Origin: Bacteroidota bacterium
Lineage (GTDB): Bacteria; Bacteroidota; Rhodothermia; Rhodothermales; JANQRZ01
Direction of reading: 5' to 3'
Length of the DNA stretch: 64,000 bases
NCBI GenBank assembly: GCA_038746285.1
Contig: JBCDKT010000006.1
Coordinates: 1-64,000, forward strand
The notes under the pieces were generated by a model. The model was not told the origin of the DNA. It did no database searches and saw nothing but the letters and a program-made list of their open reading frames with translations. Shown in pieces: positions 1-64,000 of the stretch (its first letter is position 1; the number at the start of each line of letters is the position of its first letter). The position numbers and the translations under genes are program-made.

Positions 1-23
1 GATTGTTGCCTCACTCTCATGTC

Positions 24-101
24 ATGCCCGCGCAGGCGGGCATCCATCAGGCGGCGGCGCTTCACGTAGGGGGGTGCATGGGTCCCCGCCTACGCGGGGA
101 C
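24..101. repeat. Pair of REP-like short hairpins
   Basis: Two small perfect inverted repeats lie in the gene-free DNA at the window start. At 24-43 ATGCCCGC pairs with GCGGGCAT around a GCAG loop. At 82-101 GTCCCCGC pairs with GCGGGGAC around a CTAC loop. Each has an 8-bp stem and a 4-base loop. The words (CATGCCCGC..GCGGGCATCC and GGGTCCCCGC..GCGGGGACG) resemble the widespread REP-like intergenic repeats of many bacteria. No gene is seen in 1-204. Confidence 0.6.
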
Positions 102-204
102 GACCTCGTGTAGGTGAGACACTATCCTGAAGAACTGGTATAACCCCGGTCCTCCTTCAACAAAGAGAGGGGACCCTCGCCTGATGCGGCAGTCGGCCTT
201 TCGC

Positions 205-1317
205 CTACGGTGCCTCGTCGGTGTCTCCGTCGGTCTCCGGCGTTGGTGCGTCGGCGATTGGAGGCGGAGGCATGGTGGGGTCGGCGTTCACGCCGAGGGT
301 CGCGGCCTGGCGCTCGAGGCGCTGCTCCCACTCGTAGAGCTCGCGCTCGCGCACTTCGAGGGCCTCGTAGGTCTCGCCGAGGGCCTGCTCGCGGATCTCG
401 AACGGGGCCTTCTCGCGGTAGCCGCGCCGCTCGTAGTAGCCCTTGAAGAACCAGTTCTCCTTGAGCGCCTCCATGTTCTCGGCGAGGCGGAAGGCGCCCA
501 GCGTGGCCCAGTTGGCGGCGTCTTCCATCCGGTCGGTGACGGTCGAGACGTCGCCGGCGGCGGCGTTGAACTCCTGGCTGGCCTCGAGCATGGCGTTGTA
601 GATGGCGTCGTCGTTGAGGAAGCGCGCCATCGTGCCATCGCCGGTGTTGACCTTGGCGATGATCTCGTTGATGCCCTCGGAGGCGGAGGCGGCGATCCCG
701 ACGAGGGCGTCGGCCTCGGCGGTGAGGCCGCGCAGCGCGGCGCGCGTCTCCTGCGCCGTCAGCACACTCTCCTCGTAGAGCCGGTCGTCGTAGAGGAACG
801 CGCCGAGCGAGCCCTCGCCACTGCGGATGTCCCCCATGATGCCGGTGAAGGCGACCGTCACCGAGTCGAACCGGGCGACGGACTCGAAGAGGCGGTCGGT
901 GACCGCCGTGAAGCTGAACGGGTCGATGCCGGTGATCGTCCCGCCCTCGGCCACGACCGGCGAGGTCCGGCTGCCGCTCGTGAGCACGACCATCATGTTG
1001 CCGACGAGGCCCTCGGTCTGGATGATGGCGCGGCTGTCCAGCCGGATCAGGTTGCGCTCTTTCTCCTGGATTTCCATCCCGACGGTGATCGGCTGGCCGG
1101 GGGAGTCGGGGAGGTCCACGTACTCGACCCGCCCGACGCGGACGCCCTGGAGCTGCACCGTCGCGCCGGGCATGAGGCCGCCCGCGTCGTTGAACTCGGC
1201 GCTCACGCGGAAGGTGTTCGACAGCAGCACCGAGCGCTGGGCGAGCACGAAGAGGGCCAGCATGAAGGCGAGGACGCCGCCGAGGACGATCAGGCCGAGC
1301 CGGGCTTGACGAGACAT
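205..1317 (-). CDS. mlaD: MlaD/MCE-domain lipid-transport protein
   Basis: 370-residue substrate-binding component of an Mla-type phospholipid transporter, expected to be anchored in the inner membrane with its MCE domain in the periplasm. Seen: an N-terminal membrane helix (about residues 5-25), then one MCE domain with the NTFRVSAEFNDAGGL and GATVQLQGVRVGRV motifs at about 35-65. A long helical C-terminal half ends in an acidic Pro-rich tail. I chose the ATG at 1317 because MSRQARLGLIVLGG begins directly at the membrane anchor; the frame is open further upstream but that part does not look like protein. It is the last gene of the mlaE-mlaF-mlaD group. Which way lipid moves cannot be read from sequence. 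Confidence 0.9.
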   Translation of the reverse strand: MSRQARLGLIVLGGVLAFMLALFVLAQRSVLLSNTFRVSAEFNDAGGLMPGATVQLQGVRVGRVEYVDLPDSPGQPITVGMEIQEKERNLIRLDSRAIIQTEGLVGNMMVVLTSGSRTSPVVAEGGTITGIDPFSFTAVTDRLFESVARFDSVTVAFTGIMGDIRSGEGSLGAFLYDDRLYEESVLTAQETRAALRGLTAEADALVGIAASASEGINEIIAKVNTGDGTMARFLNDDAIYNAMLEASQEFNAAAGDVSTVTDRMEDAANWATLGAFRLAENMEALKENWFFKGYYERRGYREKAPFEIREQALGETYEALEVRERELYEWEQRLERQAATLGVNADPTMPPPPIADAPTPETDGDTDEAP

Positions 1318-1393
1318 GGGGATACCGGTGAGGTTCGCGTGGGGGACGGAAGTATAACCCCACCGGCGTGCCGCGTAGTGCACCGTGAGGCGT

Positions 1394-1484
1394 CTAGTTT
1401 CTGGTCCTTCGTTTCTGGTTTCTAGTCGAGCGAACGCGGCCGAGCGTGCTGAACTAGGAACCGAAAACCAGGAACTAGAAACCG
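1394..1484. repeat. Word-repeat quasi-palindrome between mlaF and mlaD
   Basis: The left arm (about 1394-1425) is built from CTAGTTTCTGGT-like words. The right arm (about 1451-1484) contains GGAACTAGAAACC and AAAACCAGGAACTAG, roughly the reverse complement of the left. Pairing is imperfect because the same word is repeated more than once in each arm. It lies between two genes of one transcription unit, so a strong terminator role is not obvious. Confidence 0.6.
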
Positions 1485-1488
1485 AGCG

Positions 1489-2301
1489 CTACGCGCCGTA
1501 CTGCTCGGTGCCGTAGAAAAAGTCCTTGATGATGGGCTCCTCCGAGGCGCGGAGGTCGTCGAGCGACCCGCTCTCGACGAAGCGTCCCTGGTAGAGAAAG
1601 TGCAGGTCGTCGGCGATGATCGAGGCGGCGAGGAGGTCGTGGGTGATGGCGACCGACGAGATGCCACGCTCGTCGCGGAGGCGGACGATGAGGTCCGAGA
1701 CGACGCGGATGCTGATCGGGTCGAGGCCGGTCGTGGGCTCGTCGTAGAGGATGATCTCGGGTTCGAGGATCACGGCGCGGGCGAGGCCGATGCGCTTCTT
1801 CTGCCCGCCCGAGAGCTCCGCCGGAAACTGCTTCAGTGTCTGCGAGAGGTTCACGTCGGCGACGGCTGCCTCTATGCGGTCCTGCTTCTCGCCCTTCGAG
1901 AGCGCCGTGTGGCGGTCGAGGTAGAAGCGCATGTTGTCCTCGACCGTCATCGAGTCGAAGAGCGCGCCGCCCTGGAACAGGTAGCCGATCGAGAGCCGGA
2001 CACGGTCGAGGGCGTTGCCGTCGAGGAGGTCGACGCGCTGGCCCTTGACCCAGACCTCGCCCTGGTCCGGCTTCAGCAGCCCGACGATGTGGCGGATGAG
2101 CACGCTCTTGCCCGAGCCCGAGCCGCCGAGCACGACGGCGCTCGACCCCGCCGGGACCGAGAGCGAGATGCCGCGCAGGACGTGGTTCTCGCCGAAGCTC
2201 TTGTGGATGCCCCGGAGTTCGATGACCGTGCCCTCCGGCGGCGGCGGGGAGCCGCCGGTCACAGGGGCATCGGGCTGCGTAGTGTCGAGCGCGTCGATCA
2301 T
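1489..2301 (-). CDS. mlaF: MlaF-type ABC transporter ATPase
   Basis: 270-residue ATP-binding subunit that would power MlaE. Seen: Walker A GGSGSGKSVLIRH, Q-loop region, signature LSGGQKKRIGLARAV, Walker B IILYDEPTTGLDP and the switch His in AITHD. Length and motif spacing are normal for MlaF. The N-terminus has a Pro/Gly-rich extension of about 25 residues before the ABC fold. The start is the ATG at 2301. It lies between mlaE (upstream, separated by a disrupted gene) and mlaD (downstream). An MlaF-type rather than generic ATPase assignment rests on the MlaE and MlaD neighbours. Confidence 0.92.
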   Translation of the reverse strand: MIDALDTTQPDAPVTGGSPPPPEGTVIELRGIHKSFGENHVLRGISLSVPAGSSAVVLGGSGSGKSVLIRHIVGLLKPDQGEVWVKGQRVDLLDGNALDRVRLSIGYLFQGGALFDSMTVEDNMRFYLDRHTALSKGEKQDRIEAAVADVNLSQTLKQFPAELSGGQKKRIGLARAVILEPEIILYDEPTTGLDPISIRVVSDLIVRLRDERGISSVAITHDLLAASIIADDLHFLYQGRFVESGSLDDLRASEEPIIKDFFYGTEQYGA

Positions 2302-2307
2302 GAGGGG

Positions 2308-2341
2308 GGCTGGAGGATGGAGGGTGGAAGATAGAAGATGG
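2308..2341. repeat. Left part of a split word-repeat element
   Basis: Purine-rich words (GGAGGATGGAGGGTGGAAGA and relatives). The pyrimidine-rich counterpart (TCCTCCATCCTC, CTCCATCATCCATCG, CCTTCTACCCTCC) is at about 2774-2821, on the far side of the disrupted gene. The two halves look like arms of one intergenic element with a gene lying between them. Confidence 0.45.
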
Positions 2342-2346
2342 GTGTG

Positions 2347-2760
2347 CTACGAGGACGGCGCAGGGAGATCCGCAGGCAGGTTTGTCAGCGGATCTATCGT
2401 TCCCTCGAAGCGGTCGCCGTAGTGTGACGCAATGACTTCTATCAAGCCGCGTAGATGACCGTTGAACACCTCAAGCTCCTCGGCGGGGACCCACAACTCT
2501 CGGTGAGTCCGTGCGCTTCCGGCTACCTGCACGTCGTACCGCTCCGCGAATCCGCTGTCTATCTCAAAGCGCGTCACGAATCCGCAGTAGCCTGAGTTCT
2601 CATCGCTCAAGTTCCACCCACTTGCAATCTGTTCAGCGTACTCAAAGTTGAGTACTGGGTAGAAGATGGGTTGCTACTCCAAGCGAGGAGGAAAAGCGCG
2701 CCACCTGCTCTCAGCAATTAGCTCCAGCTCTTTCAAGCCAACGGGGCGAAACAGAGTCAT
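2347..2760 (-). pseudogene. ADP-ribosylation/crystallin J1-like small protein with in-frame stop
   Basis: Reading from the ATG at 2760 gives MTLFRPVGLKELELIAE...FPPRLE, a TAG stop at 2676-2674 (codon 29), then QPIFYPVLNFEYAEQIA, GFVTRFEI and HRELWVPAEELEVFNGH in the same frame to the natural stop at 2347. The two halves together make a normal protein of about 137 residues. I recognise these motifs from a family often annotated ADP-ribosylation/crystallin J1; the biochemical role is not established. A downstream TTG at 2610 could start an 87-residue fragment only. Base composition is clearly less GC-rich than the mla genes on both sides, and the gene sits inside a split intergenic repeat, which suggests insertion. 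Readthrough or a sequencing error cannot be excluded. Confidence 0.75.
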
Positions 2761-2773
2761 GGGTATGCGTCGT

Positions 2774-2821
2774 CCTCCATCCTCTATGCTCCATCATCCA
2801 TCGTCCAGCCTTCTACCCTCC
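2774..2821. repeat. Right part of a split word-repeat element
   Basis: Pyrimidine-rich words complementary in kind to those at 2308-2341. It runs up to and slightly into the 3' end of mlaE (stop at 2813). Confidence 0.45.
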
Positions 2822-3742
2822 CGACACGTCGCCGAAGATGAAGAGCGAGATGCGGACCACGACCACGTCGGCGATCAGGATCAGCAGCGACGAGAGCACG
2901 ACGGCCTGCATCGCCGCCTGCCCGACCTCGCGCGTGCCGCCGCGCACGGTGTAGCCGAGGTAGCACGCCACGATCCCGACGATGAACCCGAAGATGCTCG
3001 TCTTGAGCGTGTCGACGGTCACGTCGACGAACCGCATCGAGGTGAACGCCGTGTCGATGAACACGCGCCAGTCCATGTTCGTGGCGAGGTTGCTCTCGAG
3101 GAACCCGCCCGACATCGCGATGATGTCCACGAGGATCGTCAGCAGGGGGAACATGATGATGCAGGCCAGCACGCGCGTCACGACGAGGTAGTGGAACGGC
3201 TTGAGCGCCGCCGCCTCCATCGCGTCGATCTGCTCGGTGACCTTCATCGACCCGATCTCGGCGGCGAAGCCCGCCCCGAGCCGCCCGGCGAGGACGAGGC
3301 TCGTGATGACCGGGCCGATCTCCTTGAAGACCGAGAGCGCGAGCATGCTCGGCAGGAAGGCCTCGGCCCCGAAGCGCGCGAGCGTCCCCCGGCTCTGCAT
3401 CGCCAGCACGATCCCAATCGCGAGGCCGCAGACGGAGACGAGGAGGAAGCTCTTGCTCCCGACCTCGTCCATCTGGTTCAGCAGCTCCCGCCACTCGAAC
3501 GGCCGCCGCCAGAACCGGCGGAAGAAGCGGCCGATGAAGCTGAAGAGCGCCCCGGCCTCGTCGAGGAAGGCGTAGAGCACGCTCTGCGAGTGACGGAACT
3601 GCTCCAGCGCCTGCTCGGCGAAGCTCTTCTCGCGGAGGATCTTCTCGTTGGCCCGCGCCCTCCGGGCTGTGCGCTTGCGCTCGGCAAACGACCGCGGGCG
3701 CGCGTCGTCCGGGCGGGGCTCGTCGGTGACAGGGGGCTCCAT
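2813..3742 (-). CDS. mlaE: MlaE-family ABC transporter permease
   Basis: 309-residue inner-membrane permease. Residues 1-75 are a charged, Arg-rich cytoplasmic extension, longer than usual. From about residue 95 the MlaE fold follows with five or so hydrophobic segments and the diagnostic FKEIGPVITSLVLAGRLGAG and AEIGSMKVTEQIDAM motifs. It ends VVRISLFIFGDVSGG. Start is ATG 3742. It precedes mlaF and mlaD on the same strand with only the disrupted small gene between, so the three most likely form one lipid transporter. The tamB/tamA genes upstream fit a shared outer-membrane biogenesis theme. Confidence 0.93.
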   Translation of the reverse strand: MEPPVTDEPRPDDARPRSFAERKRTARRARANEKILREKSFAEQALEQFRHSQSVLYAFLDEAGALFSFIGRFFRRFWRRPFEWRELLNQMDEVGSKSFLLVSVCGLAIGIVLAMQSRGTLARFGAEAFLPSMLALSVFKEIGPVITSLVLAGRLGAGFAAEIGSMKVTEQIDAMEAAALKPFHYLVVTRVLACIIMFPLLTILVDIIAMSGGFLESNLATNMDWRVFIDTAFTSMRFVDVTVDTLKTSIFGFIVGIVACYLGYTVRGGTREVGQAAMQAVVLSSLLILIADVVVVRISLFIFGDVSGG

Positions 3743-3982
3743 GAGAGGGTGTCGGCTATTGGATTTCGGCTGTCAGCTTCTGACTACCGGCGGTCCAGTA
3801 TACGGTCGCACCGGTGAGGGTGAGCGAGACGGACGCCGACGCATCGTGCCCAGGGTCATTCCTCAGGGTCATGCCTCTGCGTTGTTGGCATGCCTACACC
3901 GTCGCACGGCCGTGCGCCCCTGCTGGGACGAGGAATGATAGCGAGCCAACCGCCAAAAGCCGGAAGCCGACAGCCTCACGAA
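3743..3982. other. Intergenic region between tamB and mlaE
   Basis: No gene seen. Its two ends carry related inverted words: TTTCGGCTGTCAGCTTCTGA near 3762-3783 and AAAAGCCGGAAGCCGACAGC near 3955-3974. Near the middle are two adjacent 13-bp copies, CAGGGTCATTCCT at 3851-3863 and CAGGGTCATGCCT at 3864-3876. The minus strand reads TATACTGG near 3796-3803, a weak candidate -7 element for mlaE. Confidence 0.5.
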
Positions 3983-6900
3983 TCAGTACGAGAACTCGAT
4001 CAGGGCGCTGCCGCCGTCGCCGCCCTGGTTGCGGCGCTCGAGCTGCAGGATGAGCCAGTCGAGGAGCTGGTACTCCAGCGTCGCCTCGAAGCGCGACTCG
4101 GTCTCGCCGTCGTCGGTGGGAGAGGGCTTGATGACCGGGCTGAGCGAGGCGAAGGTGCGGTTGGTGACGTAGCTGCCGAAGGTGGCGACGATCGCGCCGT
4201 CCGGGCGCTGGTTGATCTCGATCACGTCGAGGGCGAGCCCCGAGTTGGCCGCCAGGCCCTCGACGATGCCGGAAAGCTGGCCGATGCCAGCCCCGAGAGC
4301 CGCCCCGCCGAGCCCGCCGTCCCCGCCGCCGCCGAACGCCTCGCCGGCCGGGCGCCCGGTGGCGATGTACGAGAGAATGTCGGTGTTCTCCATCGCGGGC
4401 TCGGCCGAGAAGGTCAGCGCGAGGCCGTCCTCGGCCTGCTCGCCCTCCTCGCCGAGCCGCCCGGCGAAGGTCAAGAGAATCGTCGCCTCGGTGCCAGGGC
4501 CGGAGCGCGCCGGGACCTCGTAGGCGGCTTCGAGGTCGATCTGCGTCTCGGAGACGGGCCCGTTGAAGGTGAGGACGCCGCGCCGGAGGTCGAACTTGCG
4601 CCCGAGCGAGACCACGCTCCCTCGGTTGACCTCGATCGTGCGGAAGAGCTGGTTCTCGCCCCCCGGCTCCTTCTGGACGAGGAGCGTCCCGAAGAACTCG
4701 ATGTCGAACTCGGGGTTGGTGTTGCTGCGGAGCCAGACGTTGCGGTCGATCTCGAGGTCGAGGTCGAGCTCCAGGTTTTGGACGAAGACGGAGCGCGCCG
4801 TGTCGGCCTCGGTGGCGCGGACGCCGAACGTGGCCTCGATGCGCTGGAGCTCGGCCTCGCTCAGCTCGACCTCTTCGAGGTCCGGGCCGGTGAGCTCTTC
4901 GGTGAGGTAGATGTCGCCCGATTCGAGCGTGATCGCCCCGGTGAGGCGCGGGAAGTCGGTCGTGCCCTCGAACAGGAGCGGGAGGTCGCGCGTGGTCAGG
5001 CGGAGCGCGTCGTAGGTCGGGGTCTCGATGACGTTGAAGCCGTCCATCTCGATGGCAATCGCGAGTTCGCCGAGCGAGAGCTTCGGGAGCGTGATCGTGC
5101 CCTCGGCTTCGAGCGCGCCGTTCCTCCGCGCCCCGGCGCGCGCGCCCCGGATGCGGACCATGTTGCCGTCGAAGACGAGCGGGATCTCGACGGCCTGGAC
5201 CGTCCGCCCGAGCGCGAGCAGGCCGAGGCGGCCGTCCGAGAGCCGAGCCTCGCCGCCGAGGACGGGGTCGGCCTGCGTGCCGGTGACCGTGAGGTCGGCC
5301 GCGAGCGTGCCGCCGACCTCGGTGAAGGTCTCGGGCGGGAGGAACGGCTGGGCCCACGAGACGGGGAACGAGTCGGCGCGGACGACGAAGTCCACGTCGC
5401 CGGCGGCGGCCTCGCTGACGCGGGCCGCCTCGCCCTCGGCCGGGCTGAGCCGGAAGCCGAGCGGGAGGAAGCCCTCGGCGCGGAGCGTCTGCCCCGAGAC
5501 GTGCGTCAGGAGCGCGCCGAGGGTGAGGCGGAAGTCGTCGTAGGCGATCTCGGTGGCGAGCGAGCCGACCGTCTCGCCGCCGGAGACGAGGCTGTCGATC
5601 TGGACCGACCCGTTGATCGTCGGCCGGGCGGCCGGGCCGGCGAGCACGAGCGTCGTCGAGAGCGTGCCGCCGACGCCGTCGTAGCCGACGAGGTCGGTGA
5701 CGGCGTCGATCGCCAGCTGGTCAACCGTGAGCACGAGGTTCTGCTCGCCTTCGAGGTCGACCACGCCGTCGACGGCGATCTGCTGGTCGCCGGAGTAGAG
5801 CAGGAGGTTGCGGAAGCGGGTGCGGGAGCCGTAGGAGATGGTCGCCTCCTGCAGGAGCTGCCAGGGTTCGCCGTCGACGTTGAAGGTGAACGTCTCCAGC
5901 ACGACGTTCCGCTCGTTGGGGTTGAGGTCGGTGCGGAGGCGGAAGGCGAGGTCGCGCCGCCGGTCGACGCCGAGCTCACCCTGGGCGGTAAGCTCCTCGC
6001 CGTCGTAGGTCACGTCGATGTCGCCCCCCTCGATGTCGATGCTCGGGAGCGAGAGGAAGCCGAAGTCGATGCGGGCCGTGCCCCGGACCCCGCCGAGGGC
6101 ACTCGTGTCGGCCGCTGCGCCGGCGACCTCGCCGTTGAGGATGAGGTCGAGCGTGGAGGCGCGGATCTCGCCGTAGGCGAACTGCTGCGCCTCGACGCGG
6201 ACGTCGGCGAAGAGGTCGCCGGGGGCACCGGTGGCGCGGCCCTCGACGCGGCCCTGCTCCAGCGTCACCGGCTCGGCGAGGAAGGCGTTGAGCGGCGTCG
6301 TGTCCTTGACCTCGGCCTCGAACGCGAAGTCGGTCGGGGCCGAGGCGTAGTCCGGCAGCGCGATCTGCCCCGCGCCAGTGGCGTCGGCGAACGACGACCG
6401 GAGCAGGAGGCCGTCTACCTGCACCACGCCGCCCGCGAGCCCGAAGTCCGTCCGGAGCGAGTCCAGGTCAGCCCCGACGACTACCGAGCCCCCGCCCACG
6501 AGCGAGCCGTCGAGCGTCATCGTCGCCGGGTCGAAGCCGCGCCCGGCCACGTCGAAGGACAGGGTGAGGCGCGTCGCCTCGCGGCGGAGGTCGACCGAGT
6601 CGGGCAGGACCTCCCCGAGCAGCGCCGTCACGTCGAGGCCGTCGAGCGCGCCCGAGGCGTCGTAGCTCGGCGTCTCGCCGAAGGGCCGCCCGGTGAATTG
6701 CGCCGCCGCCCCGCCGGTCTCGAAGTCGAGGTCGAGGCCGGCCTCGACGTAGCCCCGGTCGTTGTCGAACCGCACGGTGCCCGATTCGAGCGCGGCCCCG
6801 TTGACGCGCGACTCGGCGAGGACGATCCGGCCGGAGGCCGTGGCGAGCTGCTGGTCGAACCCGTCGAGCTCGAGCTCGACGAACCCGTTGAGGCTGGTCT

Positions 6901-9184
6901 GGAGCGCGGGGTTGCCGGTGACGGCGGCGAGGTTGAGGCCCCGGAACGTGCTCTCGCTGAGCCGCAGCGTCGGGGTCTCGTCGAAGGGCCGCCCGCTGGC
7001 CGCGAGGCGGAGGTCGCCGTCCGGCGTCGCCGCGTCCACGTCCAGGCGGAGGTCGCCGCTGCGGAGCGCGCCGGTGACGGTGCCCTCAGTGATCTGCTGG
7101 TCGCGGAAGCGCGCGTCCCGGAGGTCGAGCCGCACGTCGGCGGCGAGCGTCTGCGGGTCGACGCCGGTGCCGGAGACGGCGAAGGTGCCGGTCAGGTCGC
7201 TCGACTGCGTGGTGTCCTGGGCGATCACGCCGAGGTCGAGGTTACGGACAGCGCCCCGCGCCTCGTAGGCGAGCGGTTCCTCGAAAGGCTGCGCCGTCCC
7301 CTCGGCGTCGAGGCCGCCCGCCGCGCCGAGGTCGGCGTCGAGGTCGAACGCGAGCCGGCCGCCGCGCAGGTTCGCCGCGACGTTCGCGTCGTCGATCCGG
7401 TAGGCCGCGTAGCGTGAGTCCCGGAGGCTAGCCGTGAGGTCGAGGCTGAGGCGGGCGGCCTCGGCCCCAGAGCCCGACAGGGCGAAGCGGCCGGTGAGGT
7501 CCGTGCGTGTCGTGTCGCCGGTGACGGCGGCGAGGTCGAAGTCTTCGAGCCGGCCGTCGTCCACACGGTAGGCGAGCGGCTCGGCGAAGGGGCGGACGAC
7601 GCCTTCCGCCGCCACGAGACCGCCGTCGCCCGCAAAGGTCGCCTCGGTGTCGTAGCCGACCGTGCCGTCCCGGAGGGTCACGCCAAGCCGCAGCGTATCC
7701 AGTTCGATCTCCCCGACCTGTGCCTCGCTGAGCCGGACGCTCGCCGTGGCGACCGCCGTCTCGGGTGCGAACCCCCGGCCCTCGGCGGCGAACGTCCCGG
7801 CGAAGCGGCCGGGCTGCTCGGGGTTCTGGAGGAGCCGCGCGAGGTCCACGTCCTGGACCTGTCCGTCTACATTGTAGCGCGGTACGTCGGCGAAGGGCCG
7901 TGCCGTGCCCTCGGCGAAGACGCGCGCGCCGGGCACCGCCGCGCCGAGCGTGAACTGAAGCTGGCCGCCGGTGAACTGCCCGACGAGGTCGGCCCGCTCG
8001 ATGGTCCGCTCGCCCAGCGTCGTCGGGCGCACCTTCACGTCGAGCGTGCCGTCGAGCGCCTCGCGGCTCGGGCCGCTGAGGTCGAGGTCGAGGTCGGCGC
8101 TGAGGGCCCCGGCGAAGGCGGGGTTGCCGAGGAGGCGGCCGGGGTCGAGGTCGCGGACGGTGCCCTCGGCGGCGTAGCGGACGGGGCCGGTCGCGCTGCC
8201 GCCCGAGAAGGCCCCGCTGAGGTCGACCGTGCCGCCCTCGGCGAACTCGGCGTCGAGGCGGGCGAGGATGTCCTGGGGCGTGCCGTTGGCCTGGAGCCGG
8301 ATGGTGGGCGTGCCGTAGAGCGGGACCGGGGCGAAGGCGCGCACGTCGGCGAAGGCCAGTGGGCTGGCCTGGAGGTCGGCGTCGAAGGTGAGGTCCTCGC
8401 CCCCGTAGTCGATGCGGCCGCTGGCCCGGACGTCGCTCCGGTCCGAGGTGAGGAGGAAACTGCGTAGCATCGCCTGGTCGTCCCCGAAACCTCCGGCCAT
8501 GGCGAGTTGGACGGGGCCGCCGGCGTTCGGCGTCGCCGTGGCGTAGAGCGTGTCGAGCGTGCCTTCGAGCCGTCCCGGTCCGAAGTGGAAGCCGCTCAGT
8601 GTCGCGTTCAGCCCATCGACCGTCAGCACAGAGTCACCCGTCGCCGAATAGAACCGGGTCTCGACGCGGCCCCGCGTGATCCGCGCCTCGTCGAGTGTGA
8701 CCGTGAACGCCGAGGCCGAGGTGTCCTCGGCGGCGGGCTTGAGCACGCGGGCGAAGTTCCACGTCGAGTCAGCGTCCTCGCGGGCGACGACCTCGACGCC
8801 GGAGATGACGACCTCGCCGAGCGCGAGCCGCTTGCGGAGCAGGGTGAGCAGTTGGTAGTCCGCGCGTGCCGTATCGATGCGGATGACCGTCTCGCCGTCT
8901 TGCAGGATCTCCAGTCCGAGGAGGCGCGCGCCCGTGAGGAAGCCGCCGTCGAGCCGGTCTACGGTGACCGTGCCGCCCTCGGCGAGCAGGTTCTGGACCT
9001 GCGCCACCGCAATGTCCTGCACCTTACTTCGGCCCCACTCCGTCCGCAGCAGGAGCGCCGCCACGAGCACGACCCCAACGAGCACCGCGAGCGCGATGCC
9101 GAGCCAGGTGGCTAGGCGGACCCCGAGGCTCCGCTTCGGCGGGGCGTCGGAGGACGGGGTAGTATTGAGGTCGGTGCCGGCCAT
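3983..9184 (-). CDS. tamB: TamB-like translocation/assembly protein (DUF490)
   Basis: 1733-residue protein of the TamB/AsmA-like family, which spans the periplasm and pairs with a TamA/BamA barrel for outer-membrane protein insertion or lipid movement. Seen: short polar N-terminus, one membrane helix at about 22-45 (LGIALAVLVGVVLVAALLL), a very long region of repeated beta-strand units with recurring YRVDG/PFADVPRYNVDG/PFGETPSYDASG motifs, and a C-terminal DUF490 domain ending LEYQLLDWLILQLERR...IEFSY. I chose the ATG at 9184 because MAGTDLN begins just before the anchor; the frame stays open upstream but overlaps tamA in another frame. The tamA-like gene lies 86 bases upstream on the same strand, the classic pairing. 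Confidence 0.9.
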   Translation of the reverse strand: MAGTDLNTTPSSDAPPKRSLGVRLATWLGIALAVLVGVVLVAALLLRTEWGRSKVQDIAVAQVQNLLAEGGTVTVDRLDGGFLTGARLLGLEILQDGETVIRIDTARADYQLLTLLRKRLALGEVVISGVEVVAREDADSTWNFARVLKPAAEDTSASAFTVTLDEARITRGRVETRFYSATGDSVLTVDGLNATLSGFHFGPGRLEGTLDTLYATATPNAGGPVQLAMAGGFGDDQAMLRSFLLTSDRSDVRASGRIDYGGEDLTFDADLQASPLAFADVRAFAPVPLYGTPTIRLQANGTPQDILARLDAEFAEGGTVDLSGAFSGGSATGPVRYAAEGTVRDLDPGRLLGNPAFAGALSADLDLDLSGPSREALDGTLDVKVRPTTLGERTIERADLVGQFTGGQLQFTLGAAVPGARVFAEGTARPFADVPRYNVDGQVQDVDLARLLQNPEQPGRFAGTFAAEGRGFAPETAVATASVRLSEAQVGEIELDTLRLGVTLRDGTVGYDTEATFAGDGGLVAAEGVVRPFAEPLAYRVDDGRLEDFDLAAVTGDTTRTDLTGRFALSGSGAEAARLSLDLTASLRDSRYAAYRIDDANVAANLRGGRLAFDLDADLGAAGGLDAEGTAQPFEEPLAYEARGAVRNLDLGVIAQDTTQSSDLTGTFAVSGTGVDPQTLAADVRLDLRDARFRDQQITEGTVTGALRSGDLRLDVDAATPDGDLRLAASGRPFDETPTLRLSESTFRGLNLAAVTGNPALQTSLNGFVELELDGFDQQLATASGRIVLAESRVNGAALESGTVRFDNDRGYVEAGLDLDFETGGAAAQFTGRPFGETPSYDASGALDGLDVTALLGEVLPDSVDLRREATRLTLSFDVAGRGFDPATMTLDGSLVGGGSVVVGADLDSLRTDFGLAGGVVQVDGLLLRSSFADATGAGQIALPDYASAPTDFAFEAEVKDTTPLNAFLAEPVTLEQGRVEGRATGAPGDLFADVRVEAQQFAYGEIRASTLDLILNGEVAGAAADTSALGGVRGTARIDFGFLSLPSIDIEGGDIDVTYDGEELTAQGELGVDRRRDLAFRLRTDLNPNERNVVLETFTFNVDGEPWQLLQEATISYGSRTRFRNLLLYSGDQQIAVDGVVDLEGEQNLVLTVDQLAIDAVTDLVGYDGVGGTLSTTLVLAGPAARPTINGSVQIDSLVSGGETVGSLATEIAYDDFRLTLGALLTHVSGQTLRAEGFLPLGFRLSPAEGEAARVSEAAAGDVDFVVRADSFPVSWAQPFLPPETFTEVGGTLAADLTVTGTQADPVLGGEARLSDGRLGLLALGRTVQAVEIPLVFDGNMVRIRGARAGARRNGALEAEGTITLPKLSLGELAIAIEMDGFNVIETPTYDALRLTTRDLPLLFEGTTDFPRLTGAITLESGDIYLTEELTGPDLEEVELSEAELQRIEATFGVRATEADTARSVFVQNLELDLDLEIDRNVWLRSNTNPEFDIEFFGTLLVQKEPGGENQLFRTIEVNRGSVVSLGRKFDLRRGVLTFNGPVSETQIDLEAAYEVPARSGPGTEATILLTFAGRLGEEGEQAEDGLALTFSAEPAMENTDILSYIATGRPAGEAFGGGGDGGLGGAALGAGIGQLSGIVEGLAANSGLALDVIEINQRPDGAIVATFGSYVTNRTFASLSPVIKPSPTDDGETESRFEATLEYQLLDWLILQLERRNQGGDGGSALIEFSY

Positions 9185-9186
9185 GT

Positions 9187-9270
9187 GGTGGCTGTCAGCT
9201 ACTGGCTGTCGGCTGCGGGCAGAGCGAAGGGGGCGAAGAGCTGAAAGCCAGTAGCCGAAAGCTAAAAGCC
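9187..9270. repeat. Word-repeat quasi-palindrome between tamA and tamB
   Basis: The left arm (9191-9215) has GGCTGTCAGCTACTGGCT then GTCGGCT. The right arm (9239-9270) has AGCTGAAAGCCAGTAGCC then GAAAGCTAAAAGCC. Each arm repeats the word GGCTxTC(A/G)GCT or its complement, so several pairings are possible. The same word family occurs at both ends of the mlaE-tamB gap. Confidence 0.6.
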
Positions 9271-11544
9271 CTAAAACGTCTGCCCGATGGAAAAGTGGAG
9301 GTGGATGCGGTTCGACTCGGGAATCGTGAACAGCCCGAAGATCGGAAGCTCGTTCGTTGGCACGTCCGCCAGGGGCTCCCCGTTCTGGAGTGCGTTCAGC
9401 ACGTCCTGCGGGCTGCGGAGGTCGAAGTAGTCCGGGTTCAGCTTGTAGCCGACCGAGAAGCGGATCGCGCCGACGGGCGTGGCGAACGCCATCCCGGCTC
9501 CGGCCGCGTAGAAGAACCGGTCGGGGTTGATGTCGAGGCCGTCGAAGCGGGGGTCCGGCTCCTCGTCGGTCAGGAAGCGCTCGTCGCTGGTCCAGACGCG
9601 CCCGGCGTCGAGGAAGACGAAGGTGCCGAAGTTCGGGCCGAAGCCGGGGAACGGAAGGCGGACCTCGGCCGTGGCCGTCACCTTCGACAGCCCGCCGATG
9701 CCGACGTAGCGGCTCGCCCGCAGGGTGGTGTCGGCCGGCGTGGTGAGGGTCGCCTCGGTGATGCGCTGCTCGACGTCCGGGACCTTGGGACCGAGCAGGC
9801 CGATGCCCCACCCGCGCACGTCGCCCGTGCCGCCGCCGAGGAAGACGACGTTCCGCAGGCGGACGAATTCGGTGAGGGCGTCGTCGGCCCCGCTGCCGGG
9901 CACGCTCGTGCCGAACGCGAAGAGCCGCCCGCCGTTCACGCGCCCGTAGAGCCCGATCGATTCGGTGAGCGGGAAGAACCCCGTCGCCGTCGCCCCGAGC
10001 CGGCCGTACTCGACGCTCGTGATCGGGAGGGGGAGGGCGACCTCGGCGGTGGGGCGAAGGATGTACCCCCGGCGTGGGTCGAGGTCGTCGTCGAGCGCGC
10101 CGTAGCTGCCCGCCACCGCGAGCGTGCTGCGGTCCACGCGCCCGGCGAGTACGTCCTGGAGCGAGTCCTGGCGGGCGAAGTCGAGGAGCGTGGCGAGGTC
10201 GAGGTTGGCCGTGCTGGCCGTGCGGAACTCCTGCACGTCGCGCAGCTCGATCCCGTACTGGAGCGAGGCCGTCTTGAGCGGCTCCACCTCGTAGAGCAGC
10301 GTCGCCGTGCCGCCGTACGTCGTCGACTCGTTGCGGTCGTCGTCGCGGAACTCGGCGAACGGGGAGCCCAGGAGCGCGAGGCGGCGGTTCAGGAAGTAGG
10401 GCTGGCGGAGGAGGACCGACGCCCGGTAGAGCCGCTGCGGCTCGCTCACGATCGCCCCGGCACCGGTGTTGGCGACGGCCGAGGCGGTGAAGGTGCGCGC
10501 CCCGCCGAAGAAGTTGCGGTGGGTCCACTGGGCCTGCGTCGTCGCGCCGGCCTCGGAGAGGTAGCCGACGGACCCCGAGACGATGCGCGCCTCGCCCTCG
10601 CGCACCCGGAGGCGGACGACGACGCTCGAGTCCTCGGGCTGGCCCTCGGGCACGTCGGCGAGCGCGATCTGGAAAAGGTTCAGGCCGAAGACCTCGCGCT
10701 GCCCCTCGACGAGTTCGCTGAACGAGAACCGGTCGCCCTCGCGGAACGGGAGCTCGCGCCGCACTACGTTCGGGCTGACCGAGTCCGAGCCCTCGACCTG
10801 GATTTCGCTGACGCGCCCGCGCGGCCCGGCCGCGAGGCGGATCGTGACGTCGGCCCGGTTAGCGAGCGAGTCCACGTCGCTCTCGGCCTCTACGCGGGCG
10901 AAAGCGTAGCCCTGGTCGCGCACCCAGCTCAGCGTGGCGTCTTCGAGCTGGAGGAGCCGGAAGTCGTCGAGCCGCTCGCCCTGCTGGAGCGCGATCCGGT
11001 CGCGGAAGGCGTTCCAGGCGGGATGGAGGCTGGCTGGAAGCTGCTCCACGGCCGGCCGGCCGGTGGTGTCCTGGAAGGCGAGGTTGTCCAGCAGCAGCGG
11101 CGGGCCCTCGTCGATCGTGAAGAGCACCTTGATCGTGTTCCTCGTCGTGTCGAGGTCGGTGAGCCAGTCGATCTCCGGCTGGAGGAAGCCGTTGCGGTTG
11201 TAGAAGCGCCGCAGCCGGACGACGTCCTTCTGCATCTCGATCGGCAGGAACGGGTGGACGCCGAGGCCGGGGATGAGCCAGCCGAGGACCGGGATGCCGT
11301 CGAGCGTGCTCCGGGTCCCCGGCCCGAAGAAGAGCAAGCCCGGCTGGTCCGTCAGCGCGATCTGCTCCCGCAGCAGGTCCGGCTCGAAGGTCTGCCGCTC
11401 GGCGAACGTGAACCGGATCGAGCGCACCTGCGTCTGGTCGTCGACGAGGAACAGCGGGTCCTGGGCGACCGCCGCGCCGGTCCAGGCGAGGGTGAGGGCG
11501 AAACCTGCGATGAGAAAAGGAAGGGAGAGGGGACGGCGGCGCAT
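9271..11544 (-). CDS. TamA/BamA-family outer-membrane barrel protein
   Basis: 757-residue Omp85-superfamily protein. Seen: a signal peptide (AGFALTLAWTGAAVAQ), POTRA-like repeats over about residues 40-330 (KVLFTIDEGPPLLLDNLAF, ISEIQVEGSDSVSPNVV-type motifs), then a 16-strand-type barrel with the family's GGGTGDVRGWG and GTFVFLDAGRVW elements, ending in Phe (HFSIGQTF) as expected for barrel recognition. Start is ATG 11544. tamB follows on the same strand, so TamA is the better guess than BamA. The N-terminal part is longer than the three POTRA domains of enterobacterial TamA. Confidence 0.88.
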   Translation of the reverse strand: MRRRPLSLPFLIAGFALTLAWTGAAVAQDPLFLVDDQTQVRSIRFTFAERQTFEPDLLREQIALTDQPGLLFFGPGTRSTLDGIPVLGWLIPGLGVHPFLPIEMQKDVVRLRRFYNRNGFLQPEIDWLTDLDTTRNTIKVLFTIDEGPPLLLDNLAFQDTTGRPAVEQLPASLHPAWNAFRDRIALQQGERLDDFRLLQLEDATLSWVRDQGYAFARVEAESDVDSLANRADVTIRLAAGPRGRVSEIQVEGSDSVSPNVVRRELPFREGDRFSFSELVEGQREVFGLNLFQIALADVPEGQPEDSSVVVRLRVREGEARIVSGSVGYLSEAGATTQAQWTHRNFFGGARTFTASAVANTGAGAIVSEPQRLYRASVLLRQPYFLNRRLALLGSPFAEFRDDDRNESTTYGGTATLLYEVEPLKTASLQYGIELRDVQEFRTASTANLDLATLLDFARQDSLQDVLAGRVDRSTLAVAGSYGALDDDLDPRRGYILRPTAEVALPLPITSVEYGRLGATATGFFPLTESIGLYGRVNGGRLFAFGTSVPGSGADDALTEFVRLRNVVFLGGGTGDVRGWGIGLLGPKVPDVEQRITEATLTTPADTTLRASRYVGIGGLSKVTATAEVRLPFPGFGPNFGTFVFLDAGRVWTSDERFLTDEEPDPRFDGLDINPDRFFYAAGAGMAFATPVGAIRFSVGYKLNPDYFDLRSPQDVLNALQNGEPLADVPTNELPIFGLFTIPESNRIHLHFSIGQTF

Positions 11545-11568
11545 AGGCCGGGCAGCGCGGGAGAGGAG

Positions 11569-12720
11569 TCAGGAAGCAGAGGTGCGGGGGAGCGACGGCG
11601 GGGCTCCGTCGCCGGTCGGAGGGGCCGATGCGGCGGCCCTGGCGTCCGGCGCCCTTGCATCCAGCGACGGGCCGTCCGGTTCCACCGTCTCCTCGTCCTC
11701 CGCTTCTTTTCCGAAGAGACCTCGGAAGAACGCCCTGATCCGGCTCCGGCCCGGGTGGTTGCGGCGCTCGTGCAGCCCGGTCATGATCGCCCCGATGATG
11801 AGGACGAGGCCGGAGAAATAAACCCAGAACACGAAGGCCAGCAGCACGCCGAAGACGTTGCCCAGCCCCCCGAGGGCCGGTTCGGTGGCGTCGAACGCCG
11901 CACGGGCGGTCGCATCGGCCGCCGCCGCGGGGACGCTCGTCTCGCTGTAGCGGCTGAAGGTGCTGGTGTACGTCGCGTAGATCGTGAACCCGTTCTTGGC
12001 AAGCTCGAAGAGCACCGCCGAAGAGGCCGCGCCGAAGAACGCGCTCCGCGACGACGGCGAGGGCTGGGGGATGAAGTAGTAGAGCTGCACGAACATCAGC
12101 ACCGAGATCGCATACGGGACGAGCAGCGACACGAGCCGGAGCACAAGGCCCCAGCCGCGCTTGAGGAAGTCCGGGTCGAAGCCCCACCCGGCCAGCACCT
12201 CGGTGCTCGCCGCGCTGACGTAGTTGAGCGAGAACGTCAGCGCGAACGACAGCAGGAAGAGGAGGCTCACCTGTGCCGTCATGCGCAGGTCGAAGACGTA
12301 GCCGCCGAGAAGGGGGCGGTAGTCCGGCTCGTTGCGGACCGCCGTGGCGATGACGTAGCGCAGCGCCGAGAACAGCGTGATCACCGTCACCAGGAGGAAC
12401 ACCGACCCGAAGATGGTGATGGCCGAGGAGGCATCCTGGACCTGGAAGAGGAGCTCGACGAGCGTCTCGCTCTGGCCCGGCGGCAAGAACGTCCGGAGGT
12501 AGCCCGCGACCGCGTCGAACGGGTTCTCCTGCTTCATCACCATGCCGAAGACGCCCGTCGCAAGCAGGATCAGCGGCAGGATCGTGACGAGCACCTTGAA
12601 CGCGATCGCCTGCGCCCAGATGAAGACGGGTACCTCGTTGATACGCGTCCACACGCCGGCGAGGTAGAACTTCGCGGCGTCGAGGAGCGAGCGCAGAGGC
12701 CGGGGCAGCGCGGAGGCCAT
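11569..12720 (-). CDS. YihY/BrkB-family inner-membrane protein
   Basis: 383-residue polytopic membrane protein of the YihY/virulence factor BrkB family, function unknown (not the RNase BN once claimed). Seen: an N-terminal FYLAGVWTRI segment, six or so hydrophobic helices over residues 35-290 with the family motif YYFIPQPSPSSRSAFFGAASSA-like region (about 220-245), and a charged, Pro/Ala-rich C-terminal tail of about 70 residues. Start ATG 12720. tamA begins 24 bases after its stop, so the two are probably co-transcribed. Confidence 0.88.
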   Translation of the reverse strand: MASALPRPLRSLLDAAKFYLAGVWTRINEVPVFIWAQAIAFKVLVTILPLILLATGVFGMVMKQENPFDAVAGYLRTFLPPGQSETLVELLFQVQDASSAITIFGSVFLLVTVITLFSALRYVIATAVRNEPDYRPLLGGYVFDLRMTAQVSLLFLLSFALTFSLNYVSAASTEVLAGWGFDPDFLKRGWGLVLRLVSLLVPYAISVLMFVQLYYFIPQPSPSSRSAFFGAASSAVLFELAKNGFTIYATYTSTFSRYSETSVPAAAADATARAAFDATEPALGGLGNVFGVLLAFVFWVYFSGLVLIIGAIMTGLHERRNHPGRSRIRAFFRGLFGKEAEDEETVEPDGPSLDARAPDARAAASAPPTGDGAPPSLPRTSAS

Positions 12721-12749
12721 AGGGCGACGGGTTGAGTCGCCCTAATATA
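12721..12749 (-). promoter_or_regulatory. Candidate promoter and 5' hairpin of the YihY gene
   Basis: Reading the minus strand, TATATTAG (12749-12742) resembles the Bacteroidota -7 element TAnnTTTG. It overlaps an 8-bp inverted repeat, AGGGCGAC at 12721-12728 and GTCGCCCT at 12736-12743, that abuts the start codon. A transcript from this promoter would begin inside the repeat, so the repeat could be an operator or an RNA hairpin. Confidence 0.35.
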
Positions 12750-12768
12750 GGATGCACCCATGGTTAAG

Positions 12769-12860
12769 AGCGGAAGCGGGGACGAGCGGAAGCAGGGAAG
12801 AATAGCGTGTCGACAGGGCCTAAACCTCTTTCGCTCTTCCGTACCTCCGCTCTTCCGCTC
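12769..12860. repeat. Word-repeat quasi-palindrome downstream of clpX
   Basis: The left arm (12769-12801) repeats GAGCGGAAG and AGCGGAAGCAGG. The right arm (about 12826-12860) repeats CGCTCTTCCG and CTCCGCTCTTCCGCTCC. It lies between the clpX stop and the yihY promoter and could act as a transcription end or insulator. Closely similar words occur at 52785-52881. Confidence 0.6.
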
Positions 12861-14117
<1,257 letters not shown>

Positions 14118-14145
14118 GCGTTCGGAGCGTGGTGCGGGGTGAGGT

Positions 14146-14177
14146 GTTAGATACTGACATCGGCCCCCGAAAAGCAA
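14146..14177 (-). promoter_or_regulatory. Candidate clpX promoter (TTG-N21-TATCTAAC)
   Basis: On the minus strand TTG (14177-14175) is followed after 21 bases by TATCTAAC (14153-14146), about 30 bases upstream of the clpX ATG. The spacing equals that before proS and tRNA-Val in this window. The -7 half matches TAnnTTTG only in TA and one T. Confidence 0.35.
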
Positions 14178-14198
14178 CCGTTAAATCGGCGGGACGTG

Positions 14199-14293
14199 GG
14201 CAGAGGACGGTGGGACGGAGGACAGAGGACGGAGCGGGCTGAGTAAGTTAGCCACACCCACGGTCTTCTGTCTACCGTCCTCCGTCTTCTGCC
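14199..14293. repeat. Word-repeat quasi-palindrome between clpX and the methyltransferase gene
   Basis: The left arm (14199-14231) repeats GGCAGAGGACGG and GACGGAGGACAGAGGACGG. The right arm (14261-14293) has CGGTCTTCTGTCTACCGTCC and TCCGTCTTCTGCC. The arms are about 33 bases each and pair imperfectly. It sits between the divergent clpX and RsmB-like genes and runs up to the latter's ATG. Confidence 0.6.
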
Positions 14294-15238
14294 ATGCTCC
14301 CTGCCGTCTTCCTCGACCGACTCGCCCAGATCGTTCCGCCGGACGAGCAGGGGTCTGTCCTGGAGAGCTTCGGCGCGCCGCAGGCGACGGGCTTCCGCAT
14401 CAACACGCTGCGCGCCGAGCCGGCGGCGACCGTCGCAGCGCTCGAAGGCGGGGGGCTGCACCCGCAGGCGATCGCAGGCTTCCCCGGCGCGTACTGGGTG
14501 GCGGCGGACGAGCGGGCCGGGCTCCTCGCCTCACCCGCGTACGCCGAGGGACGGCTCTACGTGCAGAACCTTGCCAGTCAGCTTCCGCCGCTCGTGCTCG
14601 GCCCGCAGCCGGGTGAGCGAGTCCTCGACCTGTGCGCCGCGCCGGGGAGCAAGACGCGGCAACTGGTCTGCCTGATGGGCGACGCGGGCGAGATCGCGGC
14701 GGTCGAGGCCGTCCGGGGGCGGTTCTTCAAGCTGCGGGCCAACCTGGAGGCGCAGGGCGCGACGTGCGTCCGCACCTTCCACCGCGACGGCGCAACGGTC
14801 TGGCGGCACCGCCCCGAGCACTTCGACCGCGTCCTCCTCGACGCGCCGTGCTCGACCGAGGGGCGCTTTCGGCTGGCCGACCCCGAGACGTTCCGCTACT
14901 GGAGCCCGCGCAAGGTCAAGGAGATGGCACGCAAGCAGCGGCGGCTCCTGTTCTCGGCGGTCCAGAGCCTCCGCCCCGGCGGTACGCTCGTCTACTCCAC
15001 CTGTACCTTCGCGCCCGAGGAAAACGAAGTCGTGCTGAGCCGGATGGTCCAGAGGTTCGACGGGCGCGTCGAGGTGGTGCCCGTCGCGCTGCCGCCGGAG
15101 GCGCGAGCGCAGGCTGCGCTCGCCGAGTGGAAGGGTAAGCCGCTGCCGGGCGTCCGGCACGCCCGCCGCATCCTCCCAAGCGAGAAGATGGAGGCGTTCT
15201 TCGTCGCCAAGCTTGTCAAGCACGAGACGACGCTGTAA
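14294..15238 (+). CDS. RsmB/NOP2-family RNA m5C methyltransferase
   Basis: 314-residue SAM-dependent cytosine-5 RNA methyltransferase. Seen: an N-terminal NOP-type region with FRINTLRAEP, SAM motif I VLDLCAAPGSKTRQL (about residues 112-127), the motif IV catalytic region DAPCSTEGRF and motif VI with the nucleophilic Cys in YSTCTFAPEENE. It lacks the NusB-like domain of full RsmB and the long C-terminal PUA-like part of RsmF, so it resembles the short NOP/Sun class. Whether rRNA or tRNA is the target cannot be told. ATG 14294. Confidence 0.88.
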   Translation: MLPAVFLDRLAQIVPPDEQGSVLESFGAPQATGFRINTLRAEPAATVAALEGGGLHPQAIAGFPGAYWVAADERAGLLASPAYAEGRLYVQNLASQLPPLVLGPQPGERVLDLCAAPGSKTRQLVCLMGDAGEIAAVEAVRGRFFKLRANLEAQGATCVRTFHRDGATVWRHRPEHFDRVLLDAPCSTEGRFRLADPETFRYWSPRKVKEMARKQRRLLFSAVQSLRPGGTLVYSTCTFAPEENEVVLSRMVQRFDGRVEVVPVALPPEARAQAALAEWKGKPLPGVRHARRILPSEKMEAFFVAKLVKHETTL

Positions 15239-15243
15239 AAAAG

Positions 15244-15275
15244 GCGGCAGGCCCTCTGCGTGGAGAGCCTGCCGC
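15244..15275 (-). terminator. Rho-independent terminator of the lipoprotein gene
   Basis: On the minus strand a GC-rich stem (GCGGCAGG pairing with CCTGCCGC, inner CTCT/AGAG) is followed by CCTTTTTTAC, a proper U-tract. The 32-bp hairpin differs by a single base from that at 16580-16611, in the same orientation. Confidence 0.85.
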
Positions 15276-15298
15276 TTGGCGAGCAAAAGATTCTGTCA

Positions 15299-16489
15299 TC
15301 AACTGTTTTCACAAACGGCCGTACCTCCACATAACTCAACTACGAATCTTCCTACACGTCCGTCACTTGTCGAGACAATTATGTAATGCGTATCCCAATT
15401 TGAAAGGATGAGATAGGCTTGCGTACCATTGATCTGCGGAAATGCACGTGAGAAGATTTCATCACCGGAAGCGCGAACCCAAATCCTTGAAATGGTCTCA
15501 GACGAATTCGGAGCTAAAAGATCAACCGTAACCTGATTAGGAACTGTACCAGCCGGTATGGTTGTCGGCGACTCTGTGTCACCGTCCACACTCAGATTGG
15601 CACTCCCGGAAGACTCAAATAGAGAAAATGATAATGCCTCTACGTCAAAGACGCTAGCTGTACGGTCTATTTTACCATCGCAGTTCGGTGATGTTAGCGC
15701 GAGTTCTCCTACCTGAGCATAGGCCCCAATTTTGATCGGAGTGCCGAGAGGTATATTTCTCTTCTGTAAAGAAAACGTATGAGAATAATTTTTGAGTTGA
15801 CTAGAGGGTTCATTGCACTGGTTGTCAGCATTAGCAAGGTTGCTCCTAAACGGATCAAGATTAGCAGTGTCGATGTACATGAAAACCCCAGGTTCTCCTC
15901 CTCCCCTTACATTAAAGTAATCATAGGACCCCGGCGAGTACTCATGCGTAATTGCGCTTGCCCTGTTGAAGCTCGATTGCTGTGATATATTTATGGATAC
16001 GAAATTTACTTCTTCATCATACAGTATGGCACCATTCCAGTGATCTAGCTCTACGGGAAGAGTAATACTTCCAGATAAAACTTCAACTTTATCAATGATT
16101 CCTGAGGAGAGTAGATCGTTGGGAGAACCCATCCGGACTCCCAGGTTCAGTAGTCTGTCGAGAGGGGTGGGTCCAAAACCCATGTCTTCATATGTGTAGC
16201 TAAGAGAGGCGTTCGGCGGCTGGAGCCCAACCCAATCAGAGATAATAATCCCTCCCAGGGGATGGGACCACGAGAACGGTTTGTAATCGTAATTGGGTTT
16301 GAGATTGACATAATTGGCCTGGCTCATGCCAGGAATGACAGGAATAGAGAGTACTGTTGGGTTCCCCTCACTCGTTTGAGCTATTCCACTTCCATAGTAG
16401 TTTGTGGGATAGGGCGGTGAGTTGGTTGTAGAGTCGCAACCATTGAGGAGTGCAAGTAGAAAAACGAATAAGGCTGCTGTTCTAGGCAT
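15299..16489 (-). CDS. AT-rich predicted lipoprotein, function unknown
   Basis: 396-residue secreted lipoprotein. Seen: signal peptide MPRTAALFVFLLALLNG directly followed by the lipobox Cys (LLNGC at about residue 20), then a Ser/Thr/Asn/Pro-rich body with no motif I recognise. It has no T9SS tail. Start chosen at ATG 16489 so that the signal peptide begins normally; an upstream in-frame start would add an implausible 28 residues. Composition is strikingly AT-rich next to genes of about 65-70% GC, with many AT-ending codons, which points to recent acquisition. It carries its own promoter and terminator, and a near-copy of its terminator lies just upstream. Confidence 0.8.
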   Translation of the reverse strand: MPRTAALFVFLLALLNGCDSTTNSPPYPTNYYGSGIAQTSEGNPTVLSIPVIPGMSQANYVNLKPNYDYKPFSWSHPLGGIIISDWVGLQPPNASLSYTYEDMGFGPTPLDRLLNLGVRMGSPNDLLSSGIIDKVEVLSGSITLPVELDHWNGAILYDEEVNFVSINISQQSSFNRASAITHEYSPGSYDYFNVRGGGEPGVFMYIDTANLDPFRSNLANADNQCNEPSSQLKNYSHTFSLQKRNIPLGTPIKIGAYAQVGELALTSPNCDGKIDRTASVFDVEALSFSLFESSGSANLSVDGDTESPTTIPAGTVPNQVTVDLLAPNSSETISRIWVRASGDEIFSRAFPQINGTQAYLILSNWDTHYIIVSTSDGRVGRFVVELCGGTAVCENS

Positions 16490-16517
16490 GGCGGGGTGGT
16501 GTCGCTTGAGAGGTGAG

Positions 16518-16525
16518 CAAATATA
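16518..16525 (-). promoter_or_regulatory. -7 promoter element TATATTTG of the lipoprotein gene
   Basis: On the minus strand TATATTTG matches the Bacteroidota -7 consensus TAnnTTTG exactly and lies 29 bases upstream of the ATG at 16489. No clear TTG -33 element is seen at the usual spacing. Confidence 0.55.
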
Positions 16526-16579
16526 GCATAGTCCAGTATAGAGAAGCATAGTTCTGCTATCGCCGCTTACCAAAAGAAA

Positions 16580-16611
16580 GCGGCAGGCCCTCCGCGTGGA
16601 GAGCCTGCCGC
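16580..16611 (-). terminator. Rho-independent terminator of the first M36 peptidase gene
   Basis: On the minus strand the stem GCGGCAGG...CCTGCCGC is followed by TTTCTTTTGG. It is a 31/32 match to the hairpin at 15244-15275. Confidence 0.82.
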
Positions 16612-16646
16612 CGAGTCGGTCGCAGGACTGGGTGGCTAGTGCCGGG

Positions 16647-19280
16647 CTACTGCAGCAGCGTCACGCGCCTGGTGGCGGTGAACTGCTCGCCCGTGGCGCG
16701 GATCAGGTAGACGCCCGAAGCTAGGCCTGCACTGTCCAGCTCGAAGGTGTGCTCGACGGTCGCAGCCAGCAGGCCCTCGTGGAGCCGGGCCACCGTGCGC
16801 CCCATCACGTCGTAGACGAGGACGGAGACCTGCTGGGGCTCGCTCACCTCAACGGTGAACTGGGTGCGCCCGGTGAACGGGTTCGGGTAGGCCGCCGACA
16901 GCGCGTAGACGCCCGGCTCGGCCGTCTCCTCGGTGGAGACCGTCGCGGGGAGGTCGAAGTCTTCGGTCTCGTCCCCGACGACGCCGGACGAGCCCTGGCT
17001 GGCACCGACGCCCATGCCGCGCTTGGCGAAGGCACGCCAGATGATGTCCGAGTAGGCACCCCCGTAGAGCAGGCTGTCTGCCTCCAGGATGCCGTCGCGC
17101 CCATCGATGAAGCCCGGCGAGCAGGCTTGCAGCTTCAGCCCTTCGGTCACGAGCTGGAGGGCGATGTTGTTGCCCGCCGTGCCGCCAATCAGGTCGCCGT
17201 CGAAGCCTTCGGCGGCGATGAGGCCCCAGGTCATCTCCCACAGCGCGTTGGCGAAGACGCTCCCGATCCCGTGCGGGATCGAAAGGCCCGAGCGGATGTC
17301 GCCGTAGGTGGTCGGGTTGACGCTCATGTCGGTCGAGTACCGGAACGGCCGGATGCCGCCGCCAGTGGTCTCGTCGAACTGGAGGTAGGTCCCGATGCCG
17401 CGACCTTGCTCGGCCGTGTCGCCCTCGCGCATGGAGAACATGAGGCCGTAGTAGTCGCTCCAGCCCTCACCCATCTGCTCCTGGTTGCCGAGGCAGGAGG
17501 CCGCCGAGGGGCCGCCGGTGAGGCGGTTGGAGATGCCGTGGCCGTACTCGTGGACGATCACGACGTTGTCCAGGTCCGAGTCGCGGCTGAGCTGGGCCGA
17601 GAGCGCGCCCTCCGCGCCGGGCGAGTTGGCGACGAGCGAGAGGCCGGTGCTCTGCTGCACAAACGCCGAAGGGATTGTTATGTCGCTGTCGTTATCTCCC
17701 TGAGGGAGGCCCATGTTGACAAGATCCTCGGGTGATCCCGTCTCGTCGGTCCCCGTCCGTGCGTTGTTATGAACGATGACGCCGGTGGCACCGGCGTCTT
17801 GCGCGTTACGCACCTTGACAACAAAGCTGCAGTCCCCACGCTCGATGAGTGCGATGTTGCCCTCGATCTCGTCGACGTTGAAGAACTCTTCGCAGCCGCG
17901 GTCGGCTCCGTCGTCGCCGTCCTGGCTGCCGCCGTCGAAGCTCACGACCGGAACGATGCTGGAAACCTCAGCGCCGCTGGGGAAAGGCGGGCCGAAGCTG
18001 GCCGGGGCCGTCGGGTACTGCCCCGCAATCTCAGCCGGTGCGGTCACCTCAAAGATCGGCGGGGCATCCCACTGGAACATCTGCATCCGCGGCCGGCTGC
18101 CGTCGGGCGGAGTGCCGAAGTTGGCGTTGTTGGTTCCACTCCCGTCCTGCGCGTCGGCCTGGACGTAGTCGTTGCCGAGGCCGCCGTTGCCGAAGTTGTT
18201 CTGCTGGAAGTTGCCCGCGGCCTCGTCGAAGCCGTAGCGGTACATCACGTCGTGGATGAGGTTGTTCCAGTAGAACAGGTTCGTGATCGCCACGTCCTCG
18301 TATTCCACGGGCGACTGCGTCTCGAAGTCGATCGGGAAGTCGAAGATGAGGCTCTCGCCGCCGTCGGGGGCGTAGCCGGGGACGTTGTTGGCGTCGCGGT
18401 CCTCGGAGGCGTGGACGTTGTTGCCGCGCGTGATCGTGTACTGCACCGCGCCGGTGTCGTGCCACCCCAGCGGCGAGGCGGTCGGGTCGGCCGGGTTCAC
18501 CTCCAGCGTGCGGCCCCCGAACGAGGGGGCCTCCAGCGGGTACGCCCACACGTTGTAGGAGCCGGCAGCGGCACCCCGAGCACCAACCATCGGGCTGGCC
18601 GCGACGGGCCGGTAGTCAGCCGGTGCGTGCGCCTCGTCATGCGCCCACTCGTCGTGGATAACCCAGTCGTACTGCGCCAACGCCGTTCCTGTCTCGGCGT
18701 CGACGATCAGGTTCCACCAGTGCTCACCGTCGAGCTGGTAGATCGCCAGGTCCCACGCTAGGCGCAGCGCGCCCTCGTCCGTTGCGAAGTAGACCAGCTG
18801 GACGGGAATCGGCTCCAGCGAGACGCCGGCCGCGCTCAGCGTGAGCCGGTTGCGCGCGTCCATCGGCTCCACCACTGCCGCCGCCGCGCCCAGCGACAGC
18901 CCGAGGTGCCCCGCCGCCGCGGACACGGCCCCGGCCGGCGTCAGCGTCGGCTCGGCGGTGTTGGCGGCCCGCGCCGCACTCGGGACGAACGACGAGCGCA
19001 CGGCGTGGACGCCGCCGTCGGGGGCGACGTGGGCGCTGGCCCGGGCGTTGAAGACCTCGATGCCGCCGACAGTCTGGCGGAGGTAGAGGTGGGTCACGCC
19101 GCTGGTGCGGCTGGTGTACTCGTCGGTGACGGCGACGTCCGCGAGGTCGGCTTCGGTCAGGCCGAGCGTGGCGCGCTGCGCGTTGAGGTGCTCCAGCGCG
19201 GTCGAAAGCTCGGCGCTTTGCGCAAAGGTGAGCGGGGCGCTCACAGCAAGTAGCGTGAGCGCGAGTAGAAGTCGGTGCAT
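16647..19280 (-). CDS. Secreted M36 (fungalysin) metallopeptidase with T9SS tail
   Basis: 877-residue zinc endopeptidase expected to be exported and moved across the outer membrane by T9SS. Seen in order: signal peptide (LAVSAPLTFAQ), an FTP/PepSY-like propeptide (about 20-210; TSGVTHLYLRQTVGGIEVFN), the M36 catalytic domain interrupted by a PA domain (about 430-540; NIALIERGDCSFVVKVRNAQ), the zinc site HEYGHGISNRLTGG with His577 and His581 and catalytic Glu578, the third ligand in MGEGWSDYYG, and a type A sorting domain (AYPNPFTGRTQF ... LASGVYLIRATGEQFTATRRVTLLQ-type end). All catalytic residues are present. It forms a tandem pair with the next peptidase and has its own terminator. Confidence 0.93.
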   Translation of the reverse strand: MHRLLLALTLLAVSAPLTFAQSAELSTALEHLNAQRATLGLTEADLADVAVTDEYTSRTSGVTHLYLRQTVGGIEVFNARASAHVAPDGGVHAVRSSFVPSAARAANTAEPTLTPAGAVSAAAGHLGLSLGAAAAVVEPMDARNRLTLSAAGVSLEPIPVQLVYFATDEGALRLAWDLAIYQLDGEHWWNLIVDAETGTALAQYDWVIHDEWAHDEAHAPADYRPVAASPMVGARGAAAGSYNVWAYPLEAPSFGGRTLEVNPADPTASPLGWHDTGAVQYTITRGNNVHASEDRDANNVPGYAPDGGESLIFDFPIDFETQSPVEYEDVAITNLFYWNNLIHDVMYRYGFDEAAGNFQQNNFGNGGLGNDYVQADAQDGSGTNNANFGTPPDGSRPRMQMFQWDAPPIFEVTAPAEIAGQYPTAPASFGPPFPSGAEVSSIVPVVSFDGGSQDGDDGADRGCEEFFNVDEIEGNIALIERGDCSFVVKVRNAQDAGATGVIVHNNARTGTDETGSPEDLVNMGLPQGDNDSDITIPSAFVQQSTGLSLVANSPGAEGALSAQLSRDSDLDNVVIVHEYGHGISNRLTGGPSAASCLGNQEQMGEGWSDYYGLMFSMREGDTAEQGRGIGTYLQFDETTGGGIRPFRYSTDMSVNPTTYGDIRSGLSIPHGIGSVFANALWEMTWGLIAAEGFDGDLIGGTAGNNIALQLVTEGLKLQACSPGFIDGRDGILEADSLLYGGAYSDIIWRAFAKRGMGVGASQGSSGVVGDETEDFDLPATVSTEETAEPGVYALSAAYPNPFTGRTQFTVEVSEPQQVSVLVYDVMGRTVARLHEGLLAATVEHTFELDSAGLASGVYLIRATGEQFTATRRVTLLQ

Positions 19281-19410
19281 GAGCCTCTGGGGGTAGTGGG
19301 AAAGAGGAACGAAGACTAGAGGATACTACTAGAAGCCGCTCTCTGCAAGGGAGAGGCGACTTCTCGCACTCTTGTTACCGGCCTGTGAGAAACGCCCCGG
19401 CGGGGACGGC
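19281..19410. other. Gap between the two M36 peptidase genes
   Basis: No gene. On the minus strand just after the upstream peptidase stop there is a short CCCCG/CGGGG hairpin followed by CGTTTCTC (19387-19405). Farther on is an imperfect GCCTCTC/GAGAG stem near 19334-19360. Either could be a weak terminator. Confidence 0.35.
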
Positions 19411-22077
19411 CTACCGCAGGAGCGTGATGCGACGGGTAGCGGTGAAGTGCTCACCCGTGGCACGGACCACGTACACGCCCGAGGCCAAGTCTGCCCCGTC
19501 CAGCTCAAACGCGTGGGGGACACCTGGACTCAGCAAGCCGTCGTGGAGCCGGGCCACCGTGCGCCCCATCGCGTCGTAAACGACGACGCTGGTCTCCTGG
19601 GCAGCCGCTACCTCGACGGTGAACTGAGTATGCCCGCTGAACGGGTTCGGGTAGGCCCCCGACAGCGCGTGGGATCCCCGGACGGCTCCGATGCCGGCCG
19701 AGGTCGTCCGAAGGTCCGGCGGTAGGTCGAACGCCTCGTTGCCGTCGTTGACCGAGTTCGACGAGCCCTGGCTGGCGCTGAAGCCGAGGCCGCGCCGGGC
19801 GAAGGCGCGCCAGATGATGTCCGAGTAGGCACCCCCGTAGAGCAGTGCGTCGGCCGCCAGGATCGCGTCGCGCCCATCGACGAAGCCCGGCGAGCACGAC
19901 TGCAGCTTCAGCCCCTCGGTGACGAGCTGAAGGGCGATCGTGTTGCCGCCGTTGCCCGAGATGAGATCGGCCGCGAAGCCTTCCTCGGCGATGAGGTCCC
20001 AGGTCATCTCCCACAGCATGTTGGCCCAGATGCTCCCCACCCCGTGCGGGATCGAAAAGCCGCTGCCGATGTCGCCGTAGGTGGTCGGGTTGACACTCAT
20101 GTCGGTCGAGTACGGGAACGGCCGGATGCCGCCGCCGTCGGTCGGTTGGAAGGTGACGTAGGTGCCGATGCTGCGGACCTGCCCGGGGGTGTCACCGGGG
20201 CGCATGGAGAACATGAGGCCGTAGTAGTCGCTCCAGCCCTCACCCATCTGCTCCCGGTTGCCGAGGCAGCTGGACGTGCCGGGACCGCCGGTGAGGCGGT
20301 TGGAGATGCCGTGGCCGTACTCGTGGACGATCACGCCGTTGTCCAGGTCCGAGTCGCGGTCGGGGCGCGCGAGGAGGGCACCCCGGACGGGCGCGTTCGC
20401 GACGATCGTCAGCCCCGTGCTCTGGCGGACGAACGCTGCCGGAATCGTGACCTGGTCTCCGAATGAACCGGGCCCCATCTCGATGAGGTCCTCGGGGCTG
20501 CCGTTCTCACCGGAGCCGGTGCGGGCGTTGTTGTGGACGATCACGCCGACGGCCCCTGCGTCCTCAGCGGCGAGGGCTTTGAGGCCGAACTCGCAGCCAC
20601 CACGCTCGATAAGCGCGATGTTGCCTGCGACCTCGACCGTGTTGATGATGGCCTCGCAGGCGCGGTCGGCCCCATCGTCGCCGTCCTGGCCGCCGCCGTC
20701 GAGGCTGACGACGGGGACGATCTGGGGGATGGCGTCGGCGGCGGACTCTGCGGTCGTCGGAAGGCTCGCCGGGAAGCTCGGTCCGAAGGTGGCGGGTTCG
20801 GTGTCGTACCCCCCGGCGATCCCTGCCGGAGCCTTGATCTCGAAGCTCGGCGAGCCGTTCCACTCGAACATCTGCATCCGCGGCCGGCTGCCGTCGGGCG
20901 GGGTGCCGAAGTTGGCGTTGTTCCTCCCGCTTCCGTCCTGCGCCTCCGCCCGCACGTAATCATCGCCGAGGCCGCCGTTGCCGAAGTTGTCCTCCTGGAA
21001 GTTGCCCGCCGCCTCGTCGAAGCCATAGCGGTACATCACGTCGTGGATGAGGTTGTTCCAGTAGAACAGGTTCGTGATCGCCGCATCCTGGTACTCGACG
21101 GGCGACTGCGCGCTGAGATCGACGGGGAAGTTGAACGAGAGGGCCGCGCCGCCGTCAGGGGCGTAGCCGGGCGCATTGTCGGCGTTGCGGTCCTCGTACG
21201 CATGGACGTTGTTGCCGCGCGTGATCGTGTACTGCGCTGAGCCGTCGTCGTGCCAGCCGAGGGGCGAGGCCGCCGGGTCAGCCGGGTTCACCTCCAGCGT
21301 GCGGCCCCCGAACGAGGGGGCCTCCAGCGGGTACGCCCACACGTTATAGGTTGCCCCCCCGCCGGTGCTGCGTGCCCCGAGGCTGGGCTCGGGCGAGAAA
21401 GGGCGGAGGTCGGTGAGCGCAGGCGGCTCGTGCCACTCGTCGTGGACGATCCAGTCGTACTGGGCTAGCACCGCGCCCGTCTCGGCGTCGACGATCAGGT
21501 TCCACCAGTGCTCACCGTCGAGCTGGTAGATCGCCAGGTCCCACGCCAGGCGCAGCGCGCCCTTCTCGGTCGCAAAGTAGACGAGCTGGACGGGAATCGG
21601 CTCCAGCGAGACGCCGGCCTCGCTCAGCGTGAGCCGCTTGCGCGCGTCCATCGGCTCCACCACTGCCGCCGCCGCGCCCAGCGACAGCCCGAGGTGGCCT
21701 GCTGCCGCCTCGACGGCCTCTTCCGGTGTCAGCGACGGCTCGGGCGCGTTAGCCGCACGCGCCGCGCTCGGGACGAAGCTACTCGTGAGCGCGTGCACCG
21801 CGCCGTCGGGCGCGACGTGAGCGCTGGCGCGGGCGTTGAAGACCTCGATGCCGCCGACGGTCTGGCGGAGGTAGAGGTGGGTCACGCCGCTGGTGCGGCT
21901 GGTATACTCGTCGGTGACGGCCACGTCGGCGAGGTCGGCTGCGCTGAGGCCGAGGGCGGCGCGCTGGCCGTTGAGGTGGTCGAGGGCGGTGGCGAGGGCC
22001 GCGCTGCGGGGCGCGTCCTGCGCCGCCGCGAGCGGAGCCGCGACGAGGAGGGCGAGCACGAGTGGGAGTCGGTACAT
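19411..22077 (-). CDS. Secreted M36 metallopeptidase paralog with T9SS tail
   Basis: 888-residue paralog of the neighbouring peptidase with the same architecture: signal peptide ending AAPLAAAQ, propeptide, M36 domain with inserted PA domain, and C-terminal T9SS type A domain (AYPNPFSGHTQFTVEV ... GVYVVRATGEHFTATRRITLLR). Zinc site HEYGHGISNRLTGGP with His585 and His589 and Glu586 is intact. ATG 22077 chosen because MYRLPLVLALLVAAPLAAAQ is a complete signal peptide. Sequence agreement with its partner is patchy: long blocks in the propeptide and around residues 240-270 are almost identical at DNA level, while the PA insert diverges. This fits tandem duplication with later gene conversion. Confidence 0.93.
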   Translation of the reverse strand: MYRLPLVLALLVAAPLAAAQDAPRSAALATALDHLNGQRAALGLSAADLADVAVTDEYTSRTSGVTHLYLRQTVGGIEVFNARASAHVAPDGAVHALTSSFVPSAARAANAPEPSLTPEEAVEAAAGHLGLSLGAAAAVVEPMDARKRLTLSEAGVSLEPIPVQLVYFATEKGALRLAWDLAIYQLDGEHWWNLIVDAETGAVLAQYDWIVHDEWHEPPALTDLRPFSPEPSLGARSTGGGATYNVWAYPLEAPSFGGRTLEVNPADPAASPLGWHDDGSAQYTITRGNNVHAYEDRNADNAPGYAPDGGAALSFNFPVDLSAQSPVEYQDAAITNLFYWNNLIHDVMYRYGFDEAAGNFQEDNFGNGGLGDDYVRAEAQDGSGRNNANFGTPPDGSRPRMQMFEWNGSPSFEIKAPAGIAGGYDTEPATFGPSFPASLPTTAESAADAIPQIVPVVSLDGGGQDGDDGADRACEAIINTVEVAGNIALIERGGCEFGLKALAAEDAGAVGVIVHNNARTGSGENGSPEDLIEMGPGSFGDQVTIPAAFVRQSTGLTIVANAPVRGALLARPDRDSDLDNGVIVHEYGHGISNRLTGGPGTSSCLGNREQMGEGWSDYYGLMFSMRPGDTPGQVRSIGTYVTFQPTDGGGIRPFPYSTDMSVNPTTYGDIGSGFSIPHGVGSIWANMLWEMTWDLIAEEGFAADLISGNGGNTIALQLVTEGLKLQSCSPGFVDGRDAILAADALLYGGAYSDIIWRAFARRGLGFSASQGSSNSVNDGNEAFDLPPDLRTTSAGIGAVRGSHALSGAYPNPFSGHTQFTVEVAAAQETSVVVYDAMGRTVARLHDGLLSPGVPHAFELDGADLASGVYVVRATGEHFTATRRITLLR

Positions 22078-22099
22078 GAGCCTGCGGTTGAATGGAGAA

Positions 22100-22186
22100 G
22101 GCCGGGGCGGGGAGGATAGACACGGGAGGGACAACCCGCAAGGGCGGATCAGCTTCTCCCTGTGTCTCCTTTGCCCTGCCCCGGCC
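22100..22186. repeat. Large quasi-palindrome, probable terminator after creD
   Basis: The left arm (22100-22127) runs GGCCGGGGCGGGGAGGATAG then ACACGGGAG. The right arm (22156-22186) runs CTCCCTGTGTCTCC then TTTGCCCTGCCCCGGCC. The outer 8 bp pair perfectly and the inner part with a few mismatches. It lies directly after the creD stop and before the M36 start, consistent with ending the creD transcript. Confidence 0.6.
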
Positions 22187-22193
22187 GATGCCT

Positions 22194-23441
22194 TCAGGCT
22201 ACCCGAGCCGGGTTCTCCGGCCGCGCCAGCAGGTGCTCCCAGTCCACGCGCCCCGTGAGCTGCATCACCCCGAAGAGCGTCACGATGCAGAGCGCCGTGA
22301 TCGTCAGCCCGGTGTAGCCTTCGAGGAAGAAGGTGTAGGCGAACCCGACGAGGTAGACGAGCTGCGCCAGCCCGACCTCGACCAGCGCGAACCGCGCCCC
22401 GGTCACGAGCCGCATGTACGACACCACGAGGCCCACCGAGACCGCCGAGCAGACGGCCACCGCGAGGTGGACCGACAGGTGGTCCACGAGGTAGGAGAGC
22501 AGCAGGTGGAACGCGAAGAACGACGCCCCGAGGAAGAAGTAGTGCATCGGGTGCAGGCGCACGCCGCGCATCAGGCTCATCAGGAAGAGCAGGAAGAAGA
22601 ACAGGAACAGCGAGACCGGCGCGAAGAACGTCACCCGGCTCACCCCCGGGCCGGGGTTGAGCCGCTCCGGCATCGCCATCCCAATCCCGGCGTCGGCCAC
22701 GAGGTGGGCGTAGCTCCAGTCGAGCGCCCAGCCGTCGTCGGTCCGCGTCTTCCTGGTCGCCGCGAGGGTGCCTGCCGGGAAGTCAATCTTCCCGAAGTCC
22801 GTCGCCATCGCGAGGCGGAAGTCGCGGACCTGCTCGGTGCGCTCGCCGAAGTCGTAGCGCCAGGTCTCGGTGCCCTGCGACCGGTAGCCGACCCGGAAGC
22901 TCGCCGTCTCGCCCGGCTCCAACTCGACCTCGCGCACGGCGCGCCCGTTCTCGATCACCGCCTCGCCCTCGTCCTTCCCGCCGAACGTGAACCGGAAGCC
23001 GTCGAGCACCGGCGCGCCCGTCGGGAAGGGATACTGGACGCGGAAGGTCCTCGGCTCCTCGGCCTCGTTGCGGATGCTGTAGCGCCCGGCGAAGTCGACC
23101 TCGTAGGTCGGGTGCCAGAGCAGGCCCTTCTTCCGGTGCTCCAGCGCGAGGTGGGCGCGGAGATCGCTGCTCGCGAGCGGGTGGACCTCGGCGCGGACGC
23201 GCTCGACGGTGCGCGTCGCCGGCTTCCCGTCCACGAGGTCGGCGACAGTCTCCTCGTACGGCACGAGCCGCTGGACGAGGGGGGCTTGCTGGACCTGTGG
23301 CCCGCCCCAGAGCGCGCCGACGGCGCTGCGGGTGGCCACGTCCTGCTCGTTCGTGCGGACCGTGACGGCCCCGCCGAGGATGAACCAGGCAACGGTCGTG
23401 CAGCCGAAGATGAAGGCGATGGCGATGATGCGTTTGATCAT
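22194..23441 (-). CDS. CreD-like inner-membrane protein
   Basis: 415-residue member of the CreD/inner-membrane envelope-integrity family. Seen: an N-terminal membrane helix (IIAIAFIFGCTTVAWFILGG), a periplasmic beta-rich region to about residue 280, then a bundle of C-terminal helices carrying the family signature HYFFLGASFFAFHLLLSYLV, VDHLSVHLA and EGYTGLTITALCIVTLFGVM with TGRVDW near the end. Start ATG 23441. It follows the isoprenyl transferase by 64 bases on the same strand. In Bacteroidota creD-like genes are often next to a small winged-helix regulator, as here; the exact function is unsettled. Confidence 0.82.
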   Translation of the reverse strand: MIKRIIAIAFIFGCTTVAWFILGGAVTVRTNEQDVATRSAVGALWGGPQVQQAPLVQRLVPYEETVADLVDGKPATRTVERVRAEVHPLASSDLRAHLALEHRKKGLLWHPTYEVDFAGRYSIRNEAEEPRTFRVQYPFPTGAPVLDGFRFTFGGKDEGEAVIENGRAVREVELEPGETASFRVGYRSQGTETWRYDFGERTEQVRDFRLAMATDFGKIDFPAGTLAATRKTRTDDGWALDWSYAHLVADAGIGMAMPERLNPGPGVSRVTFFAPVSLFLFFFLLFLMSLMRGVRLHPMHYFFLGASFFAFHLLLSYLVDHLSVHLAVAVCSAVSVGLVVSYMRLVTGARFALVEVGLAQLVYLVGFAYTFFLEGYTGLTITALCIVTLFGVMQLTGRVDWEHLLARPENPARVA

Positions 23442-23505
23442 GTCGGTTGGGTGTTGAGGTTAGAGGATTGAGACTCTAGGGAGGAGGCGGGCCGAGACCG
23501 AAGCG

Positions 23506-24258
23506 CTAGTCCTCACTTACGGCACCCGTAGGGGCGCAGCATGCTGTGCCCAGGCCGCTCCCGTCGCCGCTCAGCCCGCCGAAGCGGCGGTCCCGGCGGC
23601 GGAAGTCCGCGACGGCCGCGCCGAGGTCGGCGGCGGTGAAGTCGGGCCAGAGGGTGGGGGTGAAGACGAGCTCGGCGTAGGCGCACTCCCACAGCAGGAA
23701 ATCGCTCAGCCGCTGCTCGCCGCCGGTGCGGAGGAGGAGGTCCACGTCCGGCGCGGCCGGGCTGTGCATCGCCTCGGCGAGGGCACCCGCGAAAGCGTCG
23801 CGCGTCGGGTCCGGGCGGAGCCGGCCGGCGGCTCGGCAGAGTGCGTCGCGGGCCGAGTAGTCCACCGCGATGCGGAGCGCGAGCCGCTGCCCGCCGCGCG
23901 TCTCCCACTCGGCGCGGGCAATCGCGGCGCGGACGGCCCCCGGCAGCCGGTCCCGGCGGCCGATGACGCAGAGCCGGACGCCCTCGCGCTTCAGCTTCGG
24001 TGCCTCGGCGCGGAGGTAGCGCCGCAGCAGGGCCATCAGCGCCGCCACTTCCGTCCACGGACGCTTCCAGTTGTCGGACGAAAACGCGTAGAGCGTGAGC
24101 GTCCCGACACCAAGCTCCGGCGCGGCCTCGACGATCCGGCGGACCGTCTCGACCCCGGCGCGGTGGCCGGCGGTGCGGGCCAGCCCCTGTGCCGTCGCCC
24201 AGCGGCCGTTGCCGTCCATGATGAGGGCGGCGTGCAGGCTGTTCGATGGGTGTTTCAT
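23506..24258 (-). CDS. uppS: Isoprenyl (undecaprenyl-type) diphosphate synthase
   Basis: 250-residue cis-prenyltransferase that makes the polyprenyl carrier for cell-wall precursors. Seen: the diphosphate-binding catalytic start IMDGNGRWAT (Asp at about residue 15), GHRAGVETVRRIVE, LTLYAFSSDNWKRP and the C-terminal DLLLRTGGEQRLSDFLLWECAYAEL-type motifs with LWPDF. I chose ATG 24258 (MKHPSNSLHAALIMDGNGRW); upstream codons in frame would run through the palindrome and promoter. The tail after the catalytic domain (about 15 residues) is poorly conserved. Its place upstream of creD behind a winged-helix operator is unusual for a housekeeping enzyme, so it may be a second, regulated copy. Confidence 0.92.
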   Translation of the reverse strand: MKHPSNSLHAALIMDGNGRWATAQGLARTAGHRAGVETVRRIVEAAPELGVGTLTLYAFSSDNWKRPWTEVAALMALLRRYLRAEAPKLKREGVRLCVIGRRDRLPGAVRAAIARAEWETRGGQRLALRIAVDYSARDALCRAAGRLRPDPTRDAFAGALAEAMHSPAAPDVDLLLRTGGEQRLSDFLLWECAYAELVFTPTLWPDFTAADLGAAVADFRRRDRRFGGLSGDGSGLGTACCAPTGAVSED

Positions 24259-24263
24259 AAACA

Positions 24264-24280
24264 ACTTTGTTTTGTAAAGT
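24264..24280. promoter_or_regulatory. Operator palindrome in front of uppS-creD
   Basis: ACTTTGTTTTGTAAAGT, an inverted repeat with one mismatch to ACTTTG-N5-CAAAGT, followed on the plus strand by AAAAAG. It ends 5 bases from the uppS start codon. A perfect copy with the same flank lies at 25447-25463. Both sit before genes next to the winged-helix regulator, which is the natural candidate to bind them. Confidence 0.6.
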
Positions 24281-24375
24281 AAAAAGGCAGAGAGCAGCGA
24301 GCGCAGCGTCCGCTTCACGTCTGTAGGGGCGAACGGCGTTCGCCCAGGTGCCGTCGCCTTCGATGGCACCTCGCC

Positions 24376-24711
24376 TCACCGCCGCGCGGCCGAGATGATC
24401 GCCTCCATCTGGTCGAGGTAGGTCTCCAGCGCCCGGCGGCCCGCAGTCGTCAGCTCGTACTCGGTCCTGGGCGTGCGGTCGTCGAAGAACTTGCGGCAGG
24501 CGAGGTAGCCCGCGTCCTCGAGCTTGCGGGCGTGGACGCTCAGGTTGCCGTCGGTCGTGCCGAGCACGGCCTTGAGGTCGCCGAAGCTCATCGCCCCGCC
24601 CGCGGCGAGCGCGCTGACGATCCCGAGCCGCATCCGCTCGTGGATCAGCTTGTCGAGGTCCGGGGCCGGGGTCACGGCTGCCTTCCGTTTTGCACGCGTC
24701 GTCTTTGCCAT
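24376..24711 (-). CDS. Winged-helix transcriptional regulator (HTH_27 type)
   Basis: 111-residue DNA-binding protein. Seen: a basic N-terminus (MAKTTRAKRK), then a winged helix over about residues 20-95 with LGIVSALAAGGAMSFGDLKA, the recognition-helix region TTDGNLSVHARKLEDAGYL and the wing RTEYELTTAGRRALE. This is the MarR/ArsR-like single-domain class; no cysteine or ligand-binding extension is seen. ATG 24711 preferred over a GTG 9 bases upstream. It lies 42 bases after the membrane-protein gene on the same strand and about 120 bases before uppS. The paired palindromes in front of both groups suggest it represses itself and uppS-creD. Confidence 0.85.
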   Translation of the reverse strand: MAKTTRAKRKAAVTPAPDLDKLIHERMRLGIVSALAAGGAMSFGDLKAVLGTTDGNLSVHARKLEDAGYLACRKFFDDRTPRTEYELTTAGRRALETYLDQMEAIISAARR

Positions 24712-24753
24712 AGTCGTCACTCGTTGTTCGTCATTCGTAACCCGACGCTCGTG

Positions 24754-25431
24754 TCAGCCTCCGTGCCGGCGTGCGATGAGGAAGCCAAAAATGATCTGCA
24801 GCCCGCCGAAGCCGAACGCCATAAACGCATTCCCCCACGCCGCTGGGGCGAGGAGCGCAAGCGCGCCGGTCAGCATGAGCAGGCTCCCCATCAGCGGAAC
24901 GAGCCGGACCGAGAACATGCCCGCTGCGACCACGCCCGCGCCGTAGAGCAGGAGCCACAGGCCGGGCAAGAGCCGCAGGCTCGCGGTAGCCTCCACCACC
25001 CCGCGCCGCACGAAATACTCCTTCGTCGGTCCCACATCGAACCCGTAGACGGCGAGCGTGAGGACGACCCCGGCCCCGACGGCCGGCGCGATGCCGAGCA
25101 GGAACTTCCGGCCCTGGCCGCTGAGGAGCGGGACGCCGTGCCCCCGCGCCTTCCGCGCCGTGGCCCACGCGCCGATCGCGATCCCGACGAGCGCCTCGGC
25201 CGCCCAGACGCGCATCCACCCGAAAACGGTCGCTTGCTGCGCGGCGAAGGCGGCCGCCGCGAGGGCCGTCACACCCATCGCTACGCCGCCCCAGCCGGGG
25301 ACGGCGGTGAACTCGGCCGTGCGCGACATGGTGTCGCGGATAAACCGGAGGTGCGCCTCGGCGCGGCGCTCCGGGTGGGGCGGCGGCTCGGCGCGTCGGA
25401 GCGTGCGGCGGTCGGTGCGGGATCCGCTCAT
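24754..25431 (-). CDS. Polytopic membrane protein paired with winged-helix regulator
   Basis: 225 residues with a soluble Arg-rich N-terminus of about 45 residues (ERRAEAHLRFIRDTMSRTAEF), the motif TAVPGWGGVAMG at the first helix, and about six hydrophobic segments, ending FGFGGLQIIFGFLIARRHGG. I recognise it only as a conserved partner of small winged-helix regulators in Acidobacteria and Rhodothermota-like genomes; no enzyme motif is seen. Start ATG 25431 lies 15 bases from a perfect ACTTTG palindrome. It is the first gene of the regulator operon and might be the membrane sensor or the main target. Confidence 0.7.
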   Translation of the reverse strand: MSGSRTDRRTLRRAEPPPHPERRAEAHLRFIRDTMSRTAEFTAVPGWGGVAMGVTALAAAAFAAQQATVFGWMRVWAAEALVGIAIGAWATARKARGHGVPLLSGQGRKFLLGIAPAVGAGVVLTLAVYGFDVGPTKEYFVRRGVVEATASLRLLPGLWLLLYGAGVVAAGMFSVRLVPLMGSLLMLTGALALLAPAAWGNAFMAFGFGGLQIIFGFLIARRHGG

Positions 25432-25446
25432 AGGTGATTACCAAGA

Positions 25447-25463
25447 ACTTTGTAATGCAAAGT
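25447..25463. promoter_or_regulatory. Perfect operator palindrome before the regulator operon
   Basis: ACTTTGTAATGCAAAGT: ACTTTG and CAAAGT around a 5-base spacer, followed by AAAAAG. The half-site resembles the TTTG of Bacteroidota promoters, so a bound regulator would block the -7 region. Second copy at 24264-24280. Confidence 0.65.
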
Positions 25464-25542
25464 AAAAAGAAAAGCCGTTCGTGTCAAGAGAAAAGCGCGG
25501 GGGCGTCGGAGCGCGAGACCGCAGCGCTCGCGTGTGCAGGAC

Positions 25543-25881
25543 CTAGAGGTCGGGGTTGACCCACCCCACACCCGGAGACGGCCGGTCCGCCTGCGGCGCG
25601 GCGCCCATCGCGAACCCCCCTTCGAGCGCCTCGTCGATCTGGCTCTCGAAGCTGTCCTCGATCTGCTCCTCGATCTGCTCCAGCACCTGCTCGGCCAAGT
25701 CGCCGTCCTGCTCGATGATGACGAGCGCGGCGAAGCGGACGCTCGCACCGCTCCCGGCCCCACCCATCGGGACGACCTGGGCGACGCGCCAGCCCTGCTG
25801 GAGGTGATCGTTGAGCGGGTTGAGCCCGCTCGTGCCGCCGGTGCCGGTGGTGACGAGGAGGGTTTTCTGAGTCGTGGGCAT
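25543..25881 (-). CDS. Small acidic protein of unknown function
   Basis: 112 residues. Seen: a hydrophilic start MPTTQKTLLVTTGTGG, a central beta-like stretch FAALVIIEQDG and a strongly acidic helical segment EQVLEQIEEQIEDSFESQID, then a Pro-rich end. No signal peptide or membrane segment. The order strand-helix with VAQVVPMGG suggests a small alpha/beta protein of the kind annotated DUF4177-like in other genomes, but I cannot claim that family. ATG 25881. It is separated by 79 bases from the palindrome and may be an independent unit. Confidence 0.6.
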   Translation of the reverse strand: MPTTQKTLLVTTGTGGTSGLNPLNDHLQQGWRVAQVVPMGGAGSGASVRFAALVIIEQDGDLAEQVLEQIEEQIEDSFESQIDEALEGGFAMGAAPQADRPSPGVGWVNPDL

Positions 25882-26054
25882 GCCTAGCGTGGTGGAGCGG
25901 GGGGAGGGCTGTGAGATGGTTCGTCCTATCCGCTGGTTCCCTTAAGTCGGCCTGGGCGGGCAAAGCCGAGGCTCTTGGGGGCGGTACGGGCGGCGGGTGT
26001 GGGTGTGGTCAGTGTCTTCCGCGCCCCGAATGATTCGACCGATCTCAACGACTG

Positions 26055-26705
26055 ATGAATACGGCGCTTCCCGAGCCCCGCATCGAAAGCGGGCGTATCC
26101 ATTGCCCGCTTCTCGCCCCCGATTCCTCTCTCGACGCCTGGCTCTACGACAAGCCCGAAGAGCGCGTGCGCCAGAGCTCTATCGAGCACCTGCGTCAGTA
26201 CTACGGCTATGCCTACGCGCAGATGGCGCAGGAGCAGCGAACGCAGCACGGCACGAAGAGTCCACGCGTAGACATCGCCGTGTGGGCGACAGTCGAGGAC
26301 GCCCAACGCTCGCCTCGGCCCGCGCCGGTTCTCGTGGTCGAGTGCAAGGCGGAGACGGTCAACATCCACCCGCGCGACTACTACCAAGGCGAGAGCTACG
26401 CCCGCGCCGTCGGCGAGCCGTGCGAGTTTCTGGTGATGCACAACGCACGGCAGACCGTGTTCCTCCGGCTCGTGCGTGGGCTGCCGGGCGAGCTCGTCCA
26501 GGTCAACGAGATCCCGAAGGCGTCGGACTGGGGTGATGCAAAGCGGCTGCGCGAGGCTCGCGAGAGCCTGCGGGCGTTCAGCCGGAAGGAGTTCCAGCAC
26601 CTGCTTCACAAGTGCCACAACATCCTGCGCGACAACCACAAGATGGCACCGGGGCGGGCCTTCGACGCGATCTCGAAGATCCTCTTCGTCAAACTGTCGA
26701 AATAG
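26055..26705 (+). pseudogene. Truncated restriction/methylase gene (HsdR-type nuclease N-terminus)
   Basis: 216 residues. Seen: a PD-(D/E)XK nuclease core of the HsdR N-terminal type (SPRVDIAVW ... PVLVVECKAETVNI, with Asp, Glu and Lys present), then GESYARAVGEPCEFLVMHNA, and a linker FSRKEFQHLLHKCHNILRDN that in complete proteins leads into an N-6 adenine methylase domain. Here the frame stops at once after KILFVKLSK, before any SAM-binding motif. It is therefore probably the N-terminal quarter of a restriction-modification protein. The next bases belong to a T9SS tail in another frame. Activity of the remaining nuclease domain alone cannot be excluded. Confidence 0.7.
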
Positions 26706-26707
26706 TG

Positions 26708-27064
26708 GACCTACTGCGGCCTGCAGTGAGCGGCGACGCTAGCGGCTGGGCGATGGAGGCTGCGCCGTGGACGGTGGAAGCCGGGCACGCGGCAGCTACG
26801 CAAGGAACTCCGTTCGTGAGCGTGTCGCCGAACCCGTTTGCCCAGCGGGCTGCCTTCAGCCTCTCGCTTGCAGAGACCGGTCCAGTGCTCCTGACGCTCT
26901 ACGACATTCGAGGGCGTGCCGTGGTGACACTAGCGGATGGCGTGCCCGGGGCGGGCTGGCACACGGTGGTGTTTGACGCCGATGGATTACCGAGTGGCGT
27001 TTATATCTGGTCATCGGTAGATGGAAGCCACGCCGAGACAGGACGCATAACGCTGATGCGCTGA
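26708..27064 (+). pseudogene. Orphan T9SS type A sorting domain
   Basis: The last about 118 residues of a secreted protein: linker, then VSPNPFAQRAAFSLSL, LLTLYDIRGRAVVTL, GLPSGVYIWSS and a terminal TGRITLMR. There is no signal peptide and no body; upstream the frame runs into the truncated restriction gene in a different phase. This is the 3' end of a T9SS cargo gene whose 5' part is gone. Confidence 0.75.
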
Positions 27065-27197
27065 ATTCCTGGAGGGTTCGGTCCAATATCCTTCGGCCAG
27101 AGCGTCCCCACCGTTGCACCGGCGTAGGAGAACGCTCCTTTGCTGTTCAGCGCGCCCAACCGAACCGACGGAACAGAGACTTACTTATCGTCCAGGC

Positions 27198-27386
27198 TCA
27201 CTGCTCGATGCTGCGCGCCTCGAAGGCGGTGACGGTTTCGCCGTCGGTGGCGTAGGCGAGGCGGATCGGGTTGCAGCACACCTCGCAGTCTTCCACGTAG
27301 GTCTGCTCGGGGACCGAGAGGTCGAGGACCATCGAGATGGTTTCGCCGCAGTAGGGGCAGGAGAAGAAATGCTCGACCTCGATCAT
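27198..27386 (-). CDS. CPXCG-motif cysteine-rich protein
   Basis: 62-residue protein with two Cys pairs, CPYCG at about 10-14 and CEVCCNP at about 34-40, as in the CPXCG family of small putative zinc-binding proteins. It starts [15 protein letters not shown] and ends [11 protein letters not shown]. Length is normal. Function of the family is unknown. It is divergent from the secreted protein starting at 27486, with about 100 bases between. Confidence 0.85.
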
Positions 27387-27485
27387 GTGTGCGGCGTCTG
27401 GCTTGCTGGCTTGACACGGACTGGCTGCCGTGCCTACCGTGTATCATTCTCTCGCTCCGCCCCTTCCGTTCCCGGCCTCCTTGCT

Positions 27486-29771
27486 ATGCGCCTGCGTATG
27501 TGTGCCCCGCCCTCTATCCGTCGCCTTGCGGCGGCCTTACTGCTGGCCCTACTCGCCCCCGGCCTGGCGGCGCAGTCTCTCCATGCGCGCATCGTCGATC
27601 CGCTCACCGGCGAGCCGGTTCCACTTGGCCTCACCGCACCGCCTACCGGGCCTGCCCGGAGCGGCGGCGGGAGCGACCTCGAACTCCGGCAGTACCTCCC
27701 CGAAGGCTCGACCAAGCTCGTGCGTGCTCTGCCGGGCGGGCTGACGGTGCTGCACCAGAACGGCGCAGCGCTCGTCGCCACGGCCCTCGACGGCCCGGCC
27801 GAGCCGCCGGAGATGTACCCGCTCGAGCTCGGCCGCGTCGTGCTCGGCGCGCAGCCCACCGACCTCGTACTGCGGGACGACCTCGCCTTCGCCGCGCTGC
27901 GGAAAGACGCGGGCCTGCTGGTCCTCGACGTAAACGACCCGGCGGACCTCCGGGAGGTGGGACGGGCTGAGGGACGCGATCTGCTCGCGGTTGCCGTCGC
28001 GGGCGACTACGCCTACGCGGGGGCTGGCACGAGCGGCATCGTGGTCTACAACGTCTCGGACCCGGCGGCACCGGCCGAGGTAGCTACGCTCGGCACGCCC
28101 GGCTCGGCCAACGGCATGTGGGTGGACGGGCAGACGCTCTACGTCGCCACCGGCGTGGACGGCCTTCGGATCTACGACCTCGCCGACCCCGAGGCTCCGT
28201 CGCCCATCGCGGCGTTCGGCACCGACGGCGAGTTTGCGACCTACGTCCGGGTCCACGACGGCGTCGCGTGGCTGACCGGCGGCTTCGGCCTCGTCGCGCT
28301 CGGCGTGTCCGACCCGGCCGCACCCGACTCGCTCGGCAGTTTCTCGACAGGCGGCGAGACCACCTACGAGATCGCCTTCGACGAAGACACGGCGTATCTC
28401 CCCGGCCTCGACGGGCTGCGCGCGCTCGACGTGGCGGACCCGGCGGCGATCGCGGAGACCGCGTTCTTCCCCGCCAGCCAGGCGCTGAGCGTGGACGTCG
28501 GCGGCACGGCCCTCGTCGCCGAGCGGTTCAAGGGGTTCTACTCGCTCTCGGGCTCCAATCTCTTCGAGGAGGCCTTTGTCGCGGGGGCGGGCTTTTCGCA
28601 CAAGGTGTTCTTCGACGGCGACCTGCTCTACGTCACCGACCTCGCGGGGCAGCTTCGGGTTATCGACGCGGGCGGTGAGGCGGCCGCCGAGATCGCCCGC
28701 GTCGACGTGCCGCCGAACACGCAGGAGGTGGTCGTGGCCGGCGGGCGGGCCTACGTCACCGACTCGGACTTCGGCGGGACCGGCCTGACGATCCTCGACG
28801 TGAGCGACCCGGCGGACCCGCAGATCGTCGGCAGCTACGGCTTCGGGAATCAGGCCTTCGGCCTTGACGTGGTAGGGACGACCGTGTACCTCGCGGGCGG
28901 CTTCAGCGGCCTCCTCGTCCTCGACGCGAGCGACCCCGGGGCCGTGACCGAACTCGGGAGCTTCCCGATTGGCTCGAACGCGGTCGACGTGACCGTGCGC
29001 GATGATATCGCTTACCTCGTCAGCTTCGGCGGCGGAATGCTCACGCTCGACGTCTCCGACCCCGCGAATATCGCTCAGCTAGACGCCGAACCGTTCGGCT
29101 TCCTCAACGCGATCGACCTGGACCAGGAAACCTTCGGGCTGAGCGCCCTGGTTGCTGACGGGCAGGAAGGCCTACGACTCGTAGACGTCAGCGACCCGGA
29201 CAGCATTGTGAGCGTCGGCACGGTTCCGACGCTCACGCAGGCGCGGGACGTGGATGCCAGCGTTGGTCTTTTCGAGGATGTACTTATTCCTCTCGCTTAC
29301 GTGGCTGACGACTTCTACGGTCTCCGCGAGTTCGAGAACGGTCAGGTAGAGTCTGGCAGCTTCGAGAGTTCGGATCGCGGTATCGGGGTGGCCGTCCAGC
29401 CCTTCGACTCTGCGGACGCCAGCATCATAGCCCTCGCAGCAGGCGAGACCGGCGTCTATCTCTTCGAAACCCCCTTCTTCACGGCCAACGAATCGGGAGT
29501 AGGCAAAGGCACCCTCTCGCTCGCGGCTCCGTTTCCAAATCCGGTGCGAGGCATGGCGACGCTCCGGTACACGCTCCCTGAGGCCGCCGACGTGACGCTC
29601 GCCGTCTACGACGTGCTCGGCCGGCGTGTGGCGACGCTCCGGGACGGAGTCCAGCCGGCAGGCGTGCACGGGGCGACGTTCGACGCAGGCACCTTGCCGA
29701 GCGGGGTTTACCTCGTCCGCCTCGCAGCCGGCACCGACCGGGCCGCCAAGCGCCTGACGGTCGTACGGTGA
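27486..29771 (+). CDS. Secreted LVIVD-repeat beta-propeller with T9SS tail
   Basis: 761-residue surface or secreted protein. Seen: signal peptide (RRLAAALLLALLAPGLAAQ), then about twelve repeats of about 43 residues with the LVIVD-type pattern (GLLVLDVNDPADLREVG, GIVVYNVSDPAAPAEVA, GLRIYDLADPEAPSPIA), which fold as a beta-propeller, then a T9SS type A domain (PFPNPVRGMATLRYTLP ... SGVYLVRLAAG). ATG 27486 chosen because it opens the signal peptide; the frame is open much further upstream but overlaps the CPXCG gene. No catalytic motif. A binding or scaffold role is a guess. Confidence 0.88.
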   Translation: MRLRMCAPPSIRRLAAALLLALLAPGLAAQSLHARIVDPLTGEPVPLGLTAPPTGPARSGGGSDLELRQYLPEGSTKLVRALPGGLTVLHQNGAALVATALDGPAEPPEMYPLELGRVVLGAQPTDLVLRDDLAFAALRKDAGLLVLDVNDPADLREVGRAEGRDLLAVAVAGDYAYAGAGTSGIVVYNVSDPAAPAEVATLGTPGSANGMWVDGQTLYVATGVDGLRIYDLADPEAPSPIAAFGTDGEFATYVRVHDGVAWLTGGFGLVALGVSDPAAPDSLGSFSTGGETTYEIAFDEDTAYLPGLDGLRALDVADPAAIAETAFFPASQALSVDVGGTALVAERFKGFYSLSGSNLFEEAFVAGAGFSHKVFFDGDLLYVTDLAGQLRVIDAGGEAAAEIARVDVPPNTQEVVVAGGRAYVTDSDFGGTGLTILDVSDPADPQIVGSYGFGNQAFGLDVVGTTVYLAGGFSGLLVLDASDPGAVTELGSFPIGSNAVDVTVRDDIAYLVSFGGGMLTLDVSDPANIAQLDAEPFGFLNAIDLDQETFGLSALVADGQEGLRLVDVSDPDSIVSVGTVPTLTQARDVDASVGLFEDVLIPLAYVADDFYGLREFENGQVESGSFESSDRGIGVAVQPFDSADASIIALAAGETGVYLFETPFFTANESGVGKGTLSLAAPFPNPVRGMATLRYTLPEAADVTLAVYDVLGRRVATLRDGVQPAGVHGATFDAGTLPSGVYLVRLAAGTDRAAKRLTVVR

Positions 29772-29863
29772 CGTGATCTCCGTGCGTGCTGTCCTCACAT
29801 AGCTTCTGGTTTTTCTGCGCATTGCGTTTGGCCTCGGCCGAACCAGGAGCCGGAGTATGCGTG

Positions 29864-29871
29864 TATCTTTG
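29864..29871 (+). promoter_or_regulatory. -7 promoter element TATCTTTG
   Basis: Exact match to TAnnTTTG, 20 bases upstream of the ATG at 29892. A TTTG at 29827-29830 is too far (33 bases) to be a standard -33 element. Confidence 0.45.
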
Positions 29872-29891
29872 CCGTCTACCCTCTCCTTCTG

Positions 29892-30416
29892 ATGATCTGG
29901 AACCTCATGCCTGCTTCCCGCTTCGCCTCGTGCCTCGCGGCCCTCGTCCTCTTCTCGCTCGCGCTGCCGACAGCGTCGGCCCAGATGCGCGGCACCCACA
30001 TCGTCTCCACCTGGGACGATCCCGTCAAGCTCGCCGACGGCACGGAGACGGTCTACCGCTACGAGGTCTCCTACGACTACGCGACCGGCGAGACGCTGCG
30101 CCGCGCCTACGACGGGGCCGTGCTCGTCGAGACCGTCGAGATGAACCCGCCGTCGGCTCCCTTCCCTGCCGAGATCGAGGCGGCGATGAACATCATCCAG
30201 GCGGACGGGCAACTGAGTGCCCTCGTGAGCCGCTCGAACGCTCTTGTCGGGGGCGGCTTTATCCTGTTCGGCGAGCAGCACGCGCCCTGCGCCAAACCGG
30301 CCCGGTGCCTACAGTTCGACATCATGTCGCAGGATCGCCTGGAATCGTACCAGTTCGTCGTGGTGGATCTGCACTCGGGCACCGTCATCGAGCGTGACTT
30401 CTACCCGGACCTCTAG
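29892..30416 (+). CDS. Secreted protein of unknown function
   Basis: 174 residues with a signal peptide (FASCLAALVLFSLALPTASAQ) and a mature part of about 143 residues. Seen: an acidic beta-rich region (ETVYRYEVSYDYATGETLRRAY), a helical segment EIEAAMNIIQADGQLSALVS and one Cys pair in HAPCAKPARC. The C-terminus (FVVVDLHSGTVIERDFYPDL) is not a T9SS tail. Starts at 29892 or 29907 are equally possible. It is followed after 47 bases by the amine-oxidase-like gene, likely in the same transcript. Confidence 0.7.
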   Translation: MIWNLMPASRFASCLAALVLFSLALPTASAQMRGTHIVSTWDDPVKLADGTETVYRYEVSYDYATGETLRRAYDGAVLVETVEMNPPSAPFPAEIEAAMNIIQADGQLSALVSRSNALVGGGFILFGEQHAPCAKPARCLQFDIMSQDRLESYQFVVVDLHSGTVIERDFYPDL

Positions 30417-30463
30417 CCGCTGCCCAGCGCCCTCACCCTCTCCCCCTTTCGACGATCTGAACC

Positions 30464-31900
30464 ATGCGCATTCTCTTTACTGCTCTTCTGCTGGGCCTTT
30501 TCGCAGCCCCCTACGTCGAGGCGCAATCCTGCAACCCGGACACCTTCGAGCCTATCGCCATCACCTGGCCTGAGGGCGAGGGCGTAGATCCGATCTGGGC
30601 GCTGTCCTTCCTCCCGCCCTCCTCCAGCACCGGCATCGTCGGCTCGGGCCTCGAAGTACGCGACGTGACCTTCAACGGACGCGAAGTCCTGAAGCGCGGC
30701 CACGTCCCGATCCTAAACGTGAAGTATGAGAACGAAAGCTGCGACTGCTACCGCGACTGGAACTACCAGGATCAGCAGTTCGAGGCTGACAACGCGGTGA
30801 GTACCTGCTATGCCGACGCGACGCCAGGCAGCGTCCAGACGATGTGTGATGCAGCCCCGACCAACTGCGTGGACACCAACAACGACGGCGAGCCGGACCG
30901 CTGCGACGACGTAGGCTCGTTCGAGGGCGTTGCCGTCGAGCGCTTCGACGACCGCCTCGTGCTCTCGACCCAGTACAGCGCCGGCTGGTATCGCTACACG
31001 GCGCGCTGGACCTTCTTCGAGGACGGCACGATCCACCCCCGCTTCGGCTTCACCTCCACCGGCAGCGTCTGCACGCAGAACCCACGTCGCCACCACGCCT
31101 ACTGGCGCCTGGACTTCGACATCGAGGGCAATGCCAACGATTATGTCCTGGAGCGGAGCGCCGTCGCCGAGGACGTAGTCTTCGAGACCGAGACCCGCCG
31201 GACGTGGGGCGATCCGGACGACGGCATCGCGTGGACCATCGCCGACGTAGCCACCGAGCGCGGTTACACCGTGGCTCCGAGTGCTGCCGACTACCTCACC
31301 CCCGTCAACCCCATGACGGGTATCCCGGCCATCGACAACTTCGCCCGCGAGGATGCGGTCATTGCCCGGTACCAGCCTGGCGAACTCGACGACGGCATCG
31401 GCTTCGCAGGTGGCACGCCCAACTGCGACGCTGAGTTTGAGGGCGAGGGCAACGCGACGCAGGCCATCGTCAACGGCGACGATGTCTACGACCAGGACAT
31501 CGTCTTCTGGTACCGGTCCGGTGCCACCAAGGGAGACATCGACCCCGGCACCTGCTACGTCGTCGGCCCCGTCTTGACGCCGGTCGGCGATTGGGGGCAG
31601 CCTCCGGTTGCCGCTGAGGAGCAGGCCAGGCCGACGGGCTACACGCTCGACGATCCCTACCCGAACCCGTTCGACCAGACCACGACGCTCCGCTTCTCGG
31701 TCGAGGAGGCGCAGGCGGTCACGCTCGTGCTCTACGACACCGCCGGCCGGCTCGTTCGCACACTCTACGAGGGCACGCTCGCCGCCGGTCAGCCGCAGAC
31801 CGTGGTGATGCAGGGCACCGACCTCCCGAGTGGCGTCTACACGGTCCGGCTCGAAGGCAAGTCGTTCACCGGCAGCACACGCGTGGTCCTGCTTAAGTAA
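30464..31900 (+). CDS. Secreted copper-amine-oxidase-like protein with T9SS tail
   Basis: 478 residues: signal peptide to about residue 20, a domain resembling the copper amine oxidase catalytic fold (about 45-380) and a T9SS type A tail (DPYPNPFDQTTTLRF ... SGVYTVRLEGKSF). Family-like landmarks are ESCDCYRDWNYQD (89-103), YSAGWYRYTARWTFFEDGTI (171-190) and RRHHAYWRLDFDIEGN (208-223). By eye, the cofactor Tyr would be Tyr176 with Trp in place of the usual Asn before it, and the first copper His of the HxH pair falls on Arg208, the second on His210. The copper/TPQ site thus looks incomplete, so this may be a non-catalytic relative. An alignment is needed to fix these positions. Confidence 0.65.
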   Translation: MRILFTALLLGLFAAPYVEAQSCNPDTFEPIAITWPEGEGVDPIWALSFLPPSSSTGIVGSGLEVRDVTFNGREVLKRGHVPILNVKYENESCDCYRDWNYQDQQFEADNAVSTCYADATPGSVQTMCDAAPTNCVDTNNDGEPDRCDDVGSFEGVAVERFDDRLVLSTQYSAGWYRYTARWTFFEDGTIHPRFGFTSTGSVCTQNPRRHHAYWRLDFDIEGNANDYVLERSAVAEDVVFETETRRTWGDPDDGIAWTIADVATERGYTVAPSAADYLTPVNPMTGIPAIDNFAREDAVIARYQPGELDDGIGFAGGTPNCDAEFEGEGNATQAIVNGDDVYDQDIVFWYRSGATKGDIDPGTCYVVGPVLTPVGDWGQPPVAAEEQARPTGYTLDDPYPNPFDQTTTLRFSVEEAQAVTLVLYDTAGRLVRTLYEGTLAAGQPQTVVMQGTDLPSGVYTVRLEGKSFTGSTRVVLLK

Positions 31901-31902
31901 CT

Positions 31903-32031
31903 CAAGTTGTGTGGTAAGAGCGCTCCGGGGCCGAGACCGCAGACGGCGGACCGCCGGCTCCAGCACCCAAGGCGGTCTGCCGTCCGTCGTCTGCGGTCAA
32001 CGGACACGACGGATGGGCAGCCCACAACTTG
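31903..32031. repeat. Long inverted repeat, probable bidirectional terminator
   Basis: The outer arms CAAGTTGTG (31903-31911) and CACAACTTG (32023-32031) pair perfectly. Inner arms (about 31931-31961 and 31970-32004) repeat GACCGCAGACGGCGGACC and GGTCTGCCGTCCGTCGTCTG. It lies between two convergent genes. No U-tract. Confidence 0.65.
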
Positions 32032-32050
32032 GATTAAGTAAGGTCGACGC

Positions 32051-32539
32051 TCAGCGCCGCACCGCGTCGGGCACCGCTGGCAACCAGCCTACCCCGATCA
32101 CGCCCCAGAGGCCGACGAGGATCGCCTCGGCGGCATCGTGCCGGAGCGAGGTGGGGCGCGCCGCCCCCGACCACTCGATCACGCGGCGGGCGAGGCGTTC
32201 AGCGTGCGCTTTGGCGTCCGTCCCGGCGCGGCGCTCGCGGGGGTAGAGCAGGGTGCGCCGCCACGTACCGGCATCGACGCGCTGCACGGCCACCCCGCTC
32301 CGCTCGCCCTCTTTCGTCCACAGGTCGGCGAGGGTGCCGCCGCCTTCCAGCACGAGGTGGGCCAGCCCGGGCACGTCCTTCAGCACCCCGTACGCCCCGC
32401 GCTTGAGCTTGGCGTTCGAGCCGAAGTGCTGCGAGCGGTACCAGCGCAGCCGCCCGTCGGACCCGTAGAGCGCGAGGCCGGTCCGCAGGCCGAGGTCGAC
32501 GGCGAGGAGGGCCTGGGGGTGCGCCTTCGGCGCGCTTAT
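32051..32539 (-). CDS. RuvC/resolvase-fold protein with non-standard start
   Basis: The conserved-looking N-terminus QALLAVDLGLRTGLALYGSD, then GRLRWYRSQHFGSNAKL, extends 51 codons upstream of the first GTG (32386). It resembles the RuvC/YqgF-like fold with a first-strand Asp (AVDLG). In that extended frame no ATG, GTG or TTG precedes the motif; the best candidate is ATA at 32539-32537 (ATA-AGC-GCG, MSAPKAH if read as Met), giving 162 residues. Either a rare start is used, the start codon was mutated, or the base call is wrong. The body includes VLEGGGTLADLW and a Trp-rich end. The specific substrate is unknown. Confidence 0.55.
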   Translation of the reverse strand: MSAPKAHPQALLAVDLGLRTGLALYGSDGRLRWYRSQHFGSNAKLKRGAYGVLKDVPGLAHLVLEGGGTLADLWTKEGERSGVAVQRVDAGTWRRTLLYPRERRAGTDAKAHAERLARRVIEWSGAARPTSLRHDAAEAILVGLWGVIGVGWLPAVPDAVRR

Positions 32540-32632
32540 GGACGGCGCGGGGGGAATGGAGAGCGTGGGAGGACCGAGCGGTGACGCGGAGCGTGATGGT
32601 CTCGGTAGATTTGTCGGCTTTCTTTGGCTCGC

Positions 32633-33835
32633 TCAGAGGGCGATGACGGAGGCGGCGAGGACGTGGTCTTGCGCGCGGATGGCCTGGAGCGTCGCGTCGT
32701 CTTCCTCACCGTCGAAGCGGATCCGGGCACAGGCGGCCTCGGCTCCAGCGAAGATGAGGTTTTCCATCTCCTGCACGTTCCACCCGGCCTGGCGCGCCGC
32801 GTCGAGGACGCCGGCGAGCACGCCCACCCGGTCGTGGTGGCGGACCGTCAGCAGGTGCGTCGCGGGCGACTGCTCGGCGAGGTTGACGCAGTTCGGGACG
32901 CGCCCGGTCTCGGCGTAAGTCGTGACGACGCGGACGGCCTCTTGGCCGATAGCCTCCGTCGCCTGCTCGGTCGAGGCCCCGATGTGGTGGGTGACGTAGA
33001 AGTTGGGATGCGCCGCGAGAGGGTGATCGAACGCGCCCTCCTTCGCCGATGGCTCGCCGGAGGGCACGTCGGTGGCGAAGCGGATGTCCTTCTCCTCCAT
33101 CGCCCGGCGCGCGGCCTCCTCGTCCACGACCGCCGCACGGCTCGTGTTGATGAGGAACGTCTTCGGAGCCATCGCCTCGAAGACCGCGCCCCCGACGAGG
33201 CCTTCGGTGGCCGGCGTGGAGGCGACGTGGACCGAGACGATGTCCGAGGCCCCCGCCACAGCCTCGGGCGACTCCATCCGGGCGACCCCGAGGTCGGCCG
33301 CCGTCTCGTCGGTGAGCGAGCGGCTCCACGCGACGACGTGCATCCCGAACGCCTTCGCGCGCGGGACCATCTCCTGCCCGATGTTGCCCAGCCCGATCAG
33401 CCCGAGCGTGCAGCCCTTGACCCCGAATGCCTTCGAGAAGCCGCCCTTGTTCCACCGCCCCTGCCGCGCCTCGCTGACGTTGTCGGGGATCCGCCGGTCC
33501 AGCCCGAGGATCAGCCCGAAGGCGAGTTCGGCGACCGCCGCCGCGTTCTTGCCCGGGCAGTTGGCGACGAAGATGCCGCGCTGCGACGCACCAGCCACGT
33601 CAATCGTGTCGTACCCCGCGCCCGCCCGGACGATCAGTTCTAGCCCCGAGGAGGCGTCGGGGTCGGCGGGCGTAACTCCGGTCGAGCGGACGATGAGGAT
33701 GTCCGGCGCGTGCTCGGCGAGGGCCGCGGTGAGCGCCTCGCCCTTGAGGCCTGGGTCGGAGACGACAGTGTGGCCAGCTTCGCGGAATTGCTGGGTGCCG
33801 TCTTCCGAAAAGGCATCGGCGATGAGAATGGTCAT
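32633..33835 (-). CDS. serA: D-3-phosphoglycerate dehydrogenase with ACT-like domain
   Basis: 400-residue NAD-dependent enzyme for the first step of serine synthesis. Seen: substrate-binding half with VRSTGVTPAD, NAD motif LGLIGLGNIGQ (about 145-155), catalytic Arg in FLINTSRAAVVDE, the Glu-containing DVPSGEP and His in THHIGASTEQA, then a C-terminal ACT-like domain (HHDRVGVLAGVLDAAR) of about 75 residues. ATG 33835 chosen because MTILIADAFSEDG starts the fold. It follows the DUF1015 gene on the same strand, a common Bacteroidota neighbour. serC is not seen in the window. Confidence 0.93.
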   Translation of the reverse strand: MTILIADAFSEDGTQQFREAGHTVVSDPGLKGEALTAALAEHAPDILIVRSTGVTPADPDASSGLELIVRAGAGYDTIDVAGASQRGIFVANCPGKNAAAVAELAFGLILGLDRRIPDNVSEARQGRWNKGGFSKAFGVKGCTLGLIGLGNIGQEMVPRAKAFGMHVVAWSRSLTDETAADLGVARMESPEAVAGASDIVSVHVASTPATEGLVGGAVFEAMAPKTFLINTSRAAVVDEEAARRAMEEKDIRFATDVPSGEPSAKEGAFDHPLAAHPNFYVTHHIGASTEQATEAIGQEAVRVVTTYAETGRVPNCVNLAEQSPATHLLTVRHHDRVGVLAGVLDAARQAGWNVQEMENLIFAGAEAACARIRFDGEEDDATLQAIRAQDHVLAASVIAL

Positions 33836-33925
33836 GGAGGAACGACGAGTGACGAGTGACGAACGACGAGGGCTCAGAATCGGTGGACGAGGTGGCCGGT
33901 AGCCGATAGCCAAGAGCCGATATCT
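33836..33925. repeat. Word repeats between serA and DUF1015 gene
   Basis: At about 33841-33870 the word ACGACGAGTGACGAGTGACG recurs. At about 33895-33917 GTAGCCGATAGCC and AAGAGCCGATA repeat another word. No convincing hairpin. A related ACTCGTTGTTCGTCATTCG word lies near 24719-24740. Confidence 0.4.
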
Positions 33926-35122
33926 CTAAAAGCGGTGGACGAGGAGGCCGCTGCGCAGCTTGGGCTCGAACCAGGTCGACTTGGGCGGCATGAGCTGGCC
34001 GGCGTCGGAGACGGCGAGGAGTTCGTCCGGCCGCGTGGCCGACATCGAGATCGCGAGAGCCGCCTTGCCGCTGTCCACGAGCCGCTCCAGTTCACCCGTC
34101 CCGCGGATGCCACCGACGAAGCCGATGTTGGCGTCCGTGCGCGGGTTCGTGATGCCGAGCATCGGTTCGAGGAGGTGCTCGCCGAGGCGCGCCACGTCGA
34201 GCGTGTCGGCGACCGTGTCGCGTTCGGTCTCGGGCAGCGCCAGGTCGTACCACCGGCCGCCGAGGTAGACCGAGACGTGCCCTGGTCCTACCGGTTCAGG
34301 TGCGGCGCCGTCCGCCACCTCGAACCGCTCGCGGAGTGCCGCGAGGAACGCGTCGGGCGTGTCGGGGAGGCGGTAGATCACCCGGTTGTAGGGCATGATC
34401 ATCATCTCCTCGTAGGGGAAGAGGACCGCCATGAACCCGCCGACTTCGTCGTTGTCGGCGACCTCCTTCGCTGCCCGGCTCGCCGCCGCCGAGCGGTGGT
34501 GCCCGTCGGCGACGTAGAGGTTTGGAACGTGCCGGAACGCCTCCTGCACCGCCGGTGCGTTGGGCATCCGCCAGACCTCGTGCCGGACGCCGTCGACGGC
34601 GGTGAACGCGTAGAGCGCCTCGCCCTGCGTGGCCTCTTCGACGAGTGCGTTAATGGCGGGCGTGCCCCGGTAGGTCAGCATCACCGGCTCGGCGTGGGCG
34701 CGCTGCGTGACGATGTGCCGCGTGCGGTCGTCCTCCTTGTCGGGCCGCGTCTTCTCGTGCTTGAGGATCGTGCCGTCGTCGTACTCGGCAACGGTCACGA
34801 GGCCGAAGAGGCCGGTCTGCGCCCGCCCGTCCATCGTGAGCCGGTAGACGTAGAACGCGGGGGTCTCTTCCTCGACGAACGCATCGCTCGTGGCAAAGCG
34901 GCGGAGCGCGTCGGCCCCGGCCTCGTAGACGCGGTCGTCGTGCTCGTCCGTTCCCTCGGGCAGCCCGATCTCGGGGCGGATGACGTGGAGGAACGAGTAG
35001 GGCCGCCCCTCGGCGAGCGCCCGCGCCTCCTCGGTGTTGACCACGTCGTAGGGAACCGACGCCACGTCCTCGCCGCGGCCGGGCGCGGGGCGCAGCGCGC
35101 GAAAGGGAAGAACCGTAGCCAT
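33926..35122 (-). CDS. DUF1015 family protein
   Basis: 398-residue cytosolic protein of the DUF1015 family. Seen: start MATVLPFRALRPAPGRGEDVASVPYDVV (first 28 residues are typical), FLHVIRPEIGLPEG, LKHEKTRPDKEDDRTRHI, the highly conserved YVADGHHRSAAASRAA (about residues 205-220) and a C-terminus with FEPKLRSGLLVH. ATG 35122 chosen by comparison with the family start. The family has no proven activity, but it is repeatedly linked to serA and serC, as here, which suggests a serine or phosphoserine role. Confidence 0.92.
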   Translation of the reverse strand: MATVLPFRALRPAPGRGEDVASVPYDVVNTEEARALAEGRPYSFLHVIRPEIGLPEGTDEHDDRVYEAGADALRRFATSDAFVEEETPAFYVYRLTMDGRAQTGLFGLVTVAEYDDGTILKHEKTRPDKEDDRTRHIVTQRAHAEPVMLTYRGTPAINALVEEATQGEALYAFTAVDGVRHEVWRMPNAPAVQEAFRHVPNLYVADGHHRSAAASRAAKEVADNDEVGGFMAVLFPYEEMMIMPYNRVIYRLPDTPDAFLAALRERFEVADGAAPEPVGPGHVSVYLGGRWYDLALPETERDTVADTLDVARLGEHLLEPMLGITNPRTDANIGFVGGIRGTGELERLVDSGKAALAISMSATRPDELLAVSDAGQLMPPKSTWFEPKLRSGLLVHRF

Positions 35123-35258
35123 GCTCAGAAGAGATGTAGGAGGGGGGGACGGAAGGTAGCCACCGCGCCGCGGTGCGTGCTGAGGCGCAGGCGGCAAAAA
35201 AAGATTAAGACCGCGCCGCCGGTTCACCGAAGCTTCGCTGCCCTCACGCCGGGCGGGG

Positions 35259-35289
35259 TTGCATTGGGGCACTCGATTGCGTACCATGC
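35259..35289 (+). promoter_or_regulatory. Candidate promoter of initiator tRNA
   Basis: TTG (35259-35261), 20 bases, then TACCATGC (35282-35289), ending 9 bases before the tRNA. The -7 half is a poor match to TAnnTTTG. Confidence 0.3.
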
Positions 35290-35298
35290 GTGTCCCAC

Positions 35299-35373
35299 TG
35301 CGGGGTGGAGAAGTGGTATCTCGTCGGGCTCATAACCCGAAGATCGCAGGTTCGAATCCTGCCCCCGCTACCA
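35299..35373 (+). tRNA. Initiator tRNA-Met (CAT)
   Basis: 75-base cloverleaf with encoded CCA. Anticodon loop CTCATAA with three G-C pairs in the anticodon stem (TCGGG/CCCGA), the A11-T24 D-stem pair and no Watson-Crick pair at 1-72 are all initiator marks. Here the 1-72 mismatch is T/T rather than the usual C/A. T-arm GCAGG-TTCGAAT-CCTGC. Confidence 0.95.
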
Positions 35374-35375
35374 AC

Positions 35376-35413
35376 GCCGGGCCGTCAGCACATCCTGACG
35401 GCCCGGCTTTTTT
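35376..35413 (+). terminator. Rho-independent terminator after initiator tRNA
   Basis: GCCGGGCCGTCAG pairs with CTGACGGCCCGGC (13 bp, perfect) around CACATC, followed by TTTTTT. Confidence 0.95.
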
Positions 35414-35470
35414 GGGCCCGCTCGGCGAGGCCGCCCCAGCGGTCTGCCGTTTGGCTTAAGGTTACGCCCC

Positions 35471-35771
35471 GTGCGCGTCGAGGCCGGGCGGTTCTACAAC
35501 GCCTACGACCGCTACTCCGGCTACCTTGACGGGGTGAGCCCTCCATGTCGGGACCCCGGACGCCGGGGCGGGCGTGACGGCAGGCGTCCAGCCCGACCGC
35601 GCCGACGGGCTGTTCTCGGCGGACCTCCCGAAGTACACGGCCTTCGGGCACTACCGCTTCAGGCCAGAGCCGCTCCGCGTTGATCTCCGGGCCGTGGTCA
35701 GGCAAATCCTGCCCCGCGAAGACGGACTGGTGGGCCGCACGCATTTCGGACGCGTGGTCGGGGCGAGCTGA
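35471..35771 (+). pseudogene. Frameshifted remnant of an unrecognised gene
   Basis: Two protein-like stretches in different frames lie head to tail. Frame one from about 35471 reads RVEAGRFYNAYDRYSGYLDG and decays into Arg/Gly text after about 35540. The second frame picks up at about 35541 (LHVGTPDAGAGVTAGVQ) and runs ADLPKYTAFGHYRFRPEPLR to a stop at 35771, with a TGA just upstream of it. Aromatic, varied composition in each half, unlike shadow frames, suggests one former reading frame of about 100 residues broken near 35540. I do not recognise the family. Confidence 0.4.
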
Positions 35772-35814
35772 GCGACGAGGGAACGCTGGCTCGCTTTACT
35801 CATTGATTGGCTTC

Positions 35815-36231
35815 GTGACCTCGCTCCGCCGATACCGATTCCTCCCTGTCCTGCTCGCGGCCAGCCTCGTGCTGGCGACGGCGCTCCCCCTCGTGCAGCA
35901 CGCCTGTGCGATGACGGAGGTGGCAGCCGGAGAGGCAATGGCCGAGCACGCAGCACTCGCTTTGCCGTGTCACGGTGCGCCTTCGGACGAGGCTCCTGAG
36001 GACGATAGGTCCGACTCGCAAAGCGTTCTGAGTATGCCGTGCTGCACGCTCGCTGCCGTCGGTACCGCGGCGCAGAACGCGCCGGAACTGAGCGTCTCGG
36101 TGACCGTGCTTGCAGAAGACGCGCAGGCCCCGTCCCTAGCCGCTGTGGATTCGCACCCGCGCGCGTCTGGCCTGTCTTCTCCGGGGCGACGAATGCCGCT
36201 CCACATCGCCCTGTCCCGCTTCCTGACCTGA
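35815..36231 (+). CDS. Small secreted Cys/His protein of a copper-type cluster
   Basis: 138 residues if started at GTG 35815 (VTSLRRYRFLPVLLAASLVL). Seen: one signal/anchor helix (about 8-28), then spaced metal-type residues: HACAM, LPCHG, MPCC. The rest is acidic and Pro/Ser-rich with a basic end. The H-C-M and CC spacing resembles the small DUF2946-like secreted proteins found beside copper-export genes; this is an inference from layout. It lies 115 bases upstream of the TolC-like lipoprotein gene on the same strand. The start is uncertain; an upstream reading would add 45 unlikely residues. Confidence 0.6.
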   Translation: MTSLRRYRFLPVLLAASLVLATALPLVQHACAMTEVAAGEAMAEHAALALPCHGAPSDEAPEDDRSDSQSVLSMPCCTLAAVGTAAQNAPELSVSVTVLAEDAQAPSLAAVDSHPRASGLSSPGRRMPLHIALSRFLT

Positions 36232-36346
36232 TCGGAGGCTCGGCGGATTCGTCCGCCGTGTAGCGGCTCCGTGGTTGAGTCGCTGTTTCCCGCACGCTCC
36301 CTCGCAGGGGGACGCGTGCTCGCTCCTCATCCTCACGATCAGGTCT

Positions 36347-37768
36347 ATGGACATCCTCCGCTCCATCCCGGCGCTCGCGCTCGCCGGGATCACGCTCGCG
36401 GGCTGCGCGACCATCGCCCCGCAACGCGCCTTCGATGACGTGCGCAGTACGCTCGATGACCGCCTCGACGCCCACATCGCTTGGCGCATCGGCACCACCG
36501 AAGACGCCGCCGCCGACAGCGCCGTCGCCGCCCTCCTCGCCGACTCGCTCACCGCCGACGCCGCGGTACAAGTCGTCCTCCTCAACAACCGCCGGTTGCA
36601 GGCGACTTACGAGGCGCTCGGCGTCGCGCAGGCTGACCTCGTGCAGGCGGGCCTGCTGTCGAACCCGGTCTTCGGCGCAGGTGCGCTGTGGTCGCTGGAA
36701 GAACGGGGTGCGCCGGACCTCCGGTTCAGCGTCGCGTTCCCCTTCCTCGACGTGCTGTATCTCCCGCTCCGCCGCCGGATCGCCCGGAGCGACTACGAGG
36801 CGACCCGGCTCCGCGTCAGCGGGGCAGTGCTCAGGTTCGCCGCCGCCACGCGCTCGGCGTTCTACCGTGCCCAGGCGGACGCGGCGGTCGCCGCGATGCA
36901 GCGCGCCGTAGTCGAAAACGCCGAGGCCGCGTACAGCGCGGTCCGCTTGCTGCGCGAGGCGGGCAACGTCCCGGCGGTGGACGTGCTCGCCGAGCGGACC
37001 CGGCTCGAACAGACGCGCCTCGACCTGGTGGCAACCGAAGCGCAGGCGGCCGAGAGCCGGGAAGCGCTCGCCCGCCACATGGGACTGGAGCGCGCAGACT
37101 TCGCGCTGGCAGGCGCGTTGCCGCCCGTACCCCGCGACACCCTCGCTTCGGAAGACGCCGAGGCCCGAGCGGTCGAGGCCAGCCTCGCGCTCGCCGCTGC
37201 CCGGCAGGACGTCGTCACGCTCGGCGAGCGGCTCGGCCTGGCCCGGCCCGAGCAGCTGCTGCCCGACCTGGAGGCCGGCGGCGAGGTCGAGCGCGAGGAG
37301 GGCGAGTGGGAAGCCGGTCCCGAAGTCGAGGTGGTGTTGCCCCTACTCGACCAGGGGCAGGCTCGCCTGGCTCGCCTCAGGTCCGAGTTGCGCCGCCGCC
37401 GGGCGGTCTACGACGCGCTCGGTGCCGAGGTCCGGTCTGCCGCTCGGCAGTTCGCCCTCCGCCTCGACGCGGCGCGGGCCGTCGCCGAGCGCTACGAGCG
37501 CACCGTACTCCCGCTCCACGCTGACCTGACGGCGCAGACGCTGCGCCAGTACAACGCGATGCAGACCGGCGTCTTCGGGCTGCTCCAGGTGCAGCAGCAG
37601 GAGGTCCGCGCCAGCCGCCGCTACCTCGGCGCGCTCGCGGCCTACTGGACCGCGCGCACCGACCTCGCGCTTCTCTTCCAGGGCGGGATGCCCGCCCTCG
37701 ACCGCTCCCCGCTCGGTGGCTTCGACGCATCGAGCGATCCGATGAGCACTCCTGCCGACGACCACTAA
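36347..37768 (+). CDS. TolC/CusC-family outer-membrane lipoprotein
   Basis: 473-residue outer-membrane efflux factor. Seen: lipoprotein signal MDILRSIPALALAGITLAGC with Cys at residue 20, then the two repeated helical hairpins of TolC proteins (LLNNRRLQATYEALGVAQAD at about 80-100; PLLDQGQARLARLRSELRRR at about 330-350) and the LNAMQTG-type second repeat YNAMQTGVFGLLQVQQQEV. ATG 36347 is set by the lipobox. The multicopper oxidase follows 12 bases later, so the pair is co-transcribed. No RND pump or adaptor gene accompanies it in the window, so its pump partner must lie elsewhere, if it has one. Confidence 0.88.
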   Translation: MDILRSIPALALAGITLAGCATIAPQRAFDDVRSTLDDRLDAHIAWRIGTTEDAAADSAVAALLADSLTADAAVQVVLLNNRRLQATYEALGVAQADLVQAGLLSNPVFGAGALWSLEERGAPDLRFSVAFPFLDVLYLPLRRRIARSDYEATRLRVSGAVLRFAAATRSAFYRAQADAAVAAMQRAVVENAEAAYSAVRLLREAGNVPAVDVLAERTRLEQTRLDLVATEAQAAESREALARHMGLERADFALAGALPPVPRDTLASEDAEARAVEASLALAAARQDVVTLGERLGLARPEQLLPDLEAGGEVEREEGEWEAGPEVEVVLPLLDQGQARLARLRSELRRRRAVYDALGAEVRSAARQFALRLDAARAVAERYERTVLPLHADLTAQTLRQYNAMQTGVFGLLQVQQQEVRASRRYLGALAAYWTARTDLALLFQGGMPALDRSPLGGFDASSDPMSTPADDH

Positions 37769-37780
37769 ACCCTACCGACC

Positions 37781-39190
37781 ATGTCCCGATTCTCCCGCCG
37801 CGACTGGCTCAAGGCCAGCACCCTCGGCATCGGCGGTGCCGCCCTCGGCGCGCACCGCGCCGCCGCGCTCCCCGTCCGCCTCGGTCCCACCGCCACCTCA
37901 CGCCCGGCGCTCGTGCCTGCCTCGAACCTCTCGACGCGCTGGACGGGCGACCGCCCCGCCCGCGTCCACACGCCCAACGGCTCGTCCATCACAGGCCGCC
38001 GCGCCTCCGACGGCGCATGGGTCTACGAGTTCACCGTCGGAGAAGTCGAGCACACCTTCGCCCCCGGCCTGACGGCGACGTGCTGGGGTTACAACGGGCA
38101 GGTCCACGGGCCGACGGTCGAGGCCGCCGAGGGCGACCGCGTCCGCCTCTACGTCACCAACCGCCTCGGCGTGGCGACGACCGTCCACTGGCACGGGCTG
38201 TTCCTGCCGAGCGGGATGGACGGCGTCGGTGGCCTCAGCCAGCCCGCCATTCCGCCGGGCGAGACGTTCGTCTACGAGTTCACGCTGAGGCAGAACGGCA
38301 CCTTCATGTACCATAGCCACCACGACGAGATGACGCAGATCGCGCTCGGGCTGACGGGGCTGTTCGTCGTCCACCCGCGCCGCGAAGCGAACCCGGTGGA
38401 CCGTGACATCGCGATCATGCTCCACGAGTGGTACGTCGCCCCCGGCACGAGCCGCCCGGACCCGAACGCGATGTCGGACTTCAATATTCTGACGATGAAC
38501 GCCCGGGCGTTTCCCGGCACCGACCCGCTCGTCGTCGGGCACCGGGACCGGGTGCGCATCCGTTTCGGCAACCTCTCGCCAATGGACCACCACCCGGTCC
38601 ACGTTCACGGCCACGCCTGGACGCTCGTCGCCACCGACGGCGGGCCGATCCCGGCGGCGGGGCAGTGGCCCGAGACGACCGTCCTCGTCCCCGTCGGCTC
38701 GACGCGCACGGTCGAGTTCACCGCCGACGCGCTCGGCGACTGGGCGATGCACTGCCACATGACGCACCACGTCATGAACCAGATGGGGCATGAGATCCCG
38801 AACACGACGGGCGTGGATTCGGCGGCGCTCGACCGCGACGTACGCCCGCTTCTGCCCGGCTACAACACGATGGGCGAGCACGGCATGGACGAGATGGGGC
38901 GGCACATCGAGATGGGCCACATGCCAGTCCCCGAAAACTCGATCCCGATGCTGGGCGCGCCCGGCCCGTTCGGCTACATCACGATGGGCGGGATGTATAC
39001 CAACCTCCTGGTCCGGGAGAAACCCGTGGACTACGACCGCTTCCCCGGCTGGTACGATCACCCGCCAGGCACCGTCGCCCGCGCCGCGACGCCCGAAGAG
39101 GCCACCCGCGACGGCGTCCGTCTCGCTCCGATGCAACGCCACGACGCGCCACACCGGGAGCAGTCCCACGACGGTCACTCGATGCACTGA
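37781..39190 (+). CDS. Tat-exported multicopper oxidase
   Basis: 469-residue periplasmic copper oxidase, probably oxidising Cu(I) or similar. Seen: Tat signal with the twin-arginine SRRDWLKAS, and all four copper-ligand motifs: VHWHGLF, YHSHHDEM, HPVHVHGHAW and MHCHMTHHVMNQM. After about residue 350 there is a Met/His-rich stretch (MGEHGMDEMGRHIEMGHM), and the C-terminus ends HREQSHDGHSMH, both suited to copper binding. Shorter than classical CopA, so probably two or three compact cupredoxin domains. ATG 37781. It is flanked by the TolC lipoprotein and DUF305 genes, a copper-homeostasis arrangement. Confidence 0.93.
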   Translation: MSRFSRRDWLKASTLGIGGAALGAHRAAALPVRLGPTATSRPALVPASNLSTRWTGDRPARVHTPNGSSITGRRASDGAWVYEFTVGEVEHTFAPGLTATCWGYNGQVHGPTVEAAEGDRVRLYVTNRLGVATTVHWHGLFLPSGMDGVGGLSQPAIPPGETFVYEFTLRQNGTFMYHSHHDEMTQIALGLTGLFVVHPRREANPVDRDIAIMLHEWYVAPGTSRPDPNAMSDFNILTMNARAFPGTDPLVVGHRDRVRIRFGNLSPMDHHPVHVHGHAWTLVATDGGPIPAAGQWPETTVLVPVGSTRTVEFTADALGDWAMHCHMTHHVMNQMGHEIPNTTGVDSAALDRDVRPLLPGYNTMGEHGMDEMGRHIEMGHMPVPENSIPMLGAPGPFGYITMGGMYTNLLVREKPVDYDRFPGWYDHPPGTVARAATPEEATRDGVRLAPMQRHDAPHREQSHDGHSMH

Positions 39191-39224
39191 CCCACGTCCT
39201 ACTCAGCAAACGAATCTCAGCCTC

Positions 39225-39671
39225 ATGTCCTACACCCGCTTCTTCGCCATGATCGCCACCTCGACGGCGGTGATGTTCGTGCTCATGTACTCTACCGTCC
39301 ACGCGCTCGACCACGTCTGGTGGAGCCAGACGAAGTTCTGGATGGCGCTCTACATGGGTGCGGCGATGGCCGTTATCATGCTCGCGTTCATGCTGAAGAT
39401 GTACGACGACCGGCGGAAGAACGTCGCCATCGGCGTCGGAGCAGTCCTCGTCTTCGCCGCGTCGTTCTTCCTCGTCCGCAGCCAGGACACGGTGGACGAC
39501 GTAGCGTGGATGAAGGCCATGATCCCGCACCACTCCATCGCGGTGCTGACGAGCGAGCGGGCGCACCTCACGGACCCGCGCGTCCGCGAGCTCGCCGCCG
39601 AGATCATCCGCGCCCAGCGCCGCGAGATCGCCGAGATGGAAGCGCTCATCGACAACCTCGACAACCGGTAG
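39225..39671 (+). CDS. DUF305-family membrane-anchored protein
   Basis: 148 residues. Seen: three hydrophobic segments in the first 90 residues (FFAMIATSTAVMFVLMYS, MALYMGAAMAVIMLAFML, VAIGVGAVLVFAASFFLV) and a C-terminal DUF305 helix pair with the family motif WMKAMIPHHSIAVLTSERA (two His side by side) and IIRAQRREIAEMEALI. DUF305 proteins are ferritin-like helical proteins often found in copper and metal islands. ATG 39225, 34 bases after the oxidase stop, so it probably belongs to the same operon. It is the last gene before the converging ABC-F gene. Confidence 0.85.
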   Translation: MSYTRFFAMIATSTAVMFVLMYSTVHALDHVWWSQTKFWMALYMGAAMAVIMLAFMLKMYDDRRKNVAIGVGAVLVFAASFFLVRSQDTVDDVAWMKAMIPHHSIAVLTSERAHLTDPRVRELAAEIIRAQRREIAEMEALIDNLDNR

Positions 39672-39679
39672 GCCGCGCC

Positions 39680-41584
<1,905 letters not shown>

Positions 41585-41677
41585 TCCCAACGGTACCACC
41601 GCAGCGGCTGGGCAGTGGCAGCGCAGCGGGCTATTCACCCGGACTCCGAAATCTCCCGCACCGGCTGACACAGAAAA

Positions 41678-41707
41678 GCGGTGCCCCCTCCGAAGAGCGA
41701 GCACCGC
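41678..41707 (-). terminator. Terminator of the MAM-like T9SS protein gene
   Basis: On the minus strand GCGGTGC pairs with GCACCGC and is followed by TTTTCTG. The same stem and CCCCCTC loop side occur at 43241-43270. Confidence 0.8.
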
Positions 41708-41733
41708 CTGCCTGGCAGGGTCGTGTGCCCCGG

Positions 41734-43113
41734 CTAGCGGACGAGCGTGATGCGCTGCGTCTGGCGGAAGCGTCCGGCTTCGACCTGGTAGATGTAGACC
41801 CCGCTCGGGAGGCCGGCGGCGTCCCACTCGACCTCGTGGGTGCCGGCGGCCTGCGGGGTGTCGACGAGCGTCGCTACGCGGCGGCCCGTCACGTCGTAGA
41901 CCTCGACGCGCACGGTGGCGGCCTCGGCGAGGTCGTAGCTCAGCGTCGTCTGCGCCGCGAACGGGTTCGGGTAGCTCGGGCGGAGCACGAAGCCGGCAGC
42001 CAACCGCCCGTCCTCGTTCGAGACGGGCGGGTTGACCGTGATGTCCACGGCGACGACGATCTCGGGGTTGTCTTCGTCGTCCGTCGTGATGACGAGTTGG
42101 GCCTGGTACGTGCCCGGCTCGGCGTCGGTGGCGTCGACCGTGACCGAGATCTCCTGGGAGCTCGCGGCGTCCACGGTGCCGGCGTCCGGGTCCACGCTGA
42201 GGACGATGGGATCGTTGCTGGCTTCGGTCGTGATCGTCACGTCGTCGACGAAGAAGTTCGTCACGGTGGCTGCCGACCCGTCCTGGGTGGACTCGAAGCG
42301 GAGCGTGTGGCTCTGGCCGTCGGCGAAGCTCGAGATGTCCACCACCACCTCGGTGTAGTCTCGGAACGACATTGTGTCAGCCTCGGTCGCCGAGAAAACG
42401 ACGTCGCTGTCCATCAGGACATCGAAGGTGCCGGGGCTGTCGCCGACCGGGATGCGCAGCCAGAACGCGAGAGTCGCTGTACCGTTCGGGATCGTCACGT
42501 CTTGGTCGATGGAGCCGGTCTCGGCCGCCTCAGCGCCGCCGAACCAGGCCCACCAGGTGCCGGTGCGGGGCTGGAAGTCGGCGTTGTTGGGTGCGCACAC
42601 GGCGCTCGTGCAGAGCGGCGTGCCGAAGTTCGAGGAGGCCTCGCCCCACGACCCGTTCGGGGTTCCGCCCTCGAAGCTGCCGTCGGCGACGATCTCGCCG
42701 CCGCGCCACGGGGTGCCCTCGGTCGGCGGCATCAGGCCGCGCAGCGCTTTGGAGGCGGTGCCCCGGTGGCGGACAGGAGCGTCCGCTGTCGCCCGGGGGG
42801 CCGGCAGGATGACCGTGGCGATGCTGTACGTGCCCTCGGTGTCGCCGTCGTTGGTCAGGGTCAGCGTCTCGGCGTCCGAGACGGTGCCCGTGTCGACGGT
42901 GAACGAGAGCATCCCTGGGTCCACGCTGAAGGACGGGGCCGCGTTGGGCGTCTCGTCCTCGAACGATCCGTCCTGGATGGCGGGCTCGTCCTGAGCAACG
43001 GTCGAGGGGGTGGCCACCGCGAGAAGGACGGCAGCTGCGAGACGCCAGAGCAGGACCGCGACGGGGCGAGGAGAGCGAAAGTAACGAAGGGGCATAAAGT
43101 CACGAAGGGGCAT
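41734..43113 (-). CDS. Secreted adhesion-type protein with T9SS tail
   Basis: 459 residues from ATG 43113 (MPLRDFMPLRYFRSPRP); ATG 43095 is an equal choice because the first residues repeat MPLRxF, and the DNA there is a word repeat (GTCACGAAGGGGCAT-like). Seen: signal peptide (LAAAVLLAVATPSTVAQ), two short beta regions, a concanavalin/MAM-like domain (about 150-280; GTWWAWFGGAEAAETGSIDQ, FFVDDVTI), an Ig-like domain (SQEISVTVDATDAEPGTYQA), and a T9SS tail (SYPNPFAAQTTLSYDL ... GVYIYQVEAGRFRQTQRITLVR-type end). No enzyme motif; a binding role is likely. Confidence 0.8.
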   Translation of the reverse strand: MPLRDFMPLRYFRSPRPVAVLLWRLAAAVLLAVATPSTVAQDEPAIQDGSFEDETPNAAPSFSVDPGMLSFTVDTGTVSDAETLTLTNDGDTEGTYSIATVILPAPRATADAPVRHRGTASKALRGLMPPTEGTPWRGGEIVADGSFEGGTPNGSWGEASSNFGTPLCTSAVCAPNNADFQPRTGTWWAWFGGAEAAETGSIDQDVTIPNGTATLAFWLRIPVGDSPGTFDVLMDSDVVFSATEADTMSFRDYTEVVVDISSFADGQSHTLRFESTQDGSAATVTNFFVDDVTITTEASNDPIVLSVDPDAGTVDAASSQEISVTVDATDAEPGTYQAQLVITTDDEDNPEIVVAVDITVNPPVSNEDGRLAAGFVLRPSYPNPFAAQTTLSYDLAEAATVRVEVYDVTGRRVATLVDTPQAAGTHEVEWDAAGLPSGVYIYQVEAGRFRQTQRITLVR

Positions 43114-43240
43114 GAGGAAGAGAGGTTGAGTTGAGGACAGAGGGCGTCGCAGGGCGCGAGACCGGCCTTGCAGCGTGGCTGTGGCTGAGTATACACCTCG
43201 CCCTGGCATACAGCGCGCACGCAAGTCCTGTCCGCGAAAA

Positions 43241-43270
43241 GCGGTGCCCCCTCGTCCGAAGGAGCACCGC
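43241..43270 (-). terminator. Terminator of the large T9SS protein gene
   Basis: On the minus strand GCGGTGC/GCACCGC stem with an AAG/CTT extension, then CTTTTCGCGG. It is near-identical in its stem and half of its loop to that at 41678-41707. Confidence 0.8.
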
Positions 43271-43293
43271 TTCGCTGTCCGGCCTCGGCAGGC

Positions 43294-45642
43294 CTAGCGC
43301 AGCAGCGTGACGCGCTGCACCTCGGCGAAGCCGCCGCCGGTCGTCAGCCGCACGAGGTAGGCCCCGCTGGCCAGCCCACTCGCGTCGAACGAGGCCGTGT
43401 GCGTCCCCGCCTCGTACTCGCCCTGCGCGACGAGCGCCACGCGGCGGCCGAGCACGTCGAGCACCTCGAGCGTCACGTCCGTTGCCGCCGGCAGGGCGAA
43501 GCCGAGCGTGGTCGCCGCGGCGAAGGGGTTGGGGTAGGCTGCGGCCAGCGCCGCCTCCACCGGCAGCGCTTCGCTCGATGCCGCCGGCGTGTCCGTCCCC
43601 GGCGCGGTGCGGAAGTCGTAGACCTGACCGCCTTCCAGGAGCCGCCCCTCGGCGTCGAACGACTGCCAGTCGTCCGGCCCGTCCGCGCGGCCCGGCACGA
43701 TCTCGGCCGAGAAGGCGTCCGCGTCGGCCACGTCGTTCGGGAAGCTCCCGACCTCGGCGCGGTAGGCGTAGCTCCCGAACGGAGCCTGGTTGGGGACGCG
43801 CTGGACGAACGTCTGCGTCACCGTCGCCGGTGGGCTCACGTTGATCGTGCTCGGCCCGATCAGTGGCGAGCGCGTGCTGCCGTTGGGCAAGTCCACCTCG
43901 GTCCAGAACTCGAACGACGACGGGCCGTCGGCGCTGACCTCGAAGGTCACGTCGAAGAAGGCGAAGTCGCCGCGCTGGAGCACGACCGGCGCGGGCGGGG
44001 TGTTCGGGGTAATCGTCACGGTGAGGTCACCGCCGGACGGCAGCACGAACTCGGCGATACGGGTTCGGAAGTCGGAGAACGAGGTGGTCTGGTAGTACTC
44101 CGTCGTGAACCAGAACGACTCGTCGTTAGCCGGATCGACGGAGAGCATGCTGTAGTCGCCCCAGCGGGAGCGCCCGCTGAAGACACCGGTCTGCGCGCCC
44201 CCGCCCGTCAGAATCGTGGTCTCGGCGACGTCCAGGGTGCCCGTTCCGCTCATCGCGGCCGTCTGGCCGGTGAAGCGGATCGACGGGAACAGCGACGGGC
44301 CGGAGACGGAGTAGCCGATGGCGAGGTCTCCGTTGCCGTTGAGCGCCGCCGACGCCATCCAGCGGTCCAGCCCGTCGTTCGGGGCGTAGGTGCCCTGCTG
44401 GTAGAGGCTCCACCCGGAGCCGGTGTTGCCCGCGCCGTTGCGCAGTTCGTACCACCGAACGCCCGCCCGGTTACCCCCGGCGTCGACGGTGTGGTTGAGC
44501 ACGAGCGTCTGGCGGTCGCCGAAGTTGCGGTACTGCACCCGGTGCATCAGCGTGAACGACAGCACCTCGAGACTCGCCCCCGGTGACGGCTGCGGGATGC
44601 CGCCCGAGACGTTCGAGTCGTACCCGGCTGGGGTGAGTGTGTTGAGCAGGGAGAACGTCGAGGCGTTCGGGTTAGTCCAGTTCACGTCGAGGCCGTAGAT
44701 GCGAAGCTGCTGCGGCGACGTGACCGGCCCGCCGACGAAGAGGCCCGGCGTGCCCGCCGGCGGCGGCGGCCCGTCCAGGTCGGCCGGGAGGAAGCCGTCG
44801 ATGTCGGTGCCGTTGTTGTTGCGCGGGATGAAGAACGAGACCATATCGGCCTGCTGCCCGTTCAGCATCCGAGCACGCTCGAAGGCCATGGCTTCCATCC
44901 GAAAGCCGCCCGGCGCGCCGAAGGACCGCGTGGTCATGTAGTACGCGTCGGGCCAGACGCCGATCTTGGGGTAGTCCGGGAAATACGGGTTGTTGAACTG
45001 GTACTGGTGGTAGGAGCCGGTCGGGTCCGAGGTCGTGGAGACGGCGATGCAGAGTGCATTCGTCCCGAAACCCGTGACGACCTCCTGGAGCATGAACTGC
45101 ATTGCCACCCAGCGGCCCGCAAGCTCGTCGTAGAGGATGATCGGGTCGCCGTCGTTGCGCGAGTCGCACGGCCCGCCGAGGCCCTGCCAGAAGAAATTGC
45201 CCGGCACCGGCCCGAGCACGACGTTGCCCGCCTTGTCGTAGAACTTGGCCGTGCCGTTGATCCAGTGCACGTAGTGGTCGAGGCCGACATCGCCGTTGGT
45301 GTCCGGCGGGATGAGGAAGGACTCGGCCGCCGACACGCCGTCGAAGCTCTCCAGGACCGTGCCCGGCCCGGCCGTGCTGCGCCCGGCGTCGAGCACGGGG
45401 TCGGTGAAGCCCGGACGGTCTGCGTTCGGGTTGCGCGACGGCTTGTCGAAGCTGTGGAACTTGTTCGGCACGACAGCGGGGAGGGCCGTGCGCGTCTGTG
45501 CGGGCTGAATCGGCAGGTCGCGGAGCGGGAGCGAAGTGTTGACCCGGCTGGCCGCGACGACCCGCGGCGCGGCGTCCTGGGCTGCGACTTCGGGCAGGCA
45601 CAGCAGGAGCGCGAGCAAGACCGGCAGTAGGGAGCGGTACAT
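43294..45642 (-). CDS. Large secreted protein with T9SS tail, intact paralog
   Basis: 782 residues: signal peptide MYRSLLPVLLALLLCLPEVAAQ, a central region of about 500 residues with Trp/Gly/Asp-rich motifs (DTNGDVGLDHYVHWINGT, FYDKAGNVVLGPVPGNFFWQ, PTGSYHQYQFNNPYFPDYPK), an Ig-like domain (about 570-660) and a T9SS type A tail (AAYPNPFAAATTLGFALP ... SGAYLVRLTTGGG). The central part looks like a beta-propeller seen in secreted Bacteroidota proteins, but I recognise no catalytic residues. ATG 45642 starts the signal peptide. The gene upstream is a degraded copy of the same gene. Confidence 0.8.
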   Translation of the reverse strand: MYRSLLPVLLALLLCLPEVAAQDAAPRVVAASRVNTSLPLRDLPIQPAQTRTALPAVVPNKFHSFDKPSRNPNADRPGFTDPVLDAGRSTAGPGTVLESFDGVSAAESFLIPPDTNGDVGLDHYVHWINGTAKFYDKAGNVVLGPVPGNFFWQGLGGPCDSRNDGDPIILYDELAGRWVAMQFMLQEVVTGFGTNALCIAVSTTSDPTGSYHQYQFNNPYFPDYPKIGVWPDAYYMTTRSFGAPGGFRMEAMAFERARMLNGQQADMVSFFIPRNNNGTDIDGFLPADLDGPPPPAGTPGLFVGGPVTSPQQLRIYGLDVNWTNPNASTFSLLNTLTPAGYDSNVSGGIPQPSPGASLEVLSFTLMHRVQYRNFGDRQTLVLNHTVDAGGNRAGVRWYELRNGAGNTGSGWSLYQQGTYAPNDGLDRWMASAALNGNGDLAIGYSVSGPSLFPSIRFTGQTAAMSGTGTLDVAETTILTGGGAQTGVFSGRSRWGDYSMLSVDPANDESFWFTTEYYQTTSFSDFRTRIAEFVLPSGGDLTVTITPNTPPAPVVLQRGDFAFFDVTFEVSADGPSSFEFWTEVDLPNGSTRSPLIGPSTINVSPPATVTQTFVQRVPNQAPFGSYAYRAEVGSFPNDVADADAFSAEIVPGRADGPDDWQSFDAEGRLLEGGQVYDFRTAPGTDTPAASSEALPVEAALAAAYPNPFAAATTLGFALPAATDVTLEVLDVLGRRVALVAQGEYEAGTHTASFDASGLASGAYLVRLTTGGGFAEVQRVTLLR

Positions 45643-45725
45643 GGCTGAGGAGGGTTGAGGAGGTAGGGAGATGGAGGAGGCGGGGGCCGCACCCGGTCCG
45701 GAGGCCCGGACCGCAGAGCGGGCCG

Positions 45726-45733
45726 CAAACATA
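45726..45733 (-). promoter_or_regulatory. -7 promoter element TATGTTTG
   Basis: Exact TAnnTTTG on the minus strand, 83 bases upstream of ATG 45642. The context GCAGTATGTTxGCG is shared with 47947-47954 upstream of the paralog. No TTG at the usual distance. Confidence 0.55.
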
Positions 45734-45786
45734 CTGCGATTCGGCGCTTGTGTCGAGACTCCGAAGCGAAAGAGTCCGCGCGCAGT

Positions 45787-47894
45787 CTAGCGCAGGAGGG
45801 TGAGGCGCTGCACCTCGCTCTGCCCGCTGCCCGTCACGAGGCGCACCACGTACGCCCCGCTCGGCAGGCCCGTCGCGTCGAACGTCGCCCGGTGGGCCCC
45901 GGCTGCGTGCGTACCCTCGGCCAGCAGCGCCACGCGGCGGCCGAGCACGTCGAGTACTTCCAGCGTGAGGTCATCGGGGACCGGGAGGGCGAAGCTGAAC
46001 GTCGCCGCCGCGCGGAACGGGTTCGGGTAGGCTGCGCCGAGGAGCACCGCGTCGGGGGCCGTCTGGCTCTCCGTAGCCGTCGCGCCCACCACCGCGAGGG
46101 TGAACGTGCGCGACGCCCGCGACACGTCTGGGAATTGGCCGACGCTGATCGTGTAGGCGTAGGTCCCCACCAGCGTCGTGTCCGGCACCGGCTGCGTAAA
46201 GGTCCCGCTGGTGCTCTGCCCCGCTGGAATCACCCCGGAGGTGATGATGCCCGCGAGGCCCGCCGGTGTCATCTCGAAGAACAGATCCCCCGCCAGATCC
46301 GAGTCGGTCGCGTTGGAGATGGTGTAGGCGAACGTCACCGAGTCGCCGGGGGCGACCGTCAGCGGCGTCGTGTTCGTCGCCGACAGGGCCAGCCCGCCCG
46401 AGGGCAGCTCGAACGAGGCGATGCGCGTCCGGTAGTCGCGTGCAGAGGTCGTCTCGTAGTACTCGTTGGTGTGCCAGAACGTGCGGTCGTCCACCGGGTC
46501 AACCGAGGTCATGCTGTAGTCTCCCCAGCGCCCGAAGCCGAGCGTCTGGACTCCGCCGCCGTCCAGAATCGTCGTCTCCTCGACGTCCATCTGGCCGCTG
46601 CCGCTCGCGGCGGCCGTCTGGCCGGTGAAGCGGATCGACGGGAACAGCGACGGGCCCGTGACCGAGTAGGCTAGGCCGATGGCCCCGTCGCCGTTCATCG
46701 CAATCGACCCAAGCCACCGTTCGAGGCCGTCGTCCGGCGCGCAGGTGCCCTGCTGGTAGAGGCTCCACCCGCTGCCGGTGTTGCCCGCGCCGTTGCGCAG
46801 TTCGTACCACCGCACGCCCGCCCGGTCATCCCCGGCGTCGACGGTGTGGTTGAGCACGAGCGTCTGGCGGTCGCCGAAGTTGCGGTGATGATGACGAGGT
46901 TGTCGTAGGGCGCGGGCGTCAGCGTGTCGAGCAGCGTGAACGTCGAGGCACTGGGCGTACCCCAGTCCGCTTCGAGGCCGAAGAGGCGGAGGTCCTGCGG
47001 CGGGGCCTCCGGCCCGCCGACGAAGGGACCCGGGGTGCCTGCCGGCGGCGGTGGACCGTCGAGGTCGGCCGGCAGGTAACCGTCCACGGTGAAACTGCTA
47101 CCGTCCAGCGGGACTAGAAACTTGACCATGTTGGCAGGCTGCCCTTCGAGCATCGCCGCCCGCTCGAACGCTATCGCCTCTACACGCAGGCCTGAGCCGA
47201 GCGAGCGCGTCGTGGCGTAGTAGGCGTCCGGCCAGACGCTGATCTTGGGGTAGTCCGGGAAATTCTCGAAGTCGAACTCGTATTGGTGGTACGCGCCGGT
47301 CGGGTCCGGGGTCACCGAGACGGCCATGCAGAGGTCGAAACCGACCGTGAGTTGGAACTGCATCGCCACCCAGCAGTCGGCGAGGTGGTCGTAGAGCACG
47401 ATGGGGTCGCCATCGTTCTGGCTCTCGCATGGCCCGCCGAGGCCCTGGAAAAAGAAGGTGCCCGGCACCGGCCCGAGCACGACGGTGCCGGCCTTGTCGT
47501 AGACCTTGGCCGTGCCGTTGATCCACTGCACGTAGTGGTCCGGCCCAACGTCGCCGTTGGTGTCCGGCGGGACGTAGATCGTCTCGGCCGCCGAGACGCC
47601 GTCGAAGCTCTCCAGGACGGTGCCCGGGCCGGCGCTGCCGCGTCCGGCGTCGAGGACGGGGTCGGCGAAGTCGGGGCGGTCTGCGCCCGGGTTGCGCGCC
47701 GGCTTGTCGAAGTTGTGGAACCGGTTCGGGACGACCGCCGGCGGCAAGGACCGGTGGTTGATCGGCGGGAGCGGCATCGCGCGGAGCGGGACCGACGTGT
47801 TGAACCGAGCGGCTGGGATGACCTCCGGCGCGAGGTCCTGCGCGGTGGCTGCAGGCCACGCAAGGGCCACGCCGAGCGTGGCCAGTAGGAGCAA
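45787..47894 (-). pseudogene. Frameshifted paralog of the large T9SS protein
   Basis: Two overlapping frames together mirror the intact neighbour. The N-terminal part (47894 to about 46890) contains LAWPAATAQDLAPEV, DTNGDVGPDHYVQWINGTAK and PTGAYHQYEFDFENFPDYPK. The C-terminal part (about 46890 to 45787) has NHTVDAGDDRAGVRWYELRN, an Ig-like region and a T9SS tail (AAYPNPFRAAATFSFALP). By comparison with the neighbour about 70 bases are missing near 46881-46901, where GATGATGAC now stands, which shifts the frame. The N-terminus also lacks a convincing ATG: the signal peptide is preceded only by TTG at 47894. The tail can no longer be made in frame. Confidence 0.85.
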
Positions 47895-47946
47895 CTGGGA
47901 AACGGCGAGCGAGGTATGAGAGGGACGGACCGAAGGCGGTGCAGCG

Positions 47947-47954
47947 CGAACATA
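47947..47954 (-). promoter_or_regulatory. -7-like element TATGTTCG before the frameshifted gene
   Basis: One base from TAnnTTTG on the minus strand, in the same GCAGTATGTTxGCG context as at 45726-45733, so it is an inherited copy of the paralog's promoter. Confidence 0.45.
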
Positions 47955-48013
47955 CTGCTGCCTGGCGGTGACGCCCAGTCACGCCTTTCGCCCTCCTGTT
48001 CCCCACACGTCCG

Positions 48014-49243
48014 TCACAATGCCACGCGCACACCCACGACGAAGCGGTTGCGGACCACGTCTTCGCTTACCACCAGCGCGCCGGCATCGGCCGAGTCGAA
48101 CACGACCCGGTCCTCGAACTCGGTGTAAGCGTAGGCCACGTCGAGCGCGATGCGGTTCAGCGTCTTGAGGCTGAACCCGACAGTGTAGGTCGAGCGCAGC
48201 CGGTCGAGGTCGGGCTCGCCGGCCTGGGCGAGGCGCTCGAACTCCTCGCGGAGCGGGTCCGGCTGGAAGGCCGCCCCGGCGCGGACGGCCCACACGCCGA
48301 GGTCGTATTCTGCGCCGAAGCGCGTGTTCAGGACCTCGCTGTAGCTCCGGCGCAGGTCGAAGTTGGCGTCGACGAAGTCGTTGCTCGGGCGGAGCCGGGC
48401 CTGCGACCAGTCCACGAACTCGATGTCGGCGGCGAGCAGCAGCCCGCCCCGGTCATAGGCCAGCCCGCCGGAGAGCCGCCACGGCGTCGTGATCGAATAC
48501 GGCTCGAACGGGCCGAACTCGTCCTCCTCCTCGATGCGGAAGTAGGTCGGCGTCTCGACGGCGAGGCCGAGGCGCGTCCCCGCCGACACCTCGGCTGCGA
48601 GGCCGGCGCGGACGTTGACGCCGCCGAGGTCGGCTTCGAGAAACCGGAGTGGCTCCTCGCCCTCCGGGAAGACGTTTTCTATGAACTGCTCGAACTGGTA
48701 CTCCCCGCCGACGAGGTTGAGCGAGGCCCCGAACAGGACGCGCGGCGCCACCTCGACCGCCCCAACGAACGACAGCTCGCCGCGCTCGCCCTCTTCGAAC
48801 ACGTCGCCGAAGGGCCCGGTCCCCACCTGTCCGAACGACAGTTCGCGGTCGAATCCGGCCGTCTGGTTGTACCCGACGCCGAGGACGAGCGAGCCGCGAC
48901 GGACCGGCACGACGCCCACGTACGCCGCACTGCCGAGCGTCGTGCGGCTTGCCGTCGCGGTGAGCGCTTCGCCCTCAAAGACGGCGTCGCTCTCCAGCGT
49001 CCCGCCGCCGAGCGAGCCGACAGCGTGCGAGCGGCGGATGAGGCCCAGGCCCGCCGGGTTGGCGAAGGCCGCCCCCCAGTCTGCGATGCCGGCCACGCCG
49101 GCCCCCGCGAGGCCCGTCATCCGGGCATCGACCGCCGGAAAGCGCTGACCGTAGCGGAGCACGTCTTCGCCCGTCTGCGCCTGCACGGGCAGCATCGCAG
49201 CGGCCAGCGCAAGGGCAGCGGCCCAGAAAATGCGAGCGTTCAT
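48014..49243 (-). CDS. FadL/OmpP1-like outer-membrane barrel protein (PorV-like)
   Basis: 409 residues with a signal peptide (ALALAAAMLPVQAQ) and the N-terminal family motif RYGQRFPAVDARMTGLAGAG, ADWGAAFANPAGLGLI, followed by alternating-strand sequence to a C-terminal FVVGVRVAL. This is the FadL/OmpP1 superfamily, which includes the T9SS shuttle PorV. Which of the two it is cannot be decided; it lacks an obvious hydrocarbon-channel signature and lies next to T9SS cargo genes. ATG 49243. Confidence 0.8.
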   Translation of the reverse strand: MNARIFWAAALALAAAMLPVQAQTGEDVLRYGQRFPAVDARMTGLAGAGVAGIADWGAAFANPAGLGLIRRSHAVGSLGGGTLESDAVFEGEALTATASRTTLGSAAYVGVVPVRRGSLVLGVGYNQTAGFDRELSFGQVGTGPFGDVFEEGERGELSFVGAVEVAPRVLFGASLNLVGGEYQFEQFIENVFPEGEEPLRFLEADLGGVNVRAGLAAEVSAGTRLGLAVETPTYFRIEEEDEFGPFEPYSITTPWRLSGGLAYDRGGLLLAADIEFVDWSQARLRPSNDFVDANFDLRRSYSEVLNTRFGAEYDLGVWAVRAGAAFQPDPLREEFERLAQAGEPDLDRLRSTYTVGFSLKTLNRIALDVAYAYTEFEDRVVFDSADAGALVVSEDVVRNRFVVGVRVAL

Positions 49244-49353
49244 AGAACCGGTTGGATGGTGGACGGGCGTAGAGGGCAGACGCAGAAGAGGCCCGCACGG
49301 GGCGCACGGGCCTCCTCAGCACATCAGTACATCACGTTAGCGGTGCAGCGCGC

Positions 49354-51036
49354 TTACTCACCGCCGCCGCGGCGCGAGCCGCCCCGGCTGGACCGACCGC
49401 TGGAGTTCGACGAGCCGCGCGACGACGGGCGGGCCGTCCCCCGCGACGACGAGCCGCGCGAACTCGGGCGCGCACTCGGGCGAGGTGCCGGACGCGGAGC
49501 CGGGCGCGCACTCGGGCGGCGGTTGGAGCTGCTGGAGCGGGCACCGTCGTCGTTGCCAGACCGGCGGCGCGGCGGCTCGGAGCGTGGGCGCGGTGCGGAG
49601 CGCTCGGTGCGAGGCCGAGGCGCAGGGCGCTCGGTGCGGGTACGCGGGGTCGGGCGCTCGGTCCGGGTCCGGCGGTCGGGCTGCGGAGCCACGCGCGGCG
49701 TACGGTCAGGCTGCGGTCGGACACGAGGCGACCGGTCGGGCTGCGGACGGACGCGAGGCGTAGACCCCTCCCGAACCGAGGGCTGGTCCGAGGGACGCAC
49801 CCGGGTCGAGGGACGCACCGACGGAGCCGACGTGGAGGGGCGAACACGCGTGGACGGACGAACGGACGGCGACGAGGTCGAAGGACGGACGCGTGTGGAG
49901 GGGCGGACGGACGGCGCGGAAGCCGCCGACGGGCGGACGCGCGGCGGCGTGCCAAGCTGGGGCGCATCGGTGCGCGTCGGCCGGACCGGCGTGTCGCGGT
50001 CGGTGGAGGCCGAGAGCGACGCGCCCGCCGGGCGGATCGGCGTACCTGCGCGGACCGCGTCGCGGACGGACTCCTGCCGCGCGGCTACCTGCTGCTGCGC
50101 CGAGCGCGAGAGCGTGCGGATGCTGCCCACGCCGAGCGGCGCGTCGAGCAGCACGTCGCCCCGGCGGCGGTCGTTGGCGTAGGCCGAGAGCGCGTTGCGG
50201 CGCGTCCGGTCGGTGCCGAGCGCCGTGCGGATGCTGCCCCGCGTGCCGCCGCCCCGGATGCCGCCGCTACTGCCGCCGTAGAAGCCGCCGCCGTAAAACC
50301 CGCCGTTGTAGAAGCTGCCGTCGAAGAAGCCCGCCGCGTACCCGTCAAAGAAGCCGGCCCCGTAGCCGCCGAAGAACGTCGGGCGGAACCCGTAGTAGGG
50401 CGCGAAGAAGGGGTCGTAGAAGAAGGGGTCGTAGAAGCCGGAGTAGAAGGGCCTGCCGAAACCGAAGCGGAAGCTCACGCCGAAGCTGTAGCGGAAGCGC
50501 AAGTCGAAGAAGGGATCGAAGCCGTAAGCCCACGACGGGGCCGGGTAGAACGGCGAGTAGAACTGGTAGAAGCGGCAGCGGAAGGGGCGGTAGTACGGCG
50601 CGTAGCTGACGAAGTAAGGACTGTAGTACGAGCCGCCGAAGTAGTCGGAGCCTGCGTCGTAGTAGCGGTCATAGTCCTCGTAGACCGGGTCCTCGTAGCG
50701 GTAGCGCGTGACCTGCACGTCGTCGTCGTAGTACCCGCCGCCGTAGGTCTCGCCGTAGGTGTCCTGGTAGACGCCCTCGGCGTAGGTCTCTCCCTCGTAG
50801 TAGATCGTCTCGCCGGCCTCCGGGGCATAGCCCAGGCCGACGCGGGCCGTGCTGCCGGTCCAGGTCGGGGCCGCCTCCGGCTCAGCGCTCGTGCGCTCAG
50901 CGTAGTCGGCGGGGAGGCGGTAGTCGCTGCCGGCGGCGTAGGCGGCGTCCGCGCCGAGCTGGGTGTAGCAGCTCGACAGGCTGAAGCTCACCGCGACGAG
51001 CACGAGCGGGACGAGGAAGCGGGGAAGCGGGTTCAT
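49354..51036 (-). CDS. Tyr- and Arg-Pro-rich repeat lipoprotein
   Basis: 560 residues, function unknown. Seen in order: lipoprotein signal with lipobox SLSSC (Cys about 23), an acidic Tyr-rich part (about 70-150; YRYEDPVYEDYDRYYDAG), a Phe/Tyr/Gly-rich part (about 150-270; YDPFFYDPFFAPYYGF), a short folded-looking region (about 275-350), and a basic Pro/Ser/Arg tail of about 200 residues with tandem units SVRPSTRVRPST and PRVRPQPDR, then RTRTERP and SRGSS runs. The strong charge segregation suggests a phase-separating or polymer-binding envelope protein, but that is only a guess. ATG 51036. It is divergent from proS. Confidence 0.75.
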   Translation of the reverse strand: MNPLPRFLVPLVLVAVSFSLSSCYTQLGADAAYAAGSDYRLPADYAERTSAEPEAAPTWTGSTARVGLGYAPEAGETIYYEGETYAEGVYQDTYGETYGGGYYDDDVQVTRYRYEDPVYEDYDRYYDAGSDYFGGSYYSPYFVSYAPYYRPFRCRFYQFYSPFYPAPSWAYGFDPFFDLRFRYSFGVSFRFGFGRPFYSGFYDPFFYDPFFAPYYGFRPTFFGGYGAGFFDGYAAGFFDGSFYNGGFYGGGFYGGSSGGIRGGGTRGSIRTALGTDRTRRNALSAYANDRRRGDVLLDAPLGVGSIRTLSRSAQQQVAARQESVRDAVRAGTPIRPAGASLSASTDRDTPVRPTRTDAPQLGTPPRVRPSAASAPSVRPSTRVRPSTSSPSVRPSTRVRPSTSAPSVRPSTRVRPSDQPSVREGSTPRVRPQPDRSPRVRPQPDRTPRVAPQPDRRTRTERPTPRTRTERPAPRPRTERSAPRPRSEPPRRRSGNDDGARSSSSNRRPSARPAPRPAPRPSARPSSRGSSSRGTARPSSRGSSNSSGRSSRGGSRRGGGE

Positions 51037-51113
51037 GGTAGCCAGGAGTCGATGTTGGTGCGGCGGATGCGTCAGCAGTGTACCGACAGCGAGGGCCCAG
51101 GGTCCGCAGCGCG

Positions 51114-51145
51114 TTGCGAGCACGCGGACGGGCACGGTATATTTG
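51114..51145 (+). promoter_or_regulatory. proS promoter TTG-N21-TATATTTG
   Basis: TTG at 51114-51116 and an exact TAnnTTTG (TATATTTG) at 51138-51145, 21 bases apart, in an otherwise GC-rich region. The best promoter in the window. It gives a 5' leader of about 155 bases before the proS ATG, room for a leader-based control that I cannot identify. Confidence 0.65.
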
Positions 51146-51308
51146 ATCCTTTGCTCCCAGAGCCGCCGCGCCGCCGCCGGAAGTAACATCCAGCGCTGCC
51201 TCTCCCCCGGAGGGCAAGAAGCACGCCGCGCCGCGATCCGCCCTGCCGCGCCCCGAACCCCCGGGGCGCGCGTCGTTCCTGATCTCTTCTCTCGCCACAC
51301 CCTTCGCC

Positions 51309-52784
51309 ATGGCAGACGCCATTACGCCCCAGCAGCACGACTACTCGCAGTGGTACGTCGACGTGGTCCGCGCCGCGGGCCTCGCCGAGTACTCGCCCGT
51401 CCGGGGGTCGATGATCATCCCGCCCAACGGCTACGCGCTCTGGGAGAACATGCAGCGCGCCCTCGACGGGATGTTCAAGGCGACGGGCCACCGCAACGCC
51501 TACTTCCCGCTCTTCATCCCGCAGAGCTTCCTCGCCCGCGAGGCCGACCACGTCGACGGCTTCGCCAAGGAGTGCGCCGTCGTCACCCACTACCGCCTCA
51601 AGACCGACGACGCGGGCGAGCTGATCGTAGACCCCGAGGCCGAACTGGAGGAGCCGCTCATCGTCCGCCCGACGAGCGAGACGATCATCTGGGACGCCTA
51701 CAGCCGGTGGATCCAGAGCTGGCGTGACCTCCCGATCCTGATCAACCAGTGGGCCAACGTGGTCCGGTGGGAGATGCGGACGCGGCTCTTCCTCCGCACC
51801 GCCGAGTTTCTCTGGCAGGAGGGCCACACCGCGCACGCGACCGAGGCCGAGGCCGTCGAGGAGGCGCGCCGGATGCTCGACGTCTACGCGACCTTCGCCG
51901 AGGACTGGATGGCGATGCCGGTCGTACGGGGCGCGAAGACCGAGAGCGAGCGCTTCCCCGGGGCCGTCGACACCTTCGCGATCGAGGCGCTGATGCAAGA
52001 CGGCAAGGCGCTCCAGGCGGGGACCTCGCACTTCCTGGGGCAGAACTTCGCTCGCGCCTTCGACTGCACCTTCACCAACCAGAGCAACGAGCAGGAGCAC
52101 GTCTGGGCGACGAGCTGGGGCGTCTCGACGCGCCTCGTCGGCGGCCTCGTGATGACGCACGGCGACGACCAGGGCCTCGTCCTCCCGCCGCGCCTCGCGC
52201 CGACGCAGGTCGTCGTCGTCCCGATCTACCGCGCGAACAAGCCCGACGACAAGGAGGCCGTACTCGACGCCGCCGAGCGCATCCGCCGGGACCTCGACGT
52301 GGCCGGCGTCCGCGTCCACGTCGACGCCCGCGAGGCGCAGCGGCCGGGCTGGAAGTTCAACGAGTACGAGGTGCAGGGCGTCCCGCTCCGCCTCGCCGTC
52401 GGCCCGCGCGACGTGCAGAACGGCACCGTCGAAGTCGCCCGGCGCGACCAGGACGGCAAGCAGTCCGTGCCGCTCGACACCCTCGCCGACACCGTCACGA
52501 GCCTCCTCGACGCCATCCAGCAGGGCCTGTTCAACCGCGCCCGCGACCGCCGCGACAGTCGCACGGCAACGGTCGACTCGTACGGCGACTTCAAGGCGGC
52601 CGTCGAGGACGGCGGGTTCGTCCTCGCCCACTGGGACGGCACGCCGGAGACCGAGGCGCGCATCAAAGAGGAGACCAAAGCCACGATCCGCGTCGTTCCC
52701 TTCGAGCGCGACGACGAGCCCGGCCAGGACCCGCTGACCGGCCAGCCCTCCGCCGGCCGCGTCCTCTTCGCCCGAGCGTACTAG
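51309..52784 (+). CDS. proS: Prolyl-tRNA synthetase, archaeal/eukaryal-type
   Basis: 491-residue class II aminoacyl-tRNA synthetase charging tRNA-Pro. Seen: motif 1 region ([20 protein letters not shown]), motif 2 ([24 protein letters not shown]), motif 3 ([20 protein letters not shown]) and a C-terminal anticodon-binding domain ([13 protein letters not shown]). It lacks the INS editing domain of the long bacterial ProS, so it is the short archaeal-type enzyme (type 3), which is common in Bacteroidota. ATG 51309. Confidence 0.94.
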
Positions 52785-52881
52785 GAGCGGAAGTGCGGAT
52801 GAGCGGAAGCAGGGAAGATCACAGACTCATCCCTCGTCGCACTCTCCCTCCGCTCTTCCATCCCTCCGATTTTCCGTTCCC
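52785..52881. repeat. Word-repeat quasi-palindrome after proS
   Basis: The left arm (52785-52820) repeats GAGCGGAAGTGCGG and GAGCGGAAGCAGGGAAGA. The right arm (52843-52881) repeats CTCCCTCCGCTCTTCC and CCTCCGATTTTCCG. It shares GAGCGGAAGCAGGGAAGA with the element at 12769-12860. Confidence 0.6.
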
Positions 52882-52885
52882 ACGC

Positions 52886-53584
52886 ATGCAACCCGCCAGC
52901 GCGATAGCAGCAGGCCCTGAGGCACGCCGCGACCTCGGCTACCAGGCGGCGAACCTGCTGTCGTACGTCCTCAACCCGCTCGTCCTCCCGCCGGTCGGGT
53001 TCGGGCTGATCCTGTGGCACTTCGGGGCGGCGGGCGGCGAGATCGCGCTCATTGTGGCGGTGGCGCTCGTGTTTTTCAGCGCAGTCCCGCTGGCCTACGT
53101 GATCACCCTCGTCCGCCGGGGCGAAGCCACATCGCTGGAGGTGCGCGAGCGGTCCGGGCGGCTCAAGCCCTTCCTCGTCGGCATCGCCTCCTACGCCGTC
53201 GGCATCGCCGTGATGGCGCTCGTCGGGACGACGGCGGTCCCGTTCCTGGTTGCGCTCGCGCTGATCTACCCGCTCAACACGGCGGTCCTCCTCCTCGTCA
53301 ACCTGCGCTGGAAGATCTCGGTCCACATGACGAGCCTCGCCGGGTTTGTCTCGATCCTGCTCTTCGTCTCGCTGACCGTCTGGCGGGACCTCCCGCCCGG
53401 CACCGAGGCAGTGCTGACCGTACTCACGGTGGCCCCGCTGCTGCTCTTGCTGCCGGTGCTGATGTGGGCGCGCGTGCGCGTCGGGGCACACTCGCCGGGG
53501 CAAGTCCTGGCCGGCACCCTGTACGGGCTCGTGATGCCCGCCGTGGAGCTGCTCGTCATCGTCCGCGCGCTCGGGCTGATCTGA
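52886..53584 (+). CDS. PAP2-like phosphatase-family membrane protein
   Basis: 232 residues with about six hydrophobic segments. The C-terminal half holds PAP2-like motifs: KISVHMTSLAGF (His at the position of the C2 His) and RVRVGAHSPGQVLAGTLYG (C3-type His). The C1 motif KxxxxxxRP is not clear, so activity on lipid phosphates is uncertain. ATG 52886 (MQPASAIAAGPEARRDLGYQ). Downstream of proS with a word repeat between, so separate transcription is likely. Confidence 0.75.
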   Translation: MQPASAIAAGPEARRDLGYQAANLLSYVLNPLVLPPVGFGLILWHFGAAGGEIALIVAVALVFFSAVPLAYVITLVRRGEATSLEVRERSGRLKPFLVGIASYAVGIAVMALVGTTAVPFLVALALIYPLNTAVLLLVNLRWKISVHMTSLAGFVSILLFVSLTVWRDLPPGTEAVLTVLTVAPLLLLLPVLMWARVRVGAHSPGQVLAGTLYGLVMPAVELLVIVRALGLI

Positions 53585-53649
53585 AGCTGCAGGGAGCAAA
53601 GCGTCTTCACAGGCGTTGGTCCTGTTTAGCGTACCAGAGCACGTACCTC

Positions 53650-53931
53650 ATGTCGCACATCCATCCCACGCAAGACATCCGCTCGCTGTCGGACTTCCGG
53701 GCCAACGCCGCGTCGCTCATCAAGCACGTCCGGCAGACCCGCCGGCCGCTCGTGCTCACCCAGCACGGTCAGGGCACGGCCGTCGTCCTGGACGCCCACG
53801 AGTACGAGCGCCTGATCGACGAACTCGACCTCCTCCGCGATGTGCAGGCCGCCGAGGCGGACCTCGCGGCGGGCGGCGGTCTCGGCCACGAAGCGGCGAA
53901 GGCTCAAGTGCTCGCCCGGCTCCGGCAGTGA
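53650..53931 (+). CDS. Phd/YefM-type antitoxin
   Basis: 93 residues. Seen: DIRSLSDFRANAASLIKHVR, TRRPLVLTQHGQGTAVVLDA and EYERLIDELDLLRDVQAAEA, typical of Phd/YefM antitoxins that bind DNA through the N-terminus and the toxin through the C-terminal helix. Its TGA overlaps the ATG of the next gene by one base (TGATG), so the two are translationally coupled. Confidence 0.88.
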   Translation: MSHIHPTQDIRSLSDFRANAASLIKHVRQTRRPLVLTQHGQGTAVVLDAHEYERLIDELDLLRDVQAAEADLAAGGGLGHEAAKAQVLARLRQ

Positions 53932-54236
53932 TGCGCGTCCACTGGTCTACGGTCGCTCTCGAACGCGTGTCGGAGATCGCCGACTACCTCGCCGTGGACG
54001 ACCTAGGAGCGGCAGAACGCTGGGTGGACGGGCTGTTCGCTGCTGCCGAGCGCCTAGAGCCCTTTCCGCGTAGCGGGCGCGTCGTCCCCGAGTTGCGGCG
54101 CGAGGCCATACGCGAGGTCTTCTACAAGCGGTACCGAATCCTCTACAAGGTCCAGCCGGAGCGCGTAGAGGTGCTCACCGTGCGTCACATGCGGCAGCAT
54201 CTCAGCGACAACGATCCAGACCTGAGCGATGTCTAG
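53931..54236 (+). CDS. ParE/RelE-type toxin
   Basis: 101 residues, RelE/ParE fold. Seen: MRVHWSTVALERVSEIADYL, GRVVPELRREAIREVFYKRY and RILYKVQPERVEVLTVRH. Whether it acts on ribosomes or gyrase cannot be read from the sequence; ParE is the closer guess because of the IREVFYKRYRI pattern. It starts within the antitoxin stop. Stop 54236. Confidence 0.88.
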   Translation: MRVHWSTVALERVSEIADYLAVDDLGAAERWVDGLFAAAERLEPFPRSGRVVPELRREAIREVFYKRYRILYKVQPERVEVLTVRHMRQHLSDNDPDLSDV

Positions 54237-54395
54237 AGCGCATCACAAAAGGGTAGAATCTGGTCCCTTTCGCCGCCGAAGGTAGGGCTAGGCTCCGCAA
54301 CGCCTTATATTCTTCGCCCCAACCGCTCAATTCCGACGCCGCTGCGATAGGCTACCGTCCGCTTTCTGCTCATCAACCTCTGGTGCTCCGACGGT
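54237..54395. other. Upstream region of the TonB-receptor gene
   Basis: No gene. An AT-rich TTATATTCTTCG around 54305-54316 may be the core of a promoter, but it does not match TAnnTTTG well. Confidence 0.35.
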
Positions 54396-56882
54396 ATGCC
54401 TCGTCTCCCCCGCGCGCTCGCCTTGCTCGGCCTCGCGCTGTCTTTCGCCGCCGCCCCTGCCCTCGCCCAGAACCTGGGACAGATCGAGGGCCGCGTCACC
54501 CAGCAAAGCAACGGCAGCCCGGTGCCCGGTGCCAACGTCGTCGTGGACGGCACCTCGTTCGGCACGGCGACGGAGCCGGACGGGACGTTCGCCCTCCGCC
54601 TCCCGACCGGCACCTACGTCTTCCGCGTCTCGGCGGTCGGCTTCCAGGCGCGGACGGACTCGGTGACGATCCGCAAGAACGAGACGGCGCGCCTCGACGT
54701 GGCGCTCGAAGAGACCGACATCGAGATGGAAGGCGTTGAGGTGGAGGCCGAGGAAATTCCTCAGGACGCCGGGGTCTACACCCTCGACCCGAGGACGGCT
54801 GAGGAGATCCCGTCCCCGCTCAACGACGGGCTGCGGGCGATCAAAGTGCTGCCGGGCGTGACGAGCAACAACGAGACCTCGTACCAATACTCGGTGCGCG
54901 GCGGGGGCTACAACGAGAACCTGTACTACATCGACGGCTTCGAGGTCTACACCCCGTTCCGCACCAAGCAGGGCGAGCAGGAGGGGCTCGGGATCGTCAA
55001 CCTCGACATGACCGACCGGCTGACGCTCTACGCCGGCGGCTTCCCGGCGCGCTACGGCGGCAAGCTCTCGTCGGCGCTCGACGTGGCCTACGCCCGCCCC
55101 GGCGGCGACGGCGACAACACGGTCGCAGGTGGGGCCTACGCCTCGACGCTCGATGCGGGCGGGCACCTGAAGCTCGGCCTGCTCGGCGGGCGGCTCGGGG
55201 TGGCGCTCGCCGCGCGCTCGGCGCGGCCCGAGGGCTTCTTCGGGACGCAGGAGCTCAAGGGCGAGTACGACCCCGAGTTCGCCGACGTGCAGTCGACCGT
55301 CACCTACCGCATCGCCGAGGGGCACGAGATCCAGGGCCTCGGCCTGCTCCTCGACCACCGCTTCCGCCTCGTCCCGACGACCCGGCGGACGTTCTTCGGC
55401 ACGTTCCAGGACCTCCGCTCGGTCTCGTTCGGGTTCGACGGGCTCGAGGAGGACGGCTACACGCTCGGCTTCGGCGGGGTCCGCGTGCTGAACACCATCA
55501 CGAACGCGCTCCGCGTCGAGCACGACGTGTCGTACTTCGACGTCGAGGAGTTCGAGACGCTCAACATCGCCGGCAGCGTCGGGCTCTTCCGCATCGACAA
55601 CCCGTTCGAGGACCCGGACGACCCGACGAACCTGATCCAGACCGGGGCCGCCAGCCAGCGCGACACGACCAACAACAACGTCCGCGTCAGCACGCTCTCC
55701 GGTGGCGGGCGCTACCGCCTGAGCGCCGGGCGCCACGCCGCCGAGCTCGGCTGGACCGCCCGCCGGTTCAGCTTCGACGACCGCCTCTTCGAGGTCAGCT
55801 ACCTCGCCGGCCGCGCCGAGAACGGCAACCCGGTCGAGGTCCCGGCCGACAGCCTCTCCGACCAGACCTCGTTCAGCGAAGAGCAGGTCGGAGTCTACCT
55901 CCAGGACGCGGTCGACGTGTTGGCGGAGTCCGGCAAACTCGTCGTCACCGGCGGCGTGCGCGCCGACTACTTCACGTTCAACGACGAACTGACGGTCAGC
56001 CCGCGCCTCTCGGCCCGCTACGTGTGGAACCCGCTTACGACCGTCACTGCCGCCGCCGGGGTCTACCACCAGGCCCCGACCTACCGCGAGCTGCGCGGCG
56101 AGCCGATCTTCGACTCGACGACCGTCGGCAGCAACAACATCATCCGGGGGACACTCAACCGGGACATCCGGAGCCAGCGCGCGATTCAGTTCATCGGGGG
56201 CGTGGAGCGCTTCTTCCCGAAGGTCCGCTTCTACGGCCGCGCCGAGGCGTACTACAAGGCGCTCTCAAACCTCATCACCTACGACGTGGAGAACGTCCGC
56301 ACGGTCTACTCGGGCGAGAACGACGCCGACGGTTACGCCTTCGGGTTCGACCTCCAGCTCCGCGGCGAGTTCGTGCCCGGCCTGGAGAGCTGGCTCAACT
56401 ACGGCTTCCTCAAGACGAGCGAAGAGTTCCTCCGGCCGACGCCCGGCGTGAGCGGCTCCACGCCGCGCCCGACCGACCGGCGGCACAACTTCGCGCTCTT
56501 CGTGCAGGACTACGTCCCCAACAGCACGACGTGGAAGGCCCACCTCCGCGCGCTCTTCGGGACCGGCACGCCCTTCACGCCGCCCGCCCCCGGCGAGGTC
56601 GTCGGCGGCGTGCAGCTTCAGGCCCCCGGCTTCCGCAACTCGCAGCGCTTCCCCGAGTACCGCCGCCTCGACCTCGGCATCACGAAGGAGGCCACGCTCG
56701 CCCAGCGCACCCCGTCCGGCAACCCCGTCCGGCTGGAGCTCACCGGCGAGGTGCTCAACGTGTTCGACATGACGAACACGATCTCGTACTCCTACGTCGC
56801 CGATGCGCGCGGCATCTGGCAGCGCATCCCGACGCGCCTCACCCCACGCACCGTCAACGTGCGAATGCGCCTCCGTTTCTAA
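54396..56882 (+). CDS. TonB-dependent receptor with carboxypeptidase-like N-terminal domain
   Basis: 828-residue outer-membrane receptor for an unknown ligand. Seen: signal peptide (LALSFAAAPALAQ), a carboxypeptidase-regulatory-like domain (about 25-115; IEGRVTQQSNGSPVPGANVV), a plug domain (about 140-230; YSVRGGGYNENLYYIDGFEV, GGFPARYGGKLSSALDV) and a barrel ending RTVNVRMRLRF with terminal Phe. No SusD-like partner gene follows. ATG 54396. A small membrane protein starts 2 bases after its stop, so the two are co-transcribed. Confidence 0.92.
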   Translation: MPRLPRALALLGLALSFAAAPALAQNLGQIEGRVTQQSNGSPVPGANVVVDGTSFGTATEPDGTFALRLPTGTYVFRVSAVGFQARTDSVTIRKNETARLDVALEETDIEMEGVEVEAEEIPQDAGVYTLDPRTAEEIPSPLNDGLRAIKVLPGVTSNNETSYQYSVRGGGYNENLYYIDGFEVYTPFRTKQGEQEGLGIVNLDMTDRLTLYAGGFPARYGGKLSSALDVAYARPGGDGDNTVAGGAYASTLDAGGHLKLGLLGGRLGVALAARSARPEGFFGTQELKGEYDPEFADVQSTVTYRIAEGHEIQGLGLLLDHRFRLVPTTRRTFFGTFQDLRSVSFGFDGLEEDGYTLGFGGVRVLNTITNALRVEHDVSYFDVEEFETLNIAGSVGLFRIDNPFEDPDDPTNLIQTGAASQRDTTNNNVRVSTLSGGGRYRLSAGRHAAELGWTARRFSFDDRLFEVSYLAGRAENGNPVEVPADSLSDQTSFSEEQVGVYLQDAVDVLAESGKLVVTGGVRADYFTFNDELTVSPRLSARYVWNPLTTVTAAAGVYHQAPTYRELRGEPIFDSTTVGSNNIIRGTLNRDIRSQRAIQFIGGVERFFPKVRFYGRAEAYYKALSNLITYDVENVRTVYSGENDADGYAFGFDLQLRGEFVPGLESWLNYGFLKTSEEFLRPTPGVSGSTPRPTDRRHNFALFVQDYVPNSTTWKAHLRALFGTGTPFTPPAPGEVVGGVQLQAPGFRNSQRFPEYRRLDLGITKEATLAQRTPSGNPVRLELTGEVLNVFDMTNTISYSYVADARGIWQRIPTRLTPRTVNVRMRLRF

Positions 56883-56884
56883 GA

Positions 56885-57313
56885 ATGCCGTTTAGATGCA
56901 GTCCGGCATTAGGCTGGTTACAGGTATTGGCAGGATGCATAGGAATAATTGCTCCTATCGCCATATTCATATGGGCAACCTGGCCCGTCATCCTCGTGTG
57001 GGCTGTTTCCTTGGGTCCAGACCCCAGTCCAGAACGGTGGGCCGAGCGTCAGTTGGAGGTACATCTAGACTTCGATGTGCCGCCTGATTTTGAAATCGTT
57101 GACTCCGACTCCTACATTGCGTCGCGTGAGACCTACCATACCTTCACTGTACGATTCACGAACGACGCTTTTAGTTCTTTTCATGAGCAATGGAGAGATA
57201 TGCAAGGGGAAGAAACTGTTTGGGAGCAGTTGGATGAACGTGGTCTGGGGACTCGAATCACACTAGCCACAGAGAATCATTCCGTAAACTTCTGGCATCG
57301 CCACATTCCATAG
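56885..57313 (+). CDS. Small membrane-anchored protein of unknown function
   Basis: 142 residues. Seen: one hydrophobic helix (about 10-38; GIIAPIAIFIWATWPVILVWA) and a soluble C-terminal part (about 45-142) with alternating charged and aromatic residues (PERWAERQLEVHLDFDVPPD, TYHTFTVRFTNDAFSSFHEQ). Starts 2 bases after the TonB-receptor stop. Composition is less GC-rich than the receptor. No family recognised. A helper of the receptor is possible but unproven. Confidence 0.65.
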   Translation: MPFRCSPALGWLQVLAGCIGIIAPIAIFIWATWPVILVWAVSLGPDPSPERWAERQLEVHLDFDVPPDFEIVDSDSYIASRETYHTFTVRFTNDAFSSFHEQWRDMQGEETVWEQLDERGLGTRITLATENHSVNFWHRHIP

Positions 57314-57343
57314 GCCTCGAGCATCGCTACCAGTGACCGTTCT

Positions 57344-58006
57344 CTACAACGCACCGTACTTGCTCAGCCGGTGGGCGAGGTGCGTCGGCATCGGGAGCTT
57401 GAAGCGCGTGGCGCAGCGCAGCGTCAACTTAACCGCTGTCCGCAGTGAGGCGCGGTGGCCGACCGAGACGAACACCGGCTTGACGTTCTCCCGCGTCCGA
57501 ATGACGGCTCCAATCGGCTCGCCCTTGTCGGTGAGCGGCGCGAGGTCGCCTTTCGTCGGTCCCGGCTCGTCGTAGCGCCCCGTGAGCCGCGTCTTCGCCA
57601 CCCCGATGGCCGGCTTGTCGAGCAGCACCCCGAGGTGGCACGCCAGGCCGAACCGGCGCGGGTGCGCGTAGCCGTGCGCGTCGAGGACGAATACGTCCGG
57701 CTCGGTGGTTAGCGTGTCGAGCGCCGGGAGGACGGCGGGCATCTCGCGGAAGGAGAGCAAGCCCGGCACGTAGGGAAACGCCGTCGGTCCCTCCCACGTC
57801 GCCTGGTCGATGACCTCGAAGTCGGCCAGCCGCAGCACGACGAGGGCGGCCCGCACCCGGTCGCCGCGCACGCTCACGTCCACGCCGCATGCGGTCGCGA
57901 TGTCCTCAGCCAGCGGCTTAAAGCGGACGAGCGCGGCGAGGTCGCGCTGCAAGGCGACGGCTTCCTTCGGAGTGACATCCCAGGGGTGCTCGTAGTGGAG
58001 GCGCAT
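57344..58006 (-). CDS. nfi: Deoxyribonuclease V (endonuclease V)
   Basis: 220-residue repair nuclease that cuts DNA near deaminated adenine (hypoxanthine). Seen: catalytic Asp43 in GVDVSV, the second acidic motif DVFVLDAHGYAHPRR with GLACHLGVLLDKPAIGVAKT and the terminal part with GHRASLRTAVKL. The conserved Tyr of the GVDVSY wedge is Val here. ATG 58006. Standard length. Confidence 0.92.
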   Translation of the reverse strand: MRLHYEHPWDVTPKEAVALQRDLAALVRFKPLAEDIATACGVDVSVRGDRVRAALVVLRLADFEVIDQATWEGPTAFPYVPGLLSFREMPAVLPALDTLTTEPDVFVLDAHGYAHPRRFGLACHLGVLLDKPAIGVAKTRLTGRYDEPGPTKGDLAPLTDKGEPIGAVIRTRENVKPVFVSVGHRASLRTAVKLTLRCATRFKLPMPTHLAHRLSKYGAL

Positions 58007-58094
58007 TCGGAGGAAAGAGGGCGGCGAGAGAGGAGAGCGATAAGATAGAAGAGCAGGAGCAGCGTACCTCTACTCTCTCCTTTCTTTTCTGCCT
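58007..58094. repeat. Word-repeat quasi-palindrome between nfi and the nitroreductase-like gene
   Basis: The left arm has GGAGGAAAGAGGGCGGCGAG and AGAGGAGAGCGATAAGATAG (about 58014-58055). The right arm has CTCTACTCTCTCCTTTC and TTTTCTGCCTCTACCC (about 58069-58100). Imperfect purine/pyrimidine arms, located between two genes of the same strand. Confidence 0.55.
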
Positions 58095-58586
58095 CTACCC
58101 TTGCTCCGGGTGGCCGAACCACACGATGCCGAGCACCTTCTCCTCCGCGGCGTCGACCCCGACGAGGGCGTAGAGCTCCGGGTGCTCCGTGATCATGTCC
58201 GTCACCCAGTTGTTCGGGACGTTGTCGCTCCAGAGCGAGAGCGTGGCGCGCTGCACCGAGGTCAGGCAGTCCTCCACGGCGCGCTCCATCTTCGCCTCAT
58301 CATCGATGCGCGCGCAGGTGACGACGACCCATCCGGGTATAGCGCGCCACTGCCCGTAGGCGGCCCGTGCGCCCTCCGGCCCCATCTCCTCTTCGAGTAG
58401 GCGGGCGTAGAGCCACACCACGGCCGAGACCGTCTCCTCGTCCAGCCTGTAGTACGTCCACGGCTCCGGGTCGAGCGAGCCGAGCGGGTCGCGCGCCGCC
58501 TCCATCGCCCGTTCGAGCGCAGCCTCCTGCATCGCCACGGACGGGCGTTCAGGTTCGAGGGAGCGTGGACGAAGGGAGAGATTCAT
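58095..58586 (-). CDS. Nitroreductase-like protein, shortened N-terminus
   Basis: 163 residues. The C-terminal two thirds resemble FMN nitroreductases (PGWVVVTCARIDDEAKMERA, EDCLTSVQRATLSLWSDN, GIVWFGHPEQ), but the usual N-terminal RRSxRxF FMN-phosphate motif is missing, replaced by an acidic segment (RDPLGSLDPEPWTYYRLDEE). It may be a non-flavin relative or an unusual nitroreductase. ATG 58586. Confidence 0.5.
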   Translation of the reverse strand: MNLSLRPRSLEPERPSVAMQEAALERAMEAARDPLGSLDPEPWTYYRLDEETVSAVVWLYARLLEEEMGPEGARAAYGQWRAIPGWVVVTCARIDDEAKMERAVEDCLTSVQRATLSLWSDNVPNNWVTDMITEHPELYALVGVDAAEEKVLGIVWFGHPEQG

Positions 58587-58942
58587 TAGCCTATCTACAG
58601 CGTCAGACCCGGCGGGGTACGCCAGGTGTATCGGCTGCTTTCTATCTCATCTTGATTCAGATTGCGAGCGCGCTGCACCAAAGCATATGCCACTCGGAGA
58701 TGTGAACCCTGGGAAACAGGGTCAAATTGCGCAGAGGTGGAACAAACTGCTGGATTAGCGGCCTGAACGGGCTGTACCGGAAAATATACCGGAGTTCGTT
58801 CTCCGCACGGTGTTGAGATGGATCGGGACAAGGTACCCGTCTAGTGTCGGATTCGTAACAGCGTCTCCAGGTTCCCGACCCTGCGTTCTCGCCGGTCCAT
58901 TGAAGATTCACGCCGGCATCGGGCCTGGCTCGGCCTTGTCTG
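58587..58942. other. AT-richer gene-free stretch before tRNA-Val
   Basis: About 350 bases with no supported gene. It contains one perfect short hairpin, ACCCTG (58706-58711) and CAGGGT (58717-58722) around GGAAA, and an overall composition closer to 50% GC than its neighbours. An open frame on the minus strand here (58657-58911) has no recognisable motif, and I do not call it. Confidence 0.5.
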
Positions 58943-58974
58943 TTGATTCCCCTCTGGACGGGGCGGTATATTTT
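58943..58974 (+). promoter_or_regulatory. Candidate tRNA-Val promoter TTG-N21-TATATTTT
   Basis: TTG at 58943-58945 and TATATTTT at 58967-58974, again 21 bases apart. One base from TAnnTTTG. The tRNA starts 48 bases downstream. Confidence 0.5.
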
Positions 58975-59022
58975 GGCCTTCCGCGCCGGATGCGCTCGCG
59001 GTTTCCTGCTGCGTCCGGCGAT

Positions 59023-59096
59023 GGGCTCTTAGCTCAGTTGGTTAGAGCGCGTCGTTGACATCGACGAGGTCACTGGTTCGAATCCAGTAGAGCCCA
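59023..59096 (+). tRNA. tRNA-Val (GAC)
   Basis: 74-base cloverleaf: acceptor GGGCTCT/AGAGCCC, anticodon stem CGTCG/CGACG with loop TTGACAT (GAC at 59057-59059), T-arm CTGG-TTCGAAT-CCAG and discriminator A. CCA is not encoded (ACGA follows), unlike the initiator tRNA in this window. Confidence 0.95.
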
Positions 59097-59202
59097 CGAG
59101 AAGCCTTCGCAAGCGACTGTCTTGCCACGGCTTCTGCTTGTTGAGGCGCATCGGTGCGGGCTTCGTCGCAGAGCAAGGCACCGGTGCTGGCAGGGCGCGG
59201 CG

Positions 59203-61044
59203 CTAGCCGATGGGATCGTTGAGTGGTAGCTCCGTTCCTACGCCGGGGCGCACGAAGACGAGTACGAGCCGGCACGGGCTGTTGCCTCGGTTGATAAATG
59301 CTACCTGCGCAGCGGCCGCCGGGACGACGGCCGACTCCATGTAGCGCAGCGGCTGCCGCCGTCCGTTCTGCGCGGCGATCTCTACCGCCTCGCCTTCCAC
59401 GAGGTTGACCGCCAGCGCCCGCCCGTCCGTCTTCAGTTCCACCCGGTCCTCGAAGTTGAGGCGGTGGATGTCGTAGAAGAACTCGGGGCGGTCCATGAGC
59501 ACCTCCTCGGTCCACCCATCGCCCTCGCGCAGCGTGCGTGGCGTCGGAACGAGGTTGTCCCGGACCCACTCGGTGCGCCGCTCGAAGCGCAGGTTCTCCC
59601 ACGCGCGGTCGAGGTTGATCGGTCGGAGGTTGCCCTCCAAATCGCGCCGGACGTAGTCGTAAATCTTGAAGGTGAAGATGTACGGCATCGCGCTGATTTC
59701 CAAGACGAGGTTGCCAACCCCGCTGCAGTGGACCGTGCCGTTGGGGATCAGGAAGAGATCGTGCGGCTGGGCCGGGACGCTGTGGACGTACTGCTCGAAG
59801 TCCACCGGCTCGCCGGACTCGGCCGACGCCTCGAGTGCGGCGCGGAAGGCACCGGGGGCGGCACCCTCATGCATCCCGAGGTAGACGACGGCGTCTTCCT
59901 GCGCAGCCGAGATGTAGTAGGTCTCGTCCTGCGTGAACGTCTCGCCGAACTGGTGCCGGATGAAGTCGGGGCGCGGGTGGCACTGGACGGAGAGGTTGCC
60001 GCCGCTGACCGTGTCGAGGTAGTCGAGCCGGAGGGGCCACTCGTACCGGAACTGCTGGGCGGCCTCGCCGAGCACGCGCCGGTACTCCTGAAACATCAGG
60101 CAGTCGAACGAGCATTCGAGCCGGGTGCCGTCGGTCTCGAGGACGATCCCGTTCTCTGGGGTGATGAGCTCGAACGACCACGCGAAGTTGGGCTGCTCGG
60201 GGTCGAGGCCCATGTGGTCCTGCATGAACTGGCCGCCCCAGGGGCCGGGATAGAACCACGGGCGCGGGCGGAACGGCGTCTCGGAAAGCTCCCGGAGCGC
60301 AGCGCGGAAGGGGTCGCCCGGCATCGCCGCCGGTGCGGCGGCGTCCTGGAGGTCGAGGAAGAGGTCGAGGTCCGGGAGAAGGCGGCGCTTGTGGCGGTTG
60401 AGGGCGGGCCACTCGGCGAAGTAGGCCCGCTTGTAGAACAGGTTGAACGGGAGCGCCTCGTCGGTGCCGAGGTTGGTCAGGCCCTCGTCGCGGGCACGGG
60501 CCTGCAGCACGTCCTTCGGGATGTCGGCGTACCACAGCGCATCCCAGAGTTCGACGAGGCCGGCCCCGACGCCGTAGACGATCGCCAGGTCGCCAGCGGC
60601 CCGGCCGCGCGCCACGGCGGCCTCGATGCGCAGCCCGGCCAGCCGCTCGGCGTCGAAGAACACGTCCGGCCCCAGCGGGAAGTGGGTCCCGAAGATGGGA
60701 TCCTCCCCGCCGAGGAAGGGAGCCAGCCGCTCGGCGATCGCGTCAGCCTCGGCGAGGGCGTCGGCAGTGGGCCACCACGCCGGGTCGAGGCCGCGCACGG
60801 CGAGCGCCTCGGCCAAGCGTGCCCGGAGCGTGTCCCAGTCCACGCCGTGGAACCCATCGAGCGCGAGGACCCGCAGGCCCGTCGGCACGGCGGCGGCAAT
60901 CCGATCGGCGAGGACGTCGTACCCCTGCTCGATGCGGCCCTCGGACGGCGTGAAGGCTGGGAACGGGTCGAAGAGGCCACGCGGGAAGGTGGTCGCGTCG
61001 GCAGGCAGCAGGGTGCGGGCGGGGAAGTCTACAGGGTCGGACAT
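59203..61044 (-). CDS. Class I mannose-6-phosphate isomerase with large N-terminal domain
   Basis: 613 residues. The C-terminal part is a cupin-type class I mannose-6-phosphate isomerase: zinc motif VSGGNLSVQCHPRPDFIRHQ and FTQDETYYI with the two His and Glu ligands, then GTVHCSGVGNLVLEISAM. The N-terminal about 260 residues resemble a P-loop kinase shape (LRVLALDGFHGVDWDTLRAR) without a Walker A, and this extension is a known arrangement in some Bacteroidota and Acidobacteria. It interconverts mannose-6-P and fructose-6-P. ATG 61044. The ROK kinase gene ends 6 bases upstream, so the pair likely acts in one sugar route. Confidence 0.85.
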   Translation of the reverse strand: MSDPVDFPARTLLPADATTFPRGLFDPFPAFTPSEGRIEQGYDVLADRIAAAVPTGLRVLALDGFHGVDWDTLRARLAEALAVRGLDPAWWPTADALAEADAIAERLAPFLGGEDPIFGTHFPLGPDVFFDAERLAGLRIEAAVARGRAAGDLAIVYGVGAGLVELWDALWYADIPKDVLQARARDEGLTNLGTDEALPFNLFYKRAYFAEWPALNRHKRRLLPDLDLFLDLQDAAAPAAMPGDPFRAALRELSETPFRPRPWFYPGPWGGQFMQDHMGLDPEQPNFAWSFELITPENGIVLETDGTRLECSFDCLMFQEYRRVLGEAAQQFRYEWPLRLDYLDTVSGGNLSVQCHPRPDFIRHQFGETFTQDETYYISAAQEDAVVYLGMHEGAAPGAFRAALEASAESGEPVDFEQYVHSVPAQPHDLFLIPNGTVHCSGVGNLVLEISAMPYIFTFKIYDYVRRDLEGNLRPINLDRAWENLRFERRTEWVRDNLVPTPRTLREGDGWTEEVLMDRPEFFYDIHRLNFEDRVELKTDGRALAVNLVEGEAVEIAAQNGRRQPLRYMESAVVPAAAAQVAFINRGNSPCRLVLVFVRPGVGTELPLNDPIG

Positions 61045-61050
61045 GAGCAG

Positions 61051-61947
61051 TCAGGCAAGCGAAGGGTGGAAGGCTGCGCCGAGGGCGGCGGCGCGGTTGC
61101 CGAGCGCGGCGGCGGCAAGCTCGACCCGGCCACGCGGGACGGTCCACGCCTGAGCGTGGACCCGCTCGGTGAGGCCCGGAAGGATAAGGTCGGCGCTGTT
61201 CATCACCCCGCCGCCGATCACGACCCGGTCAGGCCCGTAGGCATGGATGACATTGACGACGCCGAGGGCGAGGTCGTCGAGGTAGACGCTGAGGGTGTGC
61301 CGGCACGCTGCGTTGCCGGAGCGCACGGCGGCGAAGAACGCCGGCAGCGGATCGCCGGGGCCGAAGCTCGGATGCGCCTCCCTGACCCGAGCGGCGAGGG
61401 CCGTCGCCGAGGCGTACAGTTCGAGGCACCCACGCTGGCCGCACGGGCAAACCGGGCCGTGGCGGTCGATGCTGATGTGGCCGCCGAGGATACCGCCGAG
61501 GGCGTCGGTACCGCTGTACGGCGTCCCGTGCCGGACGAGCGCGCTGCCGAGGCCGGTGCCGAGGGTGAGGCAGGCCATCACCGTGGCTCCCTGCCCTGCC
61601 CCGAAGCGCCACTCGCCCCAGGCATAGGCCCGGGCGTCGTTCTCGACCGCAAAGGGAACGCCGAGCGCATCGCCGAACGCCCCGCGCAGGTCGCGCCCGG
61701 CCAGCAGCGACCCCTCGCCGATGTCGTCCAGCACGCGCCCGTCGTCCACGAGTCCTTTGACGGCAAGCCCTCCGGCGACCAGCCCGCAGCCCGAGGCCAT
61801 CGCCCGTGCGTGGGCGACGAGGTTGGCGAGCATATCACCATGCATGAACGTCCGCAGCGGGGTCTGCTCGAAGGTGACCGGCCTGCCAGCGTCGGTGAAG
61901 ACGCCGGCCTTGACGTTTGTCCCGCCGTAGTCCATCCCGAAGCGCAT
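61051..61947 (-). CDS. ROK-family sugar kinase
   Basis: 298-residue ATP-dependent sugar kinase or related ROK protein without the N-terminal DNA-binding domain. Seen: MRFGMDYGGTNVKAGVFTDA (phosphate loop), LTLGTGLGSALV, catalytic region and the ROK zinc motif CPCGQRGCLELYAS (three Cys). Substrate (mannose, glucose or fructose) unknown; the mannose-6-P isomerase next door favours a mannose/fructose role. ATG 61947. Confidence 0.9.
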   Translation of the reverse strand: MRFGMDYGGTNVKAGVFTDAGRPVTFEQTPLRTFMHGDMLANLVAHARAMASGCGLVAGGLAVKGLVDDGRVLDDIGEGSLLAGRDLRGAFGDALGVPFAVENDARAYAWGEWRFGAGQGATVMACLTLGTGLGSALVRHGTPYSGTDALGGILGGHISIDRHGPVCPCGQRGCLELYASATALAARVREAHPSFGPGDPLPAFFAAVRSGNAACRHTLSVYLDDLALGVVNVIHAYGPDRVVIGGGVMNSADLILPGLTERVHAQAWTVPRGRVELAAAALGNRAAALGAAFHPSLA

Positions 61948-61949
61948 GG

Positions 61950-63197
61950 CTAGTCCGCCTCGGCGGGGAAGAAGCGGCGGAGGCCGTCCATCAGGTGCGC
62001 CCGCCAGTTGCCCCAGGTGTGGCCCTCGGGGTACTCCGCATACACGAAGTCGTAACCGCGCTTGGTGAGCGCGTCGCGCAGCCGCCGGTTGGCAGCGGTG
62101 AAGTCGCGCTCGCCGTCCGGCAGCAGGCCCACTCCGACGGTGGTCTCGTAGGTCCCCACGTCGACGTAGAGCCGGACCGGCGCGGGCGGGGCGGAGGCGA
62201 TGAGCCGGATCATCCGGTCGCCCTGAAACGAGTGGTACCCGGACTGGCTGTGTCCGAGCCCGAACACGTCGGAGCGCCGGAACGGGACGTAGGTCGCGGC
62301 CAGCCCGCCGTAGGAGTCGCCGACGATGAGCCGGGCGTCGGCGGCTGGTCGCGTCCGGTACCGACTGTCTATGAAGGGCACGAGCTCGTCCGCGAGGAAG
62401 GCGACGAAGGCGTCGTTCATCCCGTACTCGGTCATCCGGTTCGGGGACTCGGGCCGGTGCCGGTTGGGAGGATCCACGAAGACGGCGACGACCGGCTCGG
62501 TCTCACCGCGCTCGGTCAGCCAGTCCAGCACGGCAGGCGCGTGCGCGAAGGCGACGTAGTCCCGGCCGTCCAGAAAGTAGACGCTCGGGTAGCGCGCCGA
62601 CGCCTCGGCGTCGTAGCCGGGCGGCGTGTGTACCAGCACCCCGTGGGGGTACGGCAGCGCGCCCGGCGGCAGCGTGTGGCGGTCGGGTCCGTCGGACGAG
62701 CCGGGCGTGCCGTCGCGGACGGGCGCGAAGACCTCGGGGTAGGCGTAGCCCGGCATGACGAGTTCGGAGAAAGGCCCGAACCCGCTCAGCACGCGGTGCG
62801 GGTTGCGCGGGTCCGGCTGGCCGAGCAGCTCTGCTCCGAACCCCTCGGCGTCGGTGTCCACCATGAAGAGATACTCCAGCCGCGCCTCCGGCTCGACGCG
62901 CTCGCGGCGGTACCACAGGTCCGTCCCGGCAAGGCGCTCGAGCGGCAGCGCCTCGGCCCACCCGCTCATGTCGCCGAGCAGCCCGACCGCCTCGGCCTCG
63001 CCGCGCCAGAGAAACACGGCCGCCGTGTCGCCCTCGACGAGCGGCGCCGGCCCGAGCCGTTCCCAGAACGCCTCGGCGAGCGCCGCGCGCTCGGCCTGTC
63101 CTGCCGCCTCGGCCTCAGCGCGAAAGGCATCGAACGAGGCGGGCTGCGCGAAGGCGGAGGTAACCATGAGTGTGAGGAGGAAGACCGGGCGGATCAT
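61950..63197 (-). CDS. Secreted esterase with starch-binding-like N-terminal domain
   Basis: 415 residues, signal peptide (MIRPVFLLTLMVTSAFAQ), an N-terminal CBM48/Ig-like domain (about 60-130; AVGLLGDMSGWAEALPLER) and an enterochelin-esterase-like alpha/beta hydrolase domain with nucleophile Ser in VGDSYGGLAAT, YLDxR-type DGRDYVAF and terminal catalytic His in YAEYPEGHTWGNWR. Likely removes acyl groups from a sugar polymer. ATG 63197 overlaps the upstream gene's stop (ATGA, 4 bases). Confidence 0.85.
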   Translation of the reverse strand: MIRPVFLLTLMVTSAFAQPASFDAFRAEAEAAGQAERAALAEAFWERLGPAPLVEGDTAAVFLWRGEAEAVGLLGDMSGWAEALPLERLAGTDLWYRRERVEPEARLEYLFMVDTDAEGFGAELLGQPDPRNPHRVLSGFGPFSELVMPGYAYPEVFAPVRDGTPGSSDGPDRHTLPPGALPYPHGVLVHTPPGYDAEASARYPSVYFLDGRDYVAFAHAPAVLDWLTERGETEPVVAVFVDPPNRHRPESPNRMTEYGMNDAFVAFLADELVPFIDSRYRTRPAADARLIVGDSYGGLAATYVPFRRSDVFGLGHSQSGYHSFQGDRMIRLIASAPPAPVRLYVDVGTYETTVGVGLLPDGERDFTAANRRLRDALTKRGYDFVYAEYPEGHTWGNWRAHLMDGLRRFFPAEAD

Positions 63198-64000
63198 GCG
63201 GGACGAGCGCCCTCGCGGGTGACGTGGTAGCGCGTACCCTGGTGCTCGACGTTGTGCAGCTCCGCCCTCGGGTCGAACGAGCCGAACTGCGGCTGTGCCG
63301 TGAGCGGCCCCGACAGCGCAGGCTGCACGCCGAAGAGGCCCTCGATGACGACGTTGACGTAGCTCCCGTTCGAGGAGCACGTCCAGTCGTTGATGTACGG
63401 CTCGTCGGGCGGTGCCTTCGTGGCCGCGCCGTCGGTGGTCGGCCAGAGGGCTTCGGCGAAGTGGGCCTGCCCGAACGGTCCCTGGTTGGCACTCCGGGCA
63501 AGGCCGCGCAGCCACTCGACCGCGAGGTCGGCCTGGCCGATGCGGAAAAGGCCGCGCGCGGTCTCAGGCGGCCACGCCGGGTAGGCCCCGTTCCACTGGT
63601 GATCCGGGCGCACGTCGCGGAAGGCGTCGTCGTCGCCGGGCGAGAGGGCATGCATCCAGGTCGGCGTCTGGAGTTCGCGCCGGAAGAAGGCGACCATCTC
63701 GGTCTTTCGCCGGTCGGTCAGGTCGTCGGGGATGGTGTTGAGGACGGTGAGGAGATCGTAGCCGTGGCGGACCTCGCGCTCGGAGCCGTCGGGGAAGCGC
63801 GCCCGCCAGTAGCCCTTACCGTCGACGTACAGCGCGTCGAGATCGCGGAGGATCTGCTGCGCCTCGGCCTCCAACGCACCGTCGTCCGGCTCGCCGACGT
63901 GGGCGAGCAGCCGCCCGACCTCGCGGAGGTTGAACACGTTGGCCGCGTTGAGGCTGGCGACCTCGTGCAGGTAGGTGTGGACGCACTCCAGGAGGTTGTT
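63194..64000 (-). CDS. Glycoside hydrolase C-terminal part (MGH1-like), cut by window edge
   Basis: The last about 268 residues of a gene that begins beyond 64000; the frame is open to the last base (NNLLECVHTYLHEVASLNAA). Seen: (alpha/alpha)6-type sequence NGAYPAWPPETARGLFRIGQ and CSSNGSYVNVVIEGLFGVQP with HNVEHQGTRYHV. Belongs to the MGH1-like/GH63-like glycosidase group by these motifs; substrate unknown. Stop overlaps the esterase start by 4 bases, so the four genes down to the isomerase form one operon. Confidence 0.8.
   Translation of the reverse strand, partial: NNLLECVHTYLHEVASLNAANVFNLREVGRLLAHVGEPDDGALEAEAQQILRDLDALYVDGKGYWRARFPDGSEREVRHGYDLLTVLNTIPDDLTDRRKTEMVAFFRRELQTPTWMHALSPGDDDAFRDVRPDHQWNGAYPAWPPETARGLFRIGQADLAVEWLRGLARSANQGPFGQAHFAEALWPTTDGAATKAPPDEPYINDWTCSSNGSYVNVVIEGLFGVQPALSGPLTAQPQFGSFDPRAELHNVEHQGTRYHVTREGARPA

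Follow-up and report, generated by a model that had tools for sequence, protein, structure and literature searches.

A lipoprotein gene of foreign composition between two copies of a local terminator hairpin at a methyltransferase/M36 peptidase junction in the Rhodothermales

Minimal mobile elements (MMEs), as described in PMC3082526, consist of conserved neighboring genes with a variable whole-gene cargo between them and no mobility gene, and in its passages on MMEs this source does not mention a duplicated terminator at the border. A literature search found no matching natural case of a terminator-flanked insertion or a terminator duplication; the closest case, as PMC8880864 presents it, is an engineered insertion that duplicated a terminator. 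The junction analyzed here, in the genome of a bacterium of the Rhodothermales (G000), lies between an rRNA methyltransferase gene and an M36 peptidase gene. In our comparison it resembles an MME to which a duplicated border terminator has been added. As in the MMEs of Neisseria and other bacteria, the conserved neighbors stay together (methyltransferase and M36 in eight genomes), different cargo is found at the same place, here at the species level only (a lipoprotein gene in G000, a 197-aa protein gene in G002, none in six genomes), and there is no mobility gene, the insert being one gene without a Pfam match above the cut-off. Unlike in MMEs, the cargo here has a nearly identical copy of the local terminator on each side, and the variation is between species. 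The exchange that defines MMEs is by homologous recombination in the flanking genes; the likeness described here is one of arrangement.

Integron gene cassettes consist of a gene and an attC hairpin, which has attC core motifs. Like a cassette, the locus has a single gene followed by a hairpin repeat, with direct repeats on both sides, but the whole genome holds just one gene with two such repeats, no integrase gene lies between the repeats or was seen beside them at the locus, and the hairpin is a terminator with a T-tract in which attC core motifs were not recognized by eye. Elements of the XerCD/dif-like or att type also show direct repeats of about 30 bp around foreign DNA and one copy at the empty site. 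They differ from this locus, where a T-tract follows the GC-rich palindrome that forms the repeat and the insert contains no integrase; a dif-like architecture was not recognized by eye at either repeat (H1 and H2).

The hairpin pair and the gene between them

The window, i.e., the whole stretch of DNA that was analyzed, comprises 64,000 nucleotides. The junction contains these features:

14294..15238, plus strand: RsmB/F-type rRNA methyltransferase gene, 314 aa, left neighbor (Pfam Methyltr_RsmB-F, E 1.6e-41)
15237..15275, minus strand: H1 with its A-tract, terminator of the lipoprotein gene, read as an extra copy of the local terminator (31/32 to H2, terminator scan, fold z -5.1)
15299..16489, minus strand: inserted gene, predicted 396-aa lipoprotein beginning MPRTAALFVFLLALLNGC (translation, GC, GC3, no Pfam match above the cut-off)
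16490..16579, minus strand: AT-rich region upstream of the lipoprotein gene (read from the sequence)
16573..16611, minus strand: H2 with its A-tract, terminator of the M36 gene (repeat match, terminator scan, fold)
16647..19280, minus strand: M36 fungalysin-type metallopeptidase gene, 877 aa, right neighbor (Pfam Peptidase_M36, E 1.3e-138)

H1 (15244-15275) and H2 (16580-16611) are 32-mers in the same orientation that differ at one base (31/32 identical), exactly as a preliminary description of this DNA had stated, and 100 shuffles of the window gave a chance expectation of 0 for such a match. The repeat extends leftward into the A-tract only (39 nt, 92%), and its right end is the edge of the palindrome. 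Both hairpins fold as DNA far better than shuffled sequences (z: H1 -5.1, H2 -6.5), and the terminator scan identified both as minus-strand terminators with T-rich tails (CTTTTTTA and TTCTTTT). The preliminary description had them ending two unrelated genes, and two genes do end there, H1 terminating the lipoprotein gene and H2 the M36 gene; its wording needs correction, in that both of these genes are on the minus strand and the methyltransferase gene is on the plus strand, converging from the left with a stop codon that abuts H1.

A search with the 28-base hairpin core, allowing up to three mismatches, returned two places in the genome (4,075,081 bases), namely H1 and H2. The hairpin as a common terminator, which the preliminary description had named as a finding that would speak against insertion, is therefore rejected, since both of its copies in the genome are at this locus. 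Matches to the GCGGCRGGC arm at C4:128217 and C5:22333 have different centers. Among the 114 genomes of the order, the sequence occurs twice in G000, once in G001 (the sole other genome of the genus examined), where it sits at an empty site, and in none of the other 112.

This distribution bears on the earlier proposal that gene and hairpin move together as a cassette. Gene and hairpin could have arrived on a donor circle or fragment, by one crossover in the resident hairpin; terminator-gene-terminator is the expected product of a single crossover, the 31/32 identity fits it, and PMC8880864 describes an engineered marker insertion at a terminator that duplicated the terminator around the marker. 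However, the hairpin is found at no other locus of G000 or G001, and the composition of the gene points to a distant low-GC donor, which is unlikely to have carried the hairpin of the host. We consider this route improbable, and the idea of a self-moving cassette is not supported. A transposable element with a target-site duplication was also rejected: the insert has no transposase, the protein occurs once in the genome, and the hairpin is found only here.

Exactly one gene lies between H1 and H2, as previously described: a minus-strand open reading frame with an ATG at 16489 and its stop at 15299-15301. By eye, its N-terminus is a plausible lipoprotein signal. The G+C content of the insert is 46.2%, compared to 71.7% in the methyltransferase gene, 68.6% in the M36 gene, and 69% in the window, and GC3 is 43% vs. 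91% and 90% in the two neighbors, in agreement with the earlier statement that the insert is far less GC-rich than its flanks. The earlier remark that no transposase was seen likewise agrees with our reading, as neither a transposase nor an integrase was seen in the insert. The lipoprotein has no paralogue in its own genome, and searches of 59 relatives, of another 243 genomes from the class, and of viral contigs and plasmids gave no homologues. Two matches among 394 other genomes of the phylum (per-genome E 0.002-0.004) are at chance level, and on these sequence searches the gene has no convincing homologue in the sets covered. A single-sequence structure prediction was uninformative (mean pLDDT 31.7).

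The claim that the gene has its own promoter stands in part. Upstream of the gene on the minus strand, TATATTTG (16518-16525) resembles TAnnTTTG, which we take to be the Bacteroidota-type -7 promoter motif, but inspection by eye gave no match to a -33 element near it, and a scan for the sigma-70 consensus in the minus-strand upstream region gave none either.

The M36 protein also carries PA, FTP, and C-terminal secretion (Por_Secre_tail) domains according to Pfam. Its gene is part of a tandem pair of M36 peptidase genes (16647-22134) that are 76% alike, the second at 19411-22134; at this place G001 has one M36 gene, and G002 and G425 each have two adjacent related genes. Between genes at 14196-14296, the window has a stretch made up of degenerate heptamer-like words (GGACGGAGGACAGAGGACGGA and its complement). 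Words of this type have 17 more short matches in eight other sampled contigs of G000, with no match in the parts of G001 and G002 that were sampled, and word-like repeats with other letters were seen by eye in intergenic regions of L055, L240, and L030.

The same junction in related genomes

The methyltransferase had matches in 54 of the 60 genomes of the relatives search (own genome included). We compared 29 methyltransferase loci of other genomes, each with 1.5 kb of flank, and found M36 beside the methyltransferase in five (G001, G002, G013, G053, and G059); searching the 114 genomes of the order with M36 brought two further cases, G424 and G425. With G000, the two genes are thus adjacent in eight genomes from two families, six of them empty and two filled. 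Contig L061 appears to be G053, and the gap sequence of L062 is that of G425; neither was counted twice.

The preliminary description had predicted that, after an insertion, a relative would show an empty site where a single hairpin joins the methyltransferase to M36. G001 shows this arrangement: about 95 bp separate the stops of the two genes, with no gene and one hairpin, which has the same arms as H1 and H2 and a different loop. The other five empty sites (G013, G053, G059, G424, and G425) belong to another family and have no gene, each with its own single strong hairpin; a second, weaker stem is present in G013 (overlapping the methyltransferase stop), G053, and G424 (overlapping the M36 end). 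Because the single-hairpin empty site occurs in the same genus and the hairpin is not a general terminator, the insertion reading is supported by these sequence comparisons. H2 is probably the original copy, since the sequence flanking it on the right is similar to that on the right of the single hairpin at the empty site of G001. The left flank, from the methyltransferase stop to H1, differs from G001 by about 16 nt, and the breakpoint is therefore not base-exact.

In G002, which belongs to the same family and another genus, the junction holds a different minus-strand gene. It encodes 197 aa with a signal-like start (by eye) and has a hairpin on each side; these two agree with each other at 24 of 27 positions and less well with the hairpins of G000. 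Its GC3 is 80%, and the protein is not an orphan, having homologues in nine other of the 114 genomes of the order. The insertion in G000 looks recent because of its foreign composition and 31/32 hairpins, and that in G002 looks older because of its milder composition and more diverged hairpins, a pattern that fits a simple clock with n = 2. The family was sampled by three genomes (G000, G001, and G002), so the events at the site are few, and no two strains were found of which one is empty and the other filled.

An error of assembly, with contigs misjoined at the 32-bp repeat, could give a similar picture in G000: the assembly comprises 134 contigs with an estimated contamination of 2.6%, and the composition of the insert is foreign. 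A misjoin would, however, need the same hairpin at both ends of the foreign fragment, and the same architecture was found independently in G002, leaving this explanation with hardly any credibility.

The two filled sites could also have had a different history, in which an MME-like slot already carried two similar hairpins, genes were swapped by homologous recombination in the neighbors, gene conversion kept the hairpins alike, and the empty sites arose by deletion between them. G000 and G002 do differ in the gene at this place, which in both is flanked by a pair of hairpins; the hairpins are more alike within a genome than across genera, as conversion would give, and deletion between hairpins leaves exactly one, as in G001. 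However, in all five genomes from the other family the site lacks a gene and has one main terminator, so that the single-hairpin state looks ancestral, and two hairpins preceding any gene are an extra assumption. We regard a pre-existing slot as unlikely, although it deserves some weight, and retain the insertion into a single-hairpin site as the preferred reading.

Near-identical terminators across three genomes

Terminator-like hairpins were surveyed in a 2.2 Mb sample (G000: 1,256,727 bp; G001: 643,844 bp; G002: 310,336 bp), which contained 84, 61, and 32 of them, respectively. Pairs on the same contig and less than 6 kb apart were treated as near, and the remaining within-genome pairs as others. 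At a similarity cut-off of 0.6, three of the 84 near pairs reached the cut-off vs. none of the 5,728 others, two of the three being those of the studied junction, which were known before the survey; leaving these two out, the counts are 1/82 near vs. 0/5,728 others. In a smaller sample of sequence, a version with a similarity of 0.7 gave 2/19 near vs. 0/1,149 others, and laxer hairpin criteria applied to that smaller sample gave 3/58 near vs. 0/2,643 others at 0.6. Near-identical terminators were found solely as close neighbors; H1 and H2 are therefore a local duplication, not a common terminator. A REP-like palindrome was rejected as well, with two copies at up to three mismatches and no distant pair at the cut-off.

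The third similar pair is on contig C3 of G000, where hairpins at 50246-50276 and 52211-52241 are 31/31 identical (L055:10246-12241) and enclose a gene for a 591-aa protein with a C-terminal secretion-type tail (by eye). The first hairpin contains the stop codon of the left neighbor, presumably a purine-nucleoside-phosphorylase-like gene. At this locus, both the gene and the hairpins are absent from G001 and G002, and the left gene is followed directly by the next gene. The C3 hairpins lie within a longer 80%-identical repeat that includes a coding stretch for the secretion domain, and because this longer stretch accompanies them, the pair may have arisen by gene-level duplication. Separately, L055:12253-12540 holds an orphaned copy of a C-terminal secretion-type domain, the rest of the gene being absent; this stretch and its hairpin share about 80% identity with the end of the adjoining gene.

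A gene-level duplication could be imagined for H1 and H2 too, if the M36 gene and its terminator had been duplicated in tandem and the lipoprotein gene had then replaced the outer copy. A second M36 gene adjoins the first in G000 (19411-22134), a tandem also exists in G425, and the C3 pair does look like the duplicated end of a gene with a secretion domain. Against this, the 23 bp that separate H1 from the lipoprotein stop show no apparent trace of M36, the tandem M36 genes have no hairpin between them, and the cargo of G002 is again a single unrelated gene. We hold this scenario to be very unlikely for H1 and H2.

Proposed capture of single genes at a terminator

The reading that we favor, as reasonably probable, is that the methyltransferase/M36 junction is an insertion point that has been used repeatedly for single accessory genes and where a copy of the terminator comes to lie on each side. 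The AT-rich lipoprotein gene, foreign to this genome, would have entered at the M36 terminator and brought its own upstream region, and the event would have left one terminator palindrome on each side, M36 keeping H2 and the new gene acquiring H1. The hairpin copy looks locally made because the hairpin is found nowhere else in the genome and otherwise in the empty site of G001 only. Template switching during capture may have copied the palindrome, as may the processing of a hairpin extruded at a stalled fork. Alternatively, the gene may have entered by recombination through the 32-39 bp of homology. None of these routes would involve a dedicated recombinase. The preliminary description had likewise suggested entry by recombination between terminators; the insertion itself is supported by the empty sites, and the recombination step is possible. 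No Ku homologue was found in the three genomes (G000, G001, and G002), and capture by classical, Ku-dependent end joining is therefore unlikely.

Bacterial genomes contain many single foreign genes for which no route of entry is visible. At this junction, an empty state, two different genes, and a terminator doubled each time provide a testable footprint of entry without mobility genes, which could show how genes that arrive in this way still bring a terminator. We tentatively suggest, as a possibility beyond this locus, that intrinsic terminators at the ends of convergent genes serve as landing sites that renew themselves: foreign DNA captured at the palindrome would end up with a hairpin copy on each side, and the element would need no recombinase of its own. 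If this is true, the newcomer would gain a working terminator, the host gene would keep its own, recombination between the hairpin copies would remove the gene cleanly, and the site would be ready for the next insertion.
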